45,820 bases of DNA, from contig CAMGIN010000010.1 in NCBI GenBank assembly GCA_946056135.1, positions 1 to 45,820 of the forward strand, read 5' to 3'. Below the pieces are notes generated by a model. That model did no database searches, was not told the DNA's origin, and saw nothing but the letters and a program-made list of their open reading frames with translations. The stretch is from an uncultured bacterium. GTDB taxonomy: Bacteria; Bacillota; Clostridia; Oscillospirales; Oscillospiraceae. Made by a program: the position numbers and the translations under genes. Positions 1 through 45,820 of this stretch are shown piece after piece (position 1 is the stretch's first letter; every line of letters begins with the position of its first letter).

Positions 1-2
1 GC

Positions 3-95
3 TTCATGGGTATTGAGGCAATCGCAAGACCTGATATAAATGGTTTTTGCGGTGAATCACAGCGTACGTACGTACCAGACGGCTGGGACACATGA
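3..95 (+). CDS. C-terminal end of a primase-like protein (partial, truncated by window edge)
   Basis: Frame 3 reads FMGIEAIARPDINGFCGESQRTYVPDGWDT*, resembling the C-terminus GFVGIELLQRPFL* of the primase at 12330-13649 and in the same position relative to the downstream mob module. Confidence 0.45.
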   Translation, partial: FMGIEAIARPDINGFCGESQRTYVPDGWDT

Positions 96-126
96 GTGTC
101 CAGCTGACTTCTGTACGTATGTACGC
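62..126. repeat. GTAC-rich imperfect dyad with inner hairpin (GCGTACGTACGTACCAG...CTGTACGTATGTACGC)
   Basis: Outer arms complementary; inner GCTGGGACAC-ATG-AGTGTCCAGC hairpin; positional counterpart at 13670-13726. Confidence 0.7.
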
Positions 127-422
127 AGCATTTTACCCTATGTTCGCCAACAGCAGAATTATGCAGACCGCAGATATCTCCCTGTTTCTGGGGTTTGAAA
201 ATCAAGGGTAGTGGAAATCGGAAAGTATTCCACCGCCAAATAAAACGATTTCATGAAATCGCGCTTCTTTGAATCGTGAACCATTTTCACAGAATCGCGG
301 GGCTTTTCACTGTTTCAAACCAAATCCCACGAAACAGGAAAGTGGGATAGGCTCACTTGTGAACAGGACATCATTATGGAAATTCTGAACGGATTTCCCC
401 AATTACACATTTTTCACTCACC

Positions 423-460
423 AGCGAAGCGGATACGCCGTAGGGCGCACCGACTTCGCT
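423..460. promoter_or_regulatory. Candidate oriT/nic hairpin of element 1
   Basis: AGCGAAG...CTTCGCT arms; the complementary strand reads AGCGAAGTCGGTGCGCCCTACGG; similar structure at 14015-14052 in element 2. Confidence 0.45.
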
Positions 461-494
461 ATTTTCATCACTATTTTTATGGAGGTTTATCACA

Positions 495-707
495 ATGAAT
501 GTACGCAATGAATTAAAGGCACAGATCGTGCGTGCCGGTTTGACCATGCAGCAGGTAGTCGATCTGCTGTCCGATGAGTACGGATGGAGCGACAGCGTTT
601 CCAACCTGTCCGCCAAGCTCCAGCGGGAGAGCATCCGCTACAAGGAGGTGCTGGAGCTTGCCGATGTGCTGGGCTATGAAATCGTCTGGCAGAAAAAGAG
701 GGAGTAA
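495..707 (+). CDS. Small DNA-binding-like protein of mob module (element 1)
   Basis: 70 aa; near-identical to the 14089-14304 product; lies just upstream of the relaxase. Confidence 0.75.
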   Translation: MNVRNELKAQIVRAGLTMQQVVDLLSDEYGWSDSVSNLSAKLQRESIRYKEVLELADVLGYEIVWQKKRE

Positions 708-794
708 TCATGCTCTTGCCCGCAGCTCCACACGCAACCTGTCCCCGCGCATCCCCCGTCCCCACGGTGAAATCCGCAGAGTTCAGCGTGGACG

Positions 795-1024
795 GTCTGA
801 GAGAATATCACGGCTTTCTCTCAGACAGCGGACGGCGGTGATTGAAAAATTCCTATTGGAAATCACCGTTGTCCGGGGCGGATTTGCAGTTTGGATACCA
901 CCTGCAAGCCGCCCAGAGGCACTCGTAAGTGCCGCACTCTCCGTTCCCCCTCGGGAGAGCCCACGATACTTTGCAGCCGTAGGATGAAAGTATCATAGTG
1001 GGTTATTACACTTCCGCAGAAGTG
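795..1024. other. Highly structured intergenic region with six hairpins
   Basis: Hairpins at 795-826, 837-867, 918-933, 937-959, 965-994, 1009-1024; absent between the corresponding genes of element 2. Confidence 0.5.
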
Positions 1025-1078
1025 CTCCCCCGTGGCTTCCTGAAACCAAAAATGAATAAAGAAAGGATTGAACCCCCA

Positions 1079-2365
1079 ATGGCAAGAAATGACGGTATTG
1101 ACCGTACCGTAGCAAGAAATGTAAACCTGACCGCTTCCAAAATCGCCAATGCTCAGCGGCACAATGAGCGGGAAAAGGAATCCTACACGAACCCGGACAT
1201 CGTGCCGGAACGCCTGTCCTACAATGTCCACTTCAAATCACCAACTGGCAGTTACGCTGAAATGTTTGAACAGATGAAGGCTGATGGTGTGATCTCCACC
1301 CGGGGTCTGAAAGAAGATGCCAACCTTTACGGTGAGCTGATCTTCGATGTGAACTCCGCCTACTTCTACAATCACGGCGGCTACGAATTTGCAAAACAGT
1401 TCTACGCCGATGCTTACAAAGCCGCTGTGGAAATCGTGGGCGGTGAGCAGTACATTCTCTCCGCTGTAATGCACGCAGACGAACGGAATCGGGCCATGTC
1501 CGAAGCTCTGGGAGAAGATGTGTACCACTACCATCTTCATGTTGTGTACATCCCTGTAGTTGAAAAACAGATTCTTTGGAGCAAACGCTGCAAGGACAAA
1601 TCGCTGGTCGGCACCGTAAAGGAGACCATCATGCAGGTCAGCAGCAGTAAGAAGTGGCAGTCCAAGCCTTCACTTGACGAGAATGGAAATCCCATGCTGA
1701 CCGCAAAGGGAAAGCCGGTTCTGAAAAAATCCTACAGCGTCCTCCAAGATGATTTCTTCAACGCCATGCGTTCCGCCGGATACACGGATGTGGAGCGCGG
1801 CGAGCGGGGCAGCACCGAAGAGCATCTGACGGTGACACAGTTTAAGGTTCAGGCAGAGCAGGAGCGACTGGAAGCTGTGACCAGTCTGGTTGCACAGGCG
1901 GAGCAGACTTTGGAAGATACCCAGGCCGCGGCAGACCGGCAAAAGAAAAGGCTTGCGGTTCTGCAAAAGGAAACCAAAACCGCCAAGGCCGCCGCGCTGA
2001 CGATACAGGACATTGAGGCGATGGGCAAGAAAAATGCCCTCACAGGAAATGTTTCTCTCACTCCGCAGGAGTGTGACACACTCAAGCAGCACGCCATCAA
2101 TGGCATTGCTGCGAGGGCGGACAACAGGCGGCTGAAAGAGAAACTGGCATCCGCAGAGCAGTCCGCGACCATCTGGAAGCAGCGCTTTGAAGCGGTAAAC
2201 GAAAAATATCAGAAACTCAAAAAGAAAGCCCAGCCCTATCTGGATGCACTGGAAATCGCATCCGAACGGGTTCGGGCTTTTTTGAATGCCATCCTCGCCA
2301 GAGGACGGCAGCAACAGGAACACAGCCAGCCCACCCATGGCAGGCAGCAGAATATGGAAATATGA
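1079..2365 (+). CDS. MobV/Pre-type plasmid recombination relaxase
   Basis: ARNVNLTASKIANAQRHNEREKESYTNPDI... N-terminus, HYHLHVVYIPV histidine motif, coiled-coil C-terminus. Confidence 0.85.
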   Translation: MARNDGIDRTVARNVNLTASKIANAQRHNEREKESYTNPDIVPERLSYNVHFKSPTGSYAEMFEQMKADGVISTRGLKEDANLYGELIFDVNSAYFYNHGGYEFAKQFYADAYKAAVEIVGGEQYILSAVMHADERNRAMSEALGEDVYHYHLHVVYIPVVEKQILWSKRCKDKSLVGTVKETIMQVSSSKKWQSKPSLDENGNPMLTAKGKPVLKKSYSVLQDDFFNAMRSAGYTDVERGERGSTEEHLTVTQFKVQAEQERLEAVTSLVAQAEQTLEDTQAAADRQKKRLAVLQKETKTAKAAALTIQDIEAMGKKNALTGNVSLTPQECDTLKQHAINGIAARADNRRLKEKLASAEQSATIWKQRFEAVNEKYQKLKKKAQPYLDALEIASERVRAFLNAILARGRQQQEHSQPTHGRQQNMEI

Positions 2366-2577
2366 CGGAGGACATTGCCTATTGCAGAAATACTATGAAG
2401 ATGCAAAATACAACGCAGCATTTGAACGCTGCGTGGATGTTATGGCCCGACTGATCGAGAAATACGGTCATCAGGTTCTGGATAATTTGGAGCAGGACAC
2501 ACCCCAGACAGCGAAGTGCCCTGAGAATGATACACAAGCAAAGCCGCCAGGTATGGTAGCGGCGTAAAAATTCGATT

Positions 2578-2628
2578 TACACGTTGCGTATTTGTTGTAG
2601 CTGTGCTATAATAAGTACGCAACGTGTA
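2578..2628 (+). promoter_or_regulatory. Promoter bracketed by perfect 13-bp inverted repeat TACACGTTGCGTA/TACGCAACGTGTA
   Basis: -35 TTGCGT (2584-2589), 17-nt spacer, -10 TATAAT (2607-2612), upstream of HTH gene at 2652. Confidence 0.7.
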
Positions 2629-2651
2629 TTTCCTATTTATGGAGAAAGACT

Positions 2652-2882
2652 ATGGATTGTAAAAACAGAATGATTAAACTGCGGGAAAGTACAGGACTGA
2701 ACCGAAAGGACTTCTGCAAGCTGGTTCACATCCCCTACCGGACAATGACGGAGTGGGAGTTGGGCAACCGCCATGCGCCGGACTATGTGCTGTTTCTTTT
2801 GGAATACTTCATCCGCAAGGAGGGATTTGCTACCCAGAATCCAAATGCAGGAGGTGGTATGATTGAAAAAGAAACAACGTAA
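2652..2882 (+). CDS. XRE-like helix-turn-helix protein
   Basis: LRESTGLNRKDFCKLVHIPYRTMTEWELGNRHAPDYVLFLLEYFI. Confidence 0.75.
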   Translation: MDCKNRMIKLRESTGLNRKDFCKLVHIPYRTMTEWELGNRHAPDYVLFLLEYFIRKEGFATQNPNAGGGMIEKETT

Positions 2883-4809
2883 ATGCTACCTCTACACAAG
2901 AGTGTCCACCACCATGCAGGTCGATGGCTACAGTTTAGATGCCCAGCGTGACAAGCTCCGCAAATACGCTGACTACGAGGATATGGTTGTTGCCGGTGAA
3001 TACTCTGACGAAGGCTTCTCTGGTAAGAACATCCAGGGAAGACCGGAGTTCCAGCGGATGCTGAACGACATTCAGGATGGTAAAGATGGCGTTTCCTATG
3101 TGCTGGTCTTTAAGCTCTCCCGTTTCGGCAGAAATGCGGCGGACGTTCTGAACTCTTTGCAGCTTATGCAGGATTTCGGTGTCAATCTGATTTGCGTGGA
3201 AGATGGCATTGACAGTTCCAAGGATGCCGGTAAGCTGATGATCTCAGTCCTATCTGCTGTAGCAGAAATTGAGCGAGAGAACATCCGCTCACAGACAATG
3301 GCAGGACGGGAGCAGAAAGCCCGTGAAGGAAAATGGAACGGTGGTTTTGCCCCTTACGGCTACAAGCTGGAAAATGGAAATCTCGTCATCGCAGAAGATG
3401 AGGTTGAGGTCATCCGCATCATCTATGATCGCTATATTCACACCAACGAGGGCGTTGCCGGAGTTGCCAAATATCTGAACCGAAATGGCTTTGTAAAGAA
3501 ACTGCGGCAGAACAATACCATCCCCGGCTTCTCAAGAAATTTCGTGCAGGATGTGCTGGACAATCCCATCTACATGGGGAAGATTGCCTACGGCAGACGC
3601 AGGACAGAAAAGAAGCAGGGCACACGCAATGAGATGCATGTGGTCGAACAGTCTGAGTTTCCGGTTTATGACGGACAGCACGAGGCCATCATTTCCGAAG
3701 AAGATTGGTATCTGGCACAGGAAAAGCGCAAGATCAATTCCTTTAAGCGGGAAAAGGTCAACAATCCAGACCATGCCCACATCCTGTCCGGCATTCTGAG
3801 ATGTCCATGCTGTGGAAAAGGTATGTACGGCAACATCGCCAAAGCCCATGGCAGGGACAAGAAAACACGGTATTACTACTATTGCAAGAATACCATTACC
3901 GCTTCCGGCCATGAGTGCAGTTTCCGACTGAACATAGATCAGGCAGAGCTGAACAATGCAGTTGCCAAGATCATTTCCGCCATGGTCAATAAGCCCCGGT
4001 TTGCGGAAGCCATTCAAGCAAAGATCGGAACGGCAGTAGATACTGCGGCGCTGGAACAGCAGGTGGAGGTTTTGCAGGGGCGGCTGAAGCAAACCTTCGG
4101 CACGAAAACCCGGTTGGAGCGACAAATGGACACGCTGGATATTGGCGACCCGCACTATGACAGAAAAATTTCTGATTTGCAGCGCCGTTATGACGAACAA
4201 TATGATATCATGGTAGAAATCGAATCTCAGATTGATGAGCTGCAAAGTCAGATTCGCAGTATCCGGCAGGAGAAAATCTCCGGTGACAATATCTATCGGC
4301 TGCTCCTGGCCTTCGATGCGGTTTACAACTCCGCTACAGAAGCCGAGCGGAAGGAACTCATGAAGGCCTTCATCGAAAGAATTGACCTGTACCCGGAAAA
4401 GAGGAAGGATGGCTGCTGGATCAGGAGTATTGTATTTAATTTCCCGATGCCTGTTGAGGGCGGGGAAGTAAAAGAATTGTCCTTGGAATCTGAGACAACC
4501 GTCGAGACGGTATGTTTATTGTCCAAACTAAAATCGACGCAGCATATCGAAGTTGAGCTGGATATGGACGAGTTGGACTTGACCGATGCGGAGAAGAAAG
4601 CTACCTATCAAGAGATCAAGGATTATGTGCTGGAGCATACCGGATTGAAGGTCAGCAGCCTGTATATCGCACAGGTGAAGCAGAAATGCGGCATTATTGA
4701 GCGTGAAAACTACAATAAGCCGAAGTCTGAGGACGCAAAACAGCCGCAATGCCCACCGGATAAAGAAAAAGCAATCAAGGAGGCATTGAAGCATTTCGGC
4801 ATGATTTAA
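2863..4809 (+). CDS. Large serine recombinase 1 with extra C-terminal tail
   Basis: YTRVSTTMQVDGYSLDAQ resolvase domain, KLSRFGRNAADVLNSL, zinc-ribbon CPCCGKGMYG, coiled coil; tail from about 4543. Confidence 0.93.
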   Translation: MKKKQRKCYLYTRVSTTMQVDGYSLDAQRDKLRKYADYEDMVVAGEYSDEGFSGKNIQGRPEFQRMLNDIQDGKDGVSYVLVFKLSRFGRNAADVLNSLQLMQDFGVNLICVEDGIDSSKDAGKLMISVLSAVAEIERENIRSQTMAGREQKAREGKWNGGFAPYGYKLENGNLVIAEDEVEVIRIIYDRYIHTNEGVAGVAKYLNRNGFVKKLRQNNTIPGFSRNFVQDVLDNPIYMGKIAYGRRRTEKKQGTRNEMHVVEQSEFPVYDGQHEAIISEEDWYLAQEKRKINSFKREKVNNPDHAHILSGILRCPCCGKGMYGNIAKAHGRDKKTRYYYYCKNTITASGHECSFRLNIDQAELNNAVAKIISAMVNKPRFAEAIQAKIGTAVDTAALEQQVEVLQGRLKQTFGTKTRLERQMDTLDIGDPHYDRKISDLQRRYDEQYDIMVEIESQIDELQSQIRSIRQEKISGDNIYRLLLAFDAVYNSATEAERKELMKAFIERIDLYPEKRKDGCWIRSIVFNFPMPVEGGEVKELSLESETTVETVCLLSKLKSTQHIEVELDMDELDLTDAEKKATYQEIKDYVLEHTGLKVSSLYIAQVKQKCGIIERENYNKPKSEDAKQPQCPPDKEKAIKEALKHFGMI

Positions 4810-4820
4810 GGAGGGCGGAT

Positions 4821-5066
4821 ATGAAGCATTTGATTTCTTGTGAGTTTAACATGGATACTGCCTGTGTTGAACTGAAATTTTCCGATGGCAGCATGATTTC
4901 CATTGACACGATCGCCATGGAGAACGAGATTGCCGAAAATATGTATCAACGGTCGGAGTTGGACTATCTGATTTACAATGCGCCACTCGAATATGCCGAC
5001 CTGATTTTGAACGGTGATCCGGAAACTTACTTAAAAAACGTGACTGAATACAATTACCTCGATTAA
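4821..5066 (+). CDS. Small conserved protein (DUF6061-like)
   Basis: 81 aa directly downstream of the recombinase with RBS GGAGGG. Confidence 0.6.
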   Translation: MKHLISCEFNMDTACVELKFSDGSMISIDTIAMENEIAENMYQRSELDYLIYNAPLEYADLILNGDPETYLKNVTEYNYLD

Positions 5067-5070
5067 ATGA

Positions 5071-5116
5071 TTAGCCACGGCTGTTATTCTGAAAAAGGAA
5101 TAGCAGCCGTGGCTAA
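5071..5116. terminator. Strong hairpin TTAGCCACGGCTGTTATTC/GAATAGCAGCCGTGGCTAA
   Basis: 19-bp stem with one wobble, between convergent genes. Confidence 0.85.
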
Positions 5117-5118
5117 TT

Positions 5119-5649
5119 TCACTTTTCTGTCTGTGCCTGTTCTAAAAGCGCCGCCATCTGAGATGGTGTTTCCTGCATCCCACGCTTGAACCATTCTTCA
5201 ATCCAGCCATACAGACCATAGGCAAAAAAAGCAGACTTGTACGCATCTATGTTGCTTTGCTCCAACTTAGGTCCGCAGGCTTCCTTAATGCTTTGTAAGC
5301 TCAGGTGAGCCAGCCCCTGACGATACAGCAGAATGCAAATCTCCCGCTCCTCGTAGTAATGCTCGAACAGCGCTCGGGCAAAATTGAAATCCGGCTGCAC
5401 GATTGCGGATAGCCACCACGCATCCAGCCTCTTTTTCAATTCTCGTGAAATCACATCCTCTTTGCTTTCAAAATTGCGATAAAAGGATGCCCGCCCCACA
5501 CCGGCCTTATCGCATAGTTCCCCTATGGAAATGTCATTGATATGTTTATGCTTTATCAAATCAAACAACGCATCCGTAATGTGTTCTACCACATATTGAT
5601 TGCGCCCTTCGTTGCTCATCGGTGATACATTTTTCGTGTTCTGTCTCAT
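5119..5649 (-). CDS. TetR/AcrR family transcriptional regulator
   Basis: HTH ALFDLIKHKHINDISIGELCDKAGVGRASFYRNFESKEDVI. Confidence 0.9.
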   Translation of the reverse strand: MRQNTKNVSPMSNEGRNQYVVEHITDALFDLIKHKHINDISIGELCDKAGVGRASFYRNFESKEDVISRELKKRLDAWWLSAIVQPDFNFARALFEHYYEEREICILLYRQGLAHLSLQSIKEACGPKLEQSNIDAYKSAFFAYGLYGWIEEWFKRGMQETPSQMAALLEQAQTEK

Positions 5650-5707
5650 TTCATCTCAACCTCTTGAAAATTATGCACCTTCATAATACAATTATATCGG
5701 CGTAACA

Positions 5708-5728
5708 AATGTATCATCAAAATACATT
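5708..5728. promoter_or_regulatory. Candidate TetR operator AATGTAT-N7-ATACATT
   Basis: Dyad in the divergent intergenic region between the TetR gene and the hydrolase operon. Confidence 0.5.
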
Positions 5729-5778
5729 ATACGACAACGCAAATAAAATGTCAAGAGATATGAGGAAAGGAACGCAAA

Positions 5779-5913
5779 ATGTCATTGATTACAAAAAGGT
5801 TGATTATATTGGCGATCATTATCATCGTTGCAGCAATATTGGGGCGCATGGCGGTCAGAGCGGTTCTGAATCTGCTGCTCGGAGGGACAATGTTTGGGGG
5901 AAACCTCCTATGA
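5779..5913 (+). CDS. 44-aa single-pass membrane microprotein
   Basis: MSLITKRLIILAIIIIVAAILGRMAVRAVLNLLLGGTMFGGNLL*; RBS AGGAAAGG; ATGA overlap with the next gene; below the ORF-track size cutoff. Confidence 0.65.
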   Translation: MSLITKRLIILAIIIIVAAILGRMAVRAVLNLLLGGTMFGGNLL

Positions 5914-6878
5914 GTAAAGCAAAGAGAAAGGGCAGAGTTATGTGGGGACTTATCTATGTACTTACTTTTATCGTTGTCTTTGCAGCATCGGCTATATTCA
6001 AAATGACGTATGACCCATCCCACGGGGCATACAAAGCCGATTGGAGCGAGTCTGTCGGGACAATCCATGCGGATATTCCTTACAGTGAAGGTGAGGCCAA
6101 TAAATTCGACCTCTATGTTCCGGCAGATAACACGAAGGAAAGCTATGGCCTGGTGGTCTATCTCCATGCGGGCGGATTTACCAGCGGTGACAAGAGCGAT
6201 GACGCCGATATGCTGAAATGGCTTTGCTCAAAGGGATATGTGGCTGCCGGAATCAACTACACCCTCCGTACCGAAACCAATACGGCCAGTGTCTTCACCC
6301 AGTCCAACGAAATCAAAGCGGCTGTCCCCAAGGTGATCGAAGCGGCGAAGCAGTTGGGCTATTCCATCGACAAGATGACCGTGGCAGGCGGTTCCGCCGG
6401 TCATGCCCTGGCTATGATCTACGCCTACCGGGACGCTGCCGAAGCACCAGTTCCGGTGGTTCTCACCTTCGGAGCGGTTGGACCTGCCAGCTTCTATCAG
6501 GAGGATTGGGGCGTCTACGGCCTTGACCAGAACGATGAAGCTTGTGCCGGGATGTTCAGCGTAATGGCCGGAGTGGAGATCACCCCGGAGGAGATCCAGG
6601 ATGGCTCCTATCTGGAAAAGGTCAAGCCGATCTCGGCCTCCATGTGGGTAGACGAGAACTCCGCACCTTCCGTTGTGGCCTACGGAACTCACGACAGGGT
6701 GCAGCCCTATCTGGCTTCCCTCCGGCTGAAAACCGCACTGGAGGAAAACGGCGTGGATTTCCGGTATTTCGAGCTGCCCCACTCCGGTCACGGCTTGCAG
6801 AATGATACTGCAATCTCGAAGCAATGGATGAATGCAGTTGTTGAATACCTGGACAGATATATGTCTGTTGCTGAATGA
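5910..6878 (+). CDS. Alpha/beta hydrolase, N-terminal membrane anchor (1 of 3)
   Basis: VVYLHAGGFTSGDKSD oxyanion motif, GGSAGHA nucleophile elbow, C-terminal HSGHGLQ His. Confidence 0.85.
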   Translation: MSKAKRKGRVMWGLIYVLTFIVVFAASAIFKMTYDPSHGAYKADWSESVGTIHADIPYSEGEANKFDLYVPADNTKESYGLVVYLHAGGFTSGDKSDDADMLKWLCSKGYVAAGINYTLRTETNTASVFTQSNEIKAAVPKVIEAAKQLGYSIDKMTVAGGSAGHALAMIYAYRDAAEAPVPVVLTFGAVGPASFYQEDWGVYGLDQNDEACAGMFSVMAGVEITPEEIQDGSYLEKVKPISASMWVDENSAPSVVAYGTHDRVQPYLASLRLKTALEENGVDFRYFELPHSGHGLQNDTAISKQWMNAVVEYLDRYMSVAE

Positions 6879-6889
6879 TAGGAGGAAAA

Positions 6890-7822
6890 ATGAAAAAAGT
6901 GCTGAAAATAATAGGTATTATCCTTGCCTCGATCATCATTTTGATTGCCGTATTCTTCTTCTGGCTTACGCACCGGGATGCTTCCGTAAAGGATACTTAC
7001 CGCGAAAGCATTGCGACCGGCGGAAGTGTTGAAACAGCTTACCTGACCGATGGCCCTTATGCCACATCGTATTATGAAGAACCCACGATGCAGGGCTTTG
7101 AAAAATACGAGATCAGTTATCCAACAGAATTGGAGACGGAAAACAAAATATACCCTGTGATTGTTGTTTGCAATGGTACAGGCTGGAAAGGCTCCTTATC
7201 AAAAGCGCAGCATCAGTTTTATGCCTCCTACGGTTTTATCGTTATCGCAACAGAGGAAACCTATTCATGGAATGGATTTGGCGCTGAAATGTGCGTCCGG
7301 CATCTGGAGAGGCTGAACGATTACACGGGAGAAAATGGGGAAACAAGCATTTTCTATCAAAAGGTGGACCTTGACCATGTGGGAATTATCGGTCACTCGC
7401 AAGGCGGCGTTGGTGTTTTCAATGCCATCACGAATACGGATCACAGGGACATCTACAAAGCTGCTGTCGCGCTGTCGCCCACGAACCAGCCGTTAGCACT
7501 TGCATTGGAATGGCCATTTGATCCATCCTTGATCAACACGCCGATTATGCTGATTTCCGGTGCCGGTGGAGGGGATGATGCAGTCATCACCTTAGAGGGT
7601 CTGAACTCCATTTATGACCAAATTTCAGGAAACAAGGTTATGGCCAGAAGGGTGAATACAGATCACGGCAGCAACGGCACAGTAAATGACGGTTATGTAA
7701 TGGCTTGGTTCCTGTGGCAGCTGCAAGGTGACGAGGAAGCCGCAAAGGCGTTTATCGGAGACACCCCGGAAATCATGGTAAACCCATTGTACCAGGATCA
7801 GCAAGTATCGCTGCAATCGTGA
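6890..7822 (+). CDS. Alpha/beta hydrolase (dienelactone hydrolase/PET-hydrolase-like), membrane anchored (2 of 3)
   Basis: MKKVLKIIGIILASIIILIAVFFFW anchor; GHSQGG elbow; RBS AGGAGG. Confidence 0.82.
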   Translation: MKKVLKIIGIILASIIILIAVFFFWLTHRDASVKDTYRESIATGGSVETAYLTDGPYATSYYEEPTMQGFEKYEISYPTELETENKIYPVIVVCNGTGWKGSLSKAQHQFYASYGFIVIATEETYSWNGFGAEMCVRHLERLNDYTGENGETSIFYQKVDLDHVGIIGHSQGGVGVFNAITNTDHRDIYKAAVALSPTNQPLALALEWPFDPSLINTPIMLISGAGGGDDAVITLEGLNSIYDQISGNKVMARRVNTDHGSNGTVNDGYVMAWFLWQLQGDEEAAKAFIGDTPEIMVNPLYQDQQVSLQS

Positions 7823-7842
7823 CATCATAAAAAAGAGGAACT

Positions 7843-9264
7843 ATGAAAAAAGCATTTAAGGTTATTATGGTCGTTATCCTTGTTGTTGTTTTACTGATCG
7901 CCGGAGTAATATTCTGGGTATTCCATTCTCTGAAAACAGAACTGGGAGATCACTGGAAGGATTATGCGAATGCATTCACCCTGCAAACAGAGGTGAGCAA
8001 GGACTTGCCGCCGCTGGATAATATTGAACAGTATACGGTAGATGTGCAGTATATCAACAAAGTCGGAAATGTGGATAGCCGCCCGATTCGATTATATGTC
8101 CCGGAGAATATTTCCCAGCCAATGCCACTCATTTATGTTCCGCATTATGAAATGGCGGAGAATGCTGCGGAACTGAGAAGGTATCTGGAGCAAGGCTGGG
8201 CAGTTGCTTCTCCGACAGAGGTGCTGCCCTCCCATAACGGTCTGCTGACAGATGATGACCTCGTGTTCAACAATGCGGCACTTTACACATTACGACACAT
8301 GGATGAATTTGACAATCAGAGAATTGCTATCGTTGGTGGCAGTGCTGGCGGTTATACAACACTGATGCTCAGTGCTTTGCAAATGGGTAATTGTGCGTCC
8401 ATTGCAACTGCTCCTATTGCAAATGTATATTTCAATTTCTACCAGTATTTTCAGATGGCACAAAGAGATGATGCTCCGTTTTTCTTGAAATTGGTCAGAG
8501 ACTCTTTTACTCCAATACTGGATAATTTCCCGGATGCAAATGATACGGAGCGTTGGGAGGCATTCTCTGCTGTCGGTTTGGCGAACTGCTACAGCAGTCC
8601 GTTTGTGATTACACATGTGACCTCTGATATTCTCGTTCCTATTGACCAGATTACAAGAGCGTTTACCTATGCCCATGAAGGCGATTCCATGCCGGAGGGG
8701 TTCTCGACCCGCTTGCCAGAAGAGAATCCCGGTGTCCTCGGTCATTCTCTGGTGGATGAACTTCCTGTGGAACTGACGAATGTGGAGCATATCATCATTG
8801 ATGATCCGAATGAAAATTCCGGTATGCCTTATGATGAGGAAAAGCTGTTTAACATTCTGATCTACGATGACGGCCCGACGCAATCCTATGGCAGTCACCG
8901 GGCTACCAGCGGTACAGGCATAATTGACGATGTACCTTATCTGAAAGCCATGTTTGAGAAAGGCCTGGCACAGAATGAGGTTCTAACCAGCGGCAAACTG
9001 CTTCTCCTGTTGGAGCGTTATATGGGTGAGAGTATTCAGCTCCCTGCCCATGAAGGTGTTGATGATACCGTTTACGGGTCTCTCGCCGTATACCGTCGGG
9101 AAATTGTTGAAGAGCTTACCTGTTGGGTTAAAAGTCGCTCCGCCGAAGAACTTGATGCAGCGATGAACATTGCTGTTGATGAATGTGGTGATCACAAGAA
9201 TGTCACCAAATACCAGGAGGCTTGGAATGAAATATATGCTGAAATTGTTTCAGCTTTGAATTGA
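7843..9264 (+). CDS. Alpha/beta hydrolase, membrane anchored (3 of 3)
   Basis: MKKAFKVIMVVILVVVLLIAGVIFWVF anchor; IVGGSAGGYTTLM elbow. Confidence 0.8.
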   Translation: MKKAFKVIMVVILVVVLLIAGVIFWVFHSLKTELGDHWKDYANAFTLQTEVSKDLPPLDNIEQYTVDVQYINKVGNVDSRPIRLYVPENISQPMPLIYVPHYEMAENAAELRRYLEQGWAVASPTEVLPSHNGLLTDDDLVFNNAALYTLRHMDEFDNQRIAIVGGSAGGYTTLMLSALQMGNCASIATAPIANVYFNFYQYFQMAQRDDAPFFLKLVRDSFTPILDNFPDANDTERWEAFSAVGLANCYSSPFVITHVTSDILVPIDQITRAFTYAHEGDSMPEGFSTRLPEENPGVLGHSLVDELPVELTNVEHIIIDDPNENSGMPYDEEKLFNILIYDDGPTQSYGSHRATSGTGIIDDVPYLKAMFEKGLAQNEVLTSGKLLLLLERYMGESIQLPAHEGVDDTVYGSLAVYRREIVEELTCWVKSRSAEELDAAMNIAVDECGDHKNVTKYQEAWNEIYAEIVSALN

Positions 9265-9341
9265 ACAATCAATCGTATTTGCCGATTCGGTCAATACGAA
9301 CAAGCATTTCCGTTAGCGATTTTGTGAGTTGATTGTAAGAG

Positions 9342-9389
9342 AAACCGCTGTATTTTTCATCCTCGCAAGGATGGAGAGTACAGCGGTTT
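9342..9389. terminator. Hairpin AAACCGCTGTA...TACAGCGGTTT with inner ATCCT-CGCA-AGGAT
   Basis: Perfect 11-bp outer stem followed by T-rich DNA. Confidence 0.75.
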
Positions 9390-9412
9390 TGTATTTTCCG
9401 AAGAAAGGTGTC

Positions 9413-9588
9413 AAACTGCATTTTTACAGTTTGGGTACCATTTTCAAGGAAAATATGCGGGTGTCCAGAGGGGTGCAACTCCTTGGCTCTGGGTTTCCAA
9501 TAGGGGCGAGAAGCATCCCTGTTGGCACACGATTTTGCTTGCAAAGTCTAGTGTGTTATACCTTTTGCGACCGCTGACGCTGGAAAGG
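9413..9588. ncRNA. Candidate structured RNA/DNA element with four consecutive hairpins
   Basis: AAACTG/CAGTTT; CCAGAG/CTCTGG; CCAATAGGG/CCCTGTTGG; CACACGATTTTGC-TT-GCAAAGTC-TA-GTGTG. Confidence 0.45.
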
Positions 9589-9803
9589 GGCTGTCCCACG
9601 CTCGACAGTCAATTTCAAGCGGCAGCAGAACAGGCGGATTTTGTGGGCTGTAAGCAACAAAAGACAAGGAATTTGCCATGAGCAAAACCCGGCTGTTCGT
9701 GTGTAGTTGGCATAGGAAATCTTGAAGCTGCGCGGAAAGATTTTCTGTGCCAACGGGGGCGCAAGAGGTATATAAAAACCCGCCGCAGCGTCCGTATCTC
9801 CCG

Positions 9804-10451
9804 TCAGTGAAACCACCACGGCAGTTCCAACCATACATTATCCAACGCCAGCTTTTCCGTGGATTTCGCTCTGCTCTCCGACAAGAAGAAATGCTCCGCT
9901 GTCTCTGTCAAGGGATGCTCTATATCGTCCACAAATCCAAAACGGTACAGCAGGTATTCTCGCTCTCGATTGCTGATTGCATCAAGGGCGGCGTGAATTT
10001 CTTCGTGCGTTTCCTTGGCAATATAAATCTGTGCGGGATTGGTCATATTGGAATCGGGAACAAAGGCATGACGATCACGATTTTCAAATTTTGTCACCTC
10101 ATCCAGACTGACAATCTCGCCCATGTGCTTTGCTTCAAAGGATGTACTCTGACTTCGGATGTAGTCAATCATGGAATTGCGGATTGCCGGAGCTGCGTAT
10201 GTCAGAAATTTGTTGCCGCCATCGGGATTAAATTTCTCCACACATCCCATCAGTCCCAAACAGCCTTCCTGCACAAGATCGTCAAAGGTAACGCCGAGCG
10301 TCCGATTGACTTCTATCTGTGCGCTCCACATCTCATGCGCCGTCATTTTGATAAATCGCAGATTGTTTTCTACCAAACTGTTCAGCGCATCCATATCCCC
10401 AGTCTGCGCCAGCGCACACAGTTTCTCGTTATCAACTGCCGTCATGTTCAT
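9804..10451 (-). CDS. Sigma-70 family RNA polymerase sigma factor
   Basis: Region 2-like LVENNLRFIKMTAHEMW...FDDLVQEGCLGLMGCVEKFNPDGGNKFLTYAAPAIRNSMIDYIRSQS and C-terminal HTH. Confidence 0.88.
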   Translation of the reverse strand: MNMTAVDNEKLCALAQTGDMDALNSLVENNLRFIKMTAHEMWSAQIEVNRTLGVTFDDLVQEGCLGLMGCVEKFNPDGGNKFLTYAAPAIRNSMIDYIRSQSTSFEAKHMGEIVSLDEVTKFENRDRHAFVPDSNMTNPAQIYIAKETHEEIHAALDAISNREREYLLYRFGFVDDIEHPLTETAEHFFLSESRAKSTEKLALDNVWLELPWWFH

Positions 10452-11271
10452 CTTCTGTTGGCTTGACCGTGAGTAATCCGATCAACGCCTGATTGAATTG
10501 TTTCAACGCTTCGGGGTCAACACCATCCATGCCGCTGACGCTGCCTGTAATTGCTCCAGCAATCATTTCGGGCGTGACATTCGGTTTTGTCACATCCTGT
10601 CCCTTTGTCAGTTCTGCGTACATCTGCTGTACCGCTTCTTTGCTCATAGTCTGTGCGTCCGAAACATTGGAGCCGATCTCTTTCTTAATTTCTTTCAGCA
10701 CGTTCGTAAAGGCGTTTTGAATAGCGGTCAGATCAGCTTGGTACATCGGCATCTTTGAAACGCTGACCGTCTTTGCGGCTTCTGCGATTGCTTCTCTATC
10801 TTCGGGATGCTGCTTCGCTTCTCCCATCAGCAGCGCACTCAATGTGGCGAACATCTGATTTTGTGCGGCATATCCGGCGGCAAGGGTATCATCAAAATAG
10901 TGTGCGATCATATTGGTCATTGCGGCGAAGTTTTTGTTTTCAAGCAAGCGATTGACAACCTCAGCATTGACCTTGCCTGTGTAAAGATTTTTCGCCGCCT
11001 GTACCGACAAGCCGAGTTCGGCTATATCATAATTCATGCGGTCGGGAATATCGGTAACGCCGAGCAGGAAGTCGGTAGATACCTCAAATTCCTTTGCGAT
11101 CTTTTTGATATTCTCGTCACCGAGCTTACCTGTTGCATTGCTGATAAATCTGCTGAGTGTGCTGACATCCATTCCAATTTTTGCGGCAAGTTCGCTCTGT
11201 GTGATCTTGCGTTCTTTCATCAAATCCTGCAAACGCTCTCTGATGTTGCCGGATAAGTATTTGCGCTCCAT
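10432..11271 (-). CDS. XRE family transcriptional regulator
   Basis: IRERLQDLMKERKITQSELAAKIGMDVSTLSRFISNATGKLGDENIKKIAKEFEVSTDFLLG. Confidence 0.9.
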   Translation of the reverse strand: MERKYLSGNIRERLQDLMKERKITQSELAAKIGMDVSTLSRFISNATGKLGDENIKKIAKEFEVSTDFLLGVTDIPDRMNYDIAELGLSVQAAKNLYTGKVNAEVVNRLLENKNFAAMTNMIAHYFDDTLAAGYAAQNQMFATLSALLMGEAKQHPEDREAIAEAAKTVSVSKMPMYQADLTAIQNAFTNVLKEIKKEIGSNVSDAQTMSKEAVQQMYAELTKGQDVTKPNVTPEMIAGAITGSVSGMDGVDPEALKQFNQALIGLLTVKPTEDEHDGS

Positions 11272-11297
11272 GCTCTGCGCCCCCTTTCCTGTTTGTG

Positions 11298-11504
11298 TTA
11301 TTCTTTCGTTTTCGTCTTGACGTATTTTCCGCTTTTGATCCTTGCATCGGCTGGCTTCTCTGCATCTTCGGGGATAATCCATCGTCCACCCGCCCTCTGT
11401 GCGCCGGGAATGCGGTTTTCATTGCAGAGGATACCGACACGGCGGTGGGAAATCCCCCATTTTTCGGCAACCTCAAAGGTAGAAAGATATTTCATCGGTA
11501 TCAA
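11298..11504 (-). CDS. Excisionase-like/HTH DNA-binding protein
   Basis: MKYLSTFEVAEKWGISHRRVGILCNENRIPGAQRAGGRWIIPEDAEKP. Confidence 0.8.
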   Translation of the reverse strand: MIPMKYLSTFEVAEKWGISHRRVGILCNENRIPGAQRAGGRWIIPEDAEKPADARIKSGKYVKTKTKE

Positions 11505-11583
11505 CCTCCATTCCTGTACTTCTCTATATTATATATTATATACCACAAGTGGAATAAAATCAATATCATAACTGTGAACAATC

Positions 11584-11630
11584 GCCGTCCTGTGTTTTGC
11601 ATTTTTGCAAAATTGCAGGGCGGCTTTTTT
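11584..11630 (+). terminator. Intrinsic terminator/attenuator upstream of the primase gene
   Basis: GCCGTCCTGTGTTTTGC...GCAAAATTGCAGGGCGGC followed by TTTTTT. Confidence 0.8.
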
Positions 11631-11731
11631 GTTTTCTTGCATTTGTGCGTGATTTTTCGGTCTATAGACATTTTCTCCGTATATTCAAGCAGACGAACAA
11701 AATCGTCGAGAAAAATTTATGGAGGAATGCG

Positions 11732-12364
11732 ATGAACATTTATGAAAGCATCAAGGCGGCAGTCAGCGTAAAGCAAGCCGCCGAACACTACGGGCTGAAA
11801 GTGAGCCGCAACGGTATGGCTTGCTGCCCGTTCCACAATGACAGGCATCCGAGCTTGAAGCTGAACGAGGAATATTTCTTCTGCTTCGGCTGCGGAGCCA
11901 AGGGAGATGTGATCGACTTCGTGGCAAGGTTGTTTGATCTGAGCAGCTATGAAGCGGTGCAAAGACTGGCTGCGGACTTCGGTATCAGCACCGAACAAGG
12001 ACAGCCTGCGACAGCTCCCCTCAAGCCAAAGAATCCTTATATCCGTCAGTTCCGGGAGGACGAAATGCTCTGCTTCCGAGTGCTGACGGATTATTTGCAT
12101 CTGCTGGAAGATTGGAAAGTGCGGTATGCACCCAAAACACCGGACGATGCTCTGGATGACCGCTTTGTGGAAGCCTGCCACATGATTGATTATATCGAAT
12201 ATCTGGCAGATATTTTGACCGTGGGCGATCTGGAAGAACGTGTTACCGTGGTGGACGAGCTGATGAAAAACGGCAAGATCACGTTCCTGCACGACTACAC
12301 CGCAAGAAAGAAAAAGGAGGATGTGCGCCATGAGCGAAGAAAAGATGCAGACCTCGCCCTTTGA
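11732..12364 (+). CDS. CHC2 zinc-finger DNA primase-like protein
   Basis: NGMACCPFHNDRHPSLKLNEEYFFCFGCGAKGDVIDFVARL. Confidence 0.9.
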   Translation: MNIYESIKAAVSVKQAAEHYGLKVSRNGMACCPFHNDRHPSLKLNEEYFFCFGCGAKGDVIDFVARLFDLSSYEAVQRLAADFGISTEQGQPATAPLKPKNPYIRQFREDEMLCFRVLTDYLHLLEDWKVRYAPKTPDDALDDRFVEACHMIDYIEYLADILTVGDLEERVTVVDELMKNGKITFLHDYTARKKKEDVRHERRKDADLAL

Positions 12365-13649
12365 GTGTCCGGCGTGGTTTGACGGAAAGAAAATCAATGA
12401 AACCGTGTTCTGCGAAGAATTCCTCCGGGACTATCCAATGGTCACGGTAAACGATGCGTTTTTCACAGTCAACGGCAGAGTACACGATGAAAACCGCTTG
12501 AAAAAGGTGATCTATGACCGTATCAAGTATTATGTGACAAGCGGCGTTGCAAAGAAAGTCACCAATCTTCTGGATGTGATGCGTATGGAGTGCTGCACCG
12601 CAAAGTTATCTCTATATCAAGACCGCATCCATGTGGCGAATGGCACTTATTATCTGAACGGCACATTCAGCCCCGAAAAGGATTTCTGCCGAAACCGTCT
12701 GCCCGTTGCCTATAATCCCGATGCTCCGCAGCCTGTGACATGGCTGCATTTTTTGTCCCAGCTTTTAGAGCCGGAGGACATTCTGACATTGCAGGAGTTT
12801 ATGGGATATTGCTTTATCCCCTCTACCAAGGGACAGAAGATGCTCCTGCTCATCGGCAAGGGCGGCGAGGGCAAAAGCCGTATCGGTATCGTTCTTCGTG
12901 CGCTGCTTGGCAGCAATATGAACACGGGCAGTATCGCAAAAGTGGAGACAAGCCCTTTTGCTCGTGCCGATCTGGAACATGAGCTTGTAATGCTGGACGA
13001 TGATATGAAGCTGGAAGCTCTGCCCCAGACCAACAACATCAAGGCAATCATCACAGCAGAGCTGCCGATGGATTTGGAGAAAAAGGGACAGCAGAGCTAT
13101 CAAGGTGATTTGTATGTGCGCTTCATCGGTTTGGGCAACGGTGTCCTGCAATCTCTCTATGACCGCAGCGTGGGCTTTTTTCGCAGACAGATCATCCTCT
13201 CCACCAAGGAAAAAGATCCGAACAGAAAGGACGATCCCTATATTGCTGAGAAGATGTGCGCCGAAGCGGAGGGCATTTTCCTGTGGGCATTGGAGGGATT
13301 GCACCGTCTGATCGGCAATGATTACAAGTTCACGGTGAGCCAGTCGGCACAGGACAACATGGACGCTGCCGTATCGGACGGAAACAACATCATCGAGTTT
13401 TTAAGCTCCGAGGGGTATATCCGCTTCAAGGCAGATTACGAGGTCAGCTCCAAAGACCTGTACGCCGTTTATAAGCTGTGGTGTGACGATAACGCTTTGA
13501 GCAGCCTTTCCCAAAAGAGCTTCTGCTCCTTCCTCAAACAGAACGAGAGCCGGTATAACATCGAGTACACCAATAAGGTCAATATCGGCGGCGGGAGGTA
13601 TGCCAGAGGATTTGTCGGCATCGAGCTTCTGCAAAGACCGTTTCTGTAA
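12330..13649 (+). CDS. Phage/plasmid primase, P4-family C-terminal helicase-type protein
   Basis: LLLIGKGGEGKSRIGIVLRALLGSNMNTGSIAKVE Walker A; LVMLDDDMKL Walker B-like. Confidence 0.88.
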   Translation: MSEEKMQTSPFECPAWFDGKKINETVFCEEFLRDYPMVTVNDAFFTVNGRVHDENRLKKVIYDRIKYYVTSGVAKKVTNLLDVMRMECCTAKLSLYQDRIHVANGTYYLNGTFSPEKDFCRNRLPVAYNPDAPQPVTWLHFLSQLLEPEDILTLQEFMGYCFIPSTKGQKMLLLIGKGGEGKSRIGIVLRALLGSNMNTGSIAKVETSPFARADLEHELVMLDDDMKLEALPQTNNIKAIITAELPMDLEKKGQQSYQGDLYVRFIGLGNGVLQSLYDRSVGFFRRQIILSTKEKDPNRKDDPYIAEKMCAEAEGIFLWALEGLHRLIGNDYKFTVSQSAQDNMDAAVSDGNNIIEFLSSEGYIRFKADYEVSSKDLYAVYKLWCDDNALSSLSQKSFCSFLKQNESRYNIEYTNKVNIGGGRYARGFVGIELLQRPFL

Positions 13650-13669
13650 AAATGGTATTGACCCCAAAA

Positions 13670-13726
13670 TACGTGTACCATCCGTACCAAGTGTACCGCA
13701 GTACAGAAGTACACTTGGTACACGTA
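13670..13726. repeat. GTAC-rich dyad, TACCAAGTGTAC/GTACACTTGGTA
   Basis: Perfect 12-bp arms plus outer TACGTGTACC/GGTACACGTA; counterpart of 62-126. Confidence 0.8.
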
Positions 13727-14014
13727 CTTTTTAGTCCGTTTCACTTTCTTTTTCTATGCTGTTGGCAGAAACCCTGTTTTCGGGCATTGAAAATCAATGG
13801 TAGTGGAAACAGGAAAGATTTTGACCGCAGAACAAAACCATTTAACGAAATCGTGCTTCTCTGAACAATGCGCCCCGTTCACGGAACAATGGGTGTTTTC
13901 TCTGTTCCAGACCAAACCACACGAAACAGTAAAGTGGGATATGGTCATATATGGACAGGACATCACAAGCGAAATTCTGAACGGATTTCAGAGATTACAG
14001 ATTTTTCACTATTC

Positions 14015-14052
14015 GGTGAAGTGGGTATGCCGTAGGGCGTACCGTTTTCGCC
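14015..14052. promoter_or_regulatory. Candidate oriT/nic hairpin of element 2
   Basis: GTATGCC-GTAG-GGCGTAC stem; outer GGTGAA/TTCGCC; complementary strand GGCGAAAACGGTACGCCCTACGGC. Confidence 0.45.
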
Positions 14053-14088
14053 ATATCACAAACAAAATTTATGGAGGATTTTATCAAT

Positions 14089-14304
14089 ATGAATGTACGC
14101 AACGAAATAAAGGCACAGATCATCCGTACCGGAATGACCATGCAGCAGGTGGTTGACCAGCTCTCGGTCGAATACGGATGGAGTGACAGTGTATCCAACC
14201 TGTCCGCAAAATTGCAGAGAGAGAGTATCCGATACAAGGAAGTCGTCGAGCTTGCTGATGTGCTGGGCTACGACATCGTATGGCAGAAAAGGAGGGACAA
14301 ATAA
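14089..14304 (+). CDS. Small DNA-binding-like protein of mob module (element 2)
   Basis: MNVRNEIKAQIIRTGMTMQQVVDQLSVEYGWSDSVSNLSAKLQRESIRYKEVVELADVLGYDIVWQ; paralog of 495-707. Confidence 0.78.
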   Translation: MNVRNEIKAQIIRTGMTMQQVVDQLSVEYGWSDSVSNLSAKLQRESIRYKEVVELADVLGYDIVWQKRRDK

Positions 14305-15284
14305 TGGCAAATGCACAGTACGCTATTTTACGATTTGCGAAATACAAGGGACCGGAGATCAGCGGCATTGAAGCGCATAACGAGCGCACCAAGGAGAAAT
14401 ACGCAAGCAATCCCGACATTGACCCGTCCCGTACACACCTTAACTTCCACCTTATCAAGCCGGAACGCAAATACAGGGCAGAATCCGAAAGGCAGATTGC
14501 AGAGGCAGGATGCCGCACACGTTCCGACAGCGTTCGTGTGGTGGAAGCTCTGATCACGGCAACACCGGAGTTCTTCAAGGGGAAGAAAAAAGCTGAAATC
14601 CGTGAGTTCTTCAATGAAGCGTTGGAGTTCATCAAGCAAAATCAAGCCCCCGAAACTATTATATCCGCTGTGGTGCATCTGGACGAGAAATCGCCCCATA
14701 TGCACCTTTGTTTTGTCCCGCTGACCGAGGATAAGCGTTTATGCGCCAAGGAGATTTTGGGCAACAAGAAAAAGCTGACCCAGTGGCAGGACAAGTATTG
14801 GGAACACATGGTAAAGAAATATCCCGATCTGGAACGTGGCGAAAGTGCCAGCGAAACCGGGCGTGACCACATCCCTACAAGGGTATTCAAGCAGATGGCA
14901 CGTCTGAACAAACAGCATGACAAGCTGGCGGAACTGCTCTCCGATGTGAAATTCACGAACTACAAGGAGCGTTCCGCACAGATTGCGGCATTTCTTGAAA
15001 AGTATATCCCCGATGTCGCCGCTATGGAAACGCAGATGAAGAAATACGAAAAGTTCTTCAGAACAGCGGACGGAAAGCAGAAGGCATTGGAAAAGAAAAA
15101 TGACGAGCTGACCGCTGCTCTGGAAAAGAGCGAGAAAGAAAGCACCGTCAAGAAGTTGCAGGAAATGCGTCTGCACAGCGATTACGAGCGTGTCAAGGGG
15201 ATTCTTGACCGTATCCCGCCGGAGATTATCCGAGCATATACACATCGTGACAGCAAAACGCAGGAGGTACACCATTATAGATAA
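14304..15284 (+). CDS. MobV/Pre-type relaxase
   Basis: ILRFAKYKGPEISGIEAHNERTKEKYASNPDID...SAVVHLDEKSPHMHLCFVPL; TAATG overlap with previous gene. Confidence 0.9.
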   Translation: MANAQYAILRFAKYKGPEISGIEAHNERTKEKYASNPDIDPSRTHLNFHLIKPERKYRAESERQIAEAGCRTRSDSVRVVEALITATPEFFKGKKKAEIREFFNEALEFIKQNQAPETIISAVVHLDEKSPHMHLCFVPLTEDKRLCAKEILGNKKKLTQWQDKYWEHMVKKYPDLERGESASETGRDHIPTRVFKQMARLNKQHDKLAELLSDVKFTNYKERSAQIAAFLEKYIPDVAAMETQMKKYEKFFRTADGKQKALEKKNDELTAALEKSEKESTVKKLQEMRLHSDYERVKGILDRIPPEIIRAYTHRDSKTQEVHHYR

Positions 15285-15571
15285 CAGAAAAAAGGATGAA
15301 TGGAGCGGCTTTGCCGATTTACTTGCCAACTTAATAGAGAAATATGCGGCGGTTCTGGATATTGAAAATCTTCCGGAGCCGCCGATTTGTTTGGACAGCG
15401 AGAAAAAAGAAATTGTAAACAATTCCAAACTTTTTGCGGAATCTATTGAAAAAACGGACATTGCGTGATATAATATACGTGTGATGAGTGTCCAAACCTA
15501 CTCTGAGAGTGATTTCGGAGTAGGGGTTACATAACGGTGCTGCATACGGCGGCACGAATGAGGATGACGAT

Positions 15572-17251
15572 ATGAAAAAAGACAAGATAAAAGTATATAT
15601 TTATACGAGAGTATCCACCACGATACAGGTGGATGGATACTCTCTGGATGCTCAGAAAGCCAGAATGAAAGCATTTGCCGAGTACAATGACTATGAAATT
15701 GTCGGTGAGTATGAGGATGCCGGTAAATCCGGTAAGTCCATCGAGGGCAGATTAGAGTTTAACCGTATGATGGAGGACATCAAATCCGGCAAGGATGGTG
15801 TTTCCTATGTGTTGGTGTTCAAGCTCTCCCGTTTCGGCAGAAATGCAGCAGATGTGCTGTCCACACTGCAAGTCATGCAGGATTTCGGTGTCAATTTGAT
15901 TTGTGTTGAGGATGGTATTGATTCTTCCAAAGACGCAGGAAAGCTGATGATCTCCGTTCTGTCTGCGGTTGCCGAGATTGAGCGTGAAAACATTCGTGTT
16001 CAGACGATGGAGGGAAGAATCCAGAAAGCCCGTGAGGGTAAATGGAACGGCGGTTTTGCTCCCTACGGATATACGCTTGAAAAAGGCAAGCTGTTTGTCA
16101 ATGAAGAAGAAGCAGAAGCAATCCGTATCATCTTTGATAAGTATGTGCATACCGACATGGGCGCAAACGGTCTTGCCAGATACCTTGCCAATCATGGCAT
16201 CGGTAAAATCCAAAGGCAGAACGGCAAGAATCCCCTGTTTGATGCGGCTCTTATCCGCAGGATACTGAAAAATCCTGTTTACTGCGGCAAGATCGCCTAT
16301 GGCAGACGCAGAACGGAAAAGGTGCATGGAACGAGAAACGATTATCGCCTTGTGGAACAGGACAATTATCTGTTGGTCGATGGTCTGCATGAAGCGCTTG
16401 TTTCTGAAGAACTCTGGCATGATGCGCAGGTGAAATTGGTTGCCCAGGCAAAGAAGTACGAAAAGGTCAATCACGGCAAGGATAACAAGGTGCATCTGCT
16501 GACAGGCTTGCTCAAATGTCCGATCTGCGGAGCCGGGATGTACGGCAACAAGAGTGTCAAGCACAAGGCAGACGGTACGAAGTACAAGGATTTCTACTAC
16601 TATGGCTGCAAGCACCGCACCATGACCCGTGGACATAAATGCGATTATAAAAAGCAAATCCATGAGGAACTTTTAGATACTGCCGTAGCAGAAGTTATCA
16701 CCAAGTTGGTGAGCAATCCGAAGTTTGCCGCTTTGATGCAGCAGAAAATCAGCATGAAGGTGGATACCTCGGCTATCGAGCAGGAGATCGCCAACTACGA
16801 AAAGCAGCTTCGCCAGAGCTATTCCATCAAGTCCAGACTGATTGAGGAAATTGATACTCTTGACCCCGATGATAAACACTACATCAAGCGCAAGGCAGAC
16901 CTTGATGATCGCCTTTACAAGATGTATGATAAGATCGAGGATACGGAGTCTCTGCTGATTGAAGCCAGAGCAAAGAAAACGGCAATCGAAGCGGAAAAGC
17001 TGACTGCCGATAATATCTACAAAGTATTGATTTACTTTGATAAGCTGTACGCCGTAATGGATGAACAGGAACGCCGACAGCTTATGGAGTCGCTGATCTC
17101 CGAAATCCATATCTTTGAAGAACGTAAGCCGAACGGACAATGGCTGAAATCCATCAAATTCAAGCTGCCGATCATAGAGGAAGATATGGAAATTAGTTTG
17201 GACAACGATACACAAGTCGAGACAGTTGTTTTGATGTCGCAGAGCAGATAA
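15572..17251 (+). CDS. Large serine recombinase 2
   Basis: YTRVSTTIQVDGYSLDAQ; KLSRFGRNAADVLSTLQ; CPICGAGMYGN zinc ribbon. Confidence 0.94.
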   Translation: MKKDKIKVYIYTRVSTTIQVDGYSLDAQKARMKAFAEYNDYEIVGEYEDAGKSGKSIEGRLEFNRMMEDIKSGKDGVSYVLVFKLSRFGRNAADVLSTLQVMQDFGVNLICVEDGIDSSKDAGKLMISVLSAVAEIERENIRVQTMEGRIQKAREGKWNGGFAPYGYTLEKGKLFVNEEEAEAIRIIFDKYVHTDMGANGLARYLANHGIGKIQRQNGKNPLFDAALIRRILKNPVYCGKIAYGRRRTEKVHGTRNDYRLVEQDNYLLVDGLHEALVSEELWHDAQVKLVAQAKKYEKVNHGKDNKVHLLTGLLKCPICGAGMYGNKSVKHKADGTKYKDFYYYGCKHRTMTRGHKCDYKKQIHEELLDTAVAEVITKLVSNPKFAALMQQKISMKVDTSAIEQEIANYEKQLRQSYSIKSRLIEEIDTLDPDDKHYIKRKADLDDRLYKMYDKIEDTESLLIEARAKKTAIEAEKLTADNIYKVLIYFDKLYAVMDEQERRQLMESLISEIHIFEERKPNGQWLKSIKFKLPIIEEDMEISLDNDTQVETVVLMSQSR

Positions 17252-17276
17252 AGTGGTATGGATGGAGGGCGGATTT

Positions 17277-17627
17277 ATGCTATTTCAAACGAAGAAAAAG
17301 GAAATTAAATGCTATCTGGAAAATGCTAGCGTACCGCTGTCTGCATTTGATGGCTTGCTCTCGGACTATATGAGTGGGGAATTGAAAGCCGGATTGTTGA
17401 AGCTGGGTGTTGAGAAACCAGAGATTCACATTGATTGGCTGGACGATTACCGGTGTATCGGAGTGCAGGGAAAGTATCGGAAATACTATGTAGAGCTTCA
17501 GGTAGAGAAAAATGAATTCAGCATTGGTTATGACGCTGACGAGCCTGATGATCCGCAAATATACCTGCTGGAAACAAAAGAACAGGTTTATTCTGTGCTG
17601 GAAGATATCTTGAAAAAATTGTCATGA
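17277..17627 (+). CDS. Small hypothetical protein downstream of recombinase
   Basis: RBS GGAGGG; same position as 4821-5066 in element 1. Confidence 0.6.
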   Translation: MLFQTKKKEIKCYLENASVPLSAFDGLLSDYMSGELKAGLLKLGVEKPEIHIDWLDDYRCIGVQGKYRKYYVELQVEKNEFSIGYDADEPDDPQIYLLETKEQVYSVLEDILKKLS

Positions 17628-17683
17628 TATGTTCTTGAAAACACGTCCGCTTGAGGCAGCAAAAAAGAGATCAGCGTAGATAT

Positions 17684-17701
17684 GTTTCATTGGAATGAAA
17701 C
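17684..17701. promoter_or_regulatory. Perfect dyad GTTTCATT-GG-AATGAAAC
   Basis: 18-bp inverted repeat in the element's right flank. Confidence 0.5.
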
Positions 17702-17728
17702 TCTGATATTATGAACCATCCGAACAAT

Positions 17729-17763
17729 AAAGCACACCGACCCGAGAGTTGGTGTGCTTTGCT
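17729..17763. terminator. Hairpin AAAGCACACC/GGTGTGCTTT
   Basis: 10-bp perfect stem. Confidence 0.75.
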
Positions 17764-17868
17764 GTTTGGATGGTCTGCGGATAACCGCCCCTTGTCAAAT
17801 AGACCAGGGAAAGCCCCTCGGCGCTGAGTTTCTAATAGGAACAAGGGCGGTGTCATACTGATATTCAA

Positions 17869-18017
17869 TTAAAAACTTTAATTCGTAAGAATTGAAGTTT
17901 TTAATATGAAGATCATTATGAGACGGGTTTCTGTGATTTTCTTTCCCGAAAATCACAGAAACGGCAGCGTCGCCAGACGATGCCTATTTGATTAAAATTA
18001 TAGATTTTAATCAAATA
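17869..18017. repeat. Cluster of three inverted repeats
   Basis: TTAAAAACTTTAATTC/GAATTGAAGTTTTTAA; TTTCTGTGATTTTC/GAAAATCACAGAAA; TATTTGATTAAAAT/ATTTTAATCAAATA. Confidence 0.85.
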
Positions 18018-18031
18018 ATAGTATCAGATGT

Positions 18032-19231
18032 TCACCTTGCCTTTATGCCCCATTCTTCTGCCGCGATTTGCGACGCCTGATACAGCGCCCGGGCTGTCTG
18101 GCCCCGGGTCATGACGGTCTCTGCCTCCAATGCGATACCGCTGCTGTTCAGTGCAGCCAGTGGCGTTTGGGCCCAGGCGGGAACGGAGCTGTCCGCATCT
18201 GCTATTGTCTGGGTGTCTGCCTCCAGATTCAGGGCGTTTTGCAGCAGGACGGCGGCTTCCGCTCCGGTGATGGGCTCCGACGCTCCGAAGGTATTCTGCT
18301 CCGGCAGCCCCGCGGTCAGACCGGAGCGCATGGCTGCGGCGAGATAGGGCTGGAGCCACTGGGGAATCTCATCGTCATAGCCGGTGTAGGTCAGTCCGTC
18401 GTCGGTGGGAATATCCAGCGCTTTTACCAGCATGGCGACGAATTCGCCCCGGGTGACTGCCTTCTCCGGGTTGAAGCAGGTGCTGTCTGCCAGGGTTTCT
18501 CCCACGAAAATGCCGGTGTTCTTCATCCATTCCGCGGCAAAGCGGCAATTCTTCCCAACCGTGTCCGTATACTGGGACGCCTCCGTGGGTTTGAGGATGG
18601 TAATGGTGACGGTGGCCTCCCGGGAGACCTTGCCGGCGGCGTCTGTGGCGGTGTAAGTGAAGGAGTCAATGCCCACCTTATTCTTCTTGGGCGTATAGGT
18701 GAAGCTGCCGTCGTCGCCGATGGTCACGGTTCCCCGCTTGGGGCCCCGGATGACGGCAAAGGTCATGCTCTGGCCTTCCGGATCGGTGACTTTCAACTTC
18801 CCGGTATTGGCGAGATTTTTATAGGTCTCCATGGCGGAATCCTCCGCAATGGGGGCCTGATTTTCTTTGCCCCGGATGCCAATGGCCAGGACAGCGCTGT
18901 CGGCTATCTTGTCCGTATAGATGGGCAGATATCCCACTTCGGCGGTCTGGTCCGTTTCCGTCAGCGTGGTTGCGAAGGTCATCTGGGCTGCCTGCTCTGC
19001 AGTCAGAACATCCCCGGGTCGCAGAACCCGGCTGCCCAGCATCACGGTGCCCAGGTCTTCGTCGGGCAGGTCCGTGATACAGATACCTGCGATGGCTTCC
19101 TCCCCGGAAAAGTCCTCCGAAGAAAAGCAGTAAATGCCGCCGCAGTCCACCTCCGCGGCGGAGGCGGCAGTGGAAAGTCCCAGAAAGCAGCCGACGGCTG
19201 TGAGCAAACAGATGATTCGGGTTCGGAACAT
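18032..19231 (-). CDS. Secreted SLH-domain protein with cadherin/Ig-like repeat
   Basis: Signal peptide; GSFTYTPKKNKVGIDSFTYTATDAAGKVS; SLH-type repeats ending ALYQASQIAAEEWG. Confidence 0.85.
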   Translation of the reverse strand: MFRTRIICLLTAVGCFLGLSTAASAAEVDCGGIYCFSSEDFSGEEAIAGICITDLPDEDLGTVMLGSRVLRPGDVLTAEQAAQMTFATTLTETDQTAEVGYLPIYTDKIADSAVLAIGIRGKENQAPIAEDSAMETYKNLANTGKLKVTDPEGQSMTFAVIRGPKRGTVTIGDDGSFTYTPKKNKVGIDSFTYTATDAAGKVSREATVTITILKPTEASQYTDTVGKNCRFAAEWMKNTGIFVGETLADSTCFNPEKAVTRGEFVAMLVKALDIPTDDGLTYTGYDDEIPQWLQPYLAAAMRSGLTAGLPEQNTFGASEPITGAEAAVLLQNALNLEADTQTIADADSSVPAWAQTPLAALNSSGIALEAETVMTRGQTARALYQASQIAAEEWGIKAR

Positions 19232-19317
19232 AAGTTACATACCTCCATAATTCGTTTTCGGAGGTATTGTTTGCCAATGGCGGAAAAATTATTCAGCAAA
19301 ATATCGTTTCTTCCTTC

Positions 19318-20079
19318 TTATATCCGGTAGAGCCGTTTGCCGTTCTCCATTGTAGCGGCCTGCACTTCCTCCACGCTGAGGCCACGGATTTGGGCTAATT
19401 TTTCCGCCATGCGGTACAGCCTGCCGGGATCGTTGCGTTTGCCCCGGAAGGGCTCCGGGGACATGTAGGGGCAGTCGGTTTCCAGCACGATCCGGTCCAA
19501 TGGAATGGCCTGGGCCGTTTCCACCGCTTTGCGGGCGTTCTTGAAGGTCAGCACCCCGGTAAAGCCGATGTACCAGCCCCGGCTGACCAGCCACTTGGCC
19601 ATCTCCGCCGAGCCGGAATAGCAGTGGAATACCCCGGTGACCTCCGGAAATTCCTCCACGATTTTGCAGCCGTCCTCATGGGCCTCCCGTTCGTGGACGA
19701 TCACAGGGAGCTTCCGTTCCTTTGCCAGCGCCATCTGGGCACGGAAAGCTTTTTGCTGAATATCTCTGGGAATGTCCTCGTAGTGATAGTCCAGTCCAAT
19801 TTCACCGATGGCTTTGACCTTGGGATTCCCTTTGCATAATTTCCTGTATTCCTCCAGGACAACCGCATCCACCTCGTCCGCGGCATCGGGATGGGAGCCT
19901 ACTGCAGCGTAGATGAAGTCGTAGCGCCGGGCCAGAGCGCAGGCGTTTTGAGAAGAAGTCAGGCTGCACCCGGGATTCATCAGCAGGCCGATGCCTTTCC
20001 CCGGCAGGGATGACAGTAATTCTTCCCGGTCTGCGTCAAAGGCCCGGTCGTCCATATGGGCATGTGTGTCAAATAACAT
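19318..20079 (-). CDS. tatD: TatD family hydrolase/DNase
   Basis: LFDTHAHMDDRAFD...AIGEIGLDYHY...ETDCPYMSPEPFRGKRN. Confidence 0.95.
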   Translation of the reverse strand: MLFDTHAHMDDRAFDADREELLSSLPGKGIGLLMNPGCSLTSSQNACALARRYDFIYAAVGSHPDAADEVDAVVLEEYRKLCKGNPKVKAIGEIGLDYHYEDIPRDIQQKAFRAQMALAKERKLPVIVHEREAHEDGCKIVEEFPEVTGVFHCYSGSAEMAKWLVSRGWYIGFTGVLTFKNARKAVETAQAIPLDRIVLETDCPYMSPEPFRGKRNDPGRLYRMAEKLAQIRGLSVEEVQAATMENGKRLYRI

Positions 20080-20130
20080 GGGAAATCTCCCCTCCGTTGT
20101 CGGAAATAGAAAATGCGGCAGGGAAAAGCG

Positions 20131-20763
20131 CTACAGCGATGCCACATCCATCAAATCCGTAATGATGTACTCCTCCATACCGCTTGGTTCGCCGTAACCG
20201 TTTGGCGGGAGGAACAGAACCCTATGAATGCCCGCGTTTTTCGCGCATTCCATATCCAGGGGCCTGTCCCCAACGTAAAACGTATTTTCGGGGTCCAAAC
20301 CGTATTTCTCGAGCAGATATCGGATGGCGTCCGGCTCCGGTTTTCTGGGGAATCCGTCCTGGCTTGTAATAATCTCCAGGAAGAAATCATACAACCCCAG
20401 GTTTTTCAGCACTTGTGCAGTGGATTTTCCACGATGGGTAAAGACATAGTTTTCCGCGCCGCGCGCTGATAAATATTCCAGGATCTCTTTGGCATGGGGA
20501 ACAGCTGGAATATGCGCAATCTCTTTCCTGCTGATTTCGGAATAACGGTCCTTCATAACCGCAAACGGGATGCCGGTTTCCGCCTCCATACGCTGGATAA
20601 AAGAACTTACGGAATATCGGATTACATGTCTGTGTACATCCTCTTTGCCTGTTTGAATGCCGTATTCCTGATAGGTTTTCTGGAGACTGGATACAATGAT
20701 CTCATAGGAATCCAGAAGGGTACCGTCCAGATCCCAAATGAACGCTTTTCTCTGCTTCAACAT
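20131..20763 (-). CDS. HAD family hydrolase (phosphoglycolate phosphatase-like)
   Basis: FIWDLDGTLLDSYE...YVGDRPLDMECAKNAG. Confidence 0.92.
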   Translation of the reverse strand: MLKQRKAFIWDLDGTLLDSYEIIVSSLQKTYQEYGIQTGKEDVHRHVIRYSVSSFIQRMEAETGIPFAVMKDRYSEISRKEIAHIPAVPHAKEILEYLSARGAENYVFTHRGKSTAQVLKNLGLYDFFLEIITSQDGFPRKPEPDAIRYLLEKYGLDPENTFYVGDRPLDMECAKNAGIHRVLFLPPNGYGEPSGMEEYIITDLMDVASL

Positions 20764-20789
20764 AGTTTCCCTCTGAATACAATTCCGTG

Positions 20790-21269
20790 TTATCCCCGGT
20801 TGTCCAACAGCACTGCTGTCAAACAGCCGTCCATTTCCCTGACCCGGCTGTCGCCCAGGGAGAAATCCGTCTGGTTGGGATAGCCCCGCAGGCCTTCCCC
20901 GCTGAGCTTTGCCGCAGCCTCCTTCAGCACCCAGAAGGTCAGCAGGGCCCGGCGTTTGTCCTCCGCCGCGTCGAACTGAGCCCTTTCGCTGGGGGACAAA
21001 ATCTTTTCCGCCAAACGCAGATCAACAGGCCGGTCCAGCTCCTCCGCGTCGATGGCGATATTCGCCTTTGCCAGGACGCAGAAAGCGTGGCGGCGGGTGT
21101 GGGAAATGGAAAAATGCCAGGGACTGTTTTCAAAATAGGGCTTGCCCCTGGGGGTGGTACGGATCGGCGGCAGTTCCCCCCCGGTTTCCTGCCGGTACAG
21201 CTGCCGGAGCAATTGCCGTCCGGCTTCGTGTCCGGTTTGTCCGGCGAGGACGCAGGAGGCCAGAATCAT
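20790..21269 (-). CDS. 4'-phosphopantetheinyl transferase superfamily (Sfp-type)
   Basis: WHFSISHTRRHAFCVLAKANIAIDAEELDRP...FWVLKEAAAKLSGEGL. Confidence 0.88.
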   Translation of the reverse strand: MILASCVLAGQTGHEAGRQLLRQLYRQETGGELPPIRTTPRGKPYFENSPWHFSISHTRRHAFCVLAKANIAIDAEELDRPVDLRLAEKILSPSERAQFDAAEDKRRALLTFWVLKEAAAKLSGEGLRGYPNQTDFSLGDSRVREMDGCLTAVLLDNRG

Positions 21270-21802
21270 AGGGCGTCGATGATGTTGGGGTCGTCTTTCG
21301 GCTCCAAGAGACGGCGCTTGCGGATTCGTTCAACCAGCATGACGATGCCGATCAGCAGCACCACCAGACCGCAGATGGAGAACACCACCCGGGAGGTGGT
21401 CATGGGCAGCAGGATCAGAATCGCGCCCATGGCAGCTGTAACCACCGCCAGAAGTTTGCCCTGTCCACTAACGGACTGGAAAATGTCCTGGACTCCCCGG
21501 ATTGCCAGCAGAATGCCCACGAATCGGCCAACGCCTTTGGCCAGAACCAGCGGATTTCTAACCAGCCAGCCGCCTACCGCCAGGCAGACCACAGCGCCCA
21601 GCACTTTGCCTGCGGTTCCACCGGGACTGGCAATGGCGGATACGGCAAATACAATGCCCGCGATCATCAAACCCCAGCCAAGGACCTTCGCCACCAGTAC
21701 GGAAGCGGAATCCGGGAACAGCAGCAGCACCGCGCCCAGGACGATCAGCGCCACGGGAGACGCAAACTGGTAGATGAGCGACAGAATGTTATTCTTTTTC
21801 AT
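21266..21802 (-). CDS. HdeD/DUF308-like membrane protein
   Basis: Repeated hydrophobic helices; 4-bp overlap with PPTase gene. Confidence 0.75.
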   Translation of the reverse strand: MKKNNILSLIYQFASPVALIVLGAVLLLFPDSASVLVAKVLGWGLMIAGIVFAVSAIASPGGTAGKVLGAVVCLAVGGWLVRNPLVLAKGVGRFVGILLAIRGVQDIFQSVSGQGKLLAVVTAAMGAILILLPMTTSRVVFSICGLVVLLIGIVMLVERIRKRRLLEPKDDPNIIDAL

Positions 21803-21945
21803 ATCCATCACAGCTTTCAAAAGAATTTCACCCTAAGTATAGCCGGATTTGGAGGTTCTGTCAATGATGGTATCTGCATTCCCATTCTTCCCGGCATATC
21901 CCTATCCTTTGCCGCATAAGCTGTCCCAGATAAGGAGGGATCGGC

Positions 21946-22212
21946 ATGGCGGAGGAACAATTGCCCCATAAATTACAACTGAATGAACGGCGGCAGCTGA
22001 CCATGACCGGAGTGACGGAGGTGGTCAGCTTCGAGGACAGCGCGGTGGTGCTGCAGACCTCCCTGGGAACCCTGATCGTCCAGGGCCGGGAGCTGCAGCT
22101 GAAAACTCTCTCCCTGGAAGGGGGACAGGTGGCGGTGGATGGGACCATCTCCTCTCTGGTCTACGAGGATCCACGGCCTGGCGGCGGCTGGCGGCACCGG
22201 CTCTTCGGATGA
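21946..22212 (+). CDS. yabP: Sporulation protein YabP
   Basis: HKLQLNERRQLTMTGVTEVVSFEDSAVVLQTSLGTLIVQGRELQLKTLSLEGGQVAVDGTISSLVYED. Confidence 0.92.
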   Translation: MAEEQLPHKLQLNERRQLTMTGVTEVVSFEDSAVVLQTSLGTLIVQGRELQLKTLSLEGGQVAVDGTISSLVYEDPRPGGGWRHRLFG

Positions 22213-22838
22213 CCCCGGAGACTGCCGGCTACCGCCTGCTGTGCAGCTGTCTGCTGGGCGGAGCCCTGGGGCTGTACTACGGTCTTTTGCGGCCTCTGCG
22301 CCGGCGTCGGCAGGGACTGGCGGACGGGTTGTTCCTGCTTGGGGCGGCATGGGTTTGGATTTATCTGAGCTTCGGAATCTGCGGAGGAGATCTGCGGCTG
22401 GGATATTTTCTTGGCCTTTTGCTTGGGGGGCTTCTCTGGGAACACACCGCCGGAAAGGCACTGCGGCCGGTTTTTGCCGGAATATGGAAGGGAGTGGAAA
22501 AGGCCGGGCGGCTTGCGGTCCTTCCTTTAAAAAAATTTTCGCATTTTGCAAAAATTTTGTTTGCATCTGTGGAAAAATGGGTTACAATAAAGTGGAATCA
22601 TCATTGGCACCAACGGCAAAGGAGTTTAAAAGCAACCCATGAAAAAAAGAACCTATTCCCTGAAAAACCGAAAGGTGGAGCTGCGTCCCTGCCCGGCTTC
22701 TCTGAAGATCGTCCTGATCCTGCTTATCGTGTCCTGTACGGCGGCGCTGGCGGCGCTGCGGTGGGTGCACAACGGCATTCAGGCAGAGATCGAGGGTCTG
22801 CGAAACACCGCCGCCGTTGTGGAATACGCCAACAGTGA
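22209..22838 (+). CDS. yabQ: Spore cortex biosynthesis protein YabQ-like; 3' end runs into divIC in another frame
   Basis: Follows yabP; hydrophobic LYYGLLRPLRRRR...GLFLLGAAWVWIYLSFGICGGDLRLGYFLGLLLGGLLWE. Confidence 0.8.
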   Translation: MTPETAGYRLLCSCLLGGALGLYYGLLRPLRRRRQGLADGLFLLGAAWVWIYLSFGICGGDLRLGYFLGLLLGGLLWEHTAGKALRPVFAGIWKGVEKAGRLAVLPLKKFSHFAKILFASVEKWVTIKWNHHWHQRQRSLKATHEKKNLFPEKPKGGAASLPGFSEDRPDPAYRVLYGGAGGAAVGAQRHSGRDRGSAKHRRRCGIRQQ

Positions 22839-22950
22839 GCTGGAACGGAAAAAGGATAGCCTTGGTTCCGTACAGAGCATTGAAGAGATTGCCAAGGAAG
22901 AACTGGGCATGGTGGACCCTGACACGGTGATGATTACGCCCAACAATTAA
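22639..22950 (+). CDS. divIC: DivIC/FtsB-like septum formation initiator
   Basis: Single TM plus coiled coil, downstream of yabPQ. Confidence 0.85.
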   Translation: MKKRTYSLKNRKVELRPCPASLKIVLILLIVSCTAALAALRWVHNGIQAEIEGLRNTAAVVEYANSELERKKDSLGSVQSIEEIAKEELGMVDPDTVMITPNN

Positions 22951-23115
22951 GGAGCCTCTGAACAAATCGTCTGCGGCTGAAGCAGCGGATCTTTTGTTCC
23001 CCCGGTACGGTTTGAAAAACAGGAAATACATCCAGTATTCCTCTGTTTTCCAAACCTTCCGGAGAACCAAAATCTCTCGCAGTCATCGCTTGCCGATTTT
23101 TTATTCAGAGCTTCC
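22951..23115. mobile_element. MITE-like palindrome flanked by TTAA
   Basis: Terminal inverted repeats GGAGCCTCTGAACAAATC/GATTTTTTATTCAGAGCTTCC, internal complementarity, TTAA on both sides. Confidence 0.6.
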
Positions 23116-23179
23116 TTAACAAAACGCTGTGATACCGGCAACCTAAATTGCCAAAATATATGGAGGATGCAAAACATAT

Positions 23180-23680
23180 ATGGAGTTAACCGTAGGAACT
23201 GTCTTAGAGGGCAAGGTAAAATCGATCACCAACTTCGGCGCGTTCATCTCCCTTCCGGAGAACAAGACCGGGATGGTACATATTTCCGAAGTCGCCAACG
23301 CATACGTCAGCGACATTCGTCAGCACCTGACGGAGGGGCAGGACGTGAAGGTCATGGTCATCGGAACGGATAACGGCAAGATTAATCTGTCCATCAAGCG
23401 CCTGGAGCCCAGACAGCCGCGGGAAAACTCCGGCGGCAGACCCAATTTCCGCGGGAACGGCGGCCCCCAGCGCCGGGAAGGCGGCAACTACCAGAATCGG
23501 GAGAGCCAGCCCCAGAACCAGAACCGCGCCCAGCGCACGCCGGTTCAGCCTGCCGCGCCAAAGACGGCGGATCAGCTGTTCGAGGAAAAGCTGAAAGCTT
23601 TCATGGCCGAGTCCGACAGCAAACTCTCCTCCGTCAAGGCCTACTCCGACCACCGCAGCAAGAGCAGAAGAAGAGGATAA
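23180..23680 (+). CDS. S1 RNA-binding domain protein (YabR-like) with disordered R/Q/N-rich tail
   Basis: VGTVLEGKVKSITNFGAFISLPENKTGMVHISEVANAYVSDIRQHLTEGQDVKVMVIGTDNGKINLSIKR. Confidence 0.92.
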   Translation: MELTVGTVLEGKVKSITNFGAFISLPENKTGMVHISEVANAYVSDIRQHLTEGQDVKVMVIGTDNGKINLSIKRLEPRQPRENSGGRPNFRGNGGPQRREGGNYQNRESQPQNQNRAQRTPVQPAAPKTADQLFEEKLKAFMAESDSKLSSVKAYSDHRSKSRRRG

Positions 23681-23686
23681 TCTTTT

Positions 23687-23812
23687 GAATGCTGAATGCT
23701 GAATGTTGAATGATGAATGCACTTGAGGCAGCAATGCGCGAAAAGCTGTGCATAGAGGAAACCATAGGTCCCATTCATCATTCAGCATTTAGCATTCAGC
23801 ATTCAGCATTAT
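23687..23812. repeat. Inverted pair of degenerate heptad repeats (GAATGCT)n
   Basis: GAATGCTGAATGCTGAATGTTGAATGATGAATGC and inverted CATTCATCATTCAGCATTTAGCATTCAGCATTCAGCATTAT. Confidence 0.9.
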
Positions 23813-23832
23813 ACTAGAAGGGGGGCGGCTTT

Positions 23833-24531
23833 TTGAAGACGGTGGTCATCACCGGTGGGTCCCGGGGGATCGGGGCCGCTGCGGTGGAATTATTTGCTGC
23901 GCGCGGTGACCAGGTGTATTTCCTGTATGAGAAGAATCAGGAGGCTGCGGACACCGTGGCGGAGAAAACCGGCGCGATTCCTATCCGCTGTGATGTGGCG
24001 GACGGACAGGCGGTGCAGGCCGCTTTTGCACAAATCGGGGATGTGGATGTTCTCATCTGCAATGCGGGCATCTGCTGGTATGGCCTTCTGTCCATGATGA
24101 CGGAAAGCGACTGGGACCGGCTGTTCGCGGTGAATGTCAAGGGAATCTACCACTGTGTCAATGCAGCCATGCCGGCGTTTTTGAAAAAACAGCAGGGCTG
24201 TGTCATCACTGTGTCCAGTATGTGGGGACAGGCGGGAGCCTCCTGCGAGGCGGCCTATTCCGCCACCAAAGGTGCGGTGATTGGACTGACCAAGGCCCTG
24301 GCAAAAGAGCTTGGCCCCAGCGGCATTCGGGTGAACTGCGTGGCCCCGGGGGTCATTCTGACGGATATGTGCGCCAATGTGGACCCGGAGATCCTGGCCC
24401 AGATGGCGGAGGAGGCCCCGGTGGGCCGCAACGGCACTGCCATGGACGTGGCAAAGGCTATGGCATATCTGGCGGATGCCGAATTCGTCACCGGCCATGT
24501 GCTCAGCGTCAATGGCGGGTATGTGATATAA
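23833..24531 (+). CDS. Short-chain dehydrogenase/reductase (FabG-like)
   Basis: VVITGGSRGIGAAAVELFA...ICNAG...YSATKGAVIGLTKALAKELGPSGIRVNCVAPG; TTG start. Confidence 0.93.
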   Translation: MKTVVITGGSRGIGAAAVELFAARGDQVYFLYEKNQEAADTVAEKTGAIPIRCDVADGQAVQAAFAQIGDVDVLICNAGICWYGLLSMMTESDWDRLFAVNVKGIYHCVNAAMPAFLKKQQGCVITVSSMWGQAGASCEAAYSATKGAVIGLTKALAKELGPSGIRVNCVAPGVILTDMCANVDPEILAQMAEEAPVGRNGTAMDVAKAMAYLADAEFVTGHVLSVNGGYVI

Positions 24532-24553
24532 ATACCAGATAAAGGAGAAAAAT

Positions 24554-25000
24554 ATGAAAATTTCTATCGGCTGTGATCACGGCGCGCTGGCGCTGAAAAA
24601 CAAGGTGGCTGCCCATCTGCAGAAGCAGGGACATGAAGTGATCGATTTTGGAACCTACACTGCTGACAGCTGCGACTACCCCGAGTTTGCCGCCGCTGCT
24701 GCCAGGGCTGTCGCCTGCGGTGAATGCGAAAAGGGCATCGTGCTGTGCACCACCGGCATCGGTGTGTCCATCTCTGCCAACAAGGTGGACGGTATCCGCT
24801 GCGCCCTTCTGTCAGATCCCTGGTCCGCCAAAATGACACGGCTCCACAACGATACCAATATGATGGCCCTGGGCGCGGGGGTTGTGGGAGAGAATCTGGC
24901 ACTGGAGATCGTGGATACCTGGCTGGGAACGGAGTTCTCCGGCGAGGAGCGGCACAGCAGACGGATCCATAAGCTCATGGCCCTGGAGCAGGAAAACTGA
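24554..25000 (+). CDS. rpiB: Ribose-5-phosphate isomerase B
   Basis: ISIGCDHGALALKNKVAAHLQKQGHEVIDFGTYTADSCDYPEFA...CTTGIGVSISANKV. Confidence 0.95.
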   Translation: MKISIGCDHGALALKNKVAAHLQKQGHEVIDFGTYTADSCDYPEFAAAAARAVACGECEKGIVLCTTGIGVSISANKVDGIRCALLSDPWSAKMTRLHNDTNMMALGAGVVGENLALEIVDTWLGTEFSGEERHSRRIHKLMALEQEN

Positions 25001-25001
25001 T

Positions 25002-25334
25002 ATGAGCATCGTCGTGAACCTGTACTACACCGGCACCAACGGCAGCGCCCGGAAATTCGCCGAGGAGATGGAAACCAGCGGCACGGCAGACCGGATCCGG
25101 GCGGAGGAGGGCAACGAACGCTATGCCTATTTTCTCCCCATGGAGGATCCGGAGACGGTGCTGCTGATCGATGCGTGGAAGGATCAGCAGGCCCTGGACG
25201 TTCATCACGCCTCGCCCATGATGGAGACCATCGCGAAGCTGCGGGAGAAGTATGACCTGCACATGCGGGCGGAGCGGTATGTCACCGATGCGGACGGCAT
25301 TCCGGCATCCGATGCGAAATTCCTGAAAAAATAA
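25002..25334 (+). CDS. Antibiotic biosynthesis monooxygenase (ABM)-like protein
   Basis: VVNLYYTGTNGSARKFAEEM...LLIDAWKDQQALDVHHASPMMETIAKLREKYDLHMRAERYV. Confidence 0.8.
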   Translation: MSIVVNLYYTGTNGSARKFAEEMETSGTADRIRAEEGNERYAYFLPMEDPETVLLIDAWKDQQALDVHHASPMMETIAKLREKYDLHMRAERYVTDADGIPASDAKFLKK

Positions 25335-25376
25335 GAAACAGACGGCAGCTCCGGGCAGAACTGCCGCCTGTTTTTG

Positions 25377-25661
25377 TCAACGGAATCGGTAGCCTGCCTC
25401 CAGAAGACGGGTCAGAGCTTCGTTGGCTTCCTCGTCTGTGAACAAACTTGTGAAGCGCTTGTCGATGACCAGGGCCTCCAGGCTCAACTCCAGGTGTCCG
25501 CAGCGCTGCAGGGCGTTGAATCCGTCGCTGAGACGGCTGCCGGACAGAGAACGCCGGGCGGTCTTCAGAGCATCCTCCGGCGGAACCGGCCGCATACGGA
25601 CACCGAGGTCTTCTGCCTTTGCCCGGGCGGCTTCCCAGGCGGTGATAAATGCTTTTTCCAT
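25377..25661 (-). CDS. Small hypothetical protein
   Basis: 94-aa ORF with RBS, bounded by terminators. Confidence 0.55.
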   Translation of the reverse strand: MEKAFITAWEAARAKAEDLGVRMRPVPPEDALKTARRSLSGSRLSDGFNALQRCGHLELSLEALVIDKRFTSLFTDEEANEALTRLLEAGYRFR

Positions 25662-25768
25662 GGGTCCCTCCTAGAATATAGCGTGTTTTGCTGCGTGGGA
25701 TCGATGATTGCTTGTGATGTGCTGCCAGCGCCTTCCGCGACTTCCGACAGATATTTTCCACGATGCCG

Positions 25769-25795
25769 AAAAGGCCGCCTCCAGGCGGCCTTTTT
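25769..25795. terminator. Bidirectional terminator AAAAGGCCGCC-TCCA-GGCGGCCTTTTT
   Basis: Perfect GC-rich stem with A/T tracts. Confidence 0.9.
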
Positions 25796-25797
25796 GG

Positions 25798-26577
25798 TTA
25801 GGATATTTCGTAGATTTTCACGATCTGCGTCGGGCCTTCCAGCAGAATGGAATTAACCTGTCCGTTTTCGCCGTCCACAGTGACCTTCAGGGTGCCGCCC
25901 CGGTTGTAGGCAGTCAGGATACCGCCGGGGAGCCGGCCCAGCTTCCACAGCGCGGAGGCAGTGGACCCGCAGCCAGTGCCGCAGGCCAGGGTATAGTCCT
26001 CCACACCCCGCTCAAAGGTCAGAATCCGGACCTCTGCCTCCCCGATGCTCTGATAGAAATTCACATTGGCCCCTTTGGGAAAGGCTTTGTCAAACCGCAA
26101 TGCCCGCAGCTCCTCTTTTAGGCCATCCGCGTCGGCCCAGAGGTCACCAAAGTATTCCTTCACCGCGTGGGGAACGCCGGGATTGCCCAGCTCCACATAG
26201 GCCACATCCCCCTTGCGGTGCAGGTCCAGCACGCTGGGGTTATTCAGCTTCACCCGGTATTGGTTCTGATCCAGTCGCCAGCCGGGCACCAGTCCCGCGT
26301 CGGTCTCCACGGTCATTTCCGCCCCGGCAATCCCCAGGTCATAGGCAAACCGGCAGATGCACCGGGCGCCGTTGCCGCACATCTCGCCCCGGGAGCCGTC
26401 GGCATTATAGAAGTGAAGCCGGAAATCCGCTTGGTCCGAATTGTCCACAGCCATAAACCCGTCAGCACCGGTAAGTTTACATAACTCTATTGCCGACTGC
26501 TCAAAATCCATCTGTATTCCCCGGGCGTCTACGACCATAAAGTCGTTTCCCGCTCCGTTCATATAATATACCTGCAT
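25798..26577 (-). CDS. dapF: Diaminopimelate epimerase
   Basis: MNGAGNDFMVVD...NADGSRGEMCGNGARCICRF...ACGTGCGSTA. Confidence 0.95.
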   Translation of the reverse strand: MQVYYMNGAGNDFMVVDARGIQMDFEQSAIELCKLTGADGFMAVDNSDQADFRLHFYNADGSRGEMCGNGARCICRFAYDLGIAGAEMTVETDAGLVPGWRLDQNQYRVKLNNPSVLDLHRKGDVAYVELGNPGVPHAVKEYFGDLWADADGLKEELRALRFDKAFPKGANVNFYQSIGEAEVRILTFERGVEDYTLACGTGCGSTASALWKLGRLPGGILTAYNRGGTLKVTVDGENGQVNSILLEGPTQIVKIYEIS

Positions 26578-26646
26578 AAAAACTCCTTCGCCAAAGGTTC
26601 GTTTCCGTTCATTTTGCATTCAGCATTCTGCATTCTGCATTTTTCT

Positions 26647-27366
26647 TCAGCCCAGCAGGTTCTCCATATTGTACATCCCGGGGCCCTTTCCCTCCATGAA
26701 CCTTGCCGCGTCCACCGCCCCGTCTGCCAGCATGGCCCGGGTGACGGCTTCGTGCTTCAGGGTCAGGCACTGGGTTCCGGTGTGGATGTGAACCTCATGG
26801 ACACCGACCACGCTGCCCATTCGCAGGGAGGAAATGCCGATCTCGCTTTTTTTCCGCTTGCCTTCCCCGGCTCGGCCGCAGTGAGCGGCAGCCTCGGGAC
26901 GGACCTCCCGGATGGCGTTGAACAGCATCAGCGCGGTGCCGCTGGGGGCGTCCACTTTCCGATTGTGGTGAACCTCCACAATCTCAATGTCCGCGTCCGG
27001 GAAATACCGGGCGGCCTCCTTCGCCAGGCGGCACAGCACTGCAATGCCCAGGCTCATGTTGCCGGAGAAGAACACGGGGATCTCTCTGGCAGCGTCGGAG
27101 ATCAGGGCCTTTTCCTCTGCCGTGTGGCCCGTGGTTCCGATGACCGCAGCCGCTCCGATCTGCTTCGCGTATGCCAGCACATCCGCCGCGGCGGTGTGGT
27201 GGGAGAAGTCAATGACCACGTCCGCTTCCACATTGCCCAGCTCCGAGAAGGTTTTGGCGACGCCGTTTTCGCCGTCGATGCTGACCTTGCCCACCACTTC
27301 TTCCCCGAGAATGCCGCAGATCAGCTTGCCCATTGCGCCGTTGGCGCCGCAGATTACAGCCTTCAT
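26647..27366 (-). CDS. dapB: 4-hydroxy-tetrahydrodipicolinate reductase
   Basis: GANGAMGKLI...VVIDFSHHTAAADVL...EVHHNRKVDAPSGTALML. Confidence 0.95.
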   Translation of the reverse strand: MKAVICGANGAMGKLICGILGEEVVGKVSIDGENGVAKTFSELGNVEADVVIDFSHHTAAADVLAYAKQIGAAAVIGTTGHTAEEKALISDAAREIPVFFSGNMSLGIAVLCRLAKEAARYFPDADIEIVEVHHNRKVDAPSGTALMLFNAIREVRPEAAAHCGRAGEGKRKKSEIGISSLRMGSVVGVHEVHIHTGTQCLTLKHEAVTRAMLADGAVDAARFMEGKGPGMYNMENLLG

Positions 27367-28250
27367 ACGTTGATCCCCAGCTTTCTCATCTCATCAAACA
27401 GCTTGGCCCGGGTGCCGTCCTCCATGGGGGTCAGGGGCAGGCGCAGAATTTCCTTGCCGTAGCCCATGGCGGAAACCGCCGCCTTGGCGGGAATGGGGTT
27501 GACCTCGCTGAACAGGGCGTTGGTCAGGGGCAGCAGCTTGCACTGCCACTGGGCGGCGGTCTTGTAGTCCCCGGCCTTGCAGGCGTCGGTCATGGCTACG
27601 GCTTCCTTGGGAACCACGTTGCTCAAGACGCTGATGGTGCCCGCAGCGCCCATGGCCATCATGGGAACCGTCAGGGCATCCTCGCCGGAATAGACGTCAA
27701 TCTTGTCGCCGCACAGCTGCATGATCTCCACCATCTGGGCCATATTGCCGGTGGCTTCCTTCACAGCGGCGATCCGGGGATGCTCCGCCAGCTTGGCAAC
27801 GGTCTTGGGCAGCAGGTTGCAGCCGGTGCGACCGGGGACGTTGTAGAGGATCACAGGCACTGTGGAAGCGTCGGCCACGGTGGTGAAGTGCTGGATCAGG
27901 CCGTTCTGGGTGGCCTTGTTGTAGTAGGGGGTTACCACCAGGACGGCGTCCGCTCCTACCTCGCATGCAGCCCGGGTGTTGCGCAGGACATGCTCGGTGT
28001 TGTTGGTGCCGGTACCGGCGATGACGGGAATCCGGCCCGCCACCTTCTGCACGGTGTAGCGGATCACCTCTGTCTGGTCCTCCGGCTCGATGGTGGCGTT
28101 TTCGCCGGTGGTGCCCATGACCACGATGGCGTTGATGCCGCTTTCAATCTGGAACTCGATAAAGTGGCCCAGGGCTTCGTAGTCGATGCCGGTTTCGGTC
28201 ATAGGGGTGACAATTGCGGTGGCCATACCGGTAAAGATGGTGATCTTCAT
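27363..28250 (-). CDS. dapA: 4-hydroxy-tetrahydrodipicolinate synthase
   Basis: GINAIVVMGTTGENATI...YNVPGRTGCNL...AAVKEATGNM. Confidence 0.96.
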   Translation of the reverse strand: MKITIFTGMATAIVTPMTETGIDYEALGHFIEFQIESGINAIVVMGTTGENATIEPEDQTEVIRYTVQKVAGRIPVIAGTGTNNTEHVLRNTRAACEVGADAVLVVTPYYNKATQNGLIQHFTTVADASTVPVILYNVPGRTGCNLLPKTVAKLAEHPRIAAVKEATGNMAQMVEIMQLCGDKIDVYSGEDALTVPMMAMGAAGTISVLSNVVPKEAVAMTDACKAGDYKTAAQWQCKLLPLTNALFSEVNPIPAKAAVSAMGYGKEILRLPLTPMEDGTRAKLFDEMRKLGINV

Positions 28251-28303
28251 GTTCTTATCTCTCCATTATTTTTTGATTTGCTGCCGCATGGTCGGTGCGG
28301 CAC

Positions 28304-28954
28304 TTAAACTTTAAACTGATTGAAATATTCATACAGGGGCGTTAGCTTCTCGAAGAAGTCCGCCACCTCCTGCTTTAGCTCCGGGCCAAAAAGCGCCGGA
28401 CCGGGTGCCGCGTCCCGAACGCAGCCGATCTGGGCCTTCCAGGCGAAGTAAGGCACCAGGGCCGGGTTGTCTGTGGGCTTGGGACGTTTATAGCATTCCG
28501 CCGTAACCCCCATACCCACTGCTTCTTCTGTCGTCCGGATGAGATTTAGAAATTCATCGGGATAAGCGGTGATACGGCGGCGGAAATTCTCCATAGAAGC
28601 CGTCCGGGGATGCCACAGGAAGAAGCCATAGGATGCCCCCTCCGGGGTAATCTCGAAGTACAGGCAGGGATTCTCTGCCCACCACTCCACATCCTGGCGG
28701 ATGCAGATCCACAGGCTTTCCTTGTATGGGTCCGGATGGTGCAGCCGGGCATCCCGGTAGATGCGGCTGACCTTCAGGATATTGCCGGGCTTGTCCAGGA
28801 ACGGCGAAAACAGCTCCTGCCCCAGGGCCTTCATTGGCTCGTACAGGGCGGTGACATACTGCTGCTTGTGTTCCAGGAACCAGTCCCGGTTGTTGTTCAT
28901 GCGGATTCCCCAGAGAAAATCAAAGGTCTCCGGAGTGAAGCCGGTAAACATCAA
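28304..28954 (-). CDS. DUF2461 family protein
   Basis: FTGFTPETFDFLWGIRMNNNRDWFLEHKQQY...KVSRIYRDARLHHPDPYKESLWI. Confidence 0.88.
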   Translation of the reverse strand: MMFTGFTPETFDFLWGIRMNNNRDWFLEHKQQYVTALYEPMKALGQELFSPFLDKPGNILKVSRIYRDARLHHPDPYKESLWICIRQDVEWWAENPCLYFEITPEGASYGFFLWHPRTASMENFRRRITAYPDEFLNLIRTTEEAVGMGVTAECYKRPKPTDNPALVPYFAWKAQIGCVRDAAPGPALFGPELKQEVADFFEKLTPLYEYFNQFKV

Positions 28955-29012
28955 ACCACCTCGCTATATGAAAATGCGAAACGCAGAATGCTGAATAAGA
29001 TTGAGATGCCTG

Positions 29013-29696
29013 TTACCGCAAGATTAGGGAGGGCTCTTCCTCGGTCCGTTTCGGTCTTGTCTTGTAGATCACCTGGCCCAAATGTTTGGTCTTGACCTCC
29101 CGATCAGGAAGCTCGAAGGCATAGCGTTCGCAGGCGTTGAGGATTCGTGTGCCGTTGTAGGTAATCTCCCGGGAGATGTCGTGGCCGTAGGACATGTGGA
29201 CATGGCCGTGAACCAGGATTTCCGGATGGTACTTGTCCAGCAGCTCCCGCAAGGCTTCGAAGCCCCAGTGGGCGGGATCCTCCGCATCTCCCAGCCCCCG
29301 GGGCGGTGCATGGGTCACCACAATGTCCACCCCGCCCAACCGCTTCAGCTGCCAGCGAAGCTTCGCGATCCGTGTGCGCATCTCATGTTCCGTATACTGG
29401 TGAGCCCCCCGGTGGTATTTCCGGCAGCCCCCCAGACCCAGAATCCGCAGGCCGTTGTACAGGACGATCTGGCCGTCGATACAGTCGCAGCCCTCCGGCG
29501 GCACCTGGTCATAGTTGACATCGTGATTTCCGTGGACGTACAGCAGGGGACACCGGGCCATGGTCACCAGGAAGCTGAGGTATTTGGCATTCAGGTCGCC
29601 GCAGGACAGGATCAGATCATATTCCGCCAGCTTGCCGGGGACATAGTAATCCCACAGGGCAGGGCACTCTTCATCGGATATGGTCAAAATCTTCAC
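29013..29696 (-). CDS. Metallophosphoesterase
   Basis: LILSCGDLNAKYL...YVHGNHDVNYD...VVTHAPPRG...VHGHVHMSYG; GTG start. Confidence 0.92.
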   Translation of the reverse strand: MKILTISDEECPALWDYYVPGKLAEYDLILSCGDLNAKYLSFLVTMARCPLLYVHGNHDVNYDQVPPEGCDCIDGQIVLYNGLRILGLGGCRKYHRGAHQYTEHEMRTRIAKLRWQLKRLGGVDIVVTHAPPRGLGDAEDPAHWGFEALRELLDKYHPEILVHGHVHMSYGHDISREITYNGTRILNACERYAFELPDREVKTKHLGQVIYKTRPKRTEEEPSLILR

Positions 29697-31650
29697 GGGG
29701 CTTGGCCTCCTTCTCCAGCGGGATTTTATCTCTGTAAACGCCAAGCTCCCGGACCATGGACTGGGAAATGGGCAGGATATCGTCATATTCCGGAATTTCG
29801 CCAATGATGTTGTCGCACAGCCAGTCCATGTGCAGCAATTCTTCCGGCAGGAAATGATGGGTGCCGTCGTTTTTCACGGTGCCGTCCTGGGCCACAATGC
29901 GCCGCAGGAAGGGGTCCAGTGTTCCGTCCACCAGCCCCCGCTGCAGGATACTCGCCATCTGGCGCAGGCCCTCGGGAAGCTTGTCGGACAGGTTGATGCC
30001 GATGACGCCGCTGTCCATGCCCAGCCAGTAATTGACTGCGGTGGACACGCCCTTGTCCCGCTTCCAGCCGCCGGACAGGATGCTGCGGATCACGAACTCA
30101 TAGAAGCTGCCCCAGGACCACAGGGGGGTCGCCAGGGGCACCAGATCCCGCCGGTCATCCATCAGATAGGTACCGTAGTTGCAGAAATCCAGATACATTT
30201 TCGACTGAGTGGGGGCATCCCGGTTGGAGATCACTCGGATGCCGTCGGCGAAGAAGTCCGCCTGGGGCGTTCCCGGCAGGCAGGACCACCGCAGTTCAAT
30301 CTGTGCCCGGGGATTGGTCAGCCGCGCGCCCAGAGCAAAGGCGTTGATGGAGGCAGGAACGCCGAAGATCGGATAGGCGGCAATGTAACCGATGCGATCC
30401 TCCCCGGCCATGGCTCCCGCAATGGCGCCGGTGATAAATTTCGCTTCATAGATTCGCCCGTAATAGGTGCGGATGCTGGAATAGGGCTGGTCCACAGAGC
30501 AGTTCAGGAACCGGACCTTGGGGTACTTTACCGCGGCCTTCAATGTGGCACGGCTCAGGGGAGGGGCGGTGGTGAAGACCACCTGGGCGCCCTCGGTGAC
30601 GGCCTGCTCAATATAGGCTTCCGCCAGTTCGGAATTGGTGGCCCCACAGTAGCTGCGGACCTGGATCTTGTCCCCAAAAACCTGCTCCAGGTGCTGGCGG
30701 CCTGCTTCGTGGCCCATGACCCAGGCGCTGGTGGCCGGGTCCAGCTGGTGGACAAAAGCCACCTGGAGCTGATCCAGGCCGGAGACCATCCGGCCCCAAA
30801 AGCTGCCCTTGCCCTCGTCCTCTGCCTTGGTCTGAACCTTGACAGAATCGCCCTTGTTGGAGGAAACCATATCCTCCCACAGGGAAGCCACGCTTTTCTT
30901 CAGCTCCGCCGCGGACAGCCGCCCCAGATCCTGGAACGGGTACAGGTCCAGCCACAGAAGCAAGGCTTCCTCCGGCAGCACGTCCGCGTCCTTGGTATTC
31001 AGGGATTGGAACGCGTCCAGGAAGTAGTGGAAATAGGCGTTGAAGGTCCGGCTCTCCGCTTCGGTCCAGGCTTCGCCGCTTTTCTTCCCCAGCTGGGCCA
31101 GCAGCCGGGCATAGTCCCCGGGGCGGCGGAACTGGACGGTGTAGAGCTTGGAGACCTTATAAAAATCGAGGAACTCATAGTAGGCCCGGATCCGGGGCTC
31201 CTCGGACTGGGGCGGCAGGATCCGCTTCACGGTGCCGGAGATCCGGGGAGAACCAAAATAACGCAGAACGCTGACCCGCTTGTTGCCCTCCTGGACATAG
31301 AAATTGCCCAGGTATTCGTAACAGGAAATGGGGTCAGTAATCCCAACATCCCCCAGGTGGGCCGCGCAAAGGTTGATCCACTTGATGGAGAACTCGCTCT
31401 TGGTATCCAGCAGCGGCAGAAAGCTGGCAGTAAAAGCGGTGATCCGTCCGGCAGATTTGACACCCACGATCCGCTCTGTCGGGATCTCCACCAGACCCAC
31501 ATCCACCACGGAATCGGTGGCGTTTTCCGGCAGAATCTCATCCAGCACAGCAGGATGGGGTGGCTTGCCCGCCATCACCAGTTCCCGGTATTCCTTCTGC
31601 CCCTGGCGAAGCGCCTGGGAATATTCTTCCGTTGCCGTTTGATTTGACAT
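29671..31650 (-). CDS. BMP-family periplasmic-binding-like domain fused to N-terminal ParB/Srx-like domain
   Basis: N-term DPISCYEYLGNFYVQEGNKRVSVLRYFG; C-term BMP-like VVFTTAPPLSRATLKAAVKYPKVRFLNCSVDQPYSSIRTYYGRIYEAKFITGAIAGAM; no signal peptide. Confidence 0.8.
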   Translation of the reverse strand: MSNQTATEEYSQALRQGQKEYRELVMAGKPPHPAVLDEILPENATDSVVDVGLVEIPTERIVGVKSAGRITAFTASFLPLLDTKSEFSIKWINLCAAHLGDVGITDPISCYEYLGNFYVQEGNKRVSVLRYFGSPRISGTVKRILPPQSEEPRIRAYYEFLDFYKVSKLYTVQFRRPGDYARLLAQLGKKSGEAWTEAESRTFNAYFHYFLDAFQSLNTKDADVLPEEALLLWLDLYPFQDLGRLSAAELKKSVASLWEDMVSSNKGDSVKVQTKAEDEGKGSFWGRMVSGLDQLQVAFVHQLDPATSAWVMGHEAGRQHLEQVFGDKIQVRSYCGATNSELAEAYIEQAVTEGAQVVFTTAPPLSRATLKAAVKYPKVRFLNCSVDQPYSSIRTYYGRIYEAKFITGAIAGAMAGEDRIGYIAAYPIFGVPASINAFALGARLTNPRAQIELRWSCLPGTPQADFFADGIRVISNRDAPTQSKMYLDFCNYGTYLMDDRRDLVPLATPLWSWGSFYEFVIRSILSGGWKRDKGVSTAVNYWLGMDSGVIGINLSDKLPEGLRQMASILQRGLVDGTLDPFLRRIVAQDGTVKNDGTHHFLPEELLHMDWLCDNIIGEIPEYDDILPISQSMVRELGVYRDKIPLEKEAKPREDFDHIR

Positions 31651-31886
31651 GGCAGCCTCCTGAAAAAAGATAATTTCATGCATATATGATAACACATTTT
31701 TGTTGGTTTGCAACAATAATCTGTATTTTCTTAAAGTATGCGCAAGGAAACCGGGGACAATTGTGCGTATTTGGCGAACATGCCGAGTTTTTCAGCATTG
31801 CTAAATTACCGCAAGGAAATCTTAAGGTTCCCGAGAAGCCTTCGACTTGTTTTTCTGCGAAAAAAATAGTACAATGAAGCAATATT

Positions 31887-32322
31887 GAGTGTGGAGTGTG
31901 GAGTTAGGAGTGTGGAGTTAAGGTATCCACTTCGTGGATTCATTAAAAGAGGCTGCAATCCCATCCAGATCAGGAAATGTCGGATAAATGATCGTTTATC
32001 GCACCAAAGGCTTCCTGTATGCAATGTTGTCAACAAAACGCTCCAGGGTCAACTCTTGCTGTCATTGCGAACCAGTCCGCAGACTGGTGTGGCAATCCGT
32101 TTCCCCTTTGTACAGACCGGTTTGACGGAAATGCTCAAAAAACGTAACATTTGGGGAACGGATTGCCGCACCAGCGTGCGCGCTGGTTCGCAATGACAGT
32201 GGTAGTCGGTAACCTGGCAGAACCATCGTACATGCTGCGATAAACGATCATTTACGTAAAAATAGGATACGACTGAATTGTTACCATGAAACACCACAAC
32301 TCCACACTCCACTCTCCACACT
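31887..32322. repeat. Three-level concentric nested palindrome (heptad arms, 18-bp IR, REP-like arms)
   Basis: (GTGTGGA)-type arms 31887-31920/32298-32322; perfect 18-bp IR 31986-32003/32236-32253; REP-like arms 32059-32106/32153-32199. Confidence 0.9.
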
Positions 32323-32339
32323 AAAAAAAGGGGGGCGGT

Positions 32340-33296
32340 ATGATGCCGACGAAAGATAACGCCGTAACCGGCTATGCCCAGCAGATTCTGACGCAGGTGC
32401 GCAAAGCGGTGGTGGGAAAGGATCAGGTGCTCCTGTGGGTGCTCGCTGCCATTCTCGCCCGGGGCCATATTCTGCTGGAGGATATCCCCGGCGTGGGCAA
32501 GACCACCATGGCCCTGGCCTTCTCCCGGGTGCTGGACCTGGAATACAGCCGTGTCCAGTTCACACCGGACGTGCTGCCCTCCGACGTGACGGGCTATTCC
32601 ATTCCCGAGCCGGACGGCAGCGGCCTGCGCTACCAGCCCGGCGCGGTGCTGTGCAACCTGTTCCTGGCGGACGAACTGAACCGGGCCACCTCCCGGACCC
32701 AGTCCGCCCTACTGGAGGCCATGGAGGAGGGACAGGTGACGGTGGACGGCGTCAGCCATACATTGCCCCAGCCCTTTGTGGTCATTGCTACCCAGAACCC
32801 CACCGGAGCGGCAGGCACCTCGCTGCTGCCGGACAGCCAGATGGACCGGTTCATGATCCGGCTGTCCCTGGGCTATCCCAGCCCCAAGGACGAGGCGGCT
32901 ATGGTCCTGAACCGCCAGGGCGGCAACCCCCTGCTGACCTTAAGCCCCCTGCTGACCCGGGAGGATCTGGTGAAGATTCAGGACGCGGTGGAGGACACCT
33001 TCTTAAGCGACAGCGTGGTCAACTATATTGTCGCCCTGGTGGGCGCCACCCGCAGCAGTCCGGATCTGCTTCGCGGGGCCAGTCCCCGGGCCACCCTCTC
33101 CGTCACTGCCATGGCCAAGTCTGTGGCCCGGCTCCGGGGCAGGGACTATGTGACGCCCGCGGATGTGAAGGAGGTCTTCACCCACACGGTCGCCCACCGG
33201 CTTATTCTGTCTCCCAAGGCGGAGGCCCAGGGCAAGCTGCCGGAGCAGGTGCTGCAGGAGATCCTGGCCGGCACCCCGGCACCCCGGCTGCGCTGA
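32340..33296 (+). CDS. MoxR family AAA+ ATPase
   Basis: GHILLEDIPGVGKTTMALAFSRVL...FLADELNRATSRTQSALLEAMEEGQVTVDG...ATQNPTGAAGTSLLPDSQMDRF. Confidence 0.96.
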   Translation: MMPTKDNAVTGYAQQILTQVRKAVVGKDQVLLWVLAAILARGHILLEDIPGVGKTTMALAFSRVLDLEYSRVQFTPDVLPSDVTGYSIPEPDGSGLRYQPGAVLCNLFLADELNRATSRTQSALLEAMEEGQVTVDGVSHTLPQPFVVIATQNPTGAAGTSLLPDSQMDRFMIRLSLGYPSPKDEAAMVLNRQGGNPLLTLSPLLTREDLVKIQDAVEDTFLSDSVVNYIVALVGATRSSPDLLRGASPRATLSVTAMAKSVARLRGRDYVTPADVKEVFTHTVAHRLILSPKAEAQGKLPEQVLQEILAGTPAPRLR

Positions 33297-33297
33297 T

Positions 33298-34224
33298 ATG
33301 CTGGGGCGCAGACTGTGTTACCTGGCAGCCGCCCTGGGCTGCTGGGTGTTCTATATCGCCTATGGGGAGTGGTTCTCCTGGCTGGTGCTGCTGATCGTGC
33401 TGGGACTGCCCTGGCTGTCGCTGCTGCTGAGCCTGCCGGCAATTCTCGGCTTCCATGTGGAAGCGGAAGGACCGGCAGCGGTGCGGATGGGCACAGAAGG
33501 GGAGGTTTGGCTCTTGGGCAGCAGCCGCCTGCCATTGCCGCCGTTCAAGGGAAAGCTGCGGCTTCAGCAGTGCATCACCGGGGAAGTCCGCCGCTATCAT
33601 GCCAGCCGGGGCCTGCCCACAGAGCATTGCGGCGGCATCCGGGTCACTGCCGAGAAGATTCGGGTTTGCGACTATCTGGGCCTGTTTGCCTTTCCGGTGA
33701 AGCAGAAAGGGGCCAAAACCGTCCTGATCCGGCCTGTCCCCGTGCCGGTGCCGGAACCGCCGGATCTGAAACGCTACATCGCCCGCTCCTGGCGGCCGAA
33801 ATTTGGCGGCGGTTTCGCGGAGAACCATGAGCTGCGGCTCTACCGTCCCGGGGACAGCCTGAACCAGATCCATTGGAAACTCAGCGCCAAGACCGGCAAA
33901 CTGACCCTGCGGGAGCCTATGGAGCCCCAGCGGGGTCTGGTGCTGCTGACCATGACCCTCCGGGGCACCCCGGAGGCGCTGGACAGGAAATTCGGGCGGC
34001 TGCTGTGGATGGGGTCCTATTTGCTGGAACAGAAGGTTTCCTTTGAGATCCGGGCCCTGACCGGGGATGGGGTCCGCTCTCTACCGGTGACGGAGCCCAA
34101 GGAATTGGACAAGGCCATTGACGCCCTGCTGTGTGCCCAGGCCGCCAAGGAGGGCTCCATCCGGGACCGGGCCTACGCCGCTTCCTGGCAGTACCATATT
34201 GGAGGGAATGCGGATGAAGTCTGA
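33298..34224 (+). CDS. DUF58 domain-containing protein
   Basis: ENHELRLYRPGDSLNQIHWKLSAKTGKLTLREPM. Confidence 0.92.
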   Translation: MLGRRLCYLAAALGCWVFYIAYGEWFSWLVLLIVLGLPWLSLLLSLPAILGFHVEAEGPAAVRMGTEGEVWLLGSSRLPLPPFKGKLRLQQCITGEVRRYHASRGLPTEHCGGIRVTAEKIRVCDYLGLFAFPVKQKGAKTVLIRPVPVPVPEPPDLKRYIARSWRPKFGGGFAENHELRLYRPGDSLNQIHWKLSAKTGKLTLREPMEPQRGLVLLTMTLRGTPEALDRKFGRLLWMGSYLLEQKVSFEIRALTGDGVRSLPVTEPKELDKAIDALLCAQAAKEGSIRDRAYAASWQYHIGGNADEV

Positions 34225-36316
34225 AAGAAGGGTCACCGCGCTTCTGGCCGCCGTATTGGCCAGCCTGCTTTCCCTGGGTGCCGTGGGATGCGTGGTCACC
34301 GCATTCGACCTTTCCCTGAAAAGCGCCCTGGCGGTGGCATTGGTCTGTGTGGGCGCCGCTGTGTTTTGCGCCGGGGCCTTTTCCTGGAAGCATGGCGGCA
34401 TGGCGGTGCTGCTGCTCAGCGCTCTGCTGGCAGGGCATCTGTGGCGGCAGGGAGAGGCTGCGGAGCAGGTTCGGCAGCTGATCTCCCGCATCAGCCATGT
34501 CTATGACCAGGCCTATGACTGGGGTGTGCTTTCCTTGACGGACGCTCCCTGGGACGCGGGATTCGCGGATCTGCCTATGGGGATTCTGGGGGCGGTGATC
34601 GCCCTGAGCGGGGCTTGGACGGTGTGTCGGGGAGAAAACACGCTTTTTGCCATCGTACCGGCGCTGCTGCCGCTGTACGCCTGCCTGGTGGTGACGGACA
34701 CGGTGCCCGACGCGCAATGTCTGTTTCTGCTGATCTACGCCTTTCTCCTGCTGATTCTGACCGGCCGGGTCCGCAGCGGCAACCCCAGCCAGGGCAACCG
34801 GCTGACGCTGCTTGCTGCCGTTCCCACAGCGCTTGCCCTGGGCCTCTTGTTTTTGACAGTCCCCCAGGAAGGTTATGTAAACCAATCAGAGGAGCTTCGG
34901 GACAGCATTCTCTCCTGGATCGAGGAATTGCCCGAGACAGTGGAGAACACGGTTCAGGGAGCTGCGTCCAATGCGCAAAGCAGCCAACCGGAACGCGTGA
35001 ACCTGGCATCCCTGGGCCGCCGGATGGAATCCACAGCTCCGGTGATGGAGGTTACGGCGGAGGCAGGCGGCACATTGTACCTGCGGGGCCAGGATTACGA
35101 CAGCTACGACGGCACCGGCTGGACGGCAACCAGGAACCGGGTGGAGGAATTCTCCTGCCGGGGAATTGATCTGGGCACCGTGACCATCCGGACCCGGAAC
35201 AAGATGGACCAGCTGTATCTGCCCTACTACCCTGAAAACGGGCAAAGCCTTGTGGGCGGAAAGCTGGACAATACCCGGCTTTCCACGGAATATTCCTTCC
35301 TTCGCACCGGCTTGCCGGACGATTGGCAGACACAGCTGGCTGCGGATGCCGGAAGCCCGGAGTTCCCTGTTGCCGGCGTGGGCGGTATGGAATCGACTCA
35401 GGAGAGTTTGCGCTACCGAACCCTGCCGTTAGAGACCCAGACCAGAGCGGAAGCTCTGTTGGCGGAACTTTCCCTGAGCGGAACGATCACGGAGAAAGCA
35501 CAAGCCATTGCCTCCTTCGTGCGGAGCTCAGCCAGGTACGACAAAAATACTTCCCGAATGCCAAGTGGGGAACCGGATTTTGCCCTGTGGTTTCTGGAAA
35601 AGGGCGATACAGGCTACTGCGTCCACTTTGCCACGGCGGCTGTGGTGCTGCTGCGGGCGGCAGGAATCGAAGCCCGGTATGTCAGCGGCTATATGGTAAG
35701 GGCCCAGGCCGGGGAAACCGTCACGATCACCGGGGAGAACGCCCACGCCTGGGCGGAGTATTACGTGCCTGGTTTAGACACCTGGATGATCCTGGAAGCC
35801 ACCCCGGCGGACACCAACGCACTGAACACCCCGCCCGCGGAGGCGCAGGCGCCTACCGCTGCGCCAACAGAAGCAGTCCCGGAACCCACCGAAGCGCAGC
35901 CCAGGCCCTCCGTCGGAATGGCGCCTGCGCTGGAGCCTGCTGCGGCAAAGAAACAGGGGCCTGCTTGGCTGGGAACACTGGGGAAAACCCTTCTTCTTCT
36001 GGCAGCTGCGGCGGCGCTCCTGGAGGGCCAGCGATCTTTCCGGATTCGTCTTCGCCGCCAGCGTCAGCGGAAAGGCACCACAAACGCCCAGGCCCTGGCC
36101 CGCTGGCAGGAGGCTGAGCAGCTGGCAAAGCTGCTGAAAACGCAACCACCAAAAGAGTTGGAAGCCCTGGCACAAAAGGCCAAGTTCAGCCAGCATACCC
36201 TGACAGCGGAGGAACTGGCCAGCTTTGAAAGCTACCTGCGCACCGCCCGAAAGCGGCTGCGGCAGATGCCCTGGTATATGCGGCTGCTGCAGGAATATGT
36301 GTTTGCAATCTATTGA
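34214..36316 (+). CDS. Transglutaminase-like domain membrane protein (TgpA-like)
   Basis: Multiple N-terminal TM helices; GYCVHFATAAVVLLRAAGIEARYVSGYMV...NAHAWAEYYV. Confidence 0.93.
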   Translation: MKSERRVTALLAAVLASLLSLGAVGCVVTAFDLSLKSALAVALVCVGAAVFCAGAFSWKHGGMAVLLLSALLAGHLWRQGEAAEQVRQLISRISHVYDQAYDWGVLSLTDAPWDAGFADLPMGILGAVIALSGAWTVCRGENTLFAIVPALLPLYACLVVTDTVPDAQCLFLLIYAFLLLILTGRVRSGNPSQGNRLTLLAAVPTALALGLLFLTVPQEGYVNQSEELRDSILSWIEELPETVENTVQGAASNAQSSQPERVNLASLGRRMESTAPVMEVTAEAGGTLYLRGQDYDSYDGTGWTATRNRVEEFSCRGIDLGTVTIRTRNKMDQLYLPYYPENGQSLVGGKLDNTRLSTEYSFLRTGLPDDWQTQLAADAGSPEFPVAGVGGMESTQESLRYRTLPLETQTRAEALLAELSLSGTITEKAQAIASFVRSSARYDKNTSRMPSGEPDFALWFLEKGDTGYCVHFATAAVVLLRAAGIEARYVSGYMVRAQAGETVTITGENAHAWAEYYVPGLDTWMILEATPADTNALNTPPAEAQAPTAAPTEAVPEPTEAQPRPSVGMAPALEPAAAKKQGPAWLGTLGKTLLLLAAAAALLEGQRSFRIRLRRQRQRKGTTNAQALARWQEAEQLAKLLKTQPPKELEALAQKAKFSQHTLTAEELASFESYLRTARKRLRQMPWYMRLLQEYVFAIY

Positions 36317-36389
36317 TGGGTAGGTGCAGGCAGAAAAGGCACGATTCAGTCTCAGCTCAATAAAGACGGAAAAATGATCGTTTACATGC

Positions 36390-36436
36390 GTACCCACTGT
36401 AGGGGAGGGTCATTGACCATCTCCTACAGTGAGTAC
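36390..36436. repeat. Long intergenic hairpin GTACCCACTGTAGGGGA...TCTCCTACAGTGAGTAC
   Basis: Near-complete 47-nt hairpin preceded by AAATGATCGTTTA. Confidence 0.8.
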
Positions 36437-36484
36437 TGCGATAACCACAACGCTCCTTTATCATTTTGTTGAGTCAGCATTAAA

Positions 36485-36517
36485 AAAAGAGGAAGCGGAA
36501 AATCCGCTTCCTCTTAA
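36485..36517. terminator. Bidirectional terminator AAGAGGAAGCGG-AAAAT-CCGCTTCCTCTT
   Basis: 12-bp perfect stem between convergent genes. Confidence 0.88.
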
Positions 36518-36619
36518 ATTTTGGCTTATTCTTCTGCCGCAGGAACGAATCGAGCGGTACCCAGGAGGCGTTCGTTTCTTGCCCAGGTACGTCACGAATT
36601 GCCCGCGGGCGCTGCTTGC

Positions 36620-38752
36620 TTACATATCGAAGGGCTCCATGCTCAGCACGGGATGGCCAACCTCGGACAGGTAGTTCAGCAGCTCCTCGGGATCCTCGGT
36701 GCAGATGGTCTCATCGGCAATCATGTCGGTGAAGTTCTCCACGCCGTACAGCTCCAGAGCGGTGGCGTCCAGACGCTCCCGCATCTGATCCTTCAGGACC
36801 TTGGGCAGCCAGACAATACGGCCGGGGCCGCCTTCGGCTGCGATGAACTTCTTGGAGGCGATGAAGTGCTTGCCGTGGCCCATGAAGCCGGGGGTCTGCA
36901 CGCCGCCGCCGGTCATGGAGGCCATCTCGGAGAAGGTCATGCCCAGGGGGGTCATGCCGGCATGCTCACGGCAGGTGATGACAACGCCCATGGAGACGGG
37001 CTCCACGCCGCAGATACATTCGAAGCAGCCGCAGCTGGTCATGGGATCCTGGAACAGGGAGTACAGAGTAACGTGCTCCAGAGCACCGTGGGAGTACTTG
37101 TTGACAGCCTCGTCCACGTCCTCGTAGCGGCCCAGTTTCTCGTCGATGCAGCGCTCCTTGGGAACGATCTGGCAGGGACCGGTGGGATCCAGCTCGTTGG
37201 TGGCCTTGGCGTCCAGCCAGGACACGGCGCCGCACAGGCCCAGACGCTCGGGAGTGACGATACACACATGGCTGGGGGAGAAGGCCTGGCACATGATGCA
37301 GGTGTAGAACTGATCCACGGACTCGTCGGTCATGCTCTTCAGACGGTCGTCACGCTTGTTGAAGACCTCGTTGGCATGGGCCCGGAGCTCGGCGTTCTTC
37401 GCGGGGTCAACCACGATCCGAACCTGGCACTTGTCCACAACGGCGTCGAACTCGCTCTTGATCTTGGCGTACAGGACTTCACCGATGTGCTTGAACTTGA
37501 AGCCGGCCTCGAAGTCTGCCTTGGAGATACGGATGCGGATCATGTCGCGCTGACCGGTGTGCATAACGCCCTCGATGCAGTTTAAGTAGGAGTGGATCTT
37601 ACGCTCCATAACGGACTCGAAGTCGGGCTGCATGGCCTTGCCGGCTACCTCTACGGTGTAGCTCAGGGAGATCTTGGAGCCCACGGGGATCTCGTCGATT
37701 TCGGGGCCGTCCACGATGATCTTGTGATCCTCGATTTCGGCGGCTTCCTTGGTCTGGACCAGCTCGAAGCAGTCCACACGGGAGCCGTCCACTTCCACCT
37801 GCATGTCGCCGCGGCGGATGATCTCGCCCTCGAAGGCGGTGGCGAAGGCCACGGGGATGTCGATGTTGGTGATCTTCAGCTTGATGTCCCGGGCCTCCAG
37901 AGAGGTGGCGTTCCACTTGGAGGTATCCAGCTGCTGGATCAGGGACTTGGGAACACGGAACATGTTCTCGGTCTCGTTGGAGATGACGGGGAAGCCCAGG
38001 CAGATGGCGCCGGCGCCGTAGGAGACGATCTCGTCAGACAGGGGCTTGTAGGCGTTGACAAAGGCCCGGACGCGGTCCATGGTGTACTTGGCCAGAGCGG
38101 GGAAGTCGCCGGGGGTGATGTTGCCGAAGATCAGGGCAGCGCGCAGAGCCACAGAAACCACGTGGATGACAGACTGCATCTCGTAGCCCAGGGGAACCAC
38201 GCGGACGTTCTCGCCCATCTTGTAGCCGGCATCGGCGCACTGACGGATGCACTCGCCGGTCAGGGTCACCAGGATGCCCTGGCCCTGATAGGACTTGACC
38301 AGAGCTACGGTCTCAGCGGGGTCCTCCGCGCCGCCGATGATAACGGCCACGCCGGGGATGTCGCCGGTGACCAGAGGCACGCCCAGGTTCCGGACGAAGG
38401 CGTCGGTCAGGTGGCCCAGCTCGGGTTCGGCGTAGGGCTCGGCGCCGTGGAGGTACTTCAGGGCCTCCAGGAACTCGGCGCACAGGGCGGAAGCGATGCC
38501 GGACTCAAACGCGTCATGCAGACGGTTGTTGCGGGTCATCTTGGCCTTGATGGTATCCATGGCGGCCTTCATTTCGCCCAGGGTGGTGATCTTCACACCG
38601 GTCACCGCGTAGTAACAGGGCAGGCTGTAAGCAGTGCCGGGGAAGGACACAGGCTCACTCTCGCCGTAGGTGGCGATGGCCTCATCAATGGCGGCTACGG
38701 TACGGGCGTAGTTGTAGTCGTTACCGCCAAAAACTCTTTCAAAAAGTGTCAC
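36620..38752 (-). CDS. acsB: CO dehydrogenase/acetyl-CoA synthase complex, acetyl-CoA synthase subunit
   Basis: A-cluster pattern C-IM-C-x8-C-x9-C (CIMCQAFSPSHVCIVTPERLGLC) and CGC (SCGCFECICG). Confidence 0.96.
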   Translation of the reverse strand: MTLFERVFGGNDYNYARTVAAIDEAIATYGESEPVSFPGTAYSLPCYYAVTGVKITTLGEMKAAMDTIKAKMTRNNRLHDAFESGIASALCAEFLEALKYLHGAEPYAEPELGHLTDAFVRNLGVPLVTGDIPGVAVIIGGAEDPAETVALVKSYQGQGILVTLTGECIRQCADAGYKMGENVRVVPLGYEMQSVIHVVSVALRAALIFGNITPGDFPALAKYTMDRVRAFVNAYKPLSDEIVSYGAGAICLGFPVISNETENMFRVPKSLIQQLDTSKWNATSLEARDIKLKITNIDIPVAFATAFEGEIIRRGDMQVEVDGSRVDCFELVQTKEAAEIEDHKIIVDGPEIDEIPVGSKISLSYTVEVAGKAMQPDFESVMERKIHSYLNCIEGVMHTGQRDMIRIRISKADFEAGFKFKHIGEVLYAKIKSEFDAVVDKCQVRIVVDPAKNAELRAHANEVFNKRDDRLKSMTDESVDQFYTCIMCQAFSPSHVCIVTPERLGLCGAVSWLDAKATNELDPTGPCQIVPKERCIDEKLGRYEDVDEAVNKYSHGALEHVTLYSLFQDPMTSCGCFECICGVEPVSMGVVITCREHAGMTPLGMTFSEMASMTGGGVQTPGFMGHGKHFIASKKFIAAEGGPGRIVWLPKVLKDQMRERLDATALELYGVENFTDMIADETICTEDPEELLNYLSEVGHPVLSMEPFDM

Positions 38753-38788
38753 GGTTTTTCCTCCTATATTCGTTTCGATGAATCCGTA

Positions 38789-39556
38789 TCATTCATCACG
38801 GTCTAAAATCGCTTTGATTTTCCGAATTTCTTCGATTGCCGTGAGGCTGAAGTCGTAGGGAGATTTTCCCTGCCGGTCGGCGTCCATGACCTCCAGGTTG
38901 TAGTGGATGAAGCCCAGCAGATCCTCGGGAGGGATAGAATTGCGGATAAACTGCTCATCCTGCGCATCCCGGACCTTGTTGGCTACCACTCGGACCTGCT
39001 TCACGCCCAGGTCGGAGGCCAGGCGCTTGACATTGCGGTAGGTCTGCACGGACCGTGCGCCGGGCTCGATGACCACGATGAACTGGTCCATGTTGGCCGC
39101 GGTGCCCCGGCCCAGGTGCTCCAGGCCTGCCTCCATGTCCATGATGACCACATCGTTTTTGCGGTAGGTCAGAGTGGACAGAATGGCTTTCAGCATCACA
39201 TGCTCGGGACAGACACAGCCGCTGCCGCCCACATCCACGGTGCCCATAACCAGCAGCTTCACGCCGTTTATATCCTTGGAGAAGGTGTCGGGGATATCCG
39301 CCACGTAAGGATTCAGCTTGAAGAACTTGTTGGCGGCATTGGCGCCGGTGCGCTCCTCCACCAGAGTGCGCATTTTGGAGATGGGGACGATGGCGTCCAC
39401 TTCCTCCTGGCTCAGGCCCAGGGCCAGGCCAAGGTTGGCGTCGGGATCCACGTCGGCGGCCAGAACGGTCCGGCCTTCGTCGGCGTAGAGCCGGGCCAAG
39501 GTAGAGGCCAGGGTGGTTTTTCCCACGCCGCCCTTACCGGTAATCGCTACTTTCAT
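38789..39556 (-). CDS. cooC: CODH nickel-insertion/maturation ATPase CooC
   Basis: MKVAITGKGGVGKTTLASTLARLYADEGRTVLAADVDPDANLGLALG; VDVGGSGCVCPEHVML. Confidence 0.94.
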   Translation of the reverse strand: MKVAITGKGGVGKTTLASTLARLYADEGRTVLAADVDPDANLGLALGLSQEEVDAIVPISKMRTLVEERTGANAANKFFKLNPYVADIPDTFSKDINGVKLLVMGTVDVGGSGCVCPEHVMLKAILSTLTYRKNDVVIMDMEAGLEHLGRGTAANMDQFIVVIEPGARSVQTYRNVKRLASDLGVKQVRVVANKVRDAQDEQFIRNSIPPEDLLGFIHYNLEVMDADRQGKSPYDFSLTAIEEIRKIKAILDRDE

Positions 39557-39590
39557 TGGAAAAAGACCTCGTAGTAATGTATTTCGGGAA

Positions 39591-41495
39591 TCAGATGCCC
39601 AGGGCGGCGCGCTTGGCTTCGATGCAGGCAATCATCTTATCGCCCAGGGAGTCGATGTCGGTGTCGACCACGAACTTAGCCTCGACCCACTCCTTGACGC
39701 CGTCTTCGCCCTGCAGCAGACGGGTGACTTCCTCGGAACCCTTGGAGTAGGGATCCACGCCCAGGAAGGTCTCAATACCGGTAGCAACAACGTAGTTGCC
39801 GATGGAGACGGCCTTTTCGGACATCCATTCGGGAGCGCAGCCTACCACAGGAACCTGGGAGATGTTGATGCCCCAGTCCTTGGCAATGTCGGAGGCCAGG
39901 ATCATCATACGGGAGATATCCACGCAGGAGCCCATGTGCAGGACAGGAGGAATGCCCGCCAGCTCACACACACGCTTCAGGCCCGCGCCGCAGTATTCCT
40001 TGGCCTTCTCGGGATCCATCAGACCAGCCTTGGCAGCAGCCTGAGCAGAGCAGCCAGTGGTGATAACGATGATATCGTTCTCCAGCATCTTCTTCATCAG
40101 GCCGATGTGCGCGGTGTCGGGACGAACCTTGGGGTTGTTACAGCCGACCATTGCCACAGCGCCCCGGAGAACACCGGAGTGGACGCACTCGACCAGGGGC
40201 TTGGTGGTGCCGAACTCATCCAGCTGAGAGTTGGCAACGCCGTCCAGAACCTTCTTGATGGCCTCGACGGAGTAGCCGACGCGGGCCTTCTGCTTCAGGT
40301 TGGGGATGTTGACCAGCTCGGGCTTCCGGTTCTTGAAGTTCTCGATGGCCATCTTCACGATTGCCTTGGCGTTTTCACCAGCGGACTCAGCGGAGAACTG
40401 GATGAACTCGGAATCGGGAATCCGTGCGATGGGAGAGGTGGTGATAAACTTGGTGTGGAAGCACTTGGACAGGGGGCCCAGTGCGGGGAAGATGCACTGC
40501 ACGTCCACAACGATGGCTTCGCAGGCGCCGGTGAGAACCACGTTCTCCTGGTTCAGGTAGTTACCGGCCATGGGGATGCCGTGACGCATGGCGACTTCAT
40601 TGGAGGTGCAGCAGACGCCGGAAATGGTGATGCCCTTGGCGCCCATGCTCTTGGCGTAGGCGATCATCTCGGGGTCACTCGCGTAATAGACGATCATTTC
40701 GGACAGGGAGGGGTCATGGCCGTGGACGACGATGTTGACGTTGTCCTTTTCCATAACGCCGATGTTGGCTTCGGTGTCTATGGGGCGGGGGGTGCCGAAC
40801 ATAACGTCGGAGAACTCGGTGCCCATCATGGAGCCGCCCCAGCCGTCGGACAGGCCTGCACGCAGAGACTGACGGATCAGAGCCTCGGCCAGAGAGGAGC
40901 AGCCCATGTGTGTCATGTGCATGGACTGAGAAACTTCCCGGTCGATGGCCCGGGGCTCAATCCCAGCGTCATGCCACAGCTGCTGGGTGTGCTCGGGAGC
41001 ACGCTTCAGGAAGCGCTGGGTGCCGAAGGGCTTGCCGTACTCCAGCAGGCCGGTTTCGGCCATCTCGTGGGCCAGGTCGTAGATGTCTTTGCCCTCTGTC
41101 TCCACGCCCCATTCCTTGGCGATGCGGATCAGCTTCTCGGGGTCCTTGACCTGGTAGTTGCCGCCTTCTCTGGTCTGGTACAGGGTGTGCATGATTTCAC
41201 GGCCGTGGTCGGAGTGGGTTGCAGCACCGCCGGCAGTGAACATCAGATAGTTACGGGCGACGATACCGTGAACGTCGCAGCCGCAGATGCCACGGGGAGC
41301 CTTCTTGGTGATGCGGCAGGGGCCCATGGAGCAGATACGGCAGCAGGTGCCGCTCTCGCCGAAGCCGCAGTGAGGAGTCTGGTTCTTGACCCGCTGCTGC
41401 CAGGTGTCCGCGCCAACCTTCTTCGCGGTTTCCAACAGGGAGTTGGTGGCAGCTTCCATCTCCTCGATGGTGGTTAAAGATGCCCAATCCTTCAA
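39591..41495 (-). CDS. cooS: Anaerobic Ni-Fe carbon monoxide dehydrogenase catalytic subunit
   Basis: HCGFGESGTCCRICSMGPCRI...GICGCDVHGIVARN; C-cluster motifs VHGHDPSLSE, GVCCTSNE, VDVQCIFP, VGCNNPK, TTGCSAQA, MGSCVDISR. Confidence 0.97.
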   Translation of the reverse strand: MKDWASLTTIEEMEAATNSLLETAKKVGADTWQQRVKNQTPHCGFGESGTCCRICSMGPCRITKKAPRGICGCDVHGIVARNYLMFTAGGAATHSDHGREIMHTLYQTREGGNYQVKDPEKLIRIAKEWGVETEGKDIYDLAHEMAETGLLEYGKPFGTQRFLKRAPEHTQQLWHDAGIEPRAIDREVSQSMHMTHMGCSSLAEALIRQSLRAGLSDGWGGSMMGTEFSDVMFGTPRPIDTEANIGVMEKDNVNIVVHGHDPSLSEMIVYYASDPEMIAYAKSMGAKGITISGVCCTSNEVAMRHGIPMAGNYLNQENVVLTGACEAIVVDVQCIFPALGPLSKCFHTKFITTSPIARIPDSEFIQFSAESAGENAKAIVKMAIENFKNRKPELVNIPNLKQKARVGYSVEAIKKVLDGVANSQLDEFGTTKPLVECVHSGVLRGAVAMVGCNNPKVRPDTAHIGLMKKMLENDIIVITTGCSAQAAAKAGLMDPEKAKEYCGAGLKRVCELAGIPPVLHMGSCVDISRMMILASDIAKDWGINISQVPVVGCAPEWMSEKAVSIGNYVVATGIETFLGVDPYSKGSEEVTRLLQGEDGVKEWVEAKFVVDTDIDSLGDKMIACIEAKRAALGI

Positions 41496-41540
41496 AGTGA
41501 TTTCCTCCTAAACTATGAATCTTCAGAAAAACGTTCCGTA

Positions 41541-41558
41541 CGCTATGTAAACATAGTG
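41541..41558. promoter_or_regulatory. Operator-like dyad CGCTATGT-AA-ACATAGTG upstream of cooS
   Basis: 8-bp arms with one wobble, in the cooS 5' intergenic region. Confidence 0.5.
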
Positions 41559-42033
41559 TATCGATAATATTGTACTAATTATGGGCAAAGATGTCAACCT
41601 CAGATTTATACACATTTTACACGAATTTTCCTATCCCCCATTGGGGGATATGAACTTATTCAGGAATGGGGGATATTTTCCGGTCGCACAGGGGGGAAGT
41701 TGGGAGTGTGGAGTTAGGAGTTGGAAGTGTGACGGCAGAAGTGGGGGGATTTTAAGGTTAGCGGTGAGCCACCTGGAGCTTTGCGGAAATTTGCTTCGAT
41801 TTTCCGGAGGGGTTGGGAGAGAATGCCCTCTTAGAGTCCCTTGTGAAATCGGGCTTTTTTGGAACCAAAATGGAACCCAATTGGGAGACAGTTTGGAACC
41901 CCAGATAAGGTTAGGATAGATAAGAAAAGAATAAATAAGATAAGAATAGAATAGAATAGATTCAGAACAGGGGGAACGGGAGCGGAAGGACGATCACAAA
42001 CGGGGTTGTCTCCTGCAAAAACAAGACATAAAA

Positions 42034-42064
42034 AACCAACCGCCGAATTCCTTCAGCGGTTGGT
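42034..42064. terminator. Hairpin ACCAACCGC...GCGGTTGGT
   Basis: 9-bp perfect stem downstream of ABC permease (minus strand). Confidence 0.78.
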
Positions 42065-42075
42065 AAAATTGGATA

Positions 42076-43950
42076 TTAACCGGGCCAGACGGTTTCCGGC
42101 CGGACTTTGTATTGGAGCAGGTCGTGCTGCCGGAGCCAGTTCAGGGTGTTCTCGGAGTCCGCGTAGACGTAGAGACCGAAGCCGTCGTTCTCCGTGTCAA
42201 AGTGGACCCACAGGGAATCCGTTATGCCGGTATCGCCGTTTTCACGCACCAGGAAATGGCCGTTGTGGAAGTAGCCGTACTGGGTCATGGTCCCGGCGGC
42301 GCAGTCGGCTTTAATCGCTTCCACCAGGGAATCCACCATCTCCCGGGAGGGACCCTCGATCCGCGGATTTGGTTCGATATATAGATCGGTGACTGCGCTC
42401 CAATCGAAGGACCCGGACCCGTTCTCACTTCGGGCGACGGCTTCCCAGCGGCTCAGGTACTGGTTGGCGATGGTCCCTTCTTCCTGATCGGTCCAGATGA
42501 AATAGAGCCTCTGCATGGTCCTGCCGTTTTTCAGCTGGAAGGTCAGGAAGACCGGAGAAACGCTTCGGCAGGGATAGCCGTCCAGAGATTTCCCGGCGGT
42601 CTGGGCTTCCGAGAGCTCCTGACGGGTCAGCGTTTTTCCGTCTACCACAGGGAAAGAGCCGCTATCCTCTGCCCGGTTCTCCAGGGCCAGCTGCTGCAAA
42701 CGCAGAAGGTTTTCAATGTCCTCCGCTTCCGACAGCTTTTCGACTTTTTCCCTCCGATAGATGGCGATGGAGACGGATTCTACATTCTCCGCTTCCGGGA
42801 CGCGATCCTCGATGCCAAGCACGTCAAAATGGGTCAGCACCAGGCTTGCCGCCAGCACGGCGGCGAGAGAGAGCAGTCCCACCCAGTTCCTGGGGCGGAA
42901 TACCCGGGTGGAACGGGCAATGAGCATCCGGGCGGCGAACCAGCCCACCGCCAGACCGCAGGCCAGGGTCAGGTACGCCAACAGACCGCTGGAGGAATTG
43001 CCGAAGAATATTGCCAGGGCCATATAAGCCGCAGCCGCCGCGGCGATAGAAGCGCTCACCATCAGCACAGGCTCCAGCGCCCGGATGGCCATGGCGTCCC
43101 CGGCGCATTCCAGTCTCCGCTTCCGGTACAGCAGCAGCGCGATTACCAGCAGCCCAATGCCAACAGCGGCCCAGACTGCCTGCCCCCACCAGACTTGGGG
43201 AACGACGCGGAAATTTGCCGACATGGGGATCTTCTGGCTCTGAAACAGATTCCACAGGGATGCGTAGTCGTCCAGTTCGATAAAAGGCTCCTCGACGACG
43301 CGCATAACGGGGGTCAGCAGCGTTGCCCAATCCGAGGGCGTCACCATACCGTAGAGCATGGGGGTATAGAGGGTATCGATGAGCCAGTAGACCACATAGG
43401 CTCCGCAGTTCAGCGCGGCGTAGACGATGGCCATGGCGAAGCGGTTGCCCACGCAGAAGGCGCTGAACACCGCGATGCCGAAGAAGCACAGGTATTCCAG
43501 ATTGACCCCCGCGAACCACAGCAGCCCGATCTGCCAGGCGTTCACCACGCAGGTACCCATCAGCAGCGGCACCGACAGCAGCGCCGTCACAGCCGTGGGC
43601 AGCAGGGAGAAGATCAGACCGGAGATTACGTTGGTCAGGAACCAGCCTTCCCTTTTCAGGGGCATGGCGTGGAGGGCGTTGCACATCCGGCTGTTATACA
43701 GGTCGCCGAACAGCAGCGCCGCCACCACTGGGGCGTAGATCAGGTTGACAAAGGCCATCATCTGGATCTGCTCCGCCATATGCTCGGCGAACCAATACCC
43801 TTGGGCGCCACCGTCGCCCGCGAACTCGTCCGCGTACAGCATCATCATCCACAGCAGCAGGCCCAGCAGATACAGCCCCCACACCGGCGCGAACCGGGTC
43901 AGGTTCTTTTTGAACACGGTCTTATTAAAGAAGGATGTCTTTGACTGCAT
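42076..43950 (-). CDS. ABC transporter permease (large integral membrane protein with extracytoplasmic C-terminal region)
   Basis: Multiple TM helices; overlaps ATPase gene. Confidence 0.85.
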   Translation of the reverse strand: MQSKTSFFNKTVFKKNLTRFAPVWGLYLLGLLLWMMMLYADEFAGDGGAQGYWFAEHMAEQIQMMAFVNLIYAPVVAALLFGDLYNSRMCNALHAMPLKREGWFLTNVISGLIFSLLPTAVTALLSVPLLMGTCVVNAWQIGLLWFAGVNLEYLCFFGIAVFSAFCVGNRFAMAIVYAALNCGAYVVYWLIDTLYTPMLYGMVTPSDWATLLTPVMRVVEEPFIELDDYASLWNLFQSQKIPMSANFRVVPQVWWGQAVWAAVGIGLLVIALLLYRKRRLECAGDAMAIRALEPVLMVSASIAAAAAAYMALAIFFGNSSSGLLAYLTLACGLAVGWFAARMLIARSTRVFRPRNWVGLLSLAAVLAASLVLTHFDVLGIEDRVPEAENVESVSIAIYRREKVEKLSEAEDIENLLRLQQLALENRAEDSGSFPVVDGKTLTRQELSEAQTAGKSLDGYPCRSVSPVFLTFQLKNGRTMQRLYFIWTDQEEGTIANQYLSRWEAVARSENGSGSFDWSAVTDLYIEPNPRIEGPSREMVDSLVEAIKADCAAGTMTQYGYFHNGHFLVRENGDTGITDSLWVHFDTENDGFGLYVYADSENTLNWLRQHDLLQYKVRPETVWPG

Positions 43951-44806
43951 AGTTCACACCTCCCAGTTCGTAGATAAAGATCTCTTCCAGAGACAATGGC
44001 AGCACGTCGAAGTAAGCGGGGTTCGCTGCCGCCGCTTTGGCGCTGATGTCCTGGGGATTTCCCCGGACGATGAGGGTCTTCAGCCTACCGGAGGAAGCTT
44101 CGTGAAGAATGTCCAGACCTTCCGGGGTGTCGCCCACCAGCTGCAGCTTGTGGGTGGCGCCCTGCATGTCCGCCAGGCTCTTTTCCAGCAGCATTTTTCC
44201 GTGGTCCATGATGCCCACATGGTCGCACACGTCCTCCAGCTCCCGCAGATTGTGGGAGGAGATCAGCACCGTGGTGCCGTGCTCCGCCACGTCCGCCAGG
44301 ATCAGGCTCATGACCTGCCGCCGCATCACCGGGTCCAGGCCGTCCACGGGCTCATCCAGAATCAGCACCTCCGGCCGGGCGCTGAGGGTCAGCTGGAAGG
44401 CCGCCTGCTTCTGCATGCCCTTGGAGAACCGGCGGATGGGGCTCTTGGGGGGCAGCTGGAAGATGTCATACAGCCGCTGGAATAGACATGTGTCAAATCT
44501 GGGGTAGATCCCCTGATAGAATTTTCCCATTTCCTCCAATGTGGCGGAGGGAAAGTAGAACACGTCGTCGGGGATATAGCCGATGGCGGCCTTCACGGCA
44601 GGGTTCTCGTACACCGGCTGGCCCATAACGGTAATGCCGCCGCTGTCCGGGCGGTAGACCCCGGTGAGGTGGCGGATGGCGGTGGATTTGCCCGCGCCGT
44701 TGGGGCCCACCAGACCGTAAACCGCTCCCTGGGGCACCGTCAGGGTCAGATCGTCCAGGGCCTTGAAGGTGCCGAAGGTCTTGGTCACGTTTTTCATTTC
44801 AAGCAT
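43925..44806 (-). CDS. ABC transporter ATP-binding protein
   Basis: GLVGPNGAGKSTAIRHLTGVY...LSARPEVLILDEPVDGLDPVMRRQ. Confidence 0.95.
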   Translation of the reverse strand: MLEMKNVTKTFGTFKALDDLTLTVPQGAVYGLVGPNGAGKSTAIRHLTGVYRPDSGGITVMGQPVYENPAVKAAIGYIPDDVFYFPSATLEEMGKFYQGIYPRFDTCLFQRLYDIFQLPPKSPIRRFSKGMQKQAAFQLTLSARPEVLILDEPVDGLDPVMRRQVMSLILADVAEHGTTVLISSHNLRELEDVCDHVGIMDHGKMLLEKSLADMQGATHKLQLVGDTPEGLDILHEASSGRLKTLIVRGNPQDISAKAAAANPAYFDVLPLSLEEIFIYELGGVNYAVKDILL

Positions 44807-45167
44807 TTGTCTTTCCTCCTTCCGAAAGCCGCTGCCGCAGCTGCTCCGGGGTAACTCCCAGGGTCATCAGCGCCGCCGCGGCCTCGTCGAACGCGTTGTA
44901 CCAGCGTTCCCATTCCTGCTCCTGGCCCTTGGCGTTGCCGCAGACGAAGCAGCCCTTCCCCGGTACCGTGGCGATCCAGGCCTCCGCCTCCAGCCTTCGA
45001 TAGGCCCGCTGGATGGTATTGGGGTTGATAGCCAGCGTGGATGCCAGTTCCCGAACACTGGGAAGCTTGTCTCCCGGCTGCAAAACCCCGGTGATAATCT
45101 GCTCCCGGATGCCGTCGATGATCTGGGTGTAGATGGGCCGGGAATCCCGGTAGTCTAAATGCACCAT
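44799..45167 (-). CDS. GntR family (YtrA-like) transcriptional regulator
   Basis: PIYTQIIDGIREQIITGVLQPGDKLPSVRELASTLAINPNTIQRAYRRLEAEAWIATVPGKGCFV. Confidence 0.94.
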   Translation of the reverse strand: MVHLDYRDSRPIYTQIIDGIREQIITGVLQPGDKLPSVRELASTLAINPNTIQRAYRRLEAEAWIATVPGKGCFVCGNAKGQEQEWERWYNAFDEAAAALMTLGVTPEQLRQRLSEGGKTNA

Positions 45168-45180
45168 ACGCTCCCTCCTT

Positions 45181-45207
45181 AACTGTATTAGTTGTGCTAG
45201 TACAGTT
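45181..45207. promoter_or_regulatory. GntR operator-like dyad AACTGTATTAG-TTGTG-CTAGTACAGTT
   Basis: 11-bp arms with one mismatch immediately upstream of the GntR gene. Confidence 0.75.
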
Positions 45208-45341
45208 AGTATAACGCTTCCTACAGTTCCCGTCAAGAGGGAGATTCTTAAGATTTTCGTAAGGCTTCGACTATCACGACACACATCGTAAGATGCCGCC
45301 CCCTACGGACAAATCATTTTCAACTGTTTGGCAAATCAGGA

Positions 45342-45391
45342 TTGACAAATACCCTATGGGGGTATATAATACAGATACCCCGTAGGGGTAT
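45342..45391 (+). promoter_or_regulatory. csoR promoter with two CsoR-type operators
   Basis: TTGACA-N17-TATAAT (45342-45370); ATACCCTATGGGGGTAT (45349-45365) and ATACCCCGTAGGGGTAT (45375-45391). Confidence 0.9.
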
Positions 45392-45414
45392 TTTGAATAA
45401 AAAAGGAGCCAGCT

Positions 45415-45714
45415 ATGGAAGAGAAAACATGCTGCCATAAGACAAAGCAGCGCACGGAGGAGGAGCGGAAAAGCCTGGTGAACCGCCTGAGCCGGATCGA
45501 GGGACAGATCCGGGGCATCCGGGGCATGGTGGAGAAGGACGCCTACTGTACGGATATTCTGGTTCAGGCGGCGGCGGTGAACGCGGCCCTGAACGCCTTT
45601 AATAAAGAGCTGCTGGCGCAGCACATCCGCACCTGCGTAGCCCAGGATATCCGGGACGGCAAGGACGAGACCATCGACGAGCTGGTGGCTACGCTGCAGA
45701 AGCTCATGAAATAA
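45415..45714 (+). CDS. csoR: CsoR family copper-sensing transcriptional repressor
   Basis: RLSRIEGQIRGIRGMVEKDAYCTDILVQ...AQHIRTC; C-x24-H-x3-C ligand spacing. Confidence 0.94.
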   Translation: MEEKTCCHKTKQRTEEERKSLVNRLSRIEGQIRGIRGMVEKDAYCTDILVQAAAVNAALNAFNKELLAQHIRTCVAQDIRDGKDETIDELVATLQKLMK

Positions 45715-45820
45715 CAATGGGACAAAAAATCTGCTTGTGTAAATGATCGTTTATCGTAGTATACTCGACAGAAGGTTATACACAAAAAATTTATGCTGTG
45801 AGCGTAGGGGGCGGCATCCT

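Follow-up and report, generated by a model that had tools for sequence, protein, structure and literature searches.

A nest of five inverted-repeat levels, with small palindromes lying inside one another, was found ahead of the moxR gene (positions 31887-32322), and we consider it probable that small non-autonomous mobile palindromes built it up by serial insertion in the moxR leader, every one entering the loop of its predecessor or a point close to that loop. The window, which is the whole stretch of 45,820 nucleotides that was analysed, is contig C10 of a 2.46-Mb genome in 231 contigs that is 83% complete, and the host is here taken to be a Faecousia-like member of the Oscillospiraceae from the gut because the MoxR protein is 89% identical to its counterpart in Candidatus Faecousia faecavium. 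From the outside inward, the nest consists of heptad arms (L1), a GGT-hairpin (L2), GTAACnATTCAGTCG arms (L3), an 18-bp inverted repeat that is the end of a TA-flanked MITE (L4) and a REP-like doublet (L5). An earlier note on this DNA had described three of these levels, the heptads, the 18-bp inverted repeat and the REP-like arms, and all three exist where it placed them; L2 and L3 had been overlooked. The features are:

23683..23812, no strand assigned: second heptad element, class GAATGCT, between an S1-domain-like and a fabG-like gene
31847..31875, plus strand: putative promoter of the moxR operon, with -35 TTGTTT (31847-31852), a 17-bp spacer and -10 TACAAT (31870-31875)
31887..31921, plus strand: left heptad arm of L1 (GAGTGTGGAGTGTGGAGTTAGGAGTGTGGAGTTAA), from the sequence, self-comparison and period-7 tracts
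31922..31939, plus strand: left GGT-hairpin of L2, GGT ATCCAC TTC GTGGAT; an equal module with covarying stems lies inside heptad arms elsewhere
31951..31984, plus strand: left arm of L3, degenerate (GGCTGCAATCCCATCCAGATCAGGAAATGTCGGA); a weak call made by eye, from its position ahead of the L4 TA and its likeness to the flanks at C21:8353 and C90:7542
31985..32006, plus strand: left terminal inverted repeat of L4 (TAAATGATCGTTTATCGCACCA), beginning at TA
32059..32105, plus strand: left REP-like arm of L5 (CTGTCATTGCGAACCAGTCCGCAGACTGGTGTGGCAATCCG..), itself a hairpin
32153..32199, minus strand: right REP-like arm of L5, itself a hairpin
32233..32254, minus strand: right terminal inverted repeat of L4, ending at TA
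32268..32284, minus strand: right arm of L3 (CGACTGAATTGTTACC)
32288..32297, minus strand: right arm of L2, a remnant only (GAAACACCAC), called by eye against GGAAATACCACAACTCC of C117:372-392
32298..32322, minus strand: right heptad arm of L1 (AACTCCACACTCCACTCTCCACACT)
32330..32335, plus strand: Shine-Dalgarno-like GGGGGG ahead of moxR, not part of the nest and left single-stranded by the predicted fold
32340..33296, plus strand: moxR-type AAA ATPase gene (AAA_3 and AAA_lid_2, by domain matches), the first gene of the operon

The perfect 18-bp repeat of L4 (AAATGATCGTTTATCGCA / TGCGATAAACGATCATTT) sits within 22-nt arms (31985-32006 / 32233-32254) that are 95% complementary, and the 47-nt arms of L5 (32059-32105 / 32153-32199) are 87% complementary. 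With midpoints at about 32105, 32120 and 32129, the levels are near-concentric, as the earlier note had proposed. The predicted RNA fold of the nest has an energy of -192.7 kcal/mol (z = -10.3), and none of 100 shuffled sequences was equally stable; because of this, and because every level is multicopy in the genome, so that no layer is unique DNA, the nest is far beyond chance. The heptads close the predicted structure, and the GGGGGG Shine-Dalgarno and the AUG lie outside it, unpaired.

The nest occupies the 5' leader of the moxR operon in the order promoter, nest, Shine-Dalgarno. The gene upstream is divergent and matches Bmp lipoproteins, and moxR is followed by a weak DUF58 match (below the cut-off) and a transglutaminase-like gene. 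A promoter block, AAGGAAATCTTAAGG..CTTGTTTTTC..AGTACAATG, is kept upstream of moxR in nest-free relatives, and both its consensus and its conservation suggest that TTGTTT/TACAAT acts as a promoter. At L082, L084, L085, L086, L088 and L190 the same block is followed by a short, repeat-free leader from TACAAT to the Shine-Dalgarno; the nearest relatives compared are about 75-82% identical in moxR DNA, so these are nest-free leaders and not strain-level empty sites. Since relatives that share the promoter block have short leaders without the repeat, the nest is best read from this comparison as an insertion into the moxR 5' leader. Other relatives have elements elsewhere in the same intergenic region: L087 carries a heptad arm upstream of the promoter, and at points different from that of the nest, L090 and L196 carry an L4-like element around a CCGTAGGGG hairpin and L194 carries TTGACAA heptads around a REP-like core. 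Transcription from the moxR promoter would include the nest, which is predicted to fold on itself with the Shine-Dalgarno left free, and this may explain why it is tolerated.

A BLAST comparison of the nest with its own genome gave matches at 90 places. L4 and L5 together form a unit of about 270 bp at six other genome places, with 77-91% identity. The L4 motif has 210 copies in the genome (a reversed control pattern had none) and occurs in few copies in 17 of 135 other genomes of the genus, and the nest as a query, mostly through its L5 core, matches 22 of 41 genus genomes with its own counted. L2 is present in 33 copies in its own genome and occurs in 7 of 200 other genomes of the family; one of the seven, from a different genus, has 14 copies, and two others appear to be chance hits within genes.

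Arms of every family were marked on 61 contigs, which cover 1.55 of the 2.46 Mb and to which the arm-order and heptad-tract counts for this genome refer, and were then read in sequence. Among 131 pairs of neighbouring arms that belong to different families and lie on one strand, 116 follow the order L1>L2>L3>L4>core and 15 another order, counts that are not independent events because composites were copied as units. Nearly all of the 15 discordant pairs belong to a single multicopy composite, in which L4 lies around a class-B heptad element and its L2; it is found twice on C90, on C44, on C49 and at several contig ends. Copies of this amplified composite lie at C90:3077-3315, C90:4884-5100, C44:3657-3881 and C49:5952-6175, and several contigs end inside copies. 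Each layer recurs singly as well as nested. Heptads, L2, L3, L4 and L5 are all present at C5:30034-30451; C90:7445-7594 reads 1A>2>3>4>1B before the contig ends, and C90:3050-3340 reads 1A>4>1B>2. Simpler forms include heptads around a loop of 10-17 nt (C1:17502, C48:5165, C22:14674), heptads with L2 alone, and L3 without L4. An arm interrupted by another element was apparent in one case only, a class-A heptad around L4 around a class-B heptad.

The earlier note had suggested either that repeats entered one another's loops or that the whole is a composite mobile element, and both parts of that suggestion agree with the data: layers found alone and nested, in a near-constant order, together with an internal empty site for L4 described below, fit the first, and the recurring L4+L5 unit and the amplified L4-around-heptad composite fit the second. 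Under serial insertion, the layers of the nest would have come to lie inside one another by acts of insertion into loops. In the order of events that we infer, along with the enzymes invoked for it, a heptad-hairpin element (L1+L2) would have entered between the promoter and the Shine-Dalgarno, an L3 element would then have entered L1+L2, and the TA-targeting MITE (L4) would have followed, with the REP-like doublet (L5) either already aboard or gained later. The preference for loops could reflect a cruciform or hairpin tip as the target, or the purging by selection of insertions into arms.

An alternative that we regard as fairly unlikely is that L3, L4 and the core form a single composite transposon whose long terminal repeat has two blocks, and that this composite alone hops into heptad elements, so that two events would suffice instead of four or five. 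L3 and L4 are separated by 12-16 bp in 27 of 32 cases, and the 270-bp L4+L5 unit and the amplified L4-heptad composite also speak for movement as a single unit. L4 is, however, found without a recognisable L3 at C17:14395, C18:25199 and C84:1907, L3 directly encloses other elements at C8:26786 and C41:12511, short L3 palindromes without L4 occur at C35:13233 and C11:38947, and the L3 spacers differ between the left and the right side.

Serial insertion is also consistent with the structure of L4. Of the 31 L4 pairs, which are non-coding, nearly all span 135-285 bp with matching ends; their terminal repeat is of the type TAAATGATCGTTTATCG.., and with few exceptions TA is found on both sides, within the target NRTAYN (purine-TA-pyrimidine). 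L4 shows the features of a MITE, with terminal inverted repeats at both ends, a length under about 300 bp and no coding capacity. The L3 palindrome without L4 at C35:13233-13300 aligns without gaps over 70 bp (77%) to the sequence that results when the two flanks of the L4 element inserted at C21:21353 are joined and one TA is kept, and on the strength of this alignment it is a paralogous empty site for L4. The contents of the L4 core slot vary: the L5 doublet, GTAG-REPs, CTCTCCC..GGGAGAG hairpins or a whole heptad element. In a search that allowed 3 substitutions, and for which the control pattern was uninformative because it overlapped the query, 40 of 53 GTAGGGCGGGG GTAG-REP copies lie near a correctly oriented L4 arm.

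Within the window, a further L4 end lies near the contig edge (45739-45762), and its partner may lie beyond. A second MITE-like family, with GTGGTTATCGGCTTTA ends and a REP-like core, was seen at C33:8496-8785 and C25:3570-3854; the former sits in an L4 right end with a 10-bp direct duplication (AACGATCATT), and the latter has the flanks AAACGCCAA(T/A).

The heptad elements, which recur in several genera with unrelated heptads, have an architecture in common: period 7, inverted arms and a covarying GGT-hairpin. The heptads in the genome are GAGTGTG, GAATGCT, AAGTTGA and rarer ones, and different heptads have a common module directly inside the arm: GGT, a perfect stem of 5-6 bp, a triloop (TTC, TCC or TCT) and usually GAT..AAA. 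The stems covary (ATCCAC, ATCCC, ATCCCC, ATCCGC, ATTTCC, ATGCC). A hairpin scan inside the heptads that assumed a tetraloop found nothing, the actual loop being a triloop. In other genera the same module accompanies other heptads, namely GTAATAG (L270), AAGACTG/AAAAATG (L273, L274) and GGACAGT (L275). Permutation of matched arms gave 0/2000 for heptad classes A and B and no significance for class C (n=5), a test that deserves little weight, since choosing the partners by similarity biases it upwards. The heptad pair at 23687-23812, which had been taken as an echo of the outermost level of the nest, repeats its architecture (7-bp period, inverted arms, position after a stop codon) with a different heptad, GAATGCT instead of GAGTGTG.

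It is very improbable, in our judgement, that the heptad arms are microsatellite-like simple repeats, expanded in spacers by slipped-strand events and neither mobile nor structural. Many bacteria have an excess of heptameric repeats, for which slippage has been put forward (PMC4692102, PMC4679880), whereas in this genome period 7 alone is enriched: across 1.55 Mb, lag 7 gives 84 tracts and each of the lags 4-6, 8-13 and 15 gives 0-9, with 31 at lag 14, the harmonic of 7. In 268 kb of the relative G038, 20 of 25 period-7 tracts have an inverted partner, which is seen at no other period except 14 (counts exclude runs of N). Slippage yields direct repeats and not matched inverted arms, and the GGT-hairpin core common to unrelated heptads and their position right after stop codons likewise argue against it.

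Placement sets the heptad elements apart from L4. Of the element ends that face a stop codon, 23/40 are no more than 12 bp away from it (10.6% expected), and of those that face a start, 16/38 are 8-40 bp away (16.6% expected), whereas the same tests gave 3/23 and 2/23 for L4 pairs outside heptads. These tests used a simple gene caller of our own, and the expectation is uniform insertion into repeat-free gaps; the p-values of 5e-13 (stop) and 2e-4 (start) are optimistic because the cut-offs were chosen after the distances had been seen. The GAATGCT heptads at 23683..23812 begin about 6 nt past the stop codon. At this junction between the S1-domain-like and fabG-like genes (window 23680-23833; L316-L329), heptad elements begin 5-6 nt past the stop in 3 of 14 species, each with a different heptad: GAATGCT here, AGTTGAA/AGTGGAA in L319, and AGTTGAC with a GGT-hairpin in L324. 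Three other species have TGTCATTGCGA REP-like repeats, one has an L4-like element, five have shorter spacers without heptad, TGTCATTGCGA or L4-like repeats, and two have overlapping TGATG junctions. Either different heptad elements insert alike at this junction, or one architecture persists there with turnover of the heptad.

Could the nest instead be a functional RNA or DNA device under selection, such as a leader regulator, an mRNA stabiliser or a translational control, with the repeats as its building blocks? We consider this improbable. The predicted self-closing fold with its free Shine-Dalgarno, the covarying L2 stems and the location of heptad elements right after stops and right before Shine-Dalgarno sequences speak for such a device with a putative regulatory role. 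Yet the orthologous sites in relatives have no conserved nest, no Rfam family was matched at the gathering threshold in the whole window, and the L4 pairs outside heptads have no such placement.

We tentatively propose, as one of several possibilities, that L1 belongs to an undescribed family of mobile hairpins in the Oscillospiraceae that is defined by its architecture: GGT, a covarying triloop hairpin and GATTnAAA, with inverted arms of strict 7-nt period in which the heptad itself is free. Such elements would insert a few nucleotides after stops or just before ribosome-binding sites, and their loops would serve as landing pads where further miniature elements stack in a preferred order. This raises the question of what machinery holds the 7-nt period and the inverted arms while the heptad changes. 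Furthermore, PMC12306157 cites the finding that ribosomes are stalled by E. coli REPs lying no more than 15 nt from a stop codon, and by comparison an effect of post-stop heptad placement on operon expression is testable.

A lone heptad tract (GGAGTGTGGAGTTAGGAGT) without a clear partner lies at 41696-41731 of the window. In G237, a genome of another genus (L276, L280, L282, L286, L288), the GGT-hairpin is preceded by tandem hairpin-like units (TGATATCCCGCTTCGCGGG.., GTGATATCGTGCCCTTTGGGCACGGTTAA) instead of heptads, possibly a variant architecture around the GGT-hairpin core.

The genome has one Y1 transposase gene (C9, 5840-6310; locus L031). It scores 77.7 bits against the NCBIfam model of REP-associated tyrosine transposases (NF047646; cut-off 80), is above the cut-off for Pfam Y1_Tnp, matches PDB 4er8 (TnpArep) and is flanked by inverted GTAG-REP copies (GTAGGGCGGGGTCATGACCCCGCC), an arrangement that amounts to a REPtron in a Faecousia-like genome. 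A search for a TnpA-REP elsewhere in the genome, as the earlier note had advised, thus turned up a RAYT gene, but one whose flanking REPs differ from the core of the moxR nest. Its GTAG-REP family (GTAGGGCGGGG) fills the cores of other nests; the moxR-nest core starts CTGTCATTGCGA and has no GTAG tag, and the RAYT was ruled out as its mobiliser because the gene is flanked by a different REP family. Likewise, an IS630-type gene (PF13358) on C4 (12390-13480; locus L350), which consists of two overlapping frames, occurs once in the contigs read and has no clear terminal repeats, was ruled out as the source of L4 since it has no L4-like ends on both sides. No L4 pairs 600-3500 bp apart, as for a long insert, were found on the contigs read, and the 83% complete genome, of which 1.55 of 2.46 Mb were fully read, yielded no mobiliser for L1, L3, L4 or L5.

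No published concentric nests with a preferred order, and no GGT-hairpin heptad element, were found in a search of mainly open-access literature, a result that argues only weakly for novelty. A 2024 review of prokaryotic MITEs (PMC10969869) does not use the terms "nested", "within another" or "inserted within". The closest counterparts of the heptad elements are the Xanthomonas GGGAATC heptamers and the cyanobacterial heptanucleotide repeats, which have the same 7-nt period. The Xanthomonas heptamers form 70-75 convergent inverted pairs per genome, located very near or overlapping stop codons, and have been explained by G-quadruplexes (PMC4692102). The elements described here differ from both in that several unrelated sequences occur per genome, with a GGT-hairpin core and loops that host other elements. 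Runs of three G are absent from GAGTGTG, GAATGCT, AAGTTGA, GTAATAG and AGTTGAC, and because heptads without G-tracts show the same placement, the quadruplex rationale for the similar Xanthomonas repeats is weakened.

L4 resembles the TA-target MITEs of the IS630/Tc1-mariner type in being short and non-coding, with terminal inverted repeats of 17-22 bp, TA at both ends, a high copy number and a gene-adjacent position. It differs in that a parent transposase with matching ends was not found in the 1.55 Mb read, and in its exchangeable core, which may hold several REP families, terminator-like hairpins or a whole heptad element. The GTAG REP/REPIN and RAYT system (PMC3733652, PMC3116915) has its equivalent in the host genome, where a RAYT with inverted GTAG-REPs is present and such REPs fill many L4 cores, whereas the moxR-nest core (TGTCATTGCGAACCAG..) is of another family, without the GTAG tag and unlinked to the RAYT. 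L5 may be likened, by description, to the CGTC-tagged REPs (PMC3733652), which likewise form inverted pairs of short hairpins and lack a transposase of their own; the tag here is TGTC, and the phyla listed for CGTC-tagged REPs do not include Firmicutes (PMC3733652).

Mobile elements that enter palindromic repeats specifically are also known, as with the IS elements that target REP sequences (PMC1525189). In the nest, unlike those cases, the inserting elements are themselves miniature palindromes, at least five deep and in a preferred order. Nested insertions as such are already known, and a readable order of palindrome within palindrome provides a record of the succession of elements and of their choice of targets. 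The nest represents a known kind of arrangement in a new form, and of all its parts the heptad element has the best claim to novelty.
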